This document shows, one piece after another, positions 1 through 64,000 of a stretch of DNA of 64,000 bases. The translations under genes and the position numbers were made by a program. The notes beneath the pieces are model-generated. The model made no database searches. It had not been told where the DNA came from and was given only the letters and a program-made list of their open reading frames with translations. The number at the start of each line of letters is the position of its first letter. Position 1 is the first letter of the stretch. Source of the DNA: Cafeteria roenbergensis (taxonomy: Eukaryota; Sar; Bigyra; Bicosoecida; Cafeteriaceae); the NCBI GenBank assembly GCA_008330645.1, contig VLTN01000067.1, positions 62,001 to 126,000 of the forward strand, given 5' to 3'.

Positions 1-350
1 ACGCTCGCGGCACCTCGGAGGAGGAGGCTGGGCCAGGCAAGCGGGGCAAGCAGACGGTGCTGGGGTCGGCGCTTGCAGCCGCAGCAGGGGCGCTCGGCTG
101 CGCTGCGTCGCACGGCTTTGACGGGTGGTACGGCGAGGCCACGACTGAGGACGACGAGCTGGCGGGCCCGCGCCCGGCGCCCGACAAAGCCGCAGCTGAG
201 GCCAGTCTGAGCAAACTGGCAGCTGGCGACCCTGCCGCCGAGGACGCCTTTGTGAGACGCACCATGGAGGACTTGCGCTCCAGAGACGGCGCGGGCATGG
301 TTGCCGGCAGGCCTGCCAGGCGGAAGAAGCGGCCGAGCAAGCGCCGGTGA
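1..350 (+). CDS. 3' end of an unidentified protein gene (5' truncated by window)
   Basis: The frame is open from the window edge (first complete codon at base 3) to a TGA at 348-350, giving about 115 C-terminal residues. The piece is Ala-rich, carries acidic stretches, and ends in a strongly basic tail (ARRKKRPSKRR) that could be a nuclear or nucleolar localisation signal. I recognise no domain. No in-frame ATG lies near the left edge, so the start is outside the window. Assignment rests on the open frame, the protein-like composition and its place in the alternating-strand pattern, convergent with the next gene. Confidence 0.5.
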   Translation, partial: ARGTSEEEAGPGKRGKQTVLGSALAAAAGALGCAASHGFDGWYGEATTEDDELAGPRPAPDKAAAEASLSKLAAGDPAAEDAFVRRTMEDLRSRDGAGMVAGRPARRKKRPSKRR

Positions 351-724
351 GCGGAGGGCTTCCCCCCCCCACCTGGGCGGATCGCCCATTGTGCCTGTAG
401 CCTTTGACGCACACGGGCACGCCTGGACCGGTCGGCGTTTGCAGCAAGAGATCGACTGAGTGATTGAGTGAATGAGAAGAAGCCGTTGCGAGAGCTGGAC
501 CATTGCCACACGACCGCGTGGCCGGCTGGGCCTGCGGGGCTGCCGAGCGGCCAGGAAGCGCGCGGGCAAATGCGCAAACGCCGACTCTGGCGAATTGCGA
601 AACCTTTCGGGGCGCGCACGACAGGCAGCACCACTGGCACTCGCTGAACTGGGGAATGGGGTGGGATGCGTGGGGGGGGGGGGGACGCAAGCGCGCACCA
701 CGGGCTGCGCGCGCCGGCAGGCTG
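351..724. other. Convergent 3' intergenic spacer
   Basis: This spacer lies between two convergent stop codons. It contains a C run near 362-370 and a 13-base G run at 672-684. I see no gene in it. Confidence 0.5.
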
Positions 725-922
725 TCACGCTGAGCCGCGAGCCATGAGCCTGGCCAGGGCAGCACGCAGCACGGCGTCCAGGCTGACCTGTCCGGACGTG
801 GCACCACCGTGCTTGGCCGCCTTGGCGGCCGCCTTGGCGATGGCCCGAGCAACTTTGCGCTCTTCGATGCCGAGCGTCGCGGATGCCGACGTGATGAACT
901 GCGACACGCGGGTTGCGTCGGA

Positions 923-953
<31 letters not shown>

Positions 954-3900
954 GCGTCTGGAGAGGGCGCGTCGCCCTGCGTCGGCGCCGCTGCCAAGGA
1001 GGCCATAATCGCGGCAGCCTGCTCCAGCTTGCCCTCCTGCGTCGCAGACGCACCTTGAGAGGAAGCTGCCGGAGGCACACCCGCTCCCCTCTCAGAGAGT
1101 GGCTTGCTGGGGCTGCAAGACGCCTCCGTGGCGGCCGACAGCTGGAAGTGGGGTCCCCTGACAAAGCAAGGGTCTGGCTCGACGTCCCCGCTCGGTGGCG
1201 CTTGGCTGTTCGGCTTGACCGGCGGGCGCACGGGCGTTTCCGGCCAGGAGGCCGTTGCTCTGGGTGGCTGGGCCGCGCCTGCCATGGCGGCTGCCGGATC
1301 AGCAAAGGTGACGCGGCGGCCGCCTCCGTTGGCTTCGCTCGGAGTCTGCTGCGGCGAGGCCGAGGCGGCAGTGAAGACCTCCTCATTGCGCCCTGCTATG
1401 TGAGTCCGGAACACGTCGCTTGGTCTCTGCTGCGATCCCCGGCGGCCCGGAGAGCGGACTGCGCCAGGCGTGTCGGGACCCTTGGCGGAGAGTGCCAACG
1501 GGCCGCTAACCGCAGGCGAGGGGACGGCGCCGGACGGCGCAACCGCTCGCTCCGGTGGCTGCGACATGAGCGTTGCCTCTACCTCTGTGCTGCTGAGCCT
1601 CGCCGGCTCGGCGAGCGCTCTGCGAGGAGCTGCTCCGACCGAGGCAGCCCCAAGAAGCAACCTCCTCCTCCTGCGAGGCGACCCGGCGAGTCCCGGCGAC
1701 GTCGCGGGCGGGCCTGCCGGGCCCGAACGCGGCGACGGGCCAGACAGCACGCTGGCAAGCGCCTGGCCGGCCCCGAGGCGACCGCCTTGCCGTCGCAGCG
1801 GGCTCGGAGAGCGCGAGTGCGCGCCCTCCGCCGCTGGGGGCCGCCGCACGAAGCGAAGGGGCTGGTCGCTTGACGGGCTGCTCAGGTTTGACACGCTTGC
1901 AGACGGCGGCACGGGGGCTGCGCGCTGGCGGGCGGAGAGGCGGATGTCGCTGCTGAGGCTCGATGCGCCGCTGCTCGAGCCAGTGGCCTGCGTGGGGTTG
2001 GGGGGCACCGCACTTGCGTGAGCGCGGGCGGCCACCTGCGCCGCCTCCGGGGAGGCTGCAGCTGCCGGGACCACTGGGCCGGAGCTCGAGCCACCGCCGC
2101 TGCTGCTGTTGCTGCCTGGGCCGCACAGCACGGGGACCTGAATGCGACTCGTCGACGACCGTGCTTTCCCGCTTGCGCCTGCCGCTGGGGCGCTGTGCTC
2201 GCCAGTCGCGCTGTCCAAATTCGATGGCGCTGATCCTCCCGCAGAGGCGTGGCCTTCGGGGCCCGAGCCGCTCGCCTTGGCAGTGACTGAAGCAGCAGCA
2301 GGCCGCTGCGCTGCAACCGGCCCCTCCCCGCCGGGGCCGCAAGCGGGCAGGCCTGTCGGCAAGGGGTGCTGCTCCTGCGACGCAGCTCGTGCCAAGCGGC
2401 GGTGCCCGGCCCGGCCGCCGGTTGGCAACCACGCCGCCGAGTCGCTGGCAGCACAGCCATCGGGACCAGCGGGCGAGCCCTCTGCGGCAGCGGGTGCTCG
2501 CCCGCGCGGGCCCTTGGCGGATTCCAGTGCATCCGCGCTGCCTCCAGCTGCTGGCCCACTGGCCGGGACGCTCCCTGTCCCCGCCGCCGCCGCGCTTGCG
2601 GGAGCTAGCTCCGCGACGGGTGCCCCTGGTGAATTGGGCGCCTCAGAGCCTGCGTCGCTCGCGCCGCTGCCACGTGCAGCCCGCGACTCGGCTGGCCGCG
2701 CGGGGCTCCCACCCGCCGCGTCGCCCCTTGCCGAGGCGGAGCGTCCCCGTCGAGCAAGCAGCTGGCGTTCGTGCCCGAGAGACGGCAGAGCCGGCAGCGA
2801 GGCGGACTCGTCCGAGTCCGATTCGGTCGCAGCACGCATCGTCGGAGACGGCGCTCCTCCCCGCTGGCTCAACCGCAGTGCCGACGCGCTCGGGGCAGTC
2901 GCCTGGCCGCCGCCCCACACGCCCTCCAGCTGCGCAGTCGCCCCTAGCGACGACGCGGTCCCGGCCAGCTCCCGGCTGGCCGACGGGCCGACGCTCGACG
3001 ACTCCGCCCACGACTCCGCCTCCGGCACGCCCATGCTCTCCTGCGAGAGGTGGTGGCCGGATGCCGAGGACACGGGTGCCGGCGCCGCCCCGCGCGCTGC
3101 ACCGCTCGCTTTCCCTTCAGTAACAGAACACGCGGCGGCGGTGGCGGCGGCGGCCGAGCGGGGCTCGGATGACGGCGCCGATGCGGCACGCGCTCCGCCT
3201 GCCTGCCCTCCGGAAGAGGACTCGCCGTAGTTGGCCGAGTGCTTCCTGCCGGGGGGCTCCGCGGCTGGAATCGAGGCTTGCGGGACGCTCCCAGACCAAC
3301 CGACACCTGCTCCAGCCAGGTCCTCGTCCATGGAGGGCAAGCCCGCGCTCTGCCCGAGCGCGCTGCGCGACGATGCCGCCCGATCCTCCGCCTCGCCATG
3401 GGCCGCGGACGCCTGGCTGGCCCCTGCAGAGCCCCCCGCGGCAGCGGGGCTTGCCGGCGAACCGCCAGCGCCGACGCCAGCCTCGTCGTCCGACGGCTGG
3501 TCTCCCCATGCCGACTGCATCCACGCGCTGGTTCCGGCATACGTCTCGGGAATCCCCGCCAGCTCGTGCGCCCTCGCAACCGCAGCTGAGGAGCTGGCCG
3601 CCCTCGTTGCCAGCGAGGGCTTGGCAGCAGCAGAGGCGCGGCCGCGTGGCGAGCCCGGCTTGCCGGCGGCGCCGCCTGCTAGACTCCGCTTGCGCCGCTC
3701 AGCCGTGCCCGGGGCCTCGTCGTCGCTGGAATCGTCAGGAAGCCTCGGCGGCGAGGCCGAGGCAGCGGCCAGGCCACTCGCAAGGGGCCTTGACCTCACC
3801 CGCCGAAGCCTCAGCGGCCGGGTGCGCATCATCTCCGGCCCGATCGACTCCGCGCCGTCGCTGTCGCTGCTGTCGACCTTCGTGGCGGGTGCTCGAGAGC

Positions 3901-5572
3901 GCCGCAGCGTTCCGGCGAGCGCACTGGCTCGGCTGCCTGAGCCTGCGCCCGCCGCCTGAGCGCCAGATGCCGACCGAGGGCCGGTCAGCGGCGCGCGCTG
4001 AGCCTGCTGCGAGACTGCTGCTGCCGCGGCCGGCGGCTGGGAAGGCGGCCCCTGCGCCCCGGGTCGGCTCTGACTTCCTGCTGCGGCTGCCGCAGCAGGG
4101 CTCGCCCCTCGCCGCTGGCCGGGTGGCCCCGCTTGCGCGCGGTCCTGCCCTGCTTCCGCCCCCGGGCGCCTCCCCGGCTCTTCTGCGGAGGGAGAGACGG
4201 AGGGAACGCCCCCGTTGAGGACCAGGCGGGACTGCGTGAGGCGGCGCTGGCCGCCCGCTCGCTGGCGGGAGCCACCGCCGTCGCCCGAGGCAGCGCCCGG
4301 GGGCCCCTGCAAGCGACTCGGCGACGCTGAGCGCGCGGCAGTCGCCCCCGCCCCGCTGCTGTCCGAGGCTGTGGAACCGGCCGAGGCTGCCTTCCGCCCC
4401 ACCGCAGCCTTAGGCGCCTGCGCTCCCCCACCAGGGGCGCCCTTCCCCACGCGGCGGAGGGGCACCTTGCCCCGCCTGCCCGCGCCGTCCCGTGCCGCAC
4501 CCCTGCCAGCGCGATCCTCGTCCTCGTCCTCGTCGTCGAATGGCAGGCTGTGGGCGCGGTTGTCACGGCGTGGACGGCACCTGCGCCGCAAAATCCGATG
4601 CGGGGGGGTGCTGGTGCTGCTGCTGGTGCTGCTGCTGGTGCTGCTGCTGGTGCTGCTGGTGCTGCTGGTGGTTCCGCTGCTGAGCCGTCGGCGGAGCGCG
4701 GGCTCTGCTGCTGCCGTGGATCGCGTCGCTGCAGAGGGCGCGGTGGCATGGGAGCCCTTGGGCCATCGCGCAGGCGCGTCCTTCTTGGCAGCCTTGCGCT
4801 CGGGCCTCGCAACGGGGGCCGGCTTCTGGAAGTCGCTGCTGTCGTCCAGGAGCGCAAGAGATGCCGACGACGACGTGTCGGACGACGAGGCCGCGACTCC
4901 TGGCTCAGCAAAGTCAAGAGAGGGCAGCCGGCGGGCCGGCCACGGCAGTTCCCAGCTCGAGGCACTGACCGCGTCGTCGTCAACGCCGCTGCAATGTGCC
5001 GCCTCCTCGTCAGTGCCGTCGACTGGAGCGTCGCTGGAGCCCCGAACGCCCGCAGCCGCCGGAGGATTCCAAGCAGGGGAAGCGATGCGCTTGCTTGCGG
5101 GAGAGTCGGGCCCTTGCGTGGCCGACTCGGACACAGCGTCGCGCTGGCGTTTGCGACGGGAGGGGGTGCCCGCTGCCGGCTCTGCGGCTCCAGCTGTGGC
5201 ATTGCTCGCACGCGACGGGAGCAGTGCAGCGAACTCGCTGCACTTCTCCGCTCGGCCCACTGCGGCGCTGGCTGCAGTGGGCGCGACCGCAGCCCCGCTG
5301 CTCGGGCTGCCGGCTGCAAGCGAATGCTGGCTGCCACCAACTCCGCTCCCGGGCGAGTCGGGGAGGCCAGACGCAGTCCTGGGCAAGACATCCGAAGCCG
5401 CACCACTGCCGTTCTTGGCTCGGGGGCGCCGCGTCCTCCGGGGCGGCGTGGGGCGCTCGCCCGCTTCATCGGACGAGCCGATTGCAGCAGCTCGCGAGGC
5501 CGCAGCTTGTTGCGGAGATTGACTCCCGCCAACATCCCCACCAGGCTGCCCACGCCTGGTGCGTCTGGGCAT
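725..5572 (-). CDS. Large intrinsically disordered Ser/Ala-rich protein, unknown function
   Basis: An uninterrupted minus-strand frame gives 1,615 residues from the ATG at 5572 to the stop at 725. The frame stays open further upstream, but that part runs under the ankyrin gene, so I chose the first ATG outside it. The protein is almost wholly low complexity: Ser/Ala/Pro/Gly, several acidic phospho-acceptor-like clusters (DSSDSDG, DDSSDDE, QPSDDE), a Ser-Thr repeat coded at about 4611-4672, and a polyalanine run near the C terminus. One short linear motif stands out, RRVTF at about residue 1419 (near 1304-1318), which fits the RVxF docking consensus for protein phosphatase 1. The last 60 residues are predicted helical. 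I recognise no globular domain. Other frames here are also long, as expected at this GC content, so the gene call itself is only moderately secure. Confidence 0.55.
4611..4672. repeat. Imperfect CTG/GGT-type 12-bp repeat, coding
   Basis: A tandem array based on tgctgctgctgg runs through this stretch. On the minus strand it codes an STSSS repeat in the disordered protein. The array length is the sort that varies by slippage. Confidence 0.7.
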
Positions 5573-5855
5573 TTCCGCAGGCGCGCAGCCTGGATCAACG
5601 CCCCCAGGGTGGCAAGTTTGCGGCGCAAGGCGCAAGTCTGTCGGGTGCTCTGCCAGTTTAAAATCTCTGCGGCAGTCTGGCTGTGCGACACCGCGGCCGC
5701 GACACCGCTGCGTGACGGACGAGAGCTGAAGCGCCGCCTGACGGGGCAACGCCTGCGCGGCCCGCTGTGCGGGGAAAATCTTCGTGGTTGATTGAGTGAG
5801 GCCAGCGCTCGGGGCTGTGCTGGAGCGACTGCAATTCCGCCTCCAATCGGGAGCG

Positions 5856-8135
5856 ATGGCGGCTCGCGCTCGCGCCACAACAAGGGCGCCCAGGACAGGC
5901 GAGGTGGCGATGGAGGCCGACGCGCTCGGCATCACAGAGGATGAGCTGATCAGGCGGCGGTCGCGCACGCCAGCCGACTTTGCCGCGTCTCTTTGCCAGA
6001 AGGCAACCATGTCGCGGACGCTGCGGGACACCGTGCTGGCAGCACGCACCGCCGGGTGGAACATAGACCGCAAGGACGATGACGGGGTGACTGCTCTGTA
6101 CGCGGCGGGCGTCATCGGGTGCGACGTGGCTCGCGTTCGCGAGCTGCTGGCTGCGTCTGCCAACCCGCACCTCGCTTGCCTCGGACGGCACATTGGCGTT
6201 GAGCTGCTCCGCGTGCACTTTTGCGACGATGCGTGGGAGCACTACGCTGCCGAGCGGGAGGCGGCAAGCGCTTCCCGGGGGGAGCGCTGGCGTCTGTGTC
6301 CGGTGTCGAGAGCCGACGCCAGGCGCGTCGTGGAGGGCTGGGACGGCCCCCGCGTCTGGGGCAGCGGCGCTGCAGGAGCTCGCCAGGGCAGCGGGGGCGA
6401 GGCACCAGCTTCCCCTTCGCCCCATGCTTCGGGTTCCGACGCCGCCGCCGCTGCCGCCGCAGCTGCCGCAGCTGCTGGTGCTGGATCCACGGCTGCGGCG
6501 AGCCGAGCGCCGTCGCCTGCTGCGCTGGGCTCGCCCGTGGTGCCGAGGCTGGACCTGCCTCGGCTGCCCGACACTCCTGCGGGGCTGCTCTCCCCCGACA
6601 TGCTCGGGGGCGCCGTCAGCCCTGCGGCTGGGATTGCGGATCTCGCCGACGGCGGGGCTCTCGGCCCCGCATCGGAGGCGTCCGCGCCGCCCAGCGCGCT
6701 CGAGGGCGAAGCGGGTGGCGCCGAGGTGGAGCGATGCGACCTGGAGGAGGCCGAGGAGGGGGGCGCGGCAGTGCGGCCATCGCTGCGCGTGCAGCGGCGG
6801 CTGGTGCGGGAGGCGGGGTCCCGTCCCGAGGCCGCGCTGCTATGCCTGCGGAGCCTGCTCAAGGCAGGCTTGGACGCCGCTGACTCGGACGACGAGGGAG
6901 CCGCTGGATCGCGCTCCTCCGAAGCGGCGGCCGGAGCGGCAGGGCCGGCGGCCGGAGCGGCAGGGCCGGCGGCCGGAGCGGCAGGGCCGGCGGCCGGAGC
7001 AGGAGCCGCGTCGGCGGCAAGGCTTCGGGGCGCGGGGCCTCGCCACGCCCTGCGGATGCCGCCGCTACGCGAGAAGGCGAGCGCAGTGGACGCGACGGCC
7101 TCTGGGGTGGGCGGGCCCCCTCCCACCGGGCTGCTCCGGCGCTGGTGCCGCCGCGCGTTCCTCGTGGCAGTGGGGCACCCGGACCTTGCCTTGAGGGCGC
7201 GCCTCGTTCGGCTGTGCTCGCGGTTCAAGCCGCTCGACCCGGACACCCGCGACCCATGGAGCAAGGGCCGGACGGCGCTCCAGTGGGGCGTGGTCGCGGC
7301 GGACGTCAGGAGCACTGACATGCTGCTGCGGTCGGGTGCCAACCCCGCGGCGGCCGACCCCGTGTCCCGACTGCCCCCGCTTGCGCTGGCGCTGCTGTGC
7401 CCGCGCGCCGCCCTCAGGGAACGCCTTGTGCGCAGCATCTGCCAAGACGATGCCCGGCGAGCGGACGGCGCCCACGACCCCTGGGCGGCCAAGGCGCGAC
7501 TCGCGTCGCCCGCGTTCTGGACCGACACGCTGCTCCAGCCCGGCGAAGCCAGGCCCCTTCCGCCCACCGCCGTGCGCACTGCGTTCGAAGGCGACCTCAT
7601 TCCGGCGGAAACCGCCCGCGCTGACGTCAGGGCCACGGCGGCGCAGGTGGCAGAGCTGTCGTCCCAGGCGCTTCCTTTCACGGAGGAGCTTGACGCGCGG
7701 AACGCGCCGCTGGCACTGGTCGAGGTGGCCACTGCGAGACGGCTGCGGCTGGCGAGAGGGGAGGTCGGCAGCGGAGGCAGGGCCTCTCGCGACCGCGGGT
7801 GGGCCGGCTTCAGCCTGCTGCACGCCGCGGCTGACATGGTCGCTTGCGAGGTCGAGCCCGTCGAGGACCACTCGCCCCTGCTGCTGCTGCGGTCGCTGCA
7901 CACGTCTGGGGGGGCTGCGGCCGTGCGGCGGGCCTGCAGGGCCAGGGACGCACGTGGTCGCTCGCCCGCAGCGGCGATGAGAGACGCGATGACGAGGATG
8001 CGGCGAGAGCAGCCGGATCGCAGCGGCACAGCCTCTGACTGGGGCTGGGCTGTGTGGCGGCTGCTGGCAGAGCTTGAGCAAGGCGAGGCGCTGACAGCAG
8101 AGGCGAGGGCGCTTCTCGCCAGCGCGCGCGTGTGA
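5856..8135 (+). CDS. Ankyrin-repeat protein
   Basis: The single-exon frame gives 759 residues from the ATG at 5856 (context gagcgATGG); a second ATG at 5910 would give 741. Ankyrin-like units are visible in the N-terminal part (DDDGVTALYAAGVIGCDVARVRELLAASANPHL region), in the middle (KGRTALQWGVVAADVRSTDMLLRSGANP region) and near the C terminus (GFSLLHAAADMV). They are separated by long Ala/Gly/Ser-rich linkers. One linker contains an AAGAAGP repeat from a 21-bp tandem DNA repeat at 6927-7000. Ankyrin repeats are protein-binding scaffolds; the partner cannot be read from sequence. A 673-residue frame on the opposite strand is an antisense shadow. It shares a 283-bp divergent upstream region with the disordered protein gene. 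Confidence 0.7.
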   Translation: MAARARATTRAPRTGEVAMEADALGITEDELIRRRSRTPADFAASLCQKATMSRTLRDTVLAARTAGWNIDRKDDDGVTALYAAGVIGCDVARVRELLAASANPHLACLGRHIGVELLRVHFCDDAWEHYAAEREAASASRGERWRLCPVSRADARRVVEGWDGPRVWGSGAAGARQGSGGEAPASPSPHASGSDAAAAAAAAAAAAGAGSTAAASRAPSPAALGSPVVPRLDLPRLPDTPAGLLSPDMLGGAVSPAAGIADLADGGALGPASEASAPPSALEGEAGGAEVERCDLEEAEEGGAAVRPSLRVQRRLVREAGSRPEAALLCLRSLLKAGLDAADSDDEGAAGSRSSEAAAGAAGPAAGAAGPAAGAAGPAAGAGAASAARLRGAGPRHALRMPPLREKASAVDATASGVGGPPPTGLLRRWCRRAFLVAVGHPDLALRARLVRLCSRFKPLDPDTRDPWSKGRTALQWGVVAADVRSTDMLLRSGANPAAADPVSRLPPLALALLCPRAALRERLVRSICQDDARRADGAHDPWAAKARLASPAFWTDTLLQPGEARPLPPTAVRTAFEGDLIPAETARADVRATAAQVAELSSQALPFTEELDARNAPLALVEVATARRLRLARGEVGSGGRASRDRGWAGFSLLHAAADMVACEVEPVEDHSPLLLLRSLHTSGGAAAVRRACRARDARGRSPAAAMRDAMTRMRREQPDRSGTASDWGWAVWRLLAELEQGEALTAEARALLASARV
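6927..7000. repeat. 21-bp tandem repeat, about 3.5 copies, coding
   Basis: Three perfect copies of a 21-bp GC-only-plus-A unit start at 6927, 6948 and 6969, followed by a partial copy to 7000. The unit is a multiple of three, so it keeps frame and codes a seven-residue Ala/Gly/Pro repeat in the ankyrin protein. Confidence 0.9.
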
Positions 8136-8281
8136 TGGCTGCTGGCTCTGCTCTCAAGTCTGGCGCTCGCCTCGACCGCCGCTAGCGCCCGGCTCCCAGG
8201 ATTCTCCGCGCAGTCCCGCACCATGCAATCGCGCGCCCACGCACGCCTGATTGGGCCAACCACACAAAACCCGAGGCCGCG

Positions 8282-11200
8282 TCACGCTTTGAGGACGTAC
8301 ACTAGGTCGTCCTCCCCAAGCAGCGTGTCAGCGGCCGGGTTGGTCAGCACGTATTGCAGCTGCCACGGCCGGAAGCGGAAGCCCTCCGACTCGTCGCCGT
8401 CCTGCCAGGACTTGCCCTTGGTTCGCCAGACGTTCCACGGCGCGATTCGCCGGTAGAGCCCGATGCAGAGCACGCCGCGCTCCCGCAGCGCAGCCTCAAA
8501 GAGCTGGCCGTACGTGGCCGGGATGAAACCTGACGGCACCGGGGGCTCGGTCGTGTCCTCGGCAGAGCCGCTCTCGGAGGGGCCAGTCGGCCCGGCTGCC
8601 AGCGGCCGATCGAGTAGGTGCAGCTCACACACCAGCGCGGCAACGCGCATGCCGCCCAGCGTTCCCTTCCTCACGGCGCGCACCATGAGCGAGGAGATCG
8701 TCACCACGTGAGGCGTGAACAGGGCCTCCAACGCCATTGCGTCCAGCGACGTCGAGGCGAACGCGCGCCCGGCCGCGAACGCAGGGGCTCCCCACACGCC
8801 GGCGCTGCCGGGGCCGTTTGATGCCGTGGATGGGTCGCTCTGGGCGTCGGCTGCCTTGCGAGCTGCTCGCTTGGCCATTTTCCTGCCGCTCGCCCTGGAC
8901 TTGCGAGTCAGCTTTTCGCCTGCCGCCGCCTTGGCCGCCAGCTCCTCGGCCTGGTGACCCAACACCAGGGCCTCCTCCGCCCCGTCCCGCACGGACGCAA
9001 ACTCGTTTGTGGCACCCTTTGCGACCCGCTGATGCACGTCGTCGGGGCCCGCGGCACCGCTCCCAGACGCCTCCCCGGCAGCGCCGCGCCCAGCGGGAGG
9101 GGGAGACGTCGCCGCGGCAGTTGGAGCTGGCAGGGGAGGTGACGGCAGAGCCAGCGGGGGCACTGGTGGCGCAGCTGCACCCTCGCTGCCTGGCAGGGCA
9201 GCCGTGGCGGGGGCGTTGGGCGGCTGAGGGCCATCTGCCCGAATCGTCGTTGCAGCGGCACCGCCAGCGACCGCGCCAGCATCGGAACCGGCACCGGCCC
9301 CCTGGGAAGGCGCAGAGGTTGGCTGGCCGCGTCCGCCTCCCGAGCCCTCTGCTCCGAGAGGCGCAGGGGTAGGAGCCAAGCCGCCGGTGGTCTCGCCAAA
9401 CCCAGTGCGGTGCGGTGACACCTGCGCCGCCCCTGAGGCCACCGACGCGGCTGCGTCCCCTCCCATCGCCACGGCCGTGTCGGCCACCCCCTGCCGCAGC
9501 GCCTCGTACTCGTCCTCCGAGTCACCCAGGTCGCAGTGTTGCTGGAAGTCATCGAATCCCTCCGAGTGGGCCTCTCCTGAAGGGGTTGAGGCCCCGCTGC
9601 TGTCCCCGACCATCACAGCTTGTTGGCCGCTTGTGTCTGCTCCCGCGTCCGCATCGGCGGCCCCTGCCTCTGGAGCGGGGCCGGACAGCGCTGGGGCGTC
9701 GCCGGACCCGCCTTCGCCGCCTTCGTCGGCATTCCCCTCCTCCTCCTCCTGCTCTCTCGCGATCAGCTGCTCCACCTGCGCGGCCGCAACCCCTAGCAGC
9801 TCCATGCCTAGGGCAGTGTCGTCGTCGATGTCGTGCACCTCCTCCTCCTCCTCCTCCTCCTCCTCCTCCCCGATGTCGCTCCCCGCGTCCGCCGAGGCGC
9901 CGGCAACGGCGCCATCGTCGTCCTGGCCGTCACTGCGGCCCGCCTCCACGTCCGCAAACGTTACGGTTGGAGCCGCTGCCCGCCCTGCGCTCTGGCGGCC
10001 GCGGCCTGCGTGAGCAGGCTGCTTCTCGTCAGCGCCCGCGCCAGCTTCGTGGGAGTCGCGAGACAGTCTGGTCCTCAGCCCGCGGTCGCTGCCCCCGCGA
10101 CGCCCCGGTGCCACCGTGTCGGCCGCCGCCTCCGCTGAGGCGCCGACGCCCTCGCTTGCTGCCTTGGCGGCCGGGGAGCCTGCCGCAGGGCTTGCTGCTC
10201 CCGTCGCGCCGGCTGCGGCTGGCGACTGCGGTCGCAAGCTGGAGCTTGCATCAGCAGCGCGGGCGGCTGCGAGGGCAACTGCGGCCAGGCTCGCCGGGCG
10301 GCGCATGGCGGCTGCCGTGAGGGCCCGCTTGACGGACAGCCCCTTGAGCACCGACTTGGCCGCGCCCTGGAACTTGGCGCGCGAGCGAGGCTGTTTGCTT
10401 GTGCGCTTGAGGCCGTACGACAGGAGCGGCTGCATGGGCGACGCGGCCAGGGTGGCTCCGACGGCGGCCGTCTGCGCCGCGCGAAGGCCGACGCCGGTCG
10501 GCCTGATGAAGCGCGCATGCTTCCCGGAGTGCAGTTGCGTCAAGGTGTGCAGGGCGGGGTTGACAGCAAAGAGCGCCGACGCCGCAGCAATGCCCCAGGT
10601 TTCCAGCTCCAGGTCCGCGCCTTCGGTTGCGCCGCCCTCTTGCATCGCGACGTTGCGGATCAGCCCGCCGGCTCCTCGCGCTGGCGCAAGCACGATGGCT
10701 GCGCGCGCAGTGCGAGCGCCAGCGCGCATCAGGTCGGCCGCGTGCGTGGGGTCGCCGTGGACGATGCGGACGGCAGCGAGCCAGTCCGAGCTGCCGCGGT
10801 GCGCGCGCTCCATGGCGTCGTGCGTCGGGACCGAGCGCTCGGGACACAGCACGGCCACGGGCAGACCCGAGGGGCCGGAGACCAGGGCCCGCGCGAGCAG
10901 TCCGATGTTCTCGTTGGCGCCGCACACCAAGATGTGGCCTCGAAGCGGGGCAGGCGCGTCGGTCGCGCCGGGAGAGACGATGCCCCCCGCCGCGGACCGC
11001 AGCGGCGGGGTGTTCAGCGAGGCGGTTGCGGCCTCCGCCATGTCGTCGCTGGGGCTGATGACTGCATTCAGTGCCAGCACGGTGCTGCCGTCGCGTGCCC
11101 CCTCGCTCGCGTTTGCCCACCGCTCGCTGGCCCGTGCATGAGCCTCCTCGGTCCAGCGAACCGGCACCGCCTTGCTCCGGCCTTCACCGTCGGTGTGCCC

Positions 11201-13486
11201 GGCAGCGGGTCTCTTGGGGCCGCCGCCGCAGCAGCAGCAGCCCGCCGACCAACCAGACCGCGTGCACGCCCTGCCGATCGCGCCTCCTCGCCCGGTGTCG
11301 TTCGAGTCGATCACGTTCTCGAACGGAAACGCCGCGTCGTGGGGGCCGGTCGCCAGGTACGGCCAGGGCACGGAGGCGCTGAGCGCACACGGAGCCTCTG
11401 GGAGCACGGCCGCCCCGCCCCGGCCTCCCTTGGAAGTCATGCTGGAGCTGGTGGCCCGGTGCCTCGCGCCGGAGGAGCTGCCCATCGGGGTCGCCCCGCC
11501 GGACCTGCGTGCGCCCTCCTCCTCGCACATGCGCTGCACGCACTGCTCGCTGCGGGCCAGGCAAAAGGCCGTCCACCCCTCGATGAGCATCGCGTCGCCG
11601 GGGAAGAGCTGAATCTGCAGGGTGGTTCGGGACTCGGATTCGCCATCCTGCTGCCGCAGGCCCGGCATCGACACGGGCACTGCCACTCTTGCTGCAATCA
11701 TCAAAACCCCGTGGCGGAGGTAGGCAAGGCGCGCTGCGGCCGCGAAGGTCCGGTTTGCGAGGCCGCAGGGGAGGCTGAACCTGTGCAGCTCCTGGCCGAA
11801 TCCCGCCGCGTACTCGGCAAAGGCGGGCCGCCGCGCCTGGACGCTGCTCCACTTGCGCGCCTTGCCCTTGCTTTCGTGGCGGGGGCTGGTCCACCACGCC
11901 CGGGGCAGCCCCCACTGGCCCAGCTGCGCCGTGGCGTCGGCAACCTCTGGACCCTGCCCCATGGCCACCGCGGTCGCCGTGATGGAGGACAGCCCGCGCA
12001 CCAGCGGGCCCCACGCGTTGGAGCGGCGGGTGTCGGCGGGGGACCCCATGTGCACCAGGTTTGAGATGAGCGTGGTCACCCCCGGCAGCACCGCCCCGGC
12101 CGCCAGCAGCCCCATCTCGAGGTCGGACACCGACATGGCCATGTCGCCCTGCGCCCACCCGGGAACAGTGCTCATGTGCGACCGCCCGTGCGGGCGCCTC
12201 GTCTGCGCCACGATGCGCGTCGTGGGAGCCGACGCCTTGATGGCCAACGCCGACGCGAGGCCCGCGGCGTCCGCGCGCACGCCGTCGGGGACTTCGGCGG
12301 CCGTGTCGGTGAGGTACAGGAACGCGCCCGCCCGGTGTGCCCCGGCCCGGCGCAGGTCCTTGAGGCTCTGGCAGCTGCCACGGATGTACGTGACGGCGCC
12401 GCCGAACCGGAACGAGTCCACGAGCGTCTGCAGCCGGCCCTGGAGCTTCTCTGTGCCAAGCACCACCATGGCCGGAACGGTCGCGGGGTCCCGGCCCGTG
12501 TGGAAAAAGTGGTCCAGGACGGGGCTGATCCGGGCCGCAGAGCCCACCGCGCCGGTGATGACGACGTGCCGTCTGTTCTCCTGAGGGGAGGGCGAGTACG
12601 AAGTGCGGTCCGACGCCTGGAACCACAGCTTCACCAGCTGCGCGATGATCGTGGGCAGCACGGACGCGGAGATGATGATCACGAGCGAGAGAGCGACATA
12701 GCTGGCACCCTCCGAGACCGGCTGCCCGGGCCTGCCCACCACGGTGGAAGTTGCGTAGTACAGCGCCTGGTGAAAGGGCAGGGTGTCGTCGTCCTCAAAG
12801 GCCAGGATGAGGCCGGCGGTCGCAAACACAAACGAGACCACGGCCAGAACCAGCAGGAAGAGCTGCCGCTCCAGGGCGTACGAGGGCGCCAGCCGCGCAA
12901 CGCGCAGCACCCGCAAGGCTCGGAACACTCGCAAGGCGCGCGTTGCCTGCTCCACCAGCCCCGCGGACGCGCCCGCTTGGCCGAACTGCGGGTTCTCCAG
13001 CGCGAGCAGTCGCGCCGCGAGCGGCGGCCAGATTGTAAGGACATCAACAATGCCGGAGATGGAGAAATAGGCAACGAGCGGGTGCCGCGACAGGCTGAGG
13101 ATGAGCGCGAAATCCAGCAAGAAGTACAGCGTCAGCGCGAGCTCCAGGGAAGGAACCCATGCTGGGGGAGCCTCCCCAGGCTCCAGGTACGTTTGCCACA
13201 CGAACATGGCGACGGACAGGATGGACAGGATGCCTTGCACGAGGTCGAGGTAGGCGCCGATTGGCGTTTCCACGTGCAGCAGCGACGCGGTCCGCTCCCG
13301 ACACCCGCGTCTTGCAGTCTTGGACCCCCTGCGGCAGCAGCACCTGCAAAGCTGGCATCCAGTCGCGGCGGCGACGCGCCGACAAGCGGAGGATGTCAGC
13401 CGGGCAAGCAGAATGCACACAGGCACTGCCACAAAGCCGCCCAGGAGAGTCCCCACGAGGTACGCTGTGTCCGAATTCGACGCCAT
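8282..13486 (-). CDS. Slo/BK-like six/seven-TM channel with RCK domains
   Basis: Single-exon frame of 1,734 residues from the ATG at 13486. Visible membrane segments are S0 (8-30), S1 (80-100), S2 (110-132), S3 (143-163), an Arg-rich S4 with basic residues at about every third position (181-200), S5 (208-230), pore loop (236-258) and S6 (263-287). An extra S0, a Cys cluster after it (CQLCRCCC; BK is palmitoylated in this loop), two Rossmann-like RCK domains (from RRHVVITG and from GHILVCGANE) and a C-terminal TNPAADTLLGEDDLVYVL block all fit the Slo family, which conducts K+ and is gated by voltage and Ca2+. Oddities: the filter reads TVVGRPGQ where TVGYGD is expected, and RCK2 is followed by several hundred disordered residues with a poly-Glu run. 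Ion selectivity is therefore uncertain. Confidence 0.8.
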   Translation of the reverse strand: MASNSDTAYLVGTLLGGFVAVPVCILLARLTSSACRRVAAATGCQLCRCCCRRGSKTARRGCRERTASLLHVETPIGAYLDLVQGILSILSVAMFVWQTYLEPGEAPPAWVPSLELALTLYFLLDFALILSLSRHPLVAYFSISGIVDVLTIWPPLAARLLALENPQFGQAGASAGLVEQATRALRVFRALRVLRVARLAPSYALERQLFLLVLAVVSFVFATAGLILAFEDDDTLPFHQALYYATSTVVGRPGQPVSEGASYVALSLVIIISASVLPTIIAQLVKLWFQASDRTSYSPSPQENRRHVVITGAVGSAARISPVLDHFFHTGRDPATVPAMVVLGTEKLQGRLQTLVDSFRFGGAVTYIRGSCQSLKDLRRAGAHRAGAFLYLTDTAAEVPDGVRADAAGLASALAIKASAPTTRIVAQTRRPHGRSHMSTVPGWAQGDMAMSVSDLEMGLLAAGAVLPGVTTLISNLVHMGSPADTRRSNAWGPLVRGLSSITATAVAMGQGPEVADATAQLGQWGLPRAWWTSPRHESKGKARKWSSVQARRPAFAEYAAGFGQELHRFSLPCGLANRTFAAAARLAYLRHGVLMIAARVAVPVSMPGLRQQDGESESRTTLQIQLFPGDAMLIEGWTAFCLARSEQCVQRMCEEEGARRSGGATPMGSSSGARHRATSSSMTSKGGRGGAAVLPEAPCALSASVPWPYLATGPHDAAFPFENVIDSNDTGRGGAIGRACTRSGWSAGCCCCGGGPKRPAAGHTDGEGRSKAVPVRWTEEAHARASERWANASEGARDGSTVLALNAVISPSDDMAEAATASLNTPPLRSAAGGIVSPGATDAPAPLRGHILVCGANENIGLLARALVSGPSGLPVAVLCPERSVPTHDAMERAHRGSSDWLAAVRIVHGDPTHAADLMRAGARTARAAIVLAPARGAGGLIRNVAMQEGGATEGADLELETWGIAAASALFAVNPALHTLTQLHSGKHARFIRPTGVGLRAAQTAAVGATLAASPMQPLLSYGLKRTSKQPRSRAKFQGAAKSVLKGLSVKRALTAAAMRRPASLAAVALAAARAADASSSLRPQSPAAAGATGAASPAAGSPAAKAASEGVGASAEAAADTVAPGRRGGSDRGLRTRLSRDSHEAGAGADEKQPAHAGRGRQSAGRAAAPTVTFADVEAGRSDGQDDDGAVAGASADAGSDIGEEEEEEEEEEVHDIDDDTALGMELLGVAAAQVEQLIAREQEEEEGNADEGGEGGSGDAPALSGPAPEAGAADADAGADTSGQQAVMVGDSSGASTPSGEAHSEGFDDFQQHCDLGDSEDEYEALRQGVADTAVAMGGDAAASVASGAAQVSPHRTGFGETTGGLAPTPAPLGAEGSGGGRGQPTSAPSQGAGAGSDAGAVAGGAAATTIRADGPQPPNAPATAALPGSEGAAAPPVPPLALPSPPLPAPTAAATSPPPAGRGAAGEASGSGAAGPDDVHQRVAKGATNEFASVRDGAEEALVLGHQAEELAAKAAAGEKLTRKSRASGRKMAKRAARKAADAQSDPSTASNGPGSAGVWGAPAFAAGRAFASTSLDAMALEALFTPHVVTISSLMVRAVRKGTLGGMRVAALVCELHLLDRPLAAGPTGPSESGSAEDTTEPPVPSGFIPATYGQLFEAALRERGVLCIGLYRRIAPWNVWRTKGKSWQDGDESEGFRFRPWQLQYVLTNPAADTLLGEDDLVYVLKA
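9838..9869. repeat. (CCT)n microsatellite, coding poly-Glu
   Basis: An uninterrupted CCT/CTC trinucleotide run. On the minus strand it codes a stretch of ten glutamates in the long cytosolic linker of the Slo-like channel. Confidence 0.9.
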
Positions 13487-13705
13487 TGCGGCCTCCCCTA
13501 GCTCTTGGCGGGCCTGGGCAAGTCCGCAGCCGCAGTTCCTGTGGTTGCCGACGTGGCGGTTGCTGGTCCGGCTGGCGCCGCTGCCGGCAGTTCAACCACT
13601 TGAAGTTGGGGCCGGACGCCCTATTCGAGCCGAACTAGGGCTCTGCCCGGGTCAGCCGCTCGGCCGCGGGCCGCCTTGACCCGAGGCGCAAGGCGGCCCA
13701 AGACG

Positions 13706-16609
13706 ATGCAGCACGCGCGCCCGCGTGCTTGCGACGAGCCGGAGAGCGCGCCGGTCTCTCTGCCTGGGGCAGCTTCTCTCCAGCCCGAAGCAGATCGGCG
13801 CCGCGGCGAATCGAGCGGCCTCATGGCGGACCGCGCCAGCCTCGCCGGCTCGGAGGCGCGCTCGCGCATGCGGACAAGAAATGGCCGGCAGTTGGCCAAG
13901 GAAACGACGCCGCCGTGGCTCGCAAGCGAGGCAGAGGCGTCGTTGAGCTCGCTTGGCGGCGCGCGGCCGGTTCGTGAGGACGGAACCGTCGAGCGCGCGC
14001 GAACCCGCCTCGCCGGGGCAGGCGGCCCCCTTCCCGCCGCAGGGAGTCGCACAGGAGCGTCAGGGTCTCCCGGTGAAGAGGACGAGTGCGCAGCGAGGGT
14101 GGCACTGCTGGACTTCTCCACGCCTGGCGCTCAGGCCGCCAGCTCTCGGCCTCGCAGCCCCCACCAAAGCTGGCTTGCAGACGGTGCGGAGTGCTTCACT
14201 GCCGACGCATCAGCAAGAGCAGGGGCTCGTCGGGTGGCCAGCGCAGCGGAGCTTGCCGCGTTGGTGAACGGGCCGCAACTAGTGCGCCTTCACGGTGCCG
14301 GCCCGTGCCGCCGCCGCTTGCTGACGTCTGGCCCGCGCGGGCTGTGCTTGCTAGGGAAGCGTGTCGTGGTGCGGTGGTCCAACGGACAGTTTGGGGCTTT
14401 CGTGCCTCCAGGATTCAGGGTCGTGCACGCAGCCAATCTGCCAGGCCTGGAGGAGCATTGCGTTATCCTGTCAGCGAAAGGCAGCGAGGGGCAGTTGTTC
14501 CTGAGCCGCTCTGGCCTCAACATGCCCGAACCGCAGCAAATCAACCACCATGGAGCAAGCTTCGTGTTCGCGTTGAGCCTCTCTGGGGCAGCCGGCGTGG
14601 TGACTGTGGCCCCAGCCAGCGTCGCGTTGTGGCGGAGCAGCAACGGCGGGGCATGGGAGGAATGCGGGCGGGTGGCGCTGAGCGGAGCAATCACGGTTTC
14701 GTCCCTGGGCTGCGTGGGCGTCGCGCGTCTGAATGCAGACGACGACAACGTGCTGATGGTGCCGTGCAGGCGACATGTGCTGCTTGTGCGGGTGACAGAA
14801 GCAGCGGCAGCCCCGCCCAAAGTGGTCGCGCGCCTCGCTCCATGGGGACACAACGTGGAGTTCGCGTGCGCAGGGCGCGCGGGCCTTGTCGGCTGCTCTC
14901 TGTCCGGCACCTACATGATGCACGTCGACGGCCACGTGAGCCCGGTTCTGGCTGCCCCGGCGGCCGGGGATGAGCGCCACCTTGCGGCTGTGTCAACAGG
15001 CCGAGCGCTAGCGATCCTGACGAGCAAGGCAGTTGTGGTCGCGGACTGGGAAGACGAGCCCGAGCACGGGGAGGCGCTCGTGCGCATTCGCGGGCGATTC
15101 AAGTTTGCTCGGGCCAGCACGAATTCTTGGCCGGGACCGGGCGACGCGGCGAAGATGGCCTGGATGGGACTGTCCCGCTCGCACAGCGCCAAGGCTGCAG
15201 GATCTGCCCTGTGGTTTGCCGACGAGGACGGCCAAGCCGCCGGAGTGGCCCTGCACCCGTGGGGCGCAGACCGGTATGTTCAAGCTGGCACGACGATGCC
15301 CGTCTGCCGACCAACCCAGGCCGGGCCCCCGGACGATTTGCGCAGCGCTGCGGTCCTCAGCGGTGGCATCGTCGTGCTCTGCCACGCTGGGGAGGTTCAT
15401 TGGAAAGACGCAGAGACTGGGGCGCAACGCTGTCTGCCGGTTCCGGGCATGGGCACAGCCAGGCTGGTGCGGACCACCGCGCCATTCGGGCGCCTTCCGT
15501 GCCACGCACTGCTGCTGGGGTCGGAGGCGGGCAAGCTTGTCCTCCATGTGGCTGGCATTGCCACTGGCAAAGGTCGCGCCCCGGTCGCCACTTCGGATTG
15601 CGTCGTGCTGCCTTCACGTCGCAGGAGCACGCCGCTGGTCTCTTGCGCGACCCAGCTGTCGCTGAGCCACTACGCACTAGCAGTGGCGCAGGGCCGGTCG
15701 CTGCTGCTGGTGCTGTTTGACGCGAGCTTGGGGGCGCCGAGCGCCGTGGGTACAGCAAGGCTCGCATCCGCCCCAGCAGCGATCGATTGGGCGCGAGACG
15801 GGGCAGAGTTCATCGTGTGGCAACCAACGCGAGACGGCCTGGCCCCGCATTGTTTTGCGGTCACGCAGCCTCAGCAAGGAAGGATCGCGATTGTCCGGGC
15901 CGTTGACGAAGAGCTGCCACGGCTCGCGGAGCCTGAGAGCGCAGTTGCCGTCCGGTGGAATCGCAGCATCGCGAGCGGCGGAGAGGCTGCGACTGGAGGC
16001 GGAGCTCAGACAGCCGACTTGAACGCGGCCACCGGTACACCCGCGGCCGCCGACAGCCCGGTAGGCGACGCCATGTCTCGAGTCTTGCCAACGACCTCAG
16101 GGCTCGCGGGGGGGCGCAGCGGGGCTGCTGCCTCGCCCACCCTCGAGACGGCGGTTGGCCTGGACGCTCTGAGCAGGTTCCGCTGGATCGTGGCTGCGGA
16201 CAGCAGCTCCGTTGTGCAGGAGGCACATGGGCCGAGCTGGTCGGGCCCGGAGGTGCCACAGGGCGCTGCTGGTGCGCTTGCGTACCGCCTGCCGAGCTCT
16301 GGCCACGTCGTGGTGTGCTCACAGGCGGGCAACCGCTGGAGCGTCTGGGCGCCTCGGCTCGCATCGCACCACAGGCTGCCATCTGCGCCTGGAGCCGCTG
16401 TCGCCGGGCCGTTGGCCTGCCATACGGCAGCCCTCGCCGCGTCCCCTGGTTCCTCTCCAAAAGCAGAGGCGCCGGCGCCGGCCGGCATGGCCGTGTGGTA
16501 TGGCGGCGAGAGGAAAGACTCGCCCGCAGAGGCCTCTGGGCGGGGGGAGCGGGCCGGCAGCGCGCTGGCCAACGAGCTTCTGTTTGCGTCGCGCCTTCCT
16601 CGAGGCTGA
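13706..16609 (+). CDS. Probable beta-propeller protein, unknown function
   Basis: Single-exon frame of 967 residues from the ATG at 13706; an upstream in-frame TTG at 13676 is unlikely to be used. The first 150 residues are disordered and Arg/Ser-rich. From about residue 180 to 700 there are repeated short beta-strand-like blocks with small-residue turns (for example GPRGLCLLGKRVVVRWS, AGVVTVAPASVALWRS, GSALWFADEDGQAAGVAL, ALAVAQGRSLLLVLFD), as in degenerate WD40/propeller proteins such as vesicle-coat or nucleoporin subunits. No GH-WD signature pairs are regular enough for a family name. The C-terminal part is again low complexity. It shares a 219-bp divergent promoter region with the channel gene. 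Confidence 0.6.
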   Translation: MQHARPRACDEPESAPVSLPGAASLQPEADRRRGESSGLMADRASLAGSEARSRMRTRNGRQLAKETTPPWLASEAEASLSSLGGARPVREDGTVERARTRLAGAGGPLPAAGSRTGASGSPGEEDECAARVALLDFSTPGAQAASSRPRSPHQSWLADGAECFTADASARAGARRVASAAELAALVNGPQLVRLHGAGPCRRRLLTSGPRGLCLLGKRVVVRWSNGQFGAFVPPGFRVVHAANLPGLEEHCVILSAKGSEGQLFLSRSGLNMPEPQQINHHGASFVFALSLSGAAGVVTVAPASVALWRSSNGGAWEECGRVALSGAITVSSLGCVGVARLNADDDNVLMVPCRRHVLLVRVTEAAAAPPKVVARLAPWGHNVEFACAGRAGLVGCSLSGTYMMHVDGHVSPVLAAPAAGDERHLAAVSTGRALAILTSKAVVVADWEDEPEHGEALVRIRGRFKFARASTNSWPGPGDAAKMAWMGLSRSHSAKAAGSALWFADEDGQAAGVALHPWGADRYVQAGTTMPVCRPTQAGPPDDLRSAAVLSGGIVVLCHAGEVHWKDAETGAQRCLPVPGMGTARLVRTTAPFGRLPCHALLLGSEAGKLVLHVAGIATGKGRAPVATSDCVVLPSRRRSTPLVSCATQLSLSHYALAVAQGRSLLLVLFDASLGAPSAVGTARLASAPAAIDWARDGAEFIVWQPTRDGLAPHCFAVTQPQQGRIAIVRAVDEELPRLAEPESAVAVRWNRSIASGGEAATGGGAQTADLNAATGTPAAADSPVGDAMSRVLPTTSGLAGGRSGAAASPTLETAVGLDALSRFRWIVAADSSSVVQEAHGPSWSGPEVPQGAAGALAYRLPSSGHVVVCSQAGNRWSVWAPRLASHHRLPSAPGAAVAGPLACHTAALAASPGSSPKAEAPAPAGMAVWYGGERKDSPAEASGRGERAGSALANELLFASRLPRG

Positions 16610-16696
16610 GAGGGCATTTGCACGGCAGCGACCGAGCGTCACTGCCGCAAGGCGCGTACCGCTCGCCCCGCCTTGCACAGAGAGCACCGGAGAAGG

Positions 16697-17376
16697 TCAC
16701 ACGTGCGAGCTTGCTCCTCCTGCTGCCGCAGCGGTCGGCCGGGGGGGAGCGAGCGTGGCTCCGCTCCGAAGCAGCAGCTGGTCCACCTCGTGGTCGAACA
16801 GAGGGAGCGCGATGGGCTCCGACGAATCCGCCAGAGGGTTTCGAATCACAAGTGGCACGAAGACGTCGCAGTACAGCTGCCGAAGCAGCGGAGAGCAGTC
16901 GGGGGCGTCCTCGTTGGTCAGCAGCGCAAAGCGCCAACCGGTCCCGGAGCGGTAGTGATGGACAGCATACTTCCCCGCGCGGTAGTAGTGCACGTCGGCG
17001 GTTGCCTCGCTGCGGCACGATAGGTCATCGAGAGACGGACTGGCAGCTTGGGGGTGGAGACCGCGCGCGAGTGCTCTGTGTCCGCTTCTCGGGATCCGGG
17101 GACTGCCCACGGGCGCGCCAGCCGGCTCGGGCAGCTCCGAGATCGCAGCACTGATGGCCTGGGTCCCCAGACTCTGGCTCACGGCTTGCCGCGCGACTTG
17201 GGCGCGAGCCTGGGGCCGATGCCCTCCAGCGTGGTGAGGACGCCGAACAGGAGCTGCGCCTGCTGGCTTGGCCCCGACTCCGTGGACTTCTGTGCTCTCC
17301 ACTCGCGATGGAAGAGAAGCTTGCCAGACCGGCTGTAGATGAACAGGCAGTACGGCGCCAAGGACGCGGCTGCCAT
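16697..17376 (-). CDS. TRAPPC1: TRAPP complex subunit 1 (Bet5/TRAPPC1)
   Basis: Two exons, 17376-17183 and 17009-16697, give 168 residues (human TRAPPC1 has 145). The 173-bp intron has a GTGAGC donor and CAG acceptor and is placed by continuity with the family. Exon 1 holds the longin-like start (YCLFIYSRSGKLLFHREW, then LLFGVLTTLEGI). Exon 2 holds the HYYRAGKYAVHHYRSGTG block that matches the TRAPPC1 KLHYYETPTG region, then a YCDVFVPLVIRNPL segment and a short Ala-rich tail. TRAPPC1 is a core subunit of the TRAPP tether and Rab exchange factor acting in ER-Golgi traffic. The stop lies 87 bp from the convergent propeller gene, and the start lies 161 bp from the lipase start. Confidence 0.88.
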
Positions 17377-17537
17377 GGTCTGCGCGGCCTTGCTCGTGGC
17401 TCGAGGGTGCGCTCGCCGGCTCGGTGCTGCGGCCAGTGCTTGCGGCTCGCAAAGACTCTGCCCCTCGAAACTTGAACTCTGAGTGAGCGCAGCCTCGCCG
17501 GCAAACAGCTCGGCTGGCCTCACTGGCACTCGGCCGC

Positions 17538-19369
17538 ATGAGCGCGGGGGTGGGCACACTTGGGACTCTCGGGCGGAGCACGTGGGTGAGTCCAAGCTGT
17601 CATCATCGCGGGGGTCAATAACGGGCATGGCACCTGCCGTGCTTGCTTTGCGCCCGCGCGTCGTTGCTCGACCGCTGCCCATCTGACGCACCGCCTCCTT
17701 CTGCTCCTCCGCGTGCCGGTTGTGCGTGCCCCGCGGCTCGCAGGAAGCCGTCGCTTCGCTCCCCGCGGGCGGATGGACCGCGGCGGATGTGGCAATGACG
17801 GCCGCGGTCATCACCCGCGTCGCCACCTCGCTTGTGGAAGCGCCCCGGTATCCCGACGACGCAGCATGGCGTGCCTGGGTGTCCGGCTGGCCTGAGGAGC
17901 GCGCCATCGTCGACCCGAGGCGCATTTCTGGCCTGAGCTTCGCAGCGCATCTCGCTGACGCGGCATACGAGTCCGACGCGACCAAGCTTCGCAAGGCGCT
18001 GGTCAAGGTGGCGAAGGCCTCGTCCGGCGGCGCTGGGCATGGTGCGCCTGGCCTCGTGGCGTCGGCGCCGGAGCTCGTGTCCCATCGGCCGGCGTTCGGC
18101 GCGGTGTCTGCCGCCCCGGCCCACTACATCGCGCTCGACCACGTGGGCCGCCGCGTCGTGCTCGTCGTTCGGGGCGTTGCCGGGGCCTCGGAGACGGCCG
18201 TGATGGTGGCGGCAGGATCGCAGCGGTTTCGCAGCGGCTTTGCGCACACTGGGCTGGTGACCAGCGCGGCCGCGCTCTGGGCCGAAGTTCGAGGCCAGCT
18301 GGCGCAGCTGATGCAGGGCCACCCGGGGTACAGCCTCCTGTGCGTGGGCCATAGCCTTGGCGCGCCGGCCGCTGCGCTGGCTGCGCTGAGCGCGCGCGAG
18401 GAGGGCATGGGCCCCTCGACAGGCTCGCGGGCGGCGCACGCCGTCGCATTCGCGCCTCCAGCCTTCGTCTCCGCGTCGGTGCGGGACGAGCTCCAGGACG
18501 TGTGTGAGTCTGTGGTCTGCGGCGAGGACTTTGTGCCTCGCATTCACCTCCTGAGCCTCGAGCGGCTCAAGGCTCGAATCAAGGCGGGAAAGCGGCCTGG
18601 CCTGGCTCGGTCGAGCGAGGAGGAGCAACGCGCAGCGGAGCGGGCGTATCAAGGCAGCGGCCAAGAGCGAGCGGCTGGGTCAGAGGCGACGGTGCCGCCG
18701 GCTGCCCCCGGGCCGCGGCCTGCGAGGGGGGAGGTTGCTGCAGCCAAGGCTGCGGCAGGTGCTGCGCGCGTCGGCGCCGCTGAGCCGCAAACAACGCTTG
18801 CCCTGCTGGCGAGTAAGGTGGGCTCCTCGGTCCAGGCGCTGGCGGCTTCCACGGCAGCGCTGCTTGCTTTGAGGGGCAAGGCCGCTGATCAGGGCAGCTC
18901 CGCGAACTCGCACAACCCACGAGGGGCGGCCGAGGCAGCAGCTGGAGTCGTTGCCGCCACGGCCTCAGCGACTGCTGGTGGCTTCAGCGACGCCCTCACC
19001 CGCTTTCAGTACGTGCCTCCTGGAAACGTGGTGTTTTTGCGCCCGGCTCGATGGTATGCAGACGGCGCGCCGGTCAGCGGCGGCCCTCCGCTCGTCGAAT
19101 TCCCGGCAAGTCCTCAAACGCCCGTGCCCAAAACATACCTTCCGGGCGATGAGTTTTGTGTGGAGGTTCCAGGTGCGGTCTGGCCGCACGCTGCCCTGGG
19201 ACCAGTTCCCGCAGTGTGCGACGGGCTGCTTGGCGACCTCATCCTGACCGACTCGATGCTCGGAGACCACCTTCTAAGCAATGTCACAGTCGAGCTTGAC
19301 CACCTGCTTCGTGGTTGCGATGCGCGACGGCTGCCACCCGGGGAGGACACGGTGGAGTCCCGGCGCTGA
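17538..19369 (+). CDS. Class 3 (DAG lipase-like) alpha/beta-hydrolase
   Basis: The main exon, 17744-19369, carries a lipase fold with the nucleophile motif CVGHSLGAPAAAL (Ser at 18353-18355), a GEDFVPRIHLLSL segment that supplies the candidate catalytic Asp, and DHLLSNV near the C terminus as candidate His. This is the layout of sn-1 diacylglycerol lipases. Between Asp and His is an Ala-rich insert of about 170 residues. I infer a 16-codon first exon, 17538-17585, because a consensus GTGAGT donor and the CAG acceptor at 17741-17743 join in phase across a pyrimidine-rich 158-bp intron, giving 557 residues. If that exon is wrong, the first ATG is at 17795. Substrate is inferred from family only. 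Confidence 0.72.
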
Positions 19370-20769
19370 GTGGGCCACGCCCATCTTGCGTGCGGGCTTT
19401 GCTCCGGGCGGCGCGCCGCTGCCTCTGATGCCATATTTGTCACGCGCTGCCTCCGGTGAGTGGGGGTGTACTGCTGTGGAAGCGTGCACGTTCTGTGGCG
19501 CCCGGACATGCTCAGCCGCCTGCAATCGGCGAAAATTTGTGGCCTTCGTCACGAGCTGTGCCTGCCTCCAACCGGCCAAACCTGCGTGAAATTCCGCGCC
19601 CGGTTTCGGCGGCTCGCTGCTGACCGGCAGCGGTGCGAGCAGTCGACGCATCGGAAACGGTGCTGACGTGTGCAAAACGATGAGAGGGGTGACACCGAAA
19701 TGCTGCGCCGTGATGTTTAGGTTGACTGGCGGTCACTCGCGGAAGCAAATCGCTGGAGGCCCAGTGTGACGTGTTTGCTTCGCCGCTTCCCACTTGCGCC
19801 CGAATGCTGGCTGAAGGCAGGCGCCCGGCCCAGAATGCAGGGGGTGACCTCAAGCCCTCAGCACCAGGTGCGCGTAGGCGCACCGGCGTGCTGATGCCTT
19901 GTCTGGCGCGCCAAACGCGGCCAGTCCCGGAACCTCGCCATTGCAGCCTCGCCCAGCGTTGGCGCCCTGTCGGCTTCTCGCAGTTGCCTCGTTGAGCCTA
20001 CCAGGGCTGCGCATCGTGCCTTCGTCAACGCCATTGCTGGAAGTCTCGGTGAGCTCTTCGCTTGTGCTCGAGTGCACCAGAAGGCGGCCGCCCTCGCAGG
20101 GCTGCGCTGCCACAAGTTTCCTGCTCGCCCTCCTCGGTCCACGCCCTCACGCTTTCCCGCTGCCCCGGAATCATTCCGTGTTGGGATCTTGGCCATGCGC
20201 CGCAGGGCTTTCTTTTGCGCCACGCCTGCTGGGCAGTCCTGTTGGATGAGGCGTCGGAGTCGGCCCACAGTCAGTCTCCTGCCAAGCACGTTGTGTCCAG
20301 AGCAACCATTATTGCAGCCCTCACCACGGGGCGGGGGGAGTCCACGGCCCACGATTCGCACGGCTCCAGCAGGGGCGCCTCGAGGCGAGGGCCGGGCTCC
20401 GTGTCCCGCCAACTCGAGTCCCTGCACGGCGACCCCAGCTCGTCCAGCCTGCCGGACGGAGGCTTGCCGCCGAGGTCGCCGCCGCAGCTGGGCCCGACAG
20501 CGGTTGACTTGGGGCAGGGTGGCTCAGACTCCACCGCTCCGTATCCGCCGCGCAGCCGCTGGGCGGAGCTCGGGCCTGCCAAGCGCCGGCGGGCATCGTG
20601 GCTATCGCGCGAGGCCTCCCAGACAGCCACGTCGGAGGGCCCGCGAATCGACACGGCCCCGTCCCAGGAAGGAGTCACGCACGGCTTGCCCCAGCGGCGG
20701 CGGCGTCGGGCGTCTCAGGTGCAGGCACCCTCGCATACGTCGCTGCACGAATTGCCTGAAGCCGACCAG
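19370..20769. other. Spacer between two same-strand genes; VSP 5' end and possibly a small minus-strand gene
   Basis: This is the only place where neighbouring genes share a strand. The VSP frame is open back to about 20062, and the stretch from about 20300 looks coding (basic phospho-site-like motifs such as RRRASW and RRRRAS), so part of it is probably a VSP N-terminal exon; a candidate acceptor TCCAG ends at 20300. On the minus strand an ATG-started frame of 87 codons (20113-19850) and an overlapping 60-codon frame from an ATG near 20035 are the best candidates for a missing gene. Neither has a recognisable domain. GTGAGT at 19456 and GTGAGC at 20049 are possible donors on the plus strand. 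Confidence 0.35.
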
Positions 20770-23700
20770 ATGTCCGACTGGGGCTCCTGGCCAGCGCATC
20801 GGGGCGCTGTTTCTGCCCCGTGCATCCAAACCACTGCACCTGTGCGCCGATTGGTCGGGCTGTTGGGCTGGAACTCGGCTGTTTGTATATGCAAGGGGGA
20901 TGCCGTCGTTTCTGTCGTTACGGCGCACGACATGTTCATGATGCTAGCCGCTGGAACTACGGCTCAGCCCAAGGCCCCTGGTGCGTGGGGTGCAGCGGCG
21001 GCCGCAAAGCGAGCGCCCCGGCGCCTTTCGTTGGTCGGCGCAGCCATCTTGGGAGACAAACGAGCTGCTCGGTTCGGAAGTGGCTTGGTCAGGGAAGACA
21101 GCGGCGCGGGGACCAGTGTCGGAGGAGGCACTTCCATCCGATCGCTTGGCTGGCCGAGGTCACGGTCGGCGGCTCCGCCGGCTGCCCCGACCGAGCCCCG
21201 AGCTCGGGCGGCGGCCGGACAATCGCCGAGCCCCAGCTCACCATTGCCGATTGAGCGTCGCTTTCGCGACCCCATCGTCCCCGGAAGCGCGATGTGTGCC
21301 ATGAGGGCCATCATGGCAAAGGGCGAGAACCCTCTCTTGGCGGCGCAGGCGCAAGTTGCCGCTGACCTCGGCGACGAGGACGACTACGGGGTCGGGGACG
21401 AAATCGGCTGCTGGGCTGCCGTGGCCGCGAACTGCGCCGCCAAGCGGCGAATGATTGCTCCTCCGCTGCGCCAAGGCCTCAGGTCGGTGCCGTTTCAGCT
21501 GACCCTTGCAGCGCTCCTGACCACCGCGCTTGTCGTTGTGCTGGCCGACGCCGACCGCAAGCCTGACAGCTTTTCGCTGCCGTGGTGGATCGCATTCTCC
21601 TTGATGTGGCTGTTCCTCGCTGAGCTGGGGCTGCGCGCTTTGGCGCTTGCAAGTGCCTGCGTCGAGCCCTGGAGCGTCATCGATGCGATCGCCGTCTCGG
21701 TTTCCTTGGGCCTGATGCTAACCCCGCCATCCCTGTCCGTGACAAGCATCGTCGTGTTCGGACGCGGCCTCCGCCTCATGCAAGTGATGAACGGCTTGCT
21801 TGAGAAGACTCGGGCCAAAGAGCTGGCCGAGGGCATCGGGAAGCGGCTCGTGTCCCAGAACAAGCGACGCTTCATGTCCCGCGCGTTCGACCTTGACTTG
21901 ACGTACATCACCGACAGGATAGTTGCCATGTCGCTGCCGTCCATGAACGTGGAGGGGCTCTATCGGAACCCGATCGAGAAAGTTGCGGAGTTTCTGGACC
22001 TGCGCCACCCGCAGAGCTACGTCGTCGTCAACCTTTGCGCCGAGAGGAACTACCCGGGCTCGTTCTTCCACAACCGGGTGATCCGGGTTCCGTTTGAGGA
22101 CCACGGCCCTCCACAGCTCGCCCAATTGGTGGACTTCGCCAGCGCTGCCTCCGACTGGCTCGCAGCCGCCCCGTCGAACGTGCTTGCGATTCATTGCAAG
22201 GGCGGCAAGGGCCGAACCGGAACCGTCGTCGCGGCGCTGCTGCTCGAAACTGGAGAGGCGCAGTCGCCCACCGAGGCATTGGAGTGGTTTGCGGACCAGA
22301 GAACGGCCGGAAAGCACAGCAACCAGGGCGTCAGCGGTGCGTCCCAGCGCCGGTACGTTGGGTACTTCAGCCTCTGCCGGCTGGTGCCAGTGCCAGAGAC
22401 CTGCGTGCTCTATGTCGACTTCGTGCGGGTCTGGACCGTGCCGAGGGGGGACGGGCGAAGCCTGGATGAGGCAACGGTTTCACCGGTCATCTCGCTGCAG
22501 TGTCCGTCCATTGGGCTGCGCTTTGCCTCCGCTGGGCTCCCTCTCCTCCTGACAGCGGGTCTGGCCACCAAGGCAGCCGTCGAGGCAGCAGTGGGCCACG
22601 TGGGGCGGGCAGGTGGCGCATTGCCTGCTGCGCCAGAGCTCAAGGGCAAGCCAGGCACGCCCCCGACGTCGCCACAGGCGCTTCCTGAAGCTTCAAGAGA
22701 CGCGGCCGCGGCACCTGGCCCCAGCAGGCCACGGCGGCCGAGCGTGTGGGGGCGAGTGGCCGCTCGCCACTCGGCTGAGTGGTCTCGCGACGCCGAAGAG
22801 GGCTTGCCAGCGACGTCGCCCCCGCCTCCGACCGAGGCAAAGCTGTCGGAGTCCCGGAAGCCCGTGGGCGGCCGTTCACTGACCCGCCACACGTTTGCGA
22901 GAGCGTCTGAGTCGTCCGAGAAGACTACATTCGAGGCTGGCATCGACGAGTGGTTCGACGTGGATTGCTGGGGCCTTCCGGTTGCCGCCGACTTTCGGCT
23001 GGGCCTGGGGTGCGAGGAGCGGACCGGGGACCTGGCATCGGCGTGGATGCACTCCGGGGCGATCTCCGCCACAGCCGCCTTACAAGCACGCCAGGCCCGG
23101 CTAGCGTCGGCCCAGCTCGCGGCAAGAAGGCAGGCTGCAACGCTGGGAGACGCGTCTCCTCACGGCTTCGGCTTTGCGGCGTCGTCTGCAAGCGTCACCG
23201 GCACCCCTTCGGGCCGCCCTGTCCTCTCTGGGCAGACCGGCAGCCAGGCGGGGTTGTCCTCGCCACAATGGGCGCCGAGCGACGACTCCAGCAGCCAGTT
23301 GGGCGGCCGACATGGGGACGACGACGAACTGATGGACCCGTTGGTGCTGTCCGACCTTCAAGTCGCAGCGGGTCACTTGGTCAAGTGCAGGCATGACGCG
23401 GCGAGGCCGTCCTCCAGCGAGAGGCTCGACCATGCGTCTGCGCTGAGTGACGCTGGAGGCAGCGCCAAGCGGGCGCACAGCTGCTCTGACGGGTTGGTGG
23501 AGAGCATTACGCTGCCCAAAGAGGCCATTGACAAGGCTTGCAACGACAAGGCGAACAAGGACTTTGCGCCAGACTTTCGAGTGCAGCTCTTTTTCACCCG
23601 ACGGGAGCCAGCACTGCTTCGGCAGGCATACCTGCGCAGACTCATTCGGGCGCAGGGGCAGGGAAGTGTACTGGCCAGCTCGAACGTGCCGTCGGATGAG

Positions 23701-23778
23701 CAGGTGCAGTCGCGTCTTCGCATTCGACGCGACGCGGTGCTGGCAGCCGAGCGCGCAAAGCGCTCGTCTGTGCTGTGA
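20770..23778 (+). CDS. Voltage-sensing phosphatase homologue (VSP/TPTE-PTEN type)
   Basis: From the first in-frame ATG (20770) the protein has 1,002 residues; the frame is open upstream without an ATG, so an N-terminal exon is probably missing from this call. Four membrane segments (about residues 238-345) are followed by a PTEN-type phosphatase: VPFEDHGPPQL (the acidic loop) and active site HCKGGKGRTG (about 475-484, near 22192-22221), then a C2-like region (VLYVDFVRVWTVPRGDG, then DEWFDVDCW, and DFRVQLFFTRREP at the C terminus). The C2 region is split by some 300 disordered residues. VSPs dephosphorylate phosphoinositides at the membrane under voltage control. Here S4 reads FGRGLRLMQVM with only two arginines, and the TI loop GVTIPSQ of PTEN is GVSGASQ, so voltage coupling and specificity may differ. 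Confidence 0.85.
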   Translation: MSDWGSWPAHRGAVSAPCIQTTAPVRRLVGLLGWNSAVCICKGDAVVSVVTAHDMFMMLAAGTTAQPKAPGAWGAAAAAKRAPRRLSLVGAAILGDKRAARFGSGLVREDSGAGTSVGGGTSIRSLGWPRSRSAAPPAAPTEPRARAAAGQSPSPSSPLPIERRFRDPIVPGSAMCAMRAIMAKGENPLLAAQAQVAADLGDEDDYGVGDEIGCWAAVAANCAAKRRMIAPPLRQGLRSVPFQLTLAALLTTALVVVLADADRKPDSFSLPWWIAFSLMWLFLAELGLRALALASACVEPWSVIDAIAVSVSLGLMLTPPSLSVTSIVVFGRGLRLMQVMNGLLEKTRAKELAEGIGKRLVSQNKRRFMSRAFDLDLTYITDRIVAMSLPSMNVEGLYRNPIEKVAEFLDLRHPQSYVVVNLCAERNYPGSFFHNRVIRVPFEDHGPPQLAQLVDFASAASDWLAAAPSNVLAIHCKGGKGRTGTVVAALLLETGEAQSPTEALEWFADQRTAGKHSNQGVSGASQRRYVGYFSLCRLVPVPETCVLYVDFVRVWTVPRGDGRSLDEATVSPVISLQCPSIGLRFASAGLPLLLTAGLATKAAVEAAVGHVGRAGGALPAAPELKGKPGTPPTSPQALPEASRDAAAAPGPSRPRRPSVWGRVAARHSAEWSRDAEEGLPATSPPPPTEAKLSESRKPVGGRSLTRHTFARASESSEKTTFEAGIDEWFDVDCWGLPVAADFRLGLGCEERTGDLASAWMHSGAISATAALQARQARLASAQLAARRQAATLGDASPHGFGFAASSASVTGTPSGRPVLSGQTGSQAGLSSPQWAPSDDSSSQLGGRHGDDDELMDPLVLSDLQVAAGHLVKCRHDAARPSSSERLDHASALSDAGGSAKRAHSCSDGLVESITLPKEAIDKACNDKANKDFAPDFRVQLFFTRREPALLRQAYLRRLIRAQGQGSVLASSNVPSDEQVQSRLRIRRDAVLAAERAKRSSVL

Positions 23779-24047
23779 GGCGGTCGCACCGCGCGGTTAT
23801 CCCAAGCATTTGCGAGGCGAGCCGTCGGCTGCTCGTGAGCGCACATGCCGGGGCACAGGATGCACACACCCAGCTATCGCCCTCGTGAGCCGCGCACGAT
23901 GGACATGCCTAGCATGCTCGCTTGCTCGCCACGAGTGGGCTACGAGCTCGTGCATGCCTCGACAGCCCAAGAAAGTCAATCAACTCACGCGCTGCCAATC
24001 GCACGAACTGCCACCACGCACACCCGCCGCTTCGCCAAACCAAGCGC
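23779..24047. other. Convergent 3' spacer between VSP and FEN1
   Basis: The 269 bp between the two stop codons hold the 3' flanks of both genes. I see no further gene. Confidence 0.5.
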
Positions 24048-24300
24048 TCACTTGGCACGTTTCGCCTTGGAAGTCTCCGCGGAGTCCATGTCCTCGCTAG
24101 AGCGCTTCGACGCGGCTGGCTTGGGGCGTGAGGCGGCGAAGAAGACTGGCGCTGGTGTTGCCGCCGCTTCCGGGGCACTCCGGCCAGCAGGCCCTTCAGC
24201 CGGGGTGGCAGCGGGACTGGCAGGCCCAGTCGAGGGGGCAGCCACCACCGCGCCCGATGGCTCGGCAGCGACGGGAGAAGCGGTCCCAGCGCTTGATGCC

Positions 24301-24336
<36 letters not shown>

Positions 24337-25969
24337 GCTTTCACAGACGCCGACGTCCGGCGTGCCGGCTTGGCAGCGGCCGACTTGGGCTTCGCCGCAC
24401 CCTTTTTCGCGGCAGGGGCCGCCTTTGCCTTGGCTCCCATTGTGAAAAATGAGTCCATTCGCTTCTGGCCTCCCTTTGCGCGAGCCTTCTTCAGGCGCTC
24501 GATCGCGTTGCGCACGCGGTCCGCGTTGAAGCCCTTCTGGTCGACGAGGTACTCGACTAGTCCAGCCTCGTCAGGGGCGGTCCACTTGATGTCTCCGCGC
24601 AGGGTCTCCGGGTCGGTGATGTCCGCCTCGTGGAAGAGCCGAAGCGCTTCGTCGATGGGGTACCCTTCCGGGACGGGCACCTTGCCCTCTTCCCTGAGGG
24701 CTTCGATCACCGCCGCGAGGTCGCCGTGCTTGCGCACCCTTTCAAGGGCCTTGACTGGCCCGATGCCCTTGAGGGGCTCGAGGTAGTCGCAGCCGCACAA
24801 GATGCACACATCCACGAACTGGTCCATCGAGAGCCCCAGGTCCGCCAGCAGCTTGGGCAGGCTGATCTCCCACACGGGCAGCTTGCGGGCCTCGCTGAAG
24901 GTGAGCCGGCGAAGCAGCCGCGGCGTCCCGAAGCACAGCGTGTCCATGTCCTCGGTGGCTGCAGCCCACACCACGCCCGCCTTGGCCAGCGCCGCGCACT
25001 GCGCCTCGGCCTCGCAAGGCGCCTCCACTACGGGCACGCCCATGAGACGGAGCAAGTGCTTCGCTTCTTCCTGGTGCGACCCCTGCATGTGCACCGTGCG
25101 CTTGGCCAGCTTCTCGGCCTCGGCCACGGCTTCCTTGGCGGCCTCGGCGTCATCCTCGCCCGCGGCCGCGATGCGGGCCTGGGCCGCCTCCAAGTCGATC
25201 TTGGCCTTTTCCTTGGCTTCCTTTCGCTTCGCTAGCTGCGGAAGCAGCGTGGGGCGGTGGGGTGGATGCAGCGGGGGGGGGAGAAAAGCAATGTGGGCGC
25301 CAGGGCAGGGAACAGCTCGAGGCCCGGCCCACGCGGCCTCCCATCAGCAGCGAGGCGGTTCAGCCCATCGCATGTGGCGCTCCGCGCGCGCTCGCGCTCG
25401 ATGGTTGGCGCCAGGGACCCCGCGTGGGGCGGGGAGGGCGCGGGCAAAATTCAAACTCACCTCGCCTGACTTGAGTGTGGGTGGCTTGCCGTCAAACACG
25501 TACACCGGGCGCACGCCGTGCTCCATGAGCCGGATGGTGCGCGAAAAGATCCCTTGCAGGTGCGAGGTCACCTCGCCCGCCTCGTTGGTCAGGTTGGCCG
25601 ACGGGGCGCCGTCGGAGGAGCTCCGGACAGCGACCTGCGGCACTCTCGAACTCGCGACTCGGGCGCAGCGGCAGTGGCGCGCCGGTTCGTCCGTCGCGCA
25701 GGGCTGTGCAGTGCGGCAAGCAGCGTGTGACCGCTCGCTGCAAAGCCTCTCACCCCCCCCCCCCCCCCCTCCGGGGGAGGAGGCGGGGGCGGGCTGGTGG
25801 GACAGGCCGCCTGCTTGCCAACTCGCAACTGCGCACTCACGAGGAAGGAGTAAATTGTCATGGACGCGTCAATGGCGACCTTGCGCCCGAGCAGCTCCTT
25901 GAGAGTGATCTCCTTGACCGCGGCCGGGGCGGACGCCTGAATGAGCTTCATCAGGTTTTTAATGCCCAT
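24048..25969 (-). CDS. FEN1: Flap endonuclease 1 (FEN1)
   Basis: Three exons, 25969-25841, 25634-25461 and 25235-24048, give 496 residues; both introns are GTGAGT...CAG, in phase, and join exactly at family-conserved blocks (SFL/VAVR and KSGE/LAKR). Catalytic acids are all present: IDASM (Asp34), VFDGKPP (Asp91), the CEAEAQCA pair, the ATEDMDTL pair and [18 protein letters not shown]-binding PIP box, QKRMDSFF, follows the nuclease core. FEN1 removes 5' flaps in Okazaki fragment maturation and long-patch base excision repair. The protein is over 100 residues longer than human FEN1 because the tail after the PIP box is Ala/Lys-rich with a polyalanine run. Intron 1 carries a 17-base C/G homopolymer at 25753-25769. 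Confidence 0.95.
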
Positions 25970-26217
25970 GGCGGCCAGCGCCGAGTGCGGTGGCGAGATT
26001 GGCCAATCAGCGCCCGGCGGTTGCCGCAAAGGGAGCAGGCCAGCGATCGACAAGCCATCGCGAGCTGAGGCAGAGCAACACAAGCCAATAAGTCGGCTGC
26101 ATCAGTCGTTTCCGCAATACCGCCGCGCCACAAGGTCTGCCACGCCGAGCGAAGCCCGGCTGCCGCTAGCCAGCCCGGCCGCGTGCGACCCTTCGACCCG
26201 CACCCTCTGTTCCTGCC
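25970..26217. promoter_or_regulatory. Divergent FEN1/PP2C promoter region with palindromic CCAAT box
   Basis: The 248 bp between two opposite ATG codons contains gattggccaatc at about 25997-26008. It reads as a CCAAT box (CCAATC) on both strands, about 30 bp upstream of the FEN1 ATG. Function as a shared promoter element is inferred from position and from the well-known NF-Y motif only. Confidence 0.4.
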
Positions 26218-27438
26218 ATGGGGTGCCGGGCATCCGTGCCCACGGCGCCAGGGGCGTCGGCCTCGGCTCCAGCAGCGACACGGCCCGCCGCGCCGGCGAG
26301 CTCGGGCGCGGACACCTCCGGCAGCGGTGGGGCCAGGTCGACGGGCCAGTCGCACTCAGGAGTGGCCGTGGAGGGGGACGAGGCGCCGGGGTCACGGCGA
26401 ATGTCTTTAACTGGCGGCACGCTTCCCGCTAAGGTCGGGTCGCGCGCTCAGGACGCCAGGCGCCGGCGGCTCTCCATCGCCGCCACCCCCAAAGAGTACG
26501 CGCGCTCCGTTATGGAAGAGAACGAGCGGCTGCGCGAGGAGGGGTCGGAGGACCGGCGAAGGGAGGTTCTCCTCTGTCCCGATCCGCACGAGGAGGCGGT
26601 CGGTTTGCCTGTCCGGTGGGGCTATATGTCCCGGCCCGGCAACGACCCCATGAAGCGCGTCAAGGAGAACCAGGACACTTATATCGTACTTGACAGGTTT
26701 GCGGGGCGCGATGACCAGCTGTTTGTGGGCGTGTTCGACGGGCACGGGCCCAACGGGGCAAAGGCCTCGCGGTTTGTGCGGGACGAGTTGCCGACCTCGT
26801 GGTCCACTGACCACCTTGCCAAGGAGCCCTTCACGGTGATAAACAAGGGCTGCCTCGCAACCAACCAGAAGCTATCTGTCAGCGACATTGACGTGTACGT
26901 GAGCGGGACGACGGGCATCACGACGCTGATCCGCGGGCCCAAGTTGTACGTTGCCAACGTGGGAGATTCTCGAGCCGTGCTTGGCCGGCAGTTCCACGAC
27001 GGGTCCATTGCAGCTGTGGACCTCTCGCGCGACCACAAGCCGGACGACCCGGAGGAGATGGCGCGCATCGTGGCCAACGGCGGCCGCGTGTTCGAGTGGG
27101 GCGTTCCCCGCGTGTGGCTTCGTGACGTCGACATGCCGGGACTTGCCATGGCGCGGTCGTTCGGTGACCTCGCGGCAGAGACGGTTGGCGTTTTTGCGGA
27201 GCCTGAGCTGAGCGAGGTGGAGCTGAGCGCAGCTGACAAGTTCGCCATCTGGGCGAGCGACGGCGTGTGGGAGTTCATGACCAGCCAGGAGGTGGTCGAC
27301 ATCGTCACCGCGAATATGGACAAGGGGCCCACTGCGTGCTGCGAAGCTGTGGTCGCGGAGTCGACCAAACGCTGGCACCAGGAGGAGGATGTCGTGGACG
27401 ACACGACCATCGTCATCACCTTCTTCTCCTTCCCCTGA
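26218..27438 (+). CDS. PP2C-family (PPM) Ser/Thr phosphatase, probably N-myristoylated
   Basis: Single-exon frame of 406 residues from ATG 26218 (context ctgccATGG). The N terminus MGCRAS has Gly2 and Cys3, the pattern for myristoylation plus palmitoylation and so membrane attachment. After a disordered region of about 130 residues the PPM metal-binding and core motifs appear in order: KENQD, FDGHG, SGTTGITT, ANVGDSRAV, DHKPD, LAMARSFGD, ASDGVWE and DDTTIVI at the end. In the last motif the usual DN is DD. The enzyme is a metal-dependent phosphatase; substrate is unknown. Confidence 0.93.
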   Translation: MGCRASVPTAPGASASAPAATRPAAPASSGADTSGSGGARSTGQSHSGVAVEGDEAPGSRRMSLTGGTLPAKVGSRAQDARRRRLSIAATPKEYARSVMEENERLREEGSEDRRREVLLCPDPHEEAVGLPVRWGYMSRPGNDPMKRVKENQDTYIVLDRFAGRDDQLFVGVFDGHGPNGAKASRFVRDELPTSWSTDHLAKEPFTVINKGCLATNQKLSVSDIDVYVSGTTGITTLIRGPKLYVANVGDSRAVLGRQFHDGSIAAVDLSRDHKPDDPEEMARIVANGGRVFEWGVPRVWLRDVDMPGLAMARSFGDLAAETVGVFAEPELSEVELSAADKFAIWASDGVWEFMTSQEVVDIVTANMDKGPTACCEAVVAESTKRWHQEEDVVDDTTIVITFFSFP

Positions 27439-28403
27439 GCGCCCTGTCCTCCCCCCCCTTGCCCTTCCCCCCCCCTTCACACGCCGCAAGGGTGCGCCGC
27501 AAGGCGCACATGCGTGTGGACGTCCATTGATCTGTTCCCGGCGTGGAAAGAGCGTGGGCATGGGCGCGGGCGCGCGAGCTTGGCGCCCAGCCAGCCGAGT
27601 GGCCAACATCGGCTCTGCCCTCGAGGGGGCGCCCTGCGGCAGGGCGCCGCTTCGGGGCCCGACTGTGCATCTGAGCGATGCTCAGCAGCGACGTGCTGCC
27701 TGTGCTTTGGGGCCAAAGCCAGTGCTTTGGGCGCCGTCCACCCAGATCTTGTCTCTCCTTCTCTTCCTCCCAACCCTCCCTTCTGCGTCTCGCCGCGGCG
27801 CCTTCCCCGCCTCCCTATGGCCACCTGCGGGCTGCGGTGGGCCTGGTAGCTTGGTGCGCCGGTGGGGGTAAAGTGCGACTGGCCGTCCGTGGCGGCAGCG
27901 GACGTGGCCTGGCTTTGGCTGGCCACCGCTGCGCTGACCCTGGCCCCTCCCGCACCCTCCATCATCACCACCACTACCATTCCCAACGCCCCTGCGGACT
28001 GCATGCAACTGAGTTCGCTAGTGTCTGGTGGCCACGAGCGCGTTCCTTCTTTTGCGTTGAATCGTTGCTTGGCTGCTAGGGTGCAGCGCTTGCCGTCCCG
28101 AGACTCGCTGTTGCGTGTTTGCCAGGCGCGTCGTGGACTCGCTCTGGCGCAGTATCGCCTGTGCGCTGCCAACGGGCTTGCGTTGCAACGACCTCGCTGA
28201 TTGCAGGTTGGCGAGCACCGCCAACCGTGCCCGGCTGCCGCAAGTTGCGTGCTCTGAAGGGGCCGCCGGAGCAGCGCACACGATGGCCGGTGGTCATTGC
28301 GGCGGGGTGGCCTTGGCTCGGGGGCTGGTCGCCCCAAACCGCAACGGGACGGACTCACACTCACGCACACTCTCACGCATGCAGGCAAGCAACGGCGCAT
28401 TGC
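27439..28403. other. Convergent 3' spacer, no supported gene
   Basis: About 965 bp lie between the PP2C and threonyl-tRNA synthetase stops. It has C runs of 8-9 bases just after the PP2C stop and short CAC/CT-rich stretches. The longest frame (minus, 307 codons) is Arg/Ala/Gly junk-like without any domain. I see nothing else in it. Confidence 0.45.
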
Positions 28404-31361
28404 TCACTCAGCGGGGGCGGCGGCTGCAGCCCCAGCGCCGGTCGAGGCGCTGACTGCCCCGCCAAACTCCGAGGTGGCGGGCGGGCCGGCCTCGGGCTTG
28501 GCCACGCCGCCCCGGGCGTCGAGGGTGGCGCAGGCGTCGTCCCAGCTGTCCGTCTTCTCGGTCATCATGACGTTGATGGCCCCGAGGAGCCGCGTCATGG
28601 GCACGGTGCCGTGGTCGGTGTTGTCGCGGGTGCGGACGGCTGCGGCATCGGCCTCGACCTCCTTGGCGCCGATGACGAGAATGAGGTTGTACTGGGCAAC
28701 CTGGGCGGCGCGGATCTTCTTGTTGAGGGTGTTGCCGCTGTCGTCGAGGTCGGCATACACCTCGGCGGCGTGCAGGCGGCCAAGGACCTCGTTGCAGAAG
28801 GGAAGGAACGAGGGGTGGACGGGGATGATCATGGCCTGGCGGGGCGAGAGCCAGATGGGCCACTTGCCCTTGAGGTGCTCCGTGAGCACGGCAAACATGC
28901 GCTCCACGGACCCAAGGACGGCGCGGTGCACGATGACGGGGCGCTCGAACGAGGGGCCAAGGGGGGGCGGGTTGGCGTACTTGTCCTCCTCCTCCGCCTC
29001 GGCGTCGCCCTCGCCCTCGCCGTGGGCGTGGGCGTGGTCGTGGCCGGTGCAGAACTCGGGGGTCATCTCAGTGCTCGGCCCGCCTGCGCCGCCAGCGGGA
29101 GCGGCGGCGACCTCAGCGGCGACCGCGGCCTCCTTGGCCTCCTTGGCAGCCTTGCGCGCGTCCTTGGCGGCGTCCTTGGCGGCGTCCTTGGCAGCCTTCT
29201 TGTCCTCCTTGGCCTTGGCGACGGCGCTTGCGTCCGTGTCGACGACCATCTTGGTCTGGTACTTGAGGTCGAAGCGGATGGGGAGCTGGAAATCGAGCTG
29301 GATCGTGGCGCACTGGTGGCGGCGGCCAAAGGCGTCGAACACCTTCACGTCGATCTTGGGGCCGTAGAAGGCGCCGTCTCCCGGGTTGATCTTCCAGGGG
29401 CGGCCGAAGCGGACGAGCGCCGACTTCATCATGAGCTCGGCGCGCTTCCAGAGCTCCACGTCACCCAGCGCCTTCTTGGGGCGCGTGGACAGGTCGAGCT
29501 CGAAGGTGAAGCCGAGGGTCTCGTAGATGTTGGCCATGAAGTCCAGAGCGCCCTGCACCTCGCTCTCGATCTGGTCGGGGCGGCAGAAGATGTGGCCGTC
29601 GTCCTGCTGGAAGCGGCGCACGCGGGTGAGGCCAGTGAGGGCGCCAGAGGCCTCGTTGCGGTGAAGGGCGCCAAAGTCGGCGATGCGGAAGGGGAGCTCG
29701 CGGTAGGAGCGGACGCGGTGCTTGAACATGAGGCAATGGCCCGGGCAGTTCATGGGCTTGAGGCCGAACTGGGCGTCCTCGATGGTGAAGGTGAACATGT
29801 CGTCGAGGTAGTGCTTCGCGTGGCCACTCTGGCGCCACAGCTCGAGGTTGAACACGTTGGGGGTGATGGCCTCCTCGAAGCCGCGCTTCCAGTACTGCGT
29901 GCGGACGAGGTCCTGGAGGCGGCGGTAGATGCGGGCGCCGTGGGGCAGGAAGAAGGCCGACCCGGGGCTGAGGTCGTGGAAGAAGAAGAGCTCCTGCTCG
30001 GTGCCGATGGTGCGGTGGTCGAACTTCTTCGCCTCCTCCAGGGCCTTGAGGTGCTTGTTGAGCTGCTTCTTGTCGGGGAAGGACACGGCGGTGACTCGGC
30101 TGAGGGTGTCGTTGGCGGTGTTGCCGAGCCAGAACGCGGCGCCGGTGCGCTGGCACTTGAGCACGCCCACGCGGCCCGTGTCGGGGAGGTGGGGGCCAGT
30201 GCAGAGGTCGATGAGGCGGCCGCAGCGGTAGGCGGTGGTGGATGCCCCGTCGGGGATCTTGGCCGAGATGATCTGCACCTTGAAGGGGTTGTCGCCGAAC
30301 AGCTCGAGGGCCTGCTCCTTGCTCAGCACCAGGCGCTCGAAGGGAAGCTTTGCCTTGGTGATGGAGTCGGCGCGCTTGTCCAGCGTGACGAGGTCCGCGT
30401 TCTTGATGGTGTGCTCGCCCATGTAGGCGTCGTAGTAGAAGCCGTCCTGCGTGGGCGGGCCCATGGTGAGCTTACAGCCGAACTCCTCCTCCAGACTGGC
30501 GCCCAGCACGTGCGCGGACGAGTGCCAGAAGGTGGACTGCCCCTCCTCAGAGGTGAAGGGGAGGAGCTCGAGGGTGCAGTCGCCCTCGAGCGGGCGGGAC
30601 ATGTCCCACAGCTCCGACTGCGACCCGCGCGCGGCGGCGGCGGCGATCTCCTCCTCGGACAGCAGGTGGCTGTAGTCCGGGGCGTCGTCGTCGTCGGCAT
30701 CCTCCTCGGCGTGCACCAGGGAGCTGTCCACCTCGCCGATGCGGCGGGAGTAGGAGACGCGGGCGACGCAGGTGCGCTTGGCGAGGCTCTTGGAGATGTC
30801 AGTGGCGATGGCCAGGGGCGTGAGCTCGAACGAGGTGCCCTCGACAACCTTGCCGTCCGGGAGGGTCACCTTGATGGTCTCGCGGGGCTTGGCTGCGTTG
30901 GCGGGGCCGGGGGACGGGCGGGCGAGCGGCGCGCGACGCGGTCAGGCTGCAGCAAAGGGCGCAGGCCACGCTCGCCGATGTGGGGAAGCAGCGGGGCACG
31001 CGAAGCTGCGGAGAGGCGGTGCCGGAAGCGGCCCGCGCAGCAGCGGGGAGTGCAGCGCTCCCGCGGTCGTGTGGCGCGAAGCAGGGCGCCTGTTCTTCGC
31101 CTCGCGGGGCCGCTCCGTGCGCGAGCTGCTGTCCGGCACCCCCGGCCTAGCCCTCGGTCTCTCGAGCTCACCTGCAAGCTCCTTGTCGGCGGCCGCCTTG
31201 AAGCGCTCCCACACCTCCAGGCGGGCGTCCAGGAACGGGGCGTTCTTCTGCACCGAGATGGCCGGGCCAATCTTGCCGGTGGTCTCGATGCGGGCGCCGT
31301 GGCTCTGAATTGTGCGCGTCTTCTCGCGGCCCGAGCTGGCTGCTGCGGCAGAGGCGGCCAT
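28404..31361 (-). CDS. TARS: Threonyl-tRNA synthetase
   Basis: Two exons, 31361-31172 and 30892-28404, give 892 residues; the 279-bp intron is GTGAGC...CAG and joins in phase inside the linker before the TGS domain. In order: helical N-terminal arm (SVQKNAPFLDARLEVWERFKAA), TGS domain (ITVTLPDG-like KVTLPDGKVVEG), the editing domain (FWHSSAHVLGASLEEE; the HxxxH site), and the class II core with motif 2-like LHRNEASGALTGLTRVRRF and CPGHC. The C-terminal anticodon-binding domain is present (MIIPVHPSFLPF, then AAQVAQYNLILVIG). The enzyme charges tRNA-Thr in the cytosol; no targeting signal is obvious. An insertion of roughly 95 residues, Ala/Lys-rich then His/Asp/Glu-rich, interrupts the catalytic domain before RPVIVHRAVLGSVERM. 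Confidence 0.95.
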
Positions 31362-31517
31362 GGCGCTCGGCTTTGGGCCCTGCCTGAGGCGGTGGGCGGC
31401 GTGCGCCGTCGGGGAAGCGGCCGTCCGCCCCGGCGCTGCCCTGCCCGGCCAGCAGGTGGCCAGCGCGCCCTCGTCGCCTGACCACGGTCGCACTCAGCTG
31501 TGCCCCCGAGCTGCAGT

Positions 31518-33600
<2,083 letters not shown>

Positions 33601-34258
33601 GACAAGGGAAGCCTGCGCGTGCGATTGGCAGCTCTGGCGAACGCAGTGCCCCTCGCCCACTTTCCCGCGCCTTCTCAACGACTGGGTTCTCGTTTGCGTG
33701 CGTATGGACAGCGGCTGGCCAATCTCAACACACCTGAAAGCGAATCCCCATGCTGTAGAATTCGAAGGGTCCGGGTCAAAGCGCCGCCTGCCACGCGCCA
33801 GACCCGGGGAGAGGGGAGTGGAGTGACCACGAGTTGTCCGTACCGGAGCATTCATGCTCCGAATTGCGGGCCGGGAACCAGCAGTCTATGGCGCGCACCC
33901 TGAGTATGTGGCTTCCTCGTTCGAGGCTGCCGGCGCTGGCACGTTTCTCGCTCCCGCAACGTCGCTCACGGACCTGCCGTTCCGCTTCTAGGCCAGACCA
34001 TACGACGCTGGCGCATAGGAAGACGAGGCGATCATACACACACGCAAAAAAAAGGCAGGTTTGCGCTGGTGGAGATAGTTGTGGCGTGGATGAGTGTGGC
34101 AGCCGCACTGAGCATGAAGGTTTTCATTTTGCGCAAGTCAAGGAGCTCAAGCAGCCTCGTGCGAAGCAGCAACAATCCCACTGCTGAAGCGCGCAAGAAC
34201 AAGTCTGGGTGGAACAAAGCCGAGACACTTCTGAGACGCCGGAAACACTCGGCACTGC
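33601..34258. other. Convergent 3' spacer between enolase and WD40 genes
   Basis: About 660 bp of somewhat lower GC content than the coding DNA. It contains short A-rich patches (near 34040-34055). No frame with protein-like content is visible. Confidence 0.45.
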
Positions 34259-35719
34259 TCAGCCGGCTTTGTACACGATAGCGTTGCCGTCGTCCCCCGA
34301 GGCCACAACGGTGTCGCCATCGCACTCGATGCAGCGGACGGCCGCCTCGTTTGCCCCCAGAGCCCAGAGCGGGCGGCCAGCAACCACGTCGTGGGCCAGG
34401 AGCGTGCCGTCGCCCGCCCCGGAGAGCGCAATGCGCCCGCCCACCGCCAGCGAGTACACATAGTCCCTGTGCTCGTCCATGCTCCAGCGGACCGAAAAGC
34501 CGCGCCGGCTGTCGAGCACGCACACGCGCTGGTCGGCTCCGGAGGTGACCACGTCGAAGGGAGAAGTGGCCGTGCAGACGCCAATGTCGCCCACCGCCCC
34601 GGCGCCAGCTTCCGTGACATGGACCGCCACGTTGGCCACAGCGCGCCGCGCTCGCAGGTCCCACACGCGCACGTGCCCGTCCTGCGCGCCGGTCGCAAAG
34701 AGGTCCCCTGCCCCGCCCCCGTCGCCTCGGGTGACCCCGTCGCCAAGCCAGCGCGCCGCCGTGACGTGGCCCTTGTGCCCTGCCATGCGGCCGATGCGGG
34801 CGCCAGCCCCGATGTCCCAGGCGCACGCCAACGCGTCGCGGCCGCCAGTCACGGCCCTTGACGCGCCGTCCACGGCCACGCACAGCACGGGCGCTCTGTG
34901 CCCTGCGAGAAGCGCGGTTTCGGCGCCGCTGCGGCTGTCCCAGACCCTGACCGTCTGGTCGTACCCCGTTGAGACGATGGAGGTGCCGATGCCGACGAGC
35001 GCGGAAATGGAGCCGCTGTGGCCGGTCATGTCGGTGCAGCGGACGCCCGAGGGCGACCACACGCAGATCTTTGCGTCCATCGCGGCGGAAGCCAGCGTGC
35101 CGTCCGCCAGGTACGCCACCGATGTGACCCACTCGCAGTGGCCGTAGCGCTTGGTGAAGAGCGTGCGGATGACGCGGCCGCTGTCGAGGCTCAGCTCGTA
35201 CACTGCGTGGTCGGAGCAGCCCAGGGCCACGCGGCGGCGGGATGGGTCCAGCGCCGAGCACAGCACAGGGCGGCCGCTCAGGTCGATGACTGTGCCGGCA
35301 GGGTCGCTGGGACCGGCCACCCAGGCGCTGCTCAGCCGCGGGAGGTCGCCAACCGCCGGCCCGCCGGCAAAGCCGCCAGCGGCGCCGCTTCCTGCGGCCG
35401 CGGCGCCCCCTCTCCGGGCCGAGCTGTCGCGGCCAAGCGGGCCGCCATCGGCGACCCTCGTGCGCAGCTGCTCGCGCGGGCCGAGGCCGTAGGCGCTATG
35501 CATTTCATCCATGTACTCCTCGTTTTGCTCGTGGGAGCGCGACACGTGACCGACGGGTGGCCCAGCTGACGCACGCACAGGCGCGCGCGCTCCACCACCT
35601 GCCCCGAAGCTGGGGCCGCGCGCTCGCGACCTCCCACCGCGGTCGTACTTGCGGGAGTATGCGTCGCCGAGCGCGTCCATTTCGTCGCGCTCTGTGGGCC
35701 TCCCGTCGCGACGGTCCAT
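34259..35719 (-). CDS. WD40-repeat (seven-bladed) protein
   Basis: 486 residues from the ATG at 35719 (start chosen because the frame upstream runs into the RPB2 promoter region without conserved content). The first 140 residues are polar and disordered. From about residue 150 to the end, seven WD40 units can be traced, with clear GH...D...W(D) signatures: YGHCEWVTSVAYL/ICVWS, TGHSGSISAL/VRVWD, AGHRAPVLCVAV/ACAWD, AGHKGHVTAARW/VRVWD, and less regular ones after. The last blades end in DGTLLAHDVV and GNAIVYKAG. It is a scaffold of unknown partner; I cannot assign an orthologue. Confidence 0.75.
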   Translation of the reverse strand: MDRRDGRPTERDEMDALGDAYSRKYDRGGRSRARGPSFGAGGGARAPVRASAGPPVGHVSRSHEQNEEYMDEMHSAYGLGPREQLRTRVADGGPLGRDSSARRGGAAAAGSGAAGGFAGGPAVGDLPRLSSAWVAGPSDPAGTVIDLSGRPVLCSALDPSRRRVALGCSDHAVYELSLDSGRVIRTLFTKRYGHCEWVTSVAYLADGTLASAAMDAKICVWSPSGVRCTDMTGHSGSISALVGIGTSIVSTGYDQTVRVWDSRSGAETALLAGHRAPVLCVAVDGASRAVTGGRDALACAWDIGAGARIGRMAGHKGHVTAARWLGDGVTRGDGGGAGDLFATGAQDGHVRVWDLRARRAVANVAVHVTEAGAGAVGDIGVCTATSPFDVVTSGADQRVCVLDSRRGFSVRWSMDEHRDYVYSLAVGGRIALSGAGDGTLLAHDVVAGRPLWALGANEAAVRCIECDGDTVVASGDDGNAIVYKAG

Positions 35720-36360
35720 GCTGGAGCTCGAGCAGCGAACTGTCGCCGATGGCTGGTGGGGGCACTTCCGCTGCGCGGAGGCTGGGAAGGGAGAGGAGGG
35801 GGAGGGCGCGCTGCGCAGCGAGCTGACCGCTGGGTTCTCAACTGCGAGGCAGACCGAACAGTCGCTGCCGCTTTGCCGCGGGAGCGAAGGCCGGCCGCGA
35901 GCTCGGAGGGGTGGCTGCAGCCGTTCGCTGCGGGCGGTGCGGTGGGGGGAGAGGGGGGGGGCGGCCGCCGGCCTCGCTAAACGGACTCGCGATGTCAGGC
36001 GGGAGCGTGCGATGCCAAGCCGCCGTTTTATTTGTTTGGTTGTTTGCTTGTTGCGCGGGTTGTTGGGGCCCGATTCAATGCTGCGCCGAGATTTGGCCCA
36101 ACACGCTCTGCCGGCACCAAGGCCACGAAAATGGCATCGCTCTTCCGAGGCGAAGCCAGCGGGCGGTCTGCGGGCACATGCCCAGGGGCCGGAGGTCCCC
36201 TCGCCCGGCACCGTCGGACCAGGTCGACCAGGTGCTCTTGGCGCTCTGAGAAGCCCCGCGACCGCTTTCCAGGCGCCGCGTGAAGCAGCGGAGGCTGGTT
36301 CGCCCGGCTGTTGGGTCCGAGCAGTCTCGCAGCGGGCTCCGGCGCGCAGAGAGCGCAAGG
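35720..36360. promoter_or_regulatory. Divergent WD40/RPB2 upstream region
   Basis: 641 bp between opposite start codons. A T/G-rich patch (tttatttgtttggttgtttg, near 36027-36046) stands out against the GC-rich background. No specific element can be assigned. Confidence 0.3.
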
Positions 36361-39300
36361 ATGGCCACCGAGGACGACTTTTACATGGGGGACGACGGGG
36401 CAGCTGGCATGGGCGACGTGGCTGGCGAGGACGCGGCGATGGACGACGGTGGCGCCCTGTATGATGACGACCAAGGGGACGAGGGCTTTGACCACTGGTG
36501 CGTCCCGACATGCCCGCTGCAGGCCCGCGCCGACACGGATCCCCCAGGCAGGGCGGATGCGGCGGGGCTGCTCTTTGCTCTGGCGTGGCGGGAGGGCGGA
36601 TGCACCCACCCGCGTGCGCGCGGGCGGACTAGCGGTCCGCAGCCGCCGGCTTGAACGCGCTGGGGGCACCACCAGCGGCCCGCCGTCCCGCCCCGCCCCG
36701 CCCGGCCCCGCAAAGCGCGAGGCGGGCAGCCGCCGGCTGCCCCCTGGCCGGCACATGGCCGCCAGCTGGTCGCCAGCGCGCATGGCCCGGCCTCGAGAGA
36801 CTTGCATGCTCGGCCAGCGTGGGCGCGGCTGTCTGCATGTGATCCCGCCGTGTGTGCTCCCTCGCTGCGCCCCCCCCCCCCCGGCCCGCTCGCCCCTGGC
36901 GCAGGATGGTCATCAAGGCGTATTTTGACGAAAAGGGCCTGGTGCGGCAGCAGCTGGACTCGTTCAACCGGTTCATCAGCAACTCTGTGGTGGACATGGT
37001 GACCAACACGCCCAAGATGAGCTTGCGGCCCAAGCGCACCTACCTCCCGTCGGTGACGGTGTTCCCGAACCGGTACGAGGTCTGGTTCGCCGACGTGCAG
37101 ATCGGCCGGCCCGTGAACATGGAGGCGGACGAGTCCACAAGTCGCGAAATTTTCCCGGCCGAGGCCCGCCACCGCAACCTGACGTACCAGAGCTCCATGT
37201 TCACGCACGTCGTGTGGCGCGGGTACAACAACGCCACGGACGAGCCAGTGACCCCGGCGCCGGAGCAGGAGCGGTGCTGGATCGGCAACATCCCCATCAT
37301 GGTGCAGTCCCACTTCTGCCGCCTGCGCGGGCTCAGCGACCGCGCCAAGACGGAGCTGGGCGAGTGCAAGTTCGACCAGGGGGGCTACTTTGTCGTCAAC
37401 GGCAGCGAAAAGGTCATCATCGCGCAAGAGAGGCAGGCGTACAACCGCGTGTACTGCTTCGAGATGCGCCAGCCGTCCAAGCTCAGCTGGCGCGCCGAGA
37501 TCCGCTCGCAGACGGAGAACAGCTCCCGCCCCCTCTCGGCCCTCAACGTGGTCATGTACCGCAAGTCCGAGCGCGGCGACGTGCAGACTGGCAACAACAT
37601 TCGCGTCCGGCTGCAGAGCATCCGGCAGGACATCCCGGTGGTCACCGTCTTCATGGCAATGGGCTACGTCAACGCCAGGAACACGCTCAGCCACATTGTC
37701 TACGATCCGGAGGACACGGAGATGCTGGAGCTGCTGCGGCCCTCCCTGGAGGAGGCGGCGCCCATCAAGCGCGTGGAGGACGCACGCAACCACATCGGCG
37801 CCCGCGGCGAGGAGCCCGAAGCCAGCCGCGAGGAGCGCGAGCGCTACGCCGCCGAGGTGCTTCAGAAGAACATGCTGCCCCACGTGGGAACCACCTCCGA
37901 CGTCGCCACGAGGTCCCGCAAGGCGTACTTCCTCGGCTACGTGGTCCACCGGCTGATGCTCTGCGCACTTGGCCGCGGCAGCCAGAGCGACCGCGATCAC
38001 TTCGCGAACAAGCGCTTGGACATGGCAGGCAACCTCATCGGCGGCCTCTTCCGCCAGCTCTTCTACCGCCTCACCACCGACATGCGGAGCTACCTTCAGA
38101 AGTGCATGGACCGCGGGAAGGACCTCAACTTCGTCGGCGCCATCAAGCACAAGATGGTCACCACCGGCCTCGGCTACTCCCTCGCCACCGGCAACTGGGG
38201 CATGCGGGAGAGCGCGGCGGCGCCCAAGACGGGCGTGTCGCAGGTGCTCAACCGCCTCACGTACGCGTCCACGCTCTCCAACCTGCGCCGCCTCAACACC
38301 CCCCTCGGGAAGGAAGGCAAGGCCGCTGGCCCACGCCAGCTGCACAACACGCACTGGGGCATGATGTGCCCCTGCGAGACCCCGGAGGGCTCCGCCGTCG
38401 GCCTCGTGAAGAACCTCAGCCTCATGGCCTACGTGACGGTAGGCTCGTCCGCGGAGCCGGTGCTCACCGTGCTCAACGAGCTTGGCTTGCACCACTTTGG
38501 CGTTGTGGACCCTAGCATGGTCGCGACGGGAACCAAGGTCTTCGTCAACGGAACGTGGGTGGGCCTCGTCTCCGACCCGCAGCAGGTGGTCACGGCCGTG
38601 CGCCAGCAGCGCCGCCGCGGCGGCCTCGACTCAGAGGTGTCCGTCGTGCGGGAGATCCCCTCGCAGGAGATCCACATCAACACCGACGCCGGCCGCGTCA
38701 GCCGGCCCCTCTACATCGTGGTGAAGGAGGACGACCAGCAGCGCCTCCAGCTCTCGGCGGACACCATCCACTCCCTCGACTTGCTCACCTCGACGGCCCT
38801 CGGCAGCCTGGACGAGGCCGAGGAGGACGAGACCGAGGAGGAGCGGTTGGAGCGGGAGGAGATCATCGCGCAGTCCAAGAGCCGGTACACCCTGCTCATG
38901 CAGGAGGGCGCGCTGGAGCTCATCGACACGGAGGAAGAGGAGGGCTGCATGATCGCAATGACAGAGCGCGACCTGGAGGAGGGCATCTGCTCCTCCTACA
39001 CGCACTGCGAGATCCACCCCTCCATGATCCTTGGCATCTGCGCGTCCATCATCCCCTTCCCAGACCACAACCAGTCCCCCCGAAACACGTACCAGTCGGC
39101 CATGGGCAAGCAGGCCATGGGCGTCTACGCCTCCAACTTCACGGCCCGCATGGACACCATGGCCCACGTGCTGTACTATCCCCAGAAGCCCCTCGTGGCG
39201 ACCCACGCCATGGAGTACATGCACTTCCGCGAGCTCCCGGCCGGCATCAACTCCATCGTGGCCATTTCCACGTTTACCGGCTACAACCAGGAGGACTCCC

Positions 39301-40724
39301 TCATCATGAACCAGAGCTCCATCGACCGCGGCTTCTTCCGCTCCATCTTCTACCGCACCTACTCGGCGGCGGAGAAGAACGTCCCGCTGCCCTCGGCGGA
39401 CGGGTCTGCCCTCCTTACCATGCCGGGCCCCACTCAGAAGCAGTGGGACCAGTTCGAGAAGCCCAACCCTGCCATCACCGCTGGCATGGGCAACTCGGAC
39501 TTTAGCAAGCTCGACGAGGACGGCCTGGTGGAGCCCGGAACGGCAGTGTTCGGCGGCGACATCATCATCGGCAAGACGGTAACGGTGCCGGACACATCGG
39601 CCATCACCGGCCAGCCGCCGCGCTACTCGAAGCGCAGCACCAGCATCAAGGCCCGCGTCACCGAGGCGGGCGTGGTGGACCGCGTGCTCCTCAGCTCGGA
39701 CCGCGACGGACAGCGCTTCACCAAGGTGCGCGTGCGCAACATCCGCTACCCGCAGATCGGCGACAAGTTCGCGTCCCGGCACGGTCAGAAGGGGACCGTC
39801 GGCATGACGTTCCGCATGGAGGACATGCCCTTCACCCGCGAGGGCATCGTCCCCGACATCATCATGAACCCGCACGCCGTGCCGTCGCGAATGACCGTGG
39901 GGCACTTGATCGAGTGCCTCCTCGGCAAGGTCATGACGCACCACGGCACCGAGGGCGACGGAACGCCCTTCATCGAGTCCTTCAACGTGGAGACGGTGTC
40001 TGGCTACCTGCAGCAGATCGGCTACCAGCGCTCCGGAAACGAGGTCATGTACAACGGCCACACCGGGAGGCAGATGGAGTCCCAGATCTTCCTCGGCCCC
40101 GTGTACTACCAGCGCCTGAAGCATATGGTGGACGACAAGGTGCACGCGCGCAGCCGCGGCCCCATGCAGCTCCTCACGCGCCAGCCCATGGAGGGGCGTG
40201 GAAAGGACGGCGGCCTCCGCTTTGGCGAGATGGAGCGCGACTGCATCATCTCGCACGGCACCGCGGCGCTCCTGCAGGAGCGAATGTTCCTCAACAGCGA
40301 CCCCTACCGCATCCACGTCTGCGAGCGCTGCGGGCTCATGGCGCACGTAAACTTGAAGACCAACTCCTTCGGCTGCCGCGCCTGTGGCGACGGCCGCATC
40401 GCCCAGGTGTACATGCCCTACGCGGCCAAGCTCCTGTTCCAGGAGCTCACCGCCATGATGATCGCGCCTCGGATGTTCGTGTCCTCTGCGCCCGGAGTGG
40501 ACGACCAGCTCGAGGAGCTTGGCCTCCACGTCGAGCGCCTGCCACTCCCGCCCGCAGCCGCTGATGCAGCCGCCGCGGCAGCCGGGTCGTCGTCTTCCTC
40601 CGCGGCCGCTACCAGCGGCGGCGCCGAGTTTGCCGGCATCGCGGAGCCAGACACGGACACGGACACGGACTTTGGCCATGCGACGGACACCGACACCGAC
40701 GCGGAGAGCCACACGGACGGGTGA
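36361..40724 (+). CDS. RPB2: RNA polymerase II second-largest subunit (RPB2)
   Basis: Two exons, 36361-36497 and 36905-40724, give 1,318 residues; the 407-bp intron (GTGCGT...CAG) joins GFDHW to MVIKAYFDEKGLVRQQLDSF, matching the family N terminus. Pol II-type signatures follow: KEGKAAGPRQLHNTHWGMMCPCETPEGSAVG region, the SPRNTYQSAMGKQAMG block, the GYNQEDSLIMNQSS block with the catalytic-region acids, GDKFASRHGQKG, and the C-terminal zinc site CERCGLMAHV...FGCRACGDG. It forms half of the polymerase active centre in the nucleus. Beyond the normal C terminus (RMFVSS) is an extra tail of about 80 residues, Ala/Ser-rich and then an Asp-Thr repeat coded by acggac units. A 13-base C run sits close to the intron acceptor. 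Confidence 0.96.
40654..40715. repeat. acggac/acggac-type 6-bp repeat coding a DT tail
   Basis: Two short arrays of acggac and acggacaccgac-like units code the DTDTDTD and DTDTDTD runs at the very C terminus of RPB2. Confidence 0.7.
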
Positions 40725-42756
40725 GCGCCCGTTGCAGGCCACCCGGATCGGCCGTTCCAACCAGTCGGGGCGGCCAGCGCCAGTCTTTGGCCGCCCTCGC
40801 GCCCTCGCGCTGCGCTGCGCCCGCCTCGCTGCCCCGGCCGCCGGTGTCTCAAATGACACGGTGGCACCGCCGCGGGGCACACGGCGACTGGTCAGAGGCT
40901 AAGCGCGATTGAATCTGACTGCGTTCGAGGCGCGCGTTGCCCCAAGCAGCATGCACGCGTCCTCTGCTCCGTCCTTGCCGAGCTGGCCACACCACACGCA
41001 GCTCAAGTCGACCAACCAGCCGTATAGCGCGGAAGGGGATGCGGGGCAGAACCAGCGCGCACGCGCCGCCGCGCTGCAGCCGGGCGTGCCGCTCACATCT
41101 TGGCGAAGCGCTCAATATTGGGCCGCAGCTCTGCCGGCGATCTTGCAAGCGAACTGCCGCGAGCGCACTCTCCTCGCTGCAGGCAGAGAGGGGCGGCGCG
41201 CTCCAAGGGCGCCCACCCTTCCGCGCCTCCCCGCCCGCGAGCAAGCCAGCCTCGACGGCAAGCCTGCTGCGGGCGGAAGCAGCGCGGGAGGGTCGCCATC
41301 GACGAGCGGGAGCGACAGACGACCAGGTGAGCTCGCGCCTTGCCGAAGTGCTCCCGCCGCGCGCCTCGGCTGTGATGACCATCTTAGGACACCTCTGAAC
41401 ACAGCTGAAGAAATAAACTAATTTTTATTCATACTGATCGTCTGAGCCCCTGTCCAGCACCGCGGTGTCTGGACGTGCGATGAACTTGGCCGTGATGGTG
41501 ATCCTGCCTCAACCCTGCCTCAACCCCCCGCCCGTCCTGCTTCATGCTCCTCCCCACAGTCTCGACCTGACCTGCCAGCCTCTCGAACACGGTGGATTGG
41601 AGCGCCTCGGAATCGCAACACGTGAGCAAAGCGCAGCGTCCCGAGGCGAGCTGCATCGAAGCGGATGACGAGACTGTTGAACCAGCTACTCGTACCCTGG
41701 GGCGGGCTTTGCCCGTCACAGATGACGCCAATGATCAACACCGACGCTTCCACTGTGCCCGCCAAGCGGGCGCTCCCATGCATGCCATTTTTGTCAAGCT
41801 CCCGGGTTCCACAACACCAACAAGGTGGATCCGGCAGATTGGTATGCAACACGAACTGATGGGTTCCATATCATACCCCCGCTGCCTACCGCGGGGTGTA
41901 CGGTCGACGCTCACCAACATTCGCTTCTCGCCCCTCGTGATGTTGCCCCGCGACGCTTGCAGGTTGAGCCCAGGTGCTCGGTGTCTCGTCCCGCTCCACT
42001 TCGTGGCTGAGTACCCATTGGACACGTGAGCCCGACTGCAGCCTCGCCCCGCGTCTCGAACGCCTGGTCTGGACGGGGAGGCGCCTCCAAGGGTCGTGTC
42101 TATGACGATCTCAGTTAGGGACATCGGAACAGGCCCTGCATACGTGCAGTGGACGCCTGGCGAGAAAACACAACTGAACAATTCATACTGAGACACCCTC
42201 TGGGAAGCCCTTGGTCCGGTCAAGCCGGTCTCTACGGCGTTGCAACAAAACCAACAGCATGGTTCATCCGAGTGATGATTCGACAGACCTGTTCTGAATT
42301 TTCTTTGAGGAACGAATGTTGGCACCAATCTGACGGGAGCCATGCTGTTGCAAGCAACCACCAAGCCGCGACAACGAGACGGGACTAGACTCGCTGATGG
42401 GAGCGGCATAGCCGCCATTGGAGCTGTCCGAGCATCCGTGCAGTGAAGACAGCGCAAGATGCGATTGCTGAGAGTCAAATGTCCCGACTCCTCGTGAACT
42501 TGTTTGGTCGCCCTTCAGTGCTCCCATTGCTCTCTGCTCCCGCCCGTACCTGTACGCCCCTCCTCTTGATCGCAGAGTCGGGTCGTTCCTTTGGCGAACA
42601 TTACCCGTGTCGTTTTGACACGTTGCAAATATCCACCTCGCGTGCTCACGAACCCACTCATGCGAATGGTAATTGTGGCCTGCTGTTTGAGCTAGTGCCA
42701 AAGTGCGCCGCACAATCCAACTAAGGCTTTTGCAAGGTGCCGCGGCGATGACGCGC
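40725..42756. other. 2-kb gene-poor interval with a lower-GC core
   Basis: From about 41400 to 42740 the sequence is clearly less GC-rich than its surroundings. A symmetric patch at about 41410-41432 holds AATAAA on both strands. Frames present include a minus-strand ATG frame of 177 codons (41382-40849, Arg-rich), a shorter minus frame ending ELRPNIERFAKM at 41093 whose end overlaps a GTGAGC donor-like site, and minus frames of 100-247 codons within 41429-42478. None has a recognisable domain. The interval may be two long 3' regions, one or two small intron-bearing genes, or an old insertion; I cannot decide. Confidence 0.35.
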
Positions 42757-44811
42757 TCACACACGCCCGCCCTGTTTCTGCAAAGCCTTCTTGCGCCTAT
42801 CATGCTTGCCTGCATGCTGGCTGCTGCCGGCTCCGCGGCCACGACCCCGACCCCTGCCTCGCCCGCCACTGGAAACGCTGCCGCTGTCGCCCGTGGTGGC
42901 TGGGCCAGCGCCTCCCCTGCCGTGGCTTCCGCGGCCACGGCTGCTGCTGCTGCCGCTGCCGCCACCGCCGCCGCCGCTGCCGCTGCCGCCAGACCGCCGG
43001 CCTCCGCTCGGGCCGCCTGCGGAAGCCGCTGCCGCCGCGCCGCCGCCGTCGCCTCCCCCTCTTGTTGCCCCCCTGCTGCTGCTCGAGCCGCGGCCCGCAC
43101 GGTCGCCGCCGTGGTGGCCACCGGACTCCCGCTCGTCCTCGTGCGTGGCCCCCGCCGCCTCCACCGCGCCGCCTGTGCCATCCGCCAGCGAGTCATCTAC
43201 CTCGTCATTGTACTCGTCAAAGGCTTGCAACCGCGCGAGCTGGAGCGTCCGCGCTCGGAGGGCTGGAGTCATTCCCATCGACGAGGCCTTGCGCGCCGCT
43301 GCCGAAGCGCCTGAGCGGCCCGAGGCGGTTGATGCTCCGCCGCTGCTGCTCCGGCGAAGGAGGCTCGGCGCCGAGAGCGCGTCGCCGCCGCGAGACGGGA
43401 GGAGCGACAGGGCGTCTCTCACTGACGAGCGGGCCGCGGCTGGGACAGTGTCGTCCGCCAGCGCGCTGCTGAGGGCCTCGCGCAAGCCGCAGCGGCCGGA
43501 CCACAGCAGCAGCAGCCGGGCAGACTCCTGCCCGAACCCGCCACGCGACGCGCCTTCGGGAGTGGGAGCCGGGTTGCCGTCCGTGACACGGAGCGTGCCC
43601 ACCAGCCACAAGAGGGCCCTTCCGGCCGCCCGTGGGCTGCGGCGGACCCAGCCGGCGGCTGCGTCGCCCCCCCCGGCCGGGGCGCCGGCGCCCGAGGCCA
43701 TGGCAGCGAGGTCCCCTGGCCCGCATGGAGGGGTGTAGGGCCAGCGCGGGGCGGGGTCGCTGACGCCAGGCGCGCCGGCAGGGGACCCCGCCGGCCGCGC
43801 CGGCACCCCGAGAGGCTCGAGCGCGGCCCACACCGCCGCCACGTGGACCGCCGACACCACCGCCTCCACGCAAGCCGCCACGACTCCGGCGGCCTCGGAT
43901 GACCCGTCTCTCGCCGCGTCGGCCGCCGCGCGTATGAGTGTGGTCTGCGCGAGGGCCCGCAGGGCGGGGAGCAGAGGCGCCGGGGAGGAGCCGCCCGCGC
44001 TGCCCTCGTCCTCCTTGGGCACGAGCAGGTCGTCGGCCAGTGCTGGCAGAGCGCCCACGGCACGCGCCACGGTGGAAGTGACATCGGCGATGTAGCGGAT
44101 CGTGCTGAGGCGCGCGTCCGCGCCGGCCGGCCCCGGGGGCGCCGCGGAGTACTGCGCGCCGGCCTGGTCCAGGCACTGGGCGATGGTGTCCTGCATGGCG
44201 CCGACGTCCGCGCGGAGGGCGGGAAGCACCGTCACAGCGCATGCGAGAAAGCCCCGCATGAGCAGGGAGGCCGGCGCGGTCTGGCGCTTCCGGTCCGCCA
44301 GGGGCGAGACCACGGCCGCAGTGGCGGGACTCGAAAATGCCGCTGCCAGGTCCAGCAGCAGCGGCGCGTCCACCGCCCAACGGTCGTACAGCAGCTGCGA
44401 CCATGCGCGGGCCACCGCCTCGCGCGAAGGAATGTCCCCCGTGAGACGCAGCACGGCCCTCCAGGCGGCATCCTTGCCGAGGGCTTCGTGTTCGCCGGCG
44501 ACGAGGCGACACAAAATCAGGAGCGCGCGCGCTCGCACGTCGTCCAGAAGCCCCCGCGCGCCCGCTGCAGCCTCCTCCCCGTCGCTCTCGCGAGGAGCGC
44601 TTGAGAGTGACGCGAGGAAGGCGCGCAGGGAGCCCTCCCGCGGGTCCAGCGCCACGGCGGCGAACTCGCCAAAGGGCATGTGCAGCATCTCGTCAAGCCG
44701 GCCGGCCGCGAAGGACAGCGCGTCCATCCCCATGCCGTCGGCCTCGTCCCCCGGGAGGTACGGTGGGAGGCACGCCTGCGCCGCGCCAGGGAGGGCGGCG
44801 AGGTCTGCCAT
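42757..44811 (-). CDS. ASCC2: ASCC2/Cue3-like protein (ribosome-rescue trigger complex)
   Basis: 684 residues from the ATG at 44811; the frame continues upstream but runs through the divergent promoter and into the next gene. The N-terminal helical region matches the ASCC2 pattern: SFAAGRLDEMLHMPFGEF against the human DLDWLLALPHDKFW region, and WSQLLYDRWAVDAPLLLDLA against FGEILYNNFLFDIPKILDLC. Later comes RLQAFDEYNDEVDDSL, like the YEDEYDDTYD block, and a basic C terminus (HDRRKKALQKQGG) like human NHNRRTMADRKRSKG. ASCC2 binds ubiquitin and helps split collided ribosomes. The expected CUE domain is not clearly visible here. The tail is Gly/Ser/Arg-rich with an RG repeat. Assignment is by eye and not certain. 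Confidence 0.68.
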   Translation of the reverse strand: MADLAALPGAAQACLPPYLPGDEADGMGMDALSFAAGRLDEMLHMPFGEFAAVALDPREGSLRAFLASLSSAPRESDGEEAAAGARGLLDDVRARALLILCRLVAGEHEALGKDAAWRAVLRLTGDIPSREAVARAWSQLLYDRWAVDAPLLLDLAAAFSSPATAAVVSPLADRKRQTAPASLLMRGFLACAVTVLPALRADVGAMQDTIAQCLDQAGAQYSAAPPGPAGADARLSTIRYIADVTSTVARAVGALPALADDLLVPKEDEGSAGGSSPAPLLPALRALAQTTLIRAAADAARDGSSEAAGVVAACVEAVVSAVHVAAVWAALEPLGVPARPAGSPAGAPGVSDPAPRWPYTPPCGPGDLAAMASGAGAPAGGGDAAAGWVRRSPRAAGRALLWLVGTLRVTDGNPAPTPEGASRGGFGQESARLLLLWSGRCGLREALSSALADDTVPAAARSSVRDALSLLPSRGGDALSAPSLLRRSSSGGASTASGRSGASAAARKASSMGMTPALRARTLQLARLQAFDEYNDEVDDSLADGTGGAVEAAGATHEDERESGGHHGGDRAGRGSSSSRGATRGGGDGGGAAAAASAGGPSGGRRSGGSGSGGGGGGSGSSSSRGRGSHGRGGAGPATTGDSGSVSSGGRGRGRGRGRGAGSSQHAGKHDRRKKALQKQGGRV

Positions 44812-45105
44812 CGCAATCGCGCACTCGCCGAGATCGGCCGACTGGCCGCTCGCGCGCACCGCGAGGGCCGGCGGAGGGGTGGAGGAGGCGAGTAAGGTGC
44901 GCGGGGCGCAGAGGGCTCGCGCTCTCCCGCGCGCTGCGCGGAGACTGGGCTGTGCGTGGGCGGCTGGAGGCGCCGGCCCTCTCCGTTCCGCCCCGTGTTT
45001 GTGGCAGGGCTCTGCCTGGGCCTCCGGACTGCACTCGCCGCAGTCGGGCGATTTGTGGGCCTGTTCCCAGGCGAGCCGGCTGCCGGGAGGGACAGCGTGC
45101 TCACC

Positions 45106-48100
45106 ATGGCCGCCGCTGCGGCTGAAGGGTCCGTTCCGTTCGGGGTTGGGGACCGCATTCTCATCCAGGGCCGCCACATTGGTCTGGTGAAATTCCTCGG
45201 TGAGCCGGATCTGGGAGTTTTGCCCCCTCCTTGGCCCCCGTGGCTGGGGCCAACGCCGCCCCGGCCTCGCGCTCTGCGCCAGGCGTGCCCGCTGTGCCGC
45301 GAGCAGCAGTGCGGGAGGGGGGGTGGCTGCCCGGCGCGGCCTGCACGCCCGCGGGCAGCGTCGTGAGGGCCAGCCGACGTGTGCTGGTCGCCAAACGGCC
45401 ACACCCCGTCTCAGGCGACTCGGTGGCCCGGCTTGCCGCCGCCGGCCCTGCGCCTCCCCGGGGCTCCCGCCCCTGAGATAGCCGGCACGCCAGCAGCACC
45501 TTGCAAGCGCGGAGGCCGCCGGCAGGGACCGGGGCTTTGACCAGCGACCCCGCCCCGATGCCGGTTGGGCTTGCGACGACGAACGCGCCTGCCTCCGCCC
45601 GCCAGCGCTGCGTCGGGCGCTCCCGCCGCCACGCGCGGCCCGGGCGCGCTGCACGAGGACCCGCGCCGTTGGCAGCGCCGGGAGGGCCTGCCGGGGCAGC
45701 CTGGCTTGGCCCCCGCTGCCTTGCCGCTGCACTCAAGTGCGTCGTGCCGCCGACGCGGTCATCTGGCATTGCGTCCTCGCATCAGTCAGTCGCCCCGCCG
45801 CTGCCTGCGCCCGAGCGCCGCCCCGCGCCCTCGCCGCCGGCGCGTGCTCTTGCACCGACGCAGCTCCCTGCACTGCTCGCTGCCCCGCCCGCTGATGCGC
45901 AGGCAAGACTCGGTTTGACCCGCAAAATCGCCTGTGGGTGGGTGTCGAACTGGAGCGCCCCATCGGCAAGCACGACGGCACGGTCAAGGGCCAGTTTTAT
46001 TTCGAGTCCAAGCCCAAGCACGGGACCTTCGTTGCTCCCGCGCAATGCGAGCCTTACACCGAGGAGAAGGCTGCCGCGCGCAAGATTCAGGCGACGGCGC
46101 GCATGCGCATGGCGCGCAAGAAGGTCAAGGAGGAGGTGCACTGGCGCGCATTCAACATGATCGACAACCAGGACGAGCACATGTCTCGCCAGCGCCACCA
46201 GCGCATCTTTGCTGCCGGCCTGGGCGCAACGGCGCGCCTGAGCCGCGCGGTCAAGGCAAGGCTGCTCTCCGAGGCCGAGCGCCTGCCCGAGGTGCCCTCG
46301 GCCCCGACCCTCACCATGCCGCGCCCCACCCGCGCGGAGCTCGTGGCCCTCATTTCCTACTTCCGCGGCGGCGGCGTGCTGCCGTACAAGCAGGTCATCC
46401 GCCTGCTCAACCACTACGAGCGCCTGGCGGCGGAGCTCCCCACCATGCAGCTCACCACAGTGGGCGACGGCGAGCGCCTCACAATTGTGGGCGACACGCA
46501 CGGCCAGCTGCAGGACCTCTACTCGATCTTCACCATCAACGGCCTCCCCTCCAGCACCAACCGCTACCTCATCAACGGCGACTTCGTCGACCGCGGGCCC
46601 AACGGCGTCGAGGTGGTGCTCACGCTCTTTGCGATGCAGCTGCACGACCCCAGCTCCATAATCCTCAACCGCGGAAACCACGAGGAGCGCTCCCAGAACG
46701 AGACGGGCGGCTTCATGACCGAGGTGCTCTCCAAGTACAAGGACGCGGGGCCCGGCTCTGCAGGCGCCCACGACGCCGAGGGGTGGGCCTCCGTGGCCGC
46801 AGGCTCGTCCCCCACGGCCTCGGACGCTGCTCGCGCGGGCACGTACACCGCCGCCGAGCGCGGGGCCGGCCGCGCGGTGGGCGTCTACGAGAGCTTCCAC
46901 AGCTGCTTCGACGCCCTGCCGCTCTGCACGCTCATCGAGAAGCACGGCTTGCGCGTCTTCGTGGTGCACGGCGGCCTCTTCGACCGCGAGCACAACGTCA
47001 AGCTGGACCACATTGCCGCGGTCACGCGCAAGCGGGAGATCCCCTGGGGCCGCGAGAGCCTGGAGGACACGCTGTTCGAGGACATGGTGTGGTCCGACCC
47101 CAGGGACGACATCCGGGGAACGGAGCCCAGCTCCCGCGGGGCCGGCGTCTTTTTCGGGGAGGACATCACCGAGCGCTTCTGCGCCCAGAACGGCGTGTCC
47201 CTCGTCGTGCGCTCGCACGAGTGCGTCAAGGAGGGCTACCGCTACCAGCACAAGCAGCGCTGCCTCACCATCTTCTCGGCATCAAAGTACTGCGGCACGT
47301 CCACCAACTCGGGCGCGTTCATCGTCTTTGACCCGGACCTCACCAACGTGGTGCAGCAGTTCGTCGCCGGCGACCTCAAGTCCACGGACCCGCAGTACCA
47401 CTCCGACGACGCGGCCGCCGCCCCCCTGGAGGCCGTCCCTGCGCCCTCCGCCGACGCCTCGAAGGAGGAGGTGGAGCGCCAGGCTCGCGCCAACCGCGAC
47501 AAGATCATCGAGCGGATCGTGCTCAAGAAGCCCGACCTCTTCTGGTACTTCACGCACCAGGACACCGAGGGCAAGGGCCGCGTCTCGCGGAAGGAGCTCG
47601 CCGAGGGCCTGGCCACCGTCCTCAAGATGCCCGACCTCCCCTGGACGACGCTCTCGTACGACCTGGTCGAGTCGGAGCCCGACGGCAGCATCAACTACAC
47701 CCTGTTCCTGGAGCGCTACCGCATCGCCATGCGGGAGGAGGACTCGGGCTGGCAGGACGCCATCATCCAGCGCGTTTGCCGTCGCCTCTTCAGCGTCTGC
47801 TCCGACCTCAAGGGCGCGTACCGCATCTTCGACGTCAACGAGGACGGAAGGATCGAGTACGCGGAGTTCGTGCAGGCCATGGAGAAGCTGGACGTTGGCC
47901 TGACGCGTCCGCAGCTGTACGAGCTGATGCGCTCCATCGACCGCGACAAGGACGCGCACATTGACTTTGATGAGTTCGCCGCCAGATTCAAGGTCGTCTT
48001 CACCAGGTTCAAGGCGGACGGCGCGCAGGCGCGGTCCCTGAGCAAGGCCATCGGCTCCCCGCACTCCTCCCCGCGCGGAGGGGCGTCGGATGCCTCCGCG

Positions 48101-48796
48101 GGCACCTCCGACGAGAGCGAGTTTGTGCCCGACGACTGGACCAGAGACGCCCTCACGCGCGTTGGACAGCACCTCTTCGCCGGGGGCCGCAACGTCGCTC
48201 AGGTGTTCACCTCCATCGACAAGGACGGCGACAAGACGGTCAGCCTCGACGAGTTCGTGTCCGCCCTCGACTCCCTCAAGCTGGACCCGCCCTTCTCCCG
48301 GGACGATGCCAAGCGCCTGCTCGACGTGATCGACACCACCGGGTCGGGCCGCATCAACTACGTGGAGTTCCTGGACGCCTTCAAGGTCGTGGACTCCGCC
48401 ACCCTTCCCACGGACGTGGACGACGCGGAAGAGTCCCTCTGGCAGCGCCGCGTCATCGAGAAGGTCGTCAGCGTCCTTTACGAGTACCGCATCGAGCTCA
48501 GGGCCGCATTCGAAAAGTTTGACCTGGATGGCTCCGGCACTGTGTCCAAGGACGAGTTCCGCCTCGGCCTCCGCGCCCTCACCGCCGCCTTGGGCTCCCC
48601 CATGTCGGACATGCAGGCGGACGAGCTGCTCGAGGCGCTGGACAAGAACGGCGATGGCCTCCTGTCCTACCAGGAGTTCCTCGACGGCTTCCAGATCGTC
48701 GACGTCGGCGACGGCTCCCCAGAGTCGTCCCCGAGGGGAGACTCGCCCTCTGGGGCTGCGGCCGCTGCGGCCAGCTCCGGTGCAGCGCGGCGCTAG
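45106..48796 (+). CDS. CAP-Gly + IQ + PPP phosphatase + multi-EF-hand fusion
   Basis: Two exons, 45106-45199 and 45903-48796, give 995 residues. The 703-bp intron (GTGAGC...CAG, in phase) splits a CAP-Gly domain (about 12-80): GRHIGLVKFLG, then RLWVGVELERP, IGKHDGTVKGQFYF and KHGTFV. An IQ motif follows (AARKIQATARMRMARKKVKEE region, about 85-112). Next is a PPP-type catalytic domain with every metal and catalytic motif: GDTHG (228-232), GDFVDRG (257-263), RGNHEE, VHGGLF and RSHE. From about residue 585 on there are seven EF-hand loops (DTEGKGRVSRKE, DVNEDGRIEYAE, DRDKDAHIDFDE, DKDGDKTVSLDE, DTTGSGRINYVE, DLDGSGTVSKDE, DKNGDGLLSYQE), not all with full ligands. IQ-PPP-EF is the PPEF/RdgC plan; the CAP-Gly module and the number of EF-hands are additions. 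A Ca2+-regulated phosphatase on microtubule ends or tubulin tails is the natural inference. Confidence 0.92.
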
Positions 48797-49113
48797 AGCG
48801 GCTGCGCCGCGGTCCCGCTCGCTTCCTTCCCCCCCCGCCTCTCCCTTTCCCCTTTGTGTTCGTCAGTGAAATTGTTCTTCGGCCTTGGGCTCGTTTGGCT
48901 GCCCAGCCCCTGGCGCCGGAAAGCTCGACGGCGGCAAACACGCGCCCGTTCGCTCGCCCGCCCTGGTGCCGCCGGCCTGCCGCCCGGTGGCACGCACACA
49001 CACCCACACGCACACATGCACACACACAGTCGGCATCCATAGCCTCGGGCTTTGGAGCGACGCAACCCAGTGCCTATGGCCGGCGATGGTCCACGCTCGG
49101 GACACCGGCCAGC
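48797..49113. other. Convergent 3' spacer with CA-rich repeat
   Basis: 317 bp between the phosphatase and LYAR stops. A cacacaca/cacgcaca-rich stretch lies at about 48993-49030. No gene is seen. Confidence 0.5.
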
Positions 49114-49983
49114 CTAGGCCGCCTTCTTGCTCTTCTTCTCCTTCTTCTCCTTCTCCTTCTTCTCCTTCTTCTCCTTCTTCTCCTTCTTGTCCCGCTTGTC
49201 CCGCTTGGATCGCTCGGCGCCCTCAGCCGCAGCGGCGGCGTCTTCGCCGTCTTCAGCATCGCGGGCCTCCCGGCTCCGCTTCCGGCTCTCAGTTGCTGGC
49301 GTGGCAGCTTCACTGGAGGCAGCAACGCTGGCACTGGACGCCCCAGCAGCCGCGGCGGCTGCAGCCCCAGCGCCAGCTTCGGCGGCTGCAGCCGCAGCGC
49401 CCGGCGTCGACCCCGCTGGCTTGGGCCGGAAAGCCTCGATTGCGTTCCACAGCGCGTCCACCTGCCCAGGAGGGATGCGCAGGGAGTTGGCAGCAAAGTT
49501 GGTGAACTTGCCGCGCTTCCTTGGGCAGTTGCCCAGCGAAATGAGGCGCCCGACCTGCATCCTGATGAACTTGGGCACGGACTCATCGGCCGCGGCCACC
49601 TCCAGCTGCGAGTTCCACGCATCCTGGGGCGACTGTTTCCCCTTGGGTCCGCCCTTGTACAGCGCGCCCATGTACTTTTCAGCCTCCGAAACGCACTTGG
49701 GGTGCGACTGGTAGGACTCCCCTTCAAAGCTCTTCCCACAGTCCACGCACGTCAAAACGTGGCACTGGGGGCATTTCCTGCGGTAGTGGGCCTCTACCTG
49801 CGCAAGGCAGTGTCACCGCCACGAGAAGCGGGCGCGGGGTTGGGGCCGGCAAACGAGGCGCAACGACAAGCAGCAGAGCCGCCGCAGCCCCGGACGACCC
49901 CAGCCCGGCGTGGCGCGGGCAGCCCTGCGAACCTTGGAAAACTTGACCGAGTCCTGGCATGCCTGGCAGATGAAAACGGACAT
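49114..49983 (-). CDS. LYAR: LYAR-type zinc-finger protein
   Basis: Two exons, 49983-49933 and 49797-49114, give 244 residues. The 135-bp intron is placed by family continuity (SVKFSK/VEAHYRRKCPQC) and has a GTTCGC donor, unlike the GTGAG donors elsewhere, with a CAG acceptor. The two LYAR zinc fingers are complete: FICQACQDSVKFSK with KVEAHYRRKC, and CHVLTCVDCGKSF with HPKC. The WNSQLEVAA and KFTNFAANSLRI blocks of the family follow. The tail is Ala-rich and then a long KKEKKEKKEK run coded by a TTCTCC-type repeat (49127-49193). LYAR homologues are nucleolar and act in rRNA processing and ribosome biogenesis. The protein is shorter than human LYAR (379 residues). Confidence 0.9.
49127..49193. 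repeat. TTCTTCTCC-type pyrimidine repeat coding a Lys/Glu tail
   Basis: Imperfect tandem TTCTTCTCC/TTCTCC units; the minus strand reads AAGAAGGAG and codes the KKEKKE tail of LYAR. Confidence 0.85.
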
Positions 49984-50128
49984 CGGGCGCCTCCCGGGTG
50001 CTAGAGCAAGGTGCGCCCCCGTGGCTGGGCAGCGCAAGCGAGCTCAGTGCAAGGAGCGAGGCGGCTCTGCCGACGCAAGCCGCCTCGCGAGCGCCTGGCC
50101 ACTCAGCGGCGCGCAAGCTCCTCCAGCC
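49984..50128. promoter_or_regulatory. Shared divergent LYAR/NAA15 upstream region
   Basis: Only 145 bp separate the two opposite ATG codons, the shortest divergent spacer in the window. It must hold the promoters or 5' UTRs of both genes if both starts are right. No specific motif can be named. Confidence 0.4.
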
Positions 50129-52950
50129 ATGCCCCCCAAGCGTGTCCGCAAGCCCACCAAGGGCAAGCCGGGCAAGGGCAAGCCGGTCAAGGCCGCGCCT
50201 GCACTCACGGTGCCTCCCGAGGAAGTCAGCCAGGACTTGCCGCCGCGCGAGGCCAAGCTCCTGCGCGAAATCTCCGTGAGCCCCAGGAGCGAGCCAGGGC
50301 CGATGCCGGATGTTGCGTGCGGTCTTCGCGTGCGCGAGGTTCCGTCGCGCGCAAGCTCGCACGCGAAGCCGCTGGCACGGCTGCCAGTCTCGAGTGCGAC
50401 TCGTCAGCACCGCTCCTGTTGAAACACTGCAAGGCTGTGCTCGGCCAGCGGCCCCGGTAGTGCCCGGCTCGTGCGTGCATGGTCGCCTTCGACCCCTGTG
50501 TGCGTGGCTTGCTGCCCGTGTTGCCGCAGCGCGAGTATGAGGCCGGCCAGTACAAGCGAGCAACCAAGACTGCGGACACGATCCTGGCCAAGTTCCCCCA
50601 CCAGGGCGGTGAGTCTTAACGCAGGGCAACACGTGCCCGCAAGCGCCAATGGCGCTATTCTGCATCACCGGCGACCGCTGCAGCCGCAATGTCCCGCGCG
50701 CCCCCAGCCGAGGACGCCGCCCACGCACCCCGCCATGCTGCGAACCACGCCGATGCCCCTCTCCCCGCGGGCTCGCCCCGTTCCCCGGTGCGGCCACCAC
50801 GAGACCCCGCCCTGGCCCCACTTCATCTGTTTTGCCTTTGACCACCCGCCTCCGCCTCCGCCTCCGCCTCCGCCTCCGCCTCCGCCCTGCAGAGACGCTC
50901 GCCCTCAAGGCCCTCTGCATCTACAAGATGAACATGAAGAAGGAGGCCCTGGAGATGGTGGAGCACTCCAAGCTGCTCAACCGCAAGACGCACCTCACGT
51001 GGCACGTGTCTGGGATCCTCTTCAAGCAGGAGAAGCGCTACGCCGAGGCCGTCCCCATGCTCAGCATGGCGGCAACCGTGTCCGAGCGCCTCAACGGCCG
51101 GCCCAACGACAGCCTCCTCCGCGAGGTGGCCTTCCTCCACCTCCACCTCCGGGACATGGACGCCTTCCACGTGGCGGCTCACCAGCTCATGCAGAGCAGC
51201 TCTGCCGCAAAGCAGCGCTCCACCTGGCACACGTGCGCGCTCGCGAACCACCTCGTCGGCTACACGGACGTGGCCACGCAGGTGCTGCTGAGCCGCAGCG
51301 CGATGGACGAGGAGCAGCGCCTCTCGAACATCGACAAGGCGGCCAAGGACGCCGCAGCCCGCGCCGCGAAGCGGGGAGAGGACCCCGAGGCCGCCGCCGC
51401 CGCCGCCACGCTCGAGGAGGACAGCCAGCACCGCCCCACCGCCGACGAGCACGACACGGCCATGACCGAGTGCACGATGCTCTCCGAGGCCGGCCGCGTT
51501 GAGGACGCGTCCAAGGCCCTCGAGGCTGCCTGCATCCGCGGCCACGTGCTCTCCGAGGAGGAGGCCGACTCCATGCGCGCGGCCTTTGCCCTCCGCATGG
51601 GCGACGTGGACGCGGCCCGCGCCGCATTCTCGCGCCTTGCAGCCACCTTCCCCGAGGACATCACCTGGGTGGCGGGCCTGGTTCGCTGCGAGCTGGGCTT
51701 CGTGCCGCTCGAGTTCGCCCCCCGCGCCGTGGGCGCCACCGGCTCCCCGGCCATCCCCGCCGCCTCCGACGCCGCGGCCGGCATCTGGCGCGAGCCCTCC
51801 ATGGCCGGCGGCCAGCAGATCCACCTCCCCTTCGCCCCCCTCGGCACGGACGCCTTCCCTCTCGCCGACGAGCCCCTCACTGCAGAGCAGGCTGCCGTCG
51901 TCTCCGGCGTCATCGCCGGCCTCGCTGCCGCCGCGCCCCGCTCCTACGCCCTCCGCTCCCTCCCCCTCCGCTTCCTCCCGCCCTCCGACCCCGCCTTCGC
52001 CGCGGCCATCGACCGCACCGTCCGGGACGCCGTCCGCCGCGGCAAGGAGAGCGCCGTCGCGGTGCTCGAGCCCCTCTACGCCGCTGCGGAGGCTTCAGCG
52101 GGCGGCCTGGCCTCCATCGCCGCCGACCCCCGCGTCGCGACCATCGGCGCCCGACTGGCCTCTCTCGCTGACCCGGCCATGGACGCCCTCGCCGCCGACC
52201 CGGACGCCGGGTCCGTCGTTTTCCCCGCCCCCCTCGACGGCGCCGCTCCCGGCACTGCCGGCGAGCCCGCCGCCGACGCCGCGGAGGCCGTGTCCGTCAT
52301 CCCCCTGGCCCTCCTCCTCCACAGCGAGCACCTCGTGCGGTGCTGCGCCCCCGCCGAGGCCCTCCCCCGCCTCGACGCCGCCATCCGCCACACCCCCACC
52401 CTCCCCGCCCTCCACCTCTGCCGCGCACGCGCCCTTGGCGCCATGGGCGCGTGGGTCGACGCCGCGGACGCCGCAGACACCGCCCGCACCCTTGACCTCG
52501 CCGACCGCGCCGCCTCGGTCGCCGCCGTCCAGTGCATGCTGCGGGCCGGCCAGCACGACCGCGCCTGGGACGCCGTGCTCGTCTTCGCCCGCCCCGACTC
52601 CGAGGCCACCGCCTACTTCCGCTCCATGATCACCTTCTGGATGACGCTCGCCACCGCGCGCGCTCTCGAGGAGAGCGGCCTCATTGGCCGCGCGCTGCGC
52701 CGCTACCAGTGGCTCTGCGAGCAGGCCGAGTCGGTGCACAACGACGCCCTCGACTTCTACAGCTACGCGCTGCGCATGTCCAGGATCCGCTCGGCACTGC
52801 GCCTGCTGCGCTGGACCGAGGCCGCGCCCACGATGGAGGTGTTCGTGGAAGCCAGAGCCGGCGCCACGCGCTGCTGGCTCAGGCTCGAAGACGACGTCAG
52901 CGTCCGGACCGACGACATCGGGTGCCCCCTGCCCCCAGCGGAGGGCACGC

Positions 52951-52982
<32 letters not shown>

Positions 52983-53948
52983 TCCTCGGATGACGCCGCC
53001 AAGGACGCCAAGGACGCCCGCCGCGCCATGAAGCGGCTGCGCGCCAACGAGGCCAAGGCCGTGGCGGCGGCCAAGCTCAAGGTCCGTGACGCCGAGGACC
53101 TCCTCCCGGAGGCCGACCCCCACGGCGTCGAGCTCACCAGCGACGCCAACCCGCTCGCCCGCGCCGGAGCAGAGGCCCAGACCCTCGTCGCGCACGTGCA
53201 GCGCGCCACCGCCCGCGCCGCTGGCGGCACCACCCCCGTCCCCGCCCGCGCCGCCATCCTTGCCGCGGCCAACGGCGCTGACGTCGCCCTCCGCCGCTCC
53301 AAGCCGATCCTCGCCCTTCGGGCCTTCGCGGCGGCCCGCCCCCTCTTGGTGCCAGCCCCCGGCGCGTCGCCCAGCCCTGCCCCGGGCCTGGATGCCGCCC
53401 TCCTCCGCTGCCCGGAGGTCGCCCCGCTCGCCGCCCGCTTCCTCCGCATGGCCGCCGACCCCGCCGCCCGCGCTGCGTGGCCCCCTGCTGTCGTGGCCGT
53501 CGTCGACGCGGCCCGCGCTGACCCTGCCTGGACCGCTGGCGCCGGTGCTGCTGCCACCGCTGCCGCTGCCGCTGGCACTGGCGCGGGCGTGGGAGCTGCT
53601 TCGGCCGGCCCGGCAGACGCCGCCTCCTTTGCCGCCTCCGTGGCGGACGATATCGCCCCCCTCGGCCTCTGGGCTCGCATCGCAGCCGCCAAGACTATTG
53701 CAGAGGCGGCAGGCGTTGCGCCCGCTGCCACCGCCTCGATCGCCTCCGCTGCCGTCACCGTGCCCGCCCGCGCAATCGAGCTCCTGGCCGATGTCACCAC
53801 GGGAGTCGTCTCCGCCGACGCCCTCGTGGCCGCCCGCAACCTCCTTCGCGCAATCGGCTCCGCCGAGGACGTCGCCGCGTTTGAGGAGCGTGCGCGCGCC
53901 GCGTGCCCGCTCGCGGACGCGTTCAAGCTTGGCTCGTCCGTCGAGTGA
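50129..53948 (+). CDS. NAA15: NatA auxiliary subunit NAA15 (N-terminal acetyltransferase)
   Basis: Three exons, 50129-50275, 50530-50608 and 50893-53948, give 1,093 residues (human 866). Introns are GTGAGC...CAG (254 bp) and GTGAGT...CAG (284 bp), in phase, and rebuild the family block LPPREAKLLREIS / REYEAGQYKRATKTADTILAKFP / GETLALKALCIY. TPR helices follow (KKEALEMVEHSKLLNRKTHLTWHVSGIL, then YAEAVPML, LLREVAFLHLHLRDM and WHTCALANHLVGY). A middle segment RFYSYALRM-like DFYSYALRMSRIRSALRLLRW and a KDAKDARRAMKRLRANEAKA helix near the NAA10/ribosome-binding region are present. NAA15 anchors the catalytic NAA10 to the ribosome. The N terminus adds a Lys-rich arm, and the C-terminal third is very Ala-rich. 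Confidence 0.9.
50846..50886. repeat. (CCTCCG)n microsatellite at an intron acceptor
   Basis: About seven units of cctccg lie directly before the CAG acceptor at 50890-50892 of NAA15 intron 2 and take the place of its polypyrimidine tract. Confidence 0.85.
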
Positions 53949-54855
53949 GGCCAGGCCAAGCAAGGCTTAGGCTCCGTCGCTGCCTGCCTGCTTGCCATGT
54001 GACTGATTTGTGCGGTCATTCGTTTCGCCGCAAATGGGTCGCGCGGCCAATCGTTTTGCCGCGCATCAGCTCACTGGCATCCCAGACACACAAACTTGAC
54101 GAGTGGTTCCCCGGCCAATCGCGCCGCTGACACCCGGCGTCGCGGCAGCAAGACACCAGTCAAAACCCCATTCCCCTCCCCTCCCCTCCCCAGTCGAGGA
54201 ACAAAGTGGCGCCGCGCGTCGCTCCATTGTGCGGCCTGAAGCAAGCATGCGCCGGGAATATTTAACCCCCCCCCCCCGGAAGGAGCGGGTTTTTTTCGGT
54301 GCCGCAAGGCCGCGGCGTGGCAAGTGCGGGTGACGCGACGACTGGACCAGACTCACTGCCACGTGGAGCCGCACACAGCAACAACCCGAGAGATTCGAGT
54401 GGCACGAGCTTGAGACGTGGCGACGGCCCGGGGGGCCACTGTCCCCCGAGGCGTTGCTCGCCAGCGCGGCGAGGATCGCGGGCGCTCATGGCCGATCGCA
54501 GCCCCAGACGGACGCCAGGGCCTGTTCAATGGCGGGGGGGGGGGAGCCTCAAACGACGGCAGCTGCCACGGCGGCCAGCTGGGGAGTGGCGCGGCGCGAC
54601 GGACAGCGAGCGTTGACCAGGAGGCACGCGCGACAGCGCCACGGCAAGATCCCTCGCTACGATCGAAGCGGGGGGGGGGGGGGGGAGGGGCGGAGACGGG
54701 GCTGGGGGGAGCTGAGGAGCGGTCGGGTGCCGGAAGAGGTGCTTTGGCCGCGGGCCGGTCCATTGGGCGTCGCTCGCCGCCGGCCAAGGCTGGGCCGCGC
54801 GACCAGCCGACACGGCCGGCGCGGCGGTGCTCCTCCCCTCGTGCTTCCAAGGCCT
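53949..54855. other. Convergent 3' spacer rich in homopolymer runs
   Basis: About 900 bp with a 12-base C run (54266-54277), an 11-base G run (54534-54544) and a 16-base G run (54670-54685), an AATATTTAA patch before the first, and two near-copies of cgtttcgccgc/cgttttgccgc near 54020-54063. No protein-like frame is visible. Confidence 0.5.
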
Positions 54856-55574
54856 CTACGGGGTGCCCTCTGCCGCAGAAGACGACTTCTCAATCGCTGA
54901 AGCCCACGCGGGGTCAATGCCGTGCCGCTCGTGAAGCGCCGACGCCGTTTCGGCGGCCCAGGCACCAGCAGGTGACGTCCGGATGACCGCTGCGGCCAGC
55001 AGCTGCTGGGGCGCCGCCTGGCTGAGCACGCGACATCCGAGGGCCCTCAGCGCATGGGCCCGGAGCAGGTCGCCGTCCGAGTCCCCGTTGATCACTGCGT
55101 AGACGCCCGCGAGCGCAGCTGGCAGGTGGCTGACAGCGGCCCGAAGCGCGGTCAACGGCTCCGGGGCGACAGCGAACTCCTCCTGCACAGCTTGGCGAGC
55201 ACCACATGAAGAGGGCGTGGCGAGGGAACGAGGGGTTGAGGCCCGCCAGCCGGCCGGTGTCGCGCAGCTCGCAACCTGGGTCGAGAGTCCGGAAGCTGCG
55301 CCCTCACCTTGGTCGCCCCAGTGCCGGTCAGGACCTCCCTGAGCCACTGGCGCTTCACCACTGGTAACCCGGCAGCCCTGGCAGCCTCCCACTTGGGTCC
55401 GGAGGGGTCGCCGCCCAGAACCAGCACGGTGTTCCTGTGCACGTCCAGGGACCACGTGAGTGTGCCACCCCGCCGCTCGATGTGCGATTGCAGGAGCGCA
55501 GCCTTGTCCTTGCTGAGCCCAAAGCCCGACAGGCACACCACCTCCCCCGCCAGGGTCCGAGGCTGCGACGCCAT
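54856..55574 (-). CDS. BRCT-domain protein
   Basis: Two exons, 55574-55308 and 55182-54856, give 197 residues; the 125-bp intron is GTGAGG...CAG in phase 0. Residues 8-85 form a BRCT domain: [11 protein letters not shown], then [40 protein letters not shown] region and the closing [11 protein letters not shown] with the invariant Trp. The second exon is helical and Ala/Leu-rich ([22 protein letters not shown] and [20 protein letters not shown]). BRCT modules bind phosphopeptides in DNA-damage and cell-cycle proteins. A single-BRCT protein this short cannot be assigned further. Confidence 0.75.
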
Positions 55575-55833
55575 CGGCCCGCTGGCAGCTGTGCGGACGA
55601 CACCGCGACAAGCGACTGCCGGCGGGGCCTCTTGCTCTGCCGGCACTTGCGGCAACCAGCGGCGCCCAGCAGCTGGAGCGGAAGCCCACCGCTGCCACTC
55701 GCGCGGCCTGAGCCCCCCTTGTCCTCGTCCTGGAGGATCAGGGGTCCGGGGTCGCGCCGCTTGGCCCGAGGCTGAGCGGCGTCGCCTCCGCCCCAAGTCG
55801 TTGCCGCCGGGTTCTATCCGAGGAAAGAGCCCC

Positions 55834-58800
55834 ATGGGAGCCTGCATCGCCGCCCCGACCGTCGAAGACGAAGTTGACGATGGGGCAGACCCGCAGTACG
55901 ACCTGTACCGCCGGCTGCGAGACATCTCGGCGGGAAAGGGCAGGGTCGGCTTCGTTGGCCTCCGCAACCACGGCAACACCTGCTTCGTCAACGCCGCTAT
56001 CCAGTGCCTGAGCAACACTCCGCACCTCACGGAGCATCTGCTGTTGTGAGAGACGTCCTTGTGTGTGCTCTCGCGCAGCGCGCCTCCCGCGCGGCCCAGC
56101 AGCGGCCGGCTGTGACGGGCCCGGCATCAGCGCCCCATGTTGCCCCCCAACAACTGCCCGCCGTCCAGCTGGCCTGGCAGCCACGCTGCGCTGCGCCGTA
56201 CCCCGTCCCGCTCCCCTCTGGCTGGCTGGCATGGGGTGGTGGTGGCGCCGTCGGGCCAGCGCTCGGCTTGGGCTTTGCGGCGCGCTGGCGCGACTTGCAA
56301 CTCAGGCACAGTTTTGCTGGATGATTGGAATCACAGCTGCAAGTCCCATCGTCGCCGCCGCTGTCCATGGTTGTGTGCCCTGCTTGCTGCTTGCTTGTTG
56401 CGCGCCACTGCCGCTGCCGCAGCACGGACGCCCTCGCCCGCCAGCCCCTCGCCCTCGGCCCCGGCCGCCGCCGCCGTGTTCCCAGCACAGTCGCCACCGA
56501 GTACGCAGCGCTCCTGCGCCGCATGTGGCTCGGCGGCAAGCGGCACCGCGGCACCCGCCGCCTCATCCGCGCAGTCGCGCAGGTCGCCCCGCAGTTCCGC
56601 GGGAGGCGCCAGCACGACATCCACGAGTTCCTGTCCTATGTGCTGGACGGCCTCCACGAGGGCCTCTCGCCGCTGCCGCCCCCCGCGCCCCTTCCGCAAG
56701 CCCCTCAGGCCGCTGCGGGCGTCGGAACTGGCAGCGCTGCCGGCGACGCTGCGGCCAGCGAGCACGGAATCAGCGGCAGGGGTCTGACCCTCAAGCAGCA
56801 GGGCGACAGGGCAGCGGCTGACTGGGCCCAGCACCTCTCGCGAAACCGCTCCCTAGTGGCAGAGCTGTTTCACGGCCAGCTCCGCTCCTCCGTGCAGTGT
56901 CAGCGGTGCGGGTGGCAGAGCGTGACGTTCGACCCCTTCGTGACGCTCTCCCTGCCGCTTGAGGGCCCCGACGGCCGGGTGGCGACGCTCACTCAGGCTC
57001 TGGAGCTGTTCACGCGTGAGGAGGTGCTCCCGGCGGAGTCCGGCTGGCTCTGCCCGCACTGCGGGGAGGTCGTTCCGGCGACGAAGCGGCTCGACCTCTG
57101 GCGCCTCCCCCCCTGTCTCATCGTCCACCTGAAGCGATTCAAGGTCACGCCGTGGGGCAGCCGTCGCAAGATCACGTCGCCGGTGCGCTTCCCGCTGGCC
57201 ACGATGGACCTGGCACCCTTCTGCGCGGCGCCGGTGCCGCTGGGGATCTCTGCTCCCGGGGCCTCGGTCCCGGACATCAATCCCCTCATGGAGAGCGCCG
57301 GGGCGTCGCTCACGGGGCCCGCCATCGGCATCGGCAGCGGCCGCGGCGGCCGGCGGCAAGCACAGTCCCCGCTATTTGCCGCAACCCACAGACCGGCCAG
57401 CACCGGGGGGCCCTCCTCGGGGCCCTCTGGAGCGGGCCCCGCCGCTGCCGCTGCCTCTTCCGCCGCGGAGCTGCGCTGCGAGCCGGTGTACGACCTGTAC
57501 GCCGTCGCCAACCACCACGGGGGCTACGGGGGAGGCCACTTCACCGCCCACTGCCTCCACCAGGTCGCCGGCTCGTGGTACTTCTTCAACGACTCCGTGT
57601 TCGCGCGGGCTCTGCCGGACGACGTCAGCGGGAGGGAGGCCTACGTGCTCTTCTACAGCCGCCTCAGATCCAACCCGCACCGCGTCGCCGTCCGGACGCA
57701 GCGGAACCTGGTGCTGCAGCTGGAGCAAGCCGCTCAGCGCCTGGAGCAGGCTGCCAGGGCGGCAGAACGCCGCGCCGAGGAGGCAAAGCGCATCGAGGCG
57801 GAGCGATCGCTGCCGAGGGCTCCGCTGTCCAGCCTCGAGTCCGGCCCGTCCGCAACGGTTTCGCGTGCGAAGAACCGAGCCGTCATTGCGCATCCGTCCA
57901 CTCGCAGGTGGGCCGGCTCTGCCACTTCGACCGCAGGGGCGCGGTCGCCGAGGAGCTCCGCCGACTCCGTGGACGTTACCTCCGCCGGCAGAGCCCCGTC
58001 GCCGGCCCTGCTGCGGCCGCCGCCCGCCTTCGCCCCCTCTCGCTCTGCCGGCGAAACGGCTCTGCCGTCACTGGCCAACATCCGACCGGGGAGGTCGCGG
58101 TCCGAAGCCGCGATTCGACGCCTCGCCGCCTCTGCCGGCAGAGCCCCTTCGCCTTCCAGCCTGCCGGCGCCGGGGTCGCCGGCGGAGGATGGCTCGCCAG
58201 CGACCAGCGCTGGGTCGAGCCCACCCCAACCGACCGTCATGGCGGCCGCCGCGGCCGCTGCCGGCGCCGGTGGGCCCCCGATGCGAGCCGCGGCCAGTCC
58301 CGCGGGGAGCCGTGGAGCGGGAGAATCTGCGTCGGCGGGATCTGCAGCTGGAGCTGGCGGGCAGCGCTCGCACTGGTCCAAGGTCGCTGGTGGCGCGGCA
58401 GTTGGCGCTGCGACGGCGCTCCAGCTGCCGCCGGAGCCGCGTCCCGGCGCCGCACGCCCCGTGACGCTCTGCCCCCCTCCTGCGCCCGCCGCGCAGCAGG
58501 CATGCTCTTCGGTCAAAAAGCCGGCGAAACCGCTTGCTGTGCCTCGGCCTGATCCTTCCAGTGCTGAGCAACGGCGCCACGCGCAGTCCCGCGCGCGCGA
58601 GCCACGGGGCCACGCTTCGCAGACGGAAACGGCGACGGCGGCGCAGCGGGCCCGAGGACGTCGCTTGACGGCCGGGGGGGGTCAATCGCTGCGGCAGCAG
58701 CATGGGCAGCGCAGGGACGAGGACGACGAGGCGGCGGTCGAGGACGACGAAGACGACGACGACGACGAGGCGGACGATGACGACGAGGACGACGAGGCCG

Positions 58801-59174
58801 AGGCGTCTCCGGAGTGGGTTGTCGGCGGCCACGACGCGGACGATGAGCAAAGCGTGGTTGGATCGGAGCCCTCTGGCGCCGCTGCGGCAGGGTCGGCTGC
58901 GCTGAGCGCAGCGTTCAGGAGCCACGTGGCGGCGAAGAAGCGGCGGCGCTCTCAGCGGTCGCTGGGCGACGAGGACAGCGACGACGGTGACAGCGACGAT
59001 GACGATGACGACGACGACGACGGCGAAGACGACCGCAGTCTGTCAGACGGCCGTGCCGGTCGGGACGACAGCTCTGCAGCCGATGCGGCAGAGGCAGCGT
59101 TCGAGGAAGAGCAACTGCAGCTGCGCTTGGCAGGGTTCGAGCAAGACGCTCTCAGCGCCAGAGCGGCAGCCGAC

Positions 59175-59209
<35 letters not shown>

Positions 59210-60335
59210 TGCAGCGTCCGCCAGGCGAACGGCCAACCCCATTCTGAGCCGCTCCGGCCCCCGGAGCGACGTCAGCATCCTCTCCCCGCTTCGGTCGTAC
59301 AGCACGGCCAAGTCACCGGCTCTGCCGGCAGAGCAAGACCACCTTCAGTCGTCGTCCCTTCTCGTCGCCCGGCACATCGAGTCCGCAGCCGCAACTGCCA
59401 GCAGAGCCGGACTGGCCTCTGGCCCGCTGTCCCCGCTCTCCAGCGTCTCCGACACGCCGGCCGGCCCTGCCTCCGCCCGGCGCCGCGCGCGCGGCGATCG
59501 CAGCGGCTCTCCCAGCAGCAGAGCAAGCCTGTGGCCGCGAAACCTCCGGCTGCGCATGCCTTCGGCGGCGTCCGGGCCGCCGCCTCCCCCCGCGACCGCT
59601 GGCCTGACCATTCCAGGAGTGGGAGGCTCTGCTGTGCCGGGCGGCTCTGCCGTGTCGGGCGGCTCTGCCTCCGTCTCTGCGGCGGCACAGGGTCGTGCTG
59701 GGGCCGCTCGAGCGCGCCGGTCACGCCGGCGTCTCGCCGGCTCTGCAGTTGCGTCAGCTGTCGAGCTGGCAGAGCTTGAGCGCTCTGGAGCGCGGAGTGG
59801 CGGTGGCGGAGGCGGTGGCGGAGGCGGTGGCGGGGGCGGTGGCAGTGGCGGCACCCACACGCGGTCTCGTGACAGGGTATCGATGGCCGCTCGACGCGGT
59901 GGAGATAGGGGCGTGTCGTTCGGCGGGTCGCGCGGTGACGCACCGACCAGCCCGGCGGCTTCAGCGGGCGCTAGTTCCGGAGGTTCTGGGGCCGCTGCTG
60001 GCGCGGCCGGCGGCAGCGGCGGGTGGGCCGTGCCGCCGTCGCAGCAGTCGCGGTCAGCTGCAACAGGAAGAATGGTTTCCAGCCCCGCGGGCGCAGCGGC
60101 GGCGGCGGCGGCGGCGGCACGGCGGCGCAGTCACCAGCACGGCCTATGGGGTGGGGGCGCTGCTGGCGGCGAGTCCAGCGACGCAGCAAGCAACCGCGCT
60201 GCCCCCCACGGGGGCTCTGGCTCCCCGCAACATGCCCCGCTGCGCGCCCCACAGGACGTGTGGTTCTCGTCCGTCAGCCCGATGATCAGACAGCCACCCG
60301 CGCCGGACGCTACCGAGACGGGGCGTGTATGGTAG
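55834..60335 (+). CDS. Ubiquitin-specific protease (USP/UBP) with long disordered tail
   Basis: Two exons, 55834-56045 and 56423-60335, give 1,374 residues; the 377-bp intron is GTGAGA...CAG in phase. The Cys box is [18 protein letters not shown] (Cys50). Next are [16 protein letters not shown], a zinc ribbon with two CxxC pairs (CQRCGW and CPHCGE), and [12 protein letters not shown]. The His box is [19 protein letters not shown] (His443), closing with [12 protein letters not shown]. All catalytic parts are present, so it should be an active deubiquitinase. MGAC at the N terminus fits myristoylation. After about residue 480 the remaining 900 residues are low complexity: Ser/Pro/Ala repeats (SAGRAPSP three times), Asp/Glu blocks, polyalanine and a nine-Gly run. 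Confidence 0.92.
58723..59040. repeat. GAC/GAA-rich tract coding acidic blocks of the USP tail
   Basis: Two clusters of gacgac/gacgaggac triplets (about 58723-58805 and 58966-59033) code long Asp/Glu runs (for example [17 protein letters not shown]). Confidence 0.75.
59799..59850. repeat. ggcggaggcggt-type repeat coding poly-Gly
   Basis: Tandem ggtggcggaggc units code a run of about 15 glycines with one Ser in the USP tail. Confidence 0.8.
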
Positions 60336-60724
60336 CAACCCCTTCAAGTCCCCCCCCACCCGCCCTCCCCCCGGCCCCTGTGTGTGTGCGTGCGTGCGTG
60401 GGTGGCCCCTCCGCGCGGCGGCACGGCTCGCTGCGACTCTGGCTCTGTTGTACTCCGCGCCTCTGCCTAGGCGGGCTGAGGCTGGGGGCCGCCCGCCGCA
60501 GCCCGCCCTGGCTGCCTGCCACCGGCGCGTGATCAGCCAAGCTGCCAAGCCGTCGCCCCGTCGCTCCGCCGCGTGATTCTCGGGCCGCGGGCCGTCCACA
60601 CGCTCACATCAGACAAGCAACTTGCCACCGTCGCGCCACCACAAAAGCTGCCACGCAACCCGCGCCCGCCGCCGAGCCTGGCAGCTAGTGCTTGCGGAGG
60701 CCAGGCCCTTTCGCGTGCGGTCGA
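60336..60724. other. Convergent 3' spacer between USP and ATG5
   Basis: 389 bp between the two stops, with tgtgtgcgtgcgtgcgtg repeats near 60380-60401. No gene is seen. Confidence 0.5.
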
Positions 60725-61975
60725 CTAAGGCGGCGCCGGCACAGCTGCGACAACGTACACGAAGCCATCGGGCGCCGACAGGCGCTGCCACGCCTCCGCC
60801 AACGGCAGAGCCGCGACGTCAACACCGTCGCAAAGCAGAGCCAATCCTTCCGTCGCTGAACCGGTCACGGCCCGGGCAGCGTCTGCGACCGTCGTCTCAA
60901 CGGCCTTGTCCCACATCACGCGAGGCTGGGCCATCACGTACCAGTCACTCTGCGGTCCGGCGGAACCGGTTGCAGACGTGGCCCCGGCGGCGTCCCCGTC
61001 AGGCGAGACGACCATCACTCGCAGAGGAACCGCGATGGGCACCTCCGCCCCAGACATGGACCTGACCTGCAGAGACGCTGGCGCGCATGTGGCTGCCTCC
61101 ATGTCCGCCCGCCGGCCTGCGGCAAGGGCGCCCCAGGCTGCGTCCTTTGCGGCCGAAGAGGCCTCAACGACGGCTGACGCTGAGTCCTTTAGCACGGTGA
61201 ACGACTGCTTGAGGCGGTGCACGAACCGGCGGCGGGCCCGGCCAGGAGCCAGAGCCGGAACAAGGCCGGCTGGGGCGGCGGAAGGACCGATTCTGTCGCA
61301 GTCCCGGAGGCCGATGTGAACGCAGGCCGGCCCGTCGTCCGCAAAGGCGCCGGCTCGGGCTCCCAGCATGTCGAACAAGCTTCCCAGGGGCACGTCGCTG
61401 CGTCGCGGGGGAGCCCGAGGCACAAGGCCGTTCGAGAGCGAGACAAAGACAGCAATCACTGGGATGCCGAGCGCGGCAGCGCACGGTGCGGGCGCTCTTG
61501 AGGCAGCGGAAGCTTCGCGGAATCGACAAGGACGCACAAGCCGCAACAGCGCCCCGTCAGAGAGCGGGCGGGCCAAGCCACTCAGCTCGCCGGCAAGACA
61601 CGCAAACTCTCGTCGACAAGCCACCAGGAGCCGGTGGCGGCGGGAGCGGGCGCTCGCAAGCAAGGCGACTTGCCACAACCGCGCTCGCCACTGCATCGGC
61701 GTGCTGGCCGCAGCTCACGGAGGCAGCGTCAATCCCCCTTCGGAGACGGCCACCGCCGCCCCAGCAACCACGTCGTCGAGCTTGAGGCCGACGGTGTCCA
61801 GCGCCTCCTCGACCGCCACCGCCAGCGGCAGGCGTCGGGGCAGCGAGCACCACACCGCCAGCGGCGAGCCGGACTCATCCCCGCACAGCGTCGAGGTGCG
61901 CGCCTTGCGCGTCTCCAGCTCGATATGGACGCTGATTGCGCCGTCCCAGAGCAACCTGAGCACGTCGTCCGCCAT
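60725..61975 (-). CDS. ATG5: Autophagy protein ATG5
   Basis: Two exons, 61975-61719 and 61397-60725, give 309 residues (human 275); the 321-bp intron is GTGAGC...CAG, in phase. Exon 1 gives the family start MADDVLRLLWDGAISVHIEL and the first ubiquitin-like domain. Exon 2 opens at VPLGSLFDML, the counterpart of YPIGLLFDLL. Next is FVHRLKQSFTVLKDSA, the counterpart of the ATG12-acceptor helix MSCMKEADALKHKS, with a lysine in register. The second ubiquitin-like domain (IAVPLRVMVVSPDG, then TVADAARAVTG and GVDVAALPLAEAWQRLSAPDGFVYVVA) matches the human PFRIYQ, TLGDLLKE and PLQWLSEHLSYPDNFLHI order. ATG5 is conjugated to ATG12 and forms the ATG16 complex that lipidates ATG8. Similarity is low but the layout is consistent. 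Confidence 0.8.
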
Positions 61976-62681
61976 GGCGGCGAGACCACGCGCGAGTGCT
62001 GCGCCGCGAGCCGGCCACCCAATCTCACGGCGCGGCGGCGGCGTCCAGCTCTGCTTTCGACGCTCAGCCAGTCGAGCATCAAAGGCGCTGCAAGCCTTCG
62101 CCGTCCAAGGACAGCGGGGGCATTGGGGGTCGACAACAGGGCCATTGGCCTTGGACTCCCCCGGAGGAGCGATTCCGCGCCCGTCGACACGCACGCCGGT
62201 TGCGCTCGCCGAGCGGCGCACGCCAGTTGCCGCGACAGGCCGCCTGCGACCCCGGGCCGCCAGCGGGGGGAGCCCCCAACCCTGCCTCGCACTCGGTGTT
62301 GCGCGCGGGCTGCTGCTCCCGCTTTGCGCGCCGCGCTCCATCCCGGAGCGCGCGAGCCTCGCCGCTTGGCGCTCGCTGACGCAGTGGCCAGCGCAGCAAC
62401 TGCTGCTGCAGCCATGGCCGGGTGGTGGACGCTGGAACTGCACCGCGCCGCGGCCCTGTCGGCGAGCATGCGGCCCTGTCGGCGAGCATGCGGCCTTTGT
62501 GGTCTGGGGCATGCCGGCGGCCCGCTGGCCTCGTCGGCGGCTGCCGCCGGAGTGTGCCGCAGCCGCCACGTTCAACCCAAACTGCGATCGCGAGTGTGGG
62601 TTGCGCCCGACGGCTCGAATCGCAAGCGACGAACGCTGCCACTCCGCCGCCTCCGTCGCCGAGGCCGCGCCACTTGTCCAC
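61976..62681. promoter_or_regulatory. Divergent ATG5/carnitine acyltransferase region
   Basis: 706 bp between opposite start codons. It contains a perfect 20-bp tandem duplication (62451-62490). A missing first exon of the acyltransferase, which might carry a targeting peptide, could lie here, but I cannot place one. Confidence 0.35.
62451..62490. repeat. Perfect 20-bp tandem duplication
   Basis: The unit cggccctgtcggcgagcatg occurs twice head to tail (62451-62470 and 62471-62490) in the ATG5/acyltransferase divergent spacer. Confidence 0.9.
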
Positions 62682-64000
62682 ATGTACCGCTTCCAACCTA
62701 CTCTGAAGCGGCTGCCCGTACCCGCGCTGGAGCAAACGGTTCGCGATGCAGTTGCGTTCGCGGGCGTGTTTGCCTCGGCCGAGGACAAGGCGCTCCTGGA
62801 GAATCAAGCGCAGCGGTTCATGGACGGCGCCGCTGCGAAGCTGCAGGAGCGTCTGCTGCGATACGCTGCGGCTGCGCCCACTGGGAACTGGCTGGAGCCC
62901 ACGTGGGACGGCGGCTACCTCGGCTGGCGCGGCCCGCTGCCGGTCCACATGAACTATTTCCTCGAGGCGGATCTCGCTGGCGCGGGCAGGCTAGCCGCTC
63001 TCAGCCAGGCCGACGTTGCCTACGAAGCATGCATCGCCAGCTTGGAGCACTTCGGCCGCGTGCGCCGGGAGGAGCTGGAGCCGGACAGCGACCGGCAAGG
63101 GCCCATGTGCATGGCGCAGCACGCGCGCGTCAGCGGCCATGCTCGCATCCCCAAGGCCGGCTCCGACGAGGCCGTCTGCTACGACACGCCGCCCCTCGGC
63201 CTGCAGGCCGAGGGGGCGGGCGGCCTGCACTTCGCCACGCGCTACGAGCCTGTGCGCGGGACTCGCACAGTTGCCGTGCTGCGGGCCGGTCACGTTTTCG
63301 TCGTCCCGCTCACGCTCGAAGATGGGGAGACGCCCCACCCGGCCCTGCGTGACGCCTTGTCCCGCATCGCCGCGGGCACCGCCGGCGCGGGGGGCGCGGG
63401 GGCGGGCTCGACGGCCGGGCTGGCGGGCCTGCCGCTGCTGACGGCTCTGCCGCGCGAGGACTGGGCGCAGGCCAGGCAGGCGCTCGTGGCCCACCCCGAC
63501 GGGCGTCGTCTCATCGACGGCATCGATCGGTCGCAGTTCGTGCTCTGCCTGGACGAGGGCGCGTGCGTTGACGAGAGCGCGCTGCTGCGCGGCTACATCC
63601 TCGGCGGCGACCCGGCTAGCACCGGCGCCGCTGGCGGGGCAAGTCTGGACGGCGCGGCCGCCGCCGCCCGGTGGTTCGACAAGCACTGCGTCGTCGTCGG
63701 GAGAGTGGCCGACGACGCTGCCTCAGCGGCCGGACCCGCCAGCGGGGGCGCAGACGCGGGGGGAAGCCACCGCGTTGGGTTCCTGTTCGAGCACATGCCC
63801 GGCGACGGCCTCACCACGCTGCGCTGGGTGGAGGCTGTGAGGACGGCGCTCGCGGACGGCACGGCGGCCGCGTCCGGCTCCGCTGGCGACGCCGCCTCCG
63901 TGCTGGGCGACGCTCTGTCGCACCCCAACTCGGTGGCTCTGCCGGCAGAGGCGGCAGCGCTGGTGTCAGACGCTGTGTCTCGCGGCCGTGCCGAAATCGC
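62682..64000 (+). CDS. Carnitine acyltransferase (3' truncated by window)
   Basis: A frame open from ATG 62682 to the window end gives 439 residues. It matches the choline/carnitine acyltransferase family in order: LKRLPVPALEQT at the start, NWLEPTWDGGYLGWRGPLPVHMN, GPMCMAQHARVSGHARIPKAG, EDWAQARQAL, the FVLCLDEG block, ARWFDKHCVVVG, and GFLFEHMPGDG with the catalytic His. The enzyme moves acyl groups between CoA and carnitine in mitochondria or peroxisomes. Insertions relative to the family are Gly/Ala-rich (GAGGAGAGSTAG and SAAGPASGGADAGG). The start reads MYRFQPTLKRLPVP with no targeting peptide, so either the enzyme is peroxisomal or cytosolic (the C terminus is not in view) or a first exon is missing. 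Confidence 0.9.
   Translation, partial: MYRFQPTLKRLPVPALEQTVRDAVAFAGVFASAEDKALLENQAQRFMDGAAAKLQERLLRYAAAAPTGNWLEPTWDGGYLGWRGPLPVHMNYFLEADLAGAGRLAALSQADVAYEACIASLEHFGRVRREELEPDSDRQGPMCMAQHARVSGHARIPKAGSDEAVCYDTPPLGLQAEGAGGLHFATRYEPVRGTRTVAVLRAGHVFVVPLTLEDGETPHPALRDALSRIAAGTAGAGGAGAGSTAGLAGLPLLTALPREDWAQARQALVAHPDGRRLIDGIDRSQFVLCLDEGACVDESALLRGYILGGDPASTGAAGGASLDGAAAAARWFDKHCVVVGRVADDAASAAGPASGGADAGGSHRVGFLFEHMPGDGLTTLRWVEAVRTALADGTAAASGSAGDAASVLGDALSHPNSVALPAEAAALVSDAVSRGRAEI

What the first reader, a model, noticed from the sequence alone, without database searches (positions are those of the whole stretch)
45106..48796. CAP-Gly domain fused to a PPEF/RdgC-type phosphatase with seven EF-hand loops
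One reading frame, joined over a single in-phase intron, links a CAP-Gly module (GKHDG variant, as I recall it also in tubulin cofactor E) to IQ, a complete PPP catalytic domain and about seven EF-hand-like loops. Known PPEF/RdgC enzymes have IQ, phosphatase and two or three EF-hands, and I know of none with CAP-Gly. CAP-Gly binds EEY/F tails of tubulin and EB proteins, so this looks like a Ca2+/calmodulin-controlled phosphatase aimed at microtubule ends, perhaps flagellar.
Basis: partly seen in the sequence, partly recalled or inferred. Interest (0 to 1): 0.85.

Follow-up and report, generated by a model that had tools for sequence, protein, structure and literature searches.

The report
Microtubule-tethered calcium-switched phosphatase in Cafeteria
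A marine flagellate gene really does join a predicted microtubule-binding module to a calcium-controlled phosphatase, but the same combination has already been described in the parasite Toxoplasma, so it is a good new example of a known kind, not a new kind of enzyme.

Summary
The spliced gene (exons 45106-45199 and 45903-48796) encodes 995 aa: CAP-Gly, IQ-like motif, complete PPP phosphatase, eight EF-hand loops in four pairs, six canonical. The fusion does not rest on the intron: 47 of 65 CAP-Gly profile positions lie in the phosphatase's own frame. It is best filed as PPEF/RdgC: RdgC is the best solved match of exon 2, it shares SAS where PP5 and PP1 have SAP, and a small tree groups them with moderate support, 88/88. 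A second gene in this genome (contig C11) repeats the architecture, with an intron at the same codon and phase. The assembly resembles Cafeteria strain BVI.

The novelty claim fails: one sentence in a 2022 paper gives Toxoplasma PP7 an N-terminal CAP-Gly before its calmodulin-binding motif, citing a 2009 review I could not see. The ligand is open: two alpha-tubulin frames and an EB1-like gene lack EEY/F ends, while two of three beta-tubulins end EGEY. Likely role: Ca2+/calmodulin-activated phosphatase tethered to microtubules; substrate unknown.

The parts
45106..45199 (+). exon 1: start codon and first part of the CAP-Gly domain (31 codons and the first base of codon 32)
   Evidence: Pfam CAP_GLY from profile position 1 in the spliced protein
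45200..45902 (+). phase-1 GT-AG intron, 703 bp, inside the CAP-Gly domain; same codon and phase in the C11 paralogue
   Evidence: no RNA evidence
45903..48796 (+). exon 2: rest of CAP-Gly, IQ-like motif, PPP domain, EF-hand array, stop
45903..46048 (+). rest of the CAP-Gly domain, to residue 80 (GKHDG within)
   Evidence: Pfam CAP_GLY 14-80
46085..46117 (+). IQ-like motif IQATARMRMAR (residues 93-103)
   Evidence: below Pfam cut-off; aligned with the RdgC IQ region
46475..47227 (+). PPP catalytic domain (Metallophos residues 223-473): GDTHGQ, GDFVDRG, NRGNHE, HGG, RSHE present
47561..47704 (+). EF-hand pair 1, poor loops (residues 585-596 and 621-632)
47831..47974 (+). EF-hand pair 2 (loops at 675 and 711), canonical
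48218..48367 (+). EF-hand pair 3 (loops at 804 and 842), canonical
48521..48676 (+). EF-hand pair 4 (loops at 905 and 945), canonical; the pair that aligns with RdgC

Best explanation
The gene encodes a PPEF/RdgC-type Ser/Thr phosphatase whose N-terminal tether is a CAP-Gly domain. [quoted passage not shown] Here the CAP-Gly domain is proposed to take the tether's place: it holds the enzyme on microtubules or a microtubule-end protein by binding an acidic-aromatic C-terminal tail; a Ca2+ rise acts through calmodulin on the IQ helix and directly on the six canonical EF-hands, and switches on dephosphorylation of nearby cytoskeletal proteins. Shown here: open frames, domains, catalytic motifs, PPEF affinity, a paralogue with the same architecture and intron position. 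Inferred: the splice in RNA, microtubule binding, calmodulin binding, Ca2+ activation, substrate.
For: Domains over Pfam cut-offs in one protein. RdgC (8jfw) is the best of 491 distinct PDB sequences matched by exon 2, E 2.2e-58, with three aligned stretches: IQ region onward, second half of the catalytic domain, last EF pair. SAS motif (3 of 8 rows: window, C11, RdgC; the other 5 have SAP) and tree grouping with RdgC. The best solved matches of the CAP-Gly part are CLIPR-59, CLIP4 and Restin; at the positions where Restin has F, W, K, N, F it has F36, W43, K54, H55, F74 (that these line the ligand groove is recalled). Analogues, from passages: RdgC N-termini control location and activity (PMC6161916); Plasmodium PP7 is Ca2+-dependent and binds calmodulin (PMC11559042); Toxoplasma PP7, said to have CAP-Gly, was seen at the apical pole (PMC8785970).
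Against: No EEY/F end on either alpha-tubulin frame or the EB1-like gene found; EGEY on two of three beta-tubulins only. The IQ motif is below the Pfam cut-off. In a 600-aa fragment without EF pairs 2-4, nine PP5 entries outscore RdgC, which is last of the ten listed (200.4 bits for the best PP5, 176.1 for RdgC). The tree has 8 rows, the RdgC and PP5 rows are pieced from two alignment stretches, and the RdgC grouping (88/88) does not reach the starred level. hyperLOPIT data cited in PMC8785970 predicted cytosol for Toxoplasma PP7, against the tagged protein at the apical pole. No transcript, localisation or activity data.
Confidence: 0.6

Rival explanations
1. The CAP-Gly domain tethers the enzyme to something other than microtubules (a membrane, or a non-tubulin protein with an acidic C-terminus), or serves as an internal or dimer contact; the enzyme is an ordinary Ca2+-dependent PPEF elsewhere in the cell.
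For: No EEY/F end on the alpha-tubulin frames or the EB1-like gene found. The C11 paralogue keeps the architecture although its CAP-Gly has lost the aligned W, K and both F residues (one search read). CLIPR-59, the best solved CAP-Gly match, acts at membranes (recalled).
Against: In the window protein four of the five aligned Restin positions are kept. Tagged Toxoplasma PP7 lies at the apical pole, a microtubule-organising end (recalled).
Confidence: 0.25
2. Two neighbouring genes read as one: a small CAP-Gly gene next to a separate phosphatase gene.
For: Exon 1 holds only 31 codons and part of the domain, and no RNA evidence is at hand.
Against: Profile positions 19-65 of CAP-Gly are in the phosphatase's own open frame; the first ATG of exon 2 lies after the CAP-Gly; a paralogue has the same fusion and intron position.
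Confidence: 0.02
3. The enzyme is a PP5 relative that gained EF-hands and CAP-Gly independently and only resembles PPEF.
For: PP5 scores about as well as RdgC against exon 2 (197.7 and 200.9 bits) and better against a 600-aa fragment.
Against: No TPR model matched in the protein while the genome has a separate PP5 with TPR and PPP5 matches; SAS instead of SAP and grouping with RdgC in the tree; IQ and EF-hands in RdgC order.
Confidence: 0.05

Closest known systems
Toxoplasma gondii PP7 (TGGT1_251850), as described in PMC8785970
   Same: PP7/PPEF-type phosphatase said to have an N-terminal CAP-Gly domain before a calmodulin-binding motif (one sentence); 117 kDa against 110 kDa (window gene) and 117 kDa (C11 paralogue)
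   Different: Host lineage: alveolate against bicosoecid stramenopile.
Drosophila RdgC / animal PPEF
   Same: IQ region, PPP domain, C-terminal EF-hands in that order; best solved match of exon 2
   Different: RdgC has alternative, partly fatty-acylated N-termini; the aligned RdgC chain begins nine residues in, at the IQ region, leaving no room for CAP-Gly; one EF pair aligned against four pairs here
Plasmodium falciparum PP7
   Same: IQ, PPP, EF-hands; Ca2+-dependent, binds calmodulin (passages)
   Different: Described with an IQ domain and two EF-hands, no CAP-Gly mentioned in the passages seen
Kinetoplastid PPEF (Leishmania, Trypanosoma)
   Same: PPP plus C-terminal EF-like domains in protists (passages)
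   Different: Acylated N-terminus, no IQ, degenerate EF-hands; the Leishmania protein did not bind Ca2+
CLIPR-59 and CLIP-170 (Restin) CAP-Gly domains
   Same: CAP-Gly sequence with the F, W, K, F positions; GKHDG in CLIPR-59
   Different: Not joined to a phosphatase (recalled)

Membership tests
PPEF/RdgC phosphatases | PPP catalytic domain with the metal and catalytic motifs | tested here: met
   Metallophos E 1.2e-26; GDTHGQ, GDFVDRG, NRGNHE, HGG, RSHE present
PPEF/RdgC phosphatases | catalytic domain closer to RdgC than to PP5 or PP1/PP2A | tested here: inconclusive
   For: 8-row tree groups window, C11 and RdgC (88/88, not starred) and SAS motif shared with RdgC. Against: PP5 outscores RdgC on a 600-aa fragment
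PPEF/RdgC phosphatases | N-terminal IQ calmodulin-binding motif | tested here: inconclusive
   IQATARMRMAR aligned with the RdgC IQ region, but Pfam IQ 15.1 bits, cut-off 20.3; binding not tested
PPEF/RdgC phosphatases | two or more C-terminal EF-hands | tested here: met
   eight loops, six canonical
PPEF/RdgC phosphatases | Ca2+/calmodulin-dependent phosphatase activity | not testable with these tools
   needs protein
PP5 | N-terminal TPR region | tested here: not met
   no TPR or PPP5 model at E up to 1; the genome's own PP5 on C21 matches both
CAP-Gly domain proteins | CAP-Gly profile over curated cut-off | tested here: met
   74.7 bits against 26.5
CAP-Gly domain proteins | GKNDG motif and aromatic groove residues | tested here: met
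   GKHDG with aligned F, W, K, F kept and N to H, as in CLIPR-59
CAP-Gly domain proteins | binding of EEY/F tails | not testable with these tools
   candidate tails in the genome read: EGEY on 2 of 3 beta-tubulins, none on 2 alpha-tubulin frames and 1 EB1-like gene
CAP-Gly PPEFs (Toxoplasma PP7 type) | CAP-Gly N-terminal to an IQ-like motif and a PPP domain | tested here: met
   CAP-Gly and PPP also in the paralogue, whose IQ is degenerate
CAP-Gly PPEFs (Toxoplasma PP7 type) | orthology with TgPP7 by sequence | not tested

The most novel reading that the evidence does not exclude
CAP-Gly-PPEF is an old phosphatase type of the stramenopile-alveolate line, here with EF-hands in four pairs, and in Cafeteria, where no EEY/F alpha-tubulin was found, it reads the aromatic tail of beta-tubulin (EGEY) instead of the alpha-tubulin tail: a Ca2+-gated phosphatase that marks beta-tubulin-defined microtubules.
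Probability: 0.15. Interest if true: 0.6.

Novelty: new member of a known kind. Interest (0 to 1): 0.33.

Why it matters
It puts a CAP-Gly PPEF, twice, in what appears to be Cafeteria, a free-living, cultured bicosoecid flagellate. The only earlier statement of such a protein found in these searches is about Toxoplasma PP7, whose loss reduces parasite growth. If stramenopiles and alveolates share it by descent, a microtubule-tethered Ca2+ phosphatase would be older than parasitism and could be studied in a simple free-living flagellate. The intron shared by the two copies indicates that the fusion predates their duplication.

Tried and rejected
Separate-gene artefact: rejected, CAP-Gly profile positions 19-65 are in the phosphatase frame and the paralogue repeats the fusion.

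Antisense and other long frames over the locus (for example 45782-47281 minus, 499 aa, and 47282-48862 minus, 526 aa): taken as by-products of high GC content; not searched one by one.

NCBIfam matches of exon 2 (XopAW, deiodinase-related, PRK00166) are all below their curated cut-offs; taken as EF-hand and phosphoesterase cross-matches.

Relatives elsewhere: an alignment of window exon 2 and the C11 paralogue was used to scan viral contigs (33 pattern matches, 0 confirmed) and genome contigs (116 pattern matches, 0 confirmed). These are viral and prokaryotic collections and two patterns were used per scan, so the lack of a match says little about protists.

PPEF without CAP-Gly in this genome: none recognised among 13 matches to the window phosphatase, which fall on seven gene loci including the window itself, or 8 to the paralogue's. 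Apart from the two CAP-Gly genes these are the PP5 on C21 (Pfam) and four with RAHQ and SAP motifs, PP1/PP2A-like by my reading. These searches list best candidates only. CAP-Gly controls: the C31 CAP-Gly gene also appears split by an intron, but a few residues further on (my reading); the C59 match runs over profile positions 1-64 in one frame.

Prior-art searches: CAP-Gly with PPEF gave 2 papers, PMC8785970 and a neurodegeneration meta-analysis that I did not open; CAP-Gly with PP7 and Toxoplasma gave 1; CAP-Gly, calmodulin, IQ motif and phosphatase domain gave 0. Wider ones: 81 papers, 20 listed; 13; 21, 15 listed; 16, 8 listed; 7. The library misses most subscription journals. The 2009 review (Andreeva and Kutuzov) is not held, nor is the paper under PubMed id 28556455, which I recalled as the Yang and Arrizabalaga review; neither was seen.

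Full report
What is there. The gene starts at ATG 45106, the first ATG in its frame after a stop, and ends with the stop at 48794-48796. In the junction scan one GT-AG junction keeps the frame, donor at 45200 and acceptor ending at 45902 (703 bp, phase 1). The spliced product is 995 aa, 110 kDa. Pfam finds CAP_GLY at 14-80 (E 5.6e-21), Metallophos at 223-473 (E 1.2e-26) and EF-hands (EF-hand_7 E 8.7e-43). Exon 2 alone, in one frame of 966 codons without a stop, carries CAP_GLY profile positions 19-65 together with the phosphatase and EF-hands (E 3.7e-15 for CAP_GLY), so the fusion is read from the DNA without any splice model.

Anatomy. The CAP-Gly part is closest among solved structures to CLIPR-59 (1whh, E 1.1e-16), CLIP4 and Restin/CLIP-170 (34 distinct sequences matched). 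It has F36, W43, K54 and F74 where Restin has F, W, K and F, and H where Restin has N, as CLIPR-59 does. The IQ-like motif at residue 93 is weak by Pfam (15.1 bits, cut-off 20.3) but lies where the RdgC IQ region aligns. The phosphatase motifs GDTHGQ, GDFVDRG, NRGNHE, HGG and RSHE are present. Eight EF-hand loops sit in four pairs; six are canonical, the first pair is poor (a ninth pattern hit at residue 350, inside the phosphatase domain, was dropped).

Family. RdgC (8jfw, 8jfy) heads 491 distinct PDB sequences matched by exon 2 (60 shown; E 2.2e-58), with aligned stretches from the IQ region, the second half of the catalytic domain and the last EF pair. PP5 scores nearly as well there, and in a 600-aa fragment without EF pairs 2-4 nine PP5 entries stand above RdgC. 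In an alignment of eight PPP domains the window protein, its paralogue and RdgC share SAS where the two PP5, two PP1 and one PP2A-like rows have SAP; the tree sets these three apart from the other five with 88/88 support, which is moderate and below the starred level. No TPR model matched, and the genome has a separate PP5 with TPRs. I file it under PPEF/RdgC on the sum of these; calmodulin binding and Ca2+ dependence are untested.

A second copy. Searching the window's own assembly with CAP_GLY (7 matches) and with the phosphatase (13 matches) gave adjacent hits on contig C11. Splicing by eye at two GT-AG introns gives 1101 aa with CAP_GLY (44 bits, cut-off 26.5), Metallophos and EF-hands. 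BLASTP aligns window residues 14-528 and 556-993 with it at 33.6% and 27.3% identity. Its first intron interrupts the same Gly codon at the same phase. This supports the splice model in the window and indicates that the fusion predates the duplication. Its own CAP-Gly has lost the aligned W, K and both F residues (one search read) and its IQ has lost the Q, so it may no longer bind.

Organism. The assembly has 36,303,456 bases in 167 contigs and the window's 2-kb pieces are 66-76% GC. PMC6972860 (passages) lists Cafeteria strain BVI with 36,327,047 bp, 170 contigs, 70.1% GC and contig N50 460,467; contig C26 here is 460,467 bases long. I take it to be that strain; totals differ slightly (three contigs and about 24 kb fewer here).

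Novelty. [quoted passage not shown] I had no Toxoplasma sequence to confirm it. The paper places tagged PP7 at the apical pole, though it notes that hyperLOPIT had predicted cytosol. PMC8249667 (passages) says PPEFs were already reported in alveolates and oomycetes. So a CAP-Gly PPEF in a stramenopile flagellate is a new member of a described kind. Whether four EF pairs are new cannot be said; TgPP7, at 117 kDa, is long enough to have them too.

How it may work. [quoted passage not shown] Plasmodium PP7 is Ca2+-dependent and binds calmodulin (PMC11559042, abstract and passages). By analogy the CAP-Gly domain is the tether, and IQ and EF-hands are the switch. This is inference. The usual ligand is not obvious: of the two alpha-tubulin frames found, one ends DEGFA and the other EEEMDA; an EB1-like gene, found by a partial match below the family cut-off and read across one intron, ends DAEEI; of three beta-tubulins two end EGEY and one EDAEA. 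The names alpha and beta rest on recalled sequence signatures and on the 80% against 43-44% identities. The searches list best candidates only, so a further alpha-tubulin with EEY could have been missed.

Surroundings. Three neighbouring frames were looked at: the divergent minus-strand frame upstream (42760-44817) matched no Pfam family; downstream lie a LYAR-type zinc-finger exon on the minus strand and a NatA auxiliary subunit on the plus strand. None of the three bears on function.

Verdict. Observation confirmed, with the EF-hand count raised to eight. Interpretation partly supported: architecture and general role plausible, uniqueness contradicted in print, ligand open.

Noticed in passing
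G000:C26:384006-385358 (L036) and G000:C12:519568-520779 (L035): The two alpha-tubulin frames found end ...DEGFA and ...EEEMDA, not EEY/F, so the tyrosination cycle may be absent or altered here.
   Followed up: partly
G000:C4:165794-166960 (L028) and G000:C13:76339-77490 (L029): Two beta-tubulin genes end ...FDGMEGEY, an acidic-aromatic tail of the sort usual on alpha-tubulin (recalled); the third (C50, L030) ends EDAEA.
   Followed up: partly
L025 (minus strand), G000:C4:365321-365365: EB1-like gene, EBH domain split by an intron (profile match 25.4 bits, below the cut-off of 27), ending ...LVDAEEI rather than EEY/F.
   Followed up: partly
L021:2211-5863 (G000:C11:33710-37362): Paralogue with CAP-Gly, degenerate IQ, PPP and EF-hands; its CAP-Gly has lost the aligned W, K and F residues while the architecture is kept.
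   Followed up: yes
G000:C1:268495-268623 (L006): A CAP-Gly-like domain inside an open frame of 4239 codons, with an insert before the usual GKNDG region.
   Followed up: no
window 50613-53948 plus: Open frame of 1111 codons matching the NatA auxiliary subunit family (PF12569), 162 bits.
   Followed up: no
window 49114-49812 minus: LYAR-type C2HC zinc-finger exon with a lysine-rich tail.
   Followed up: no
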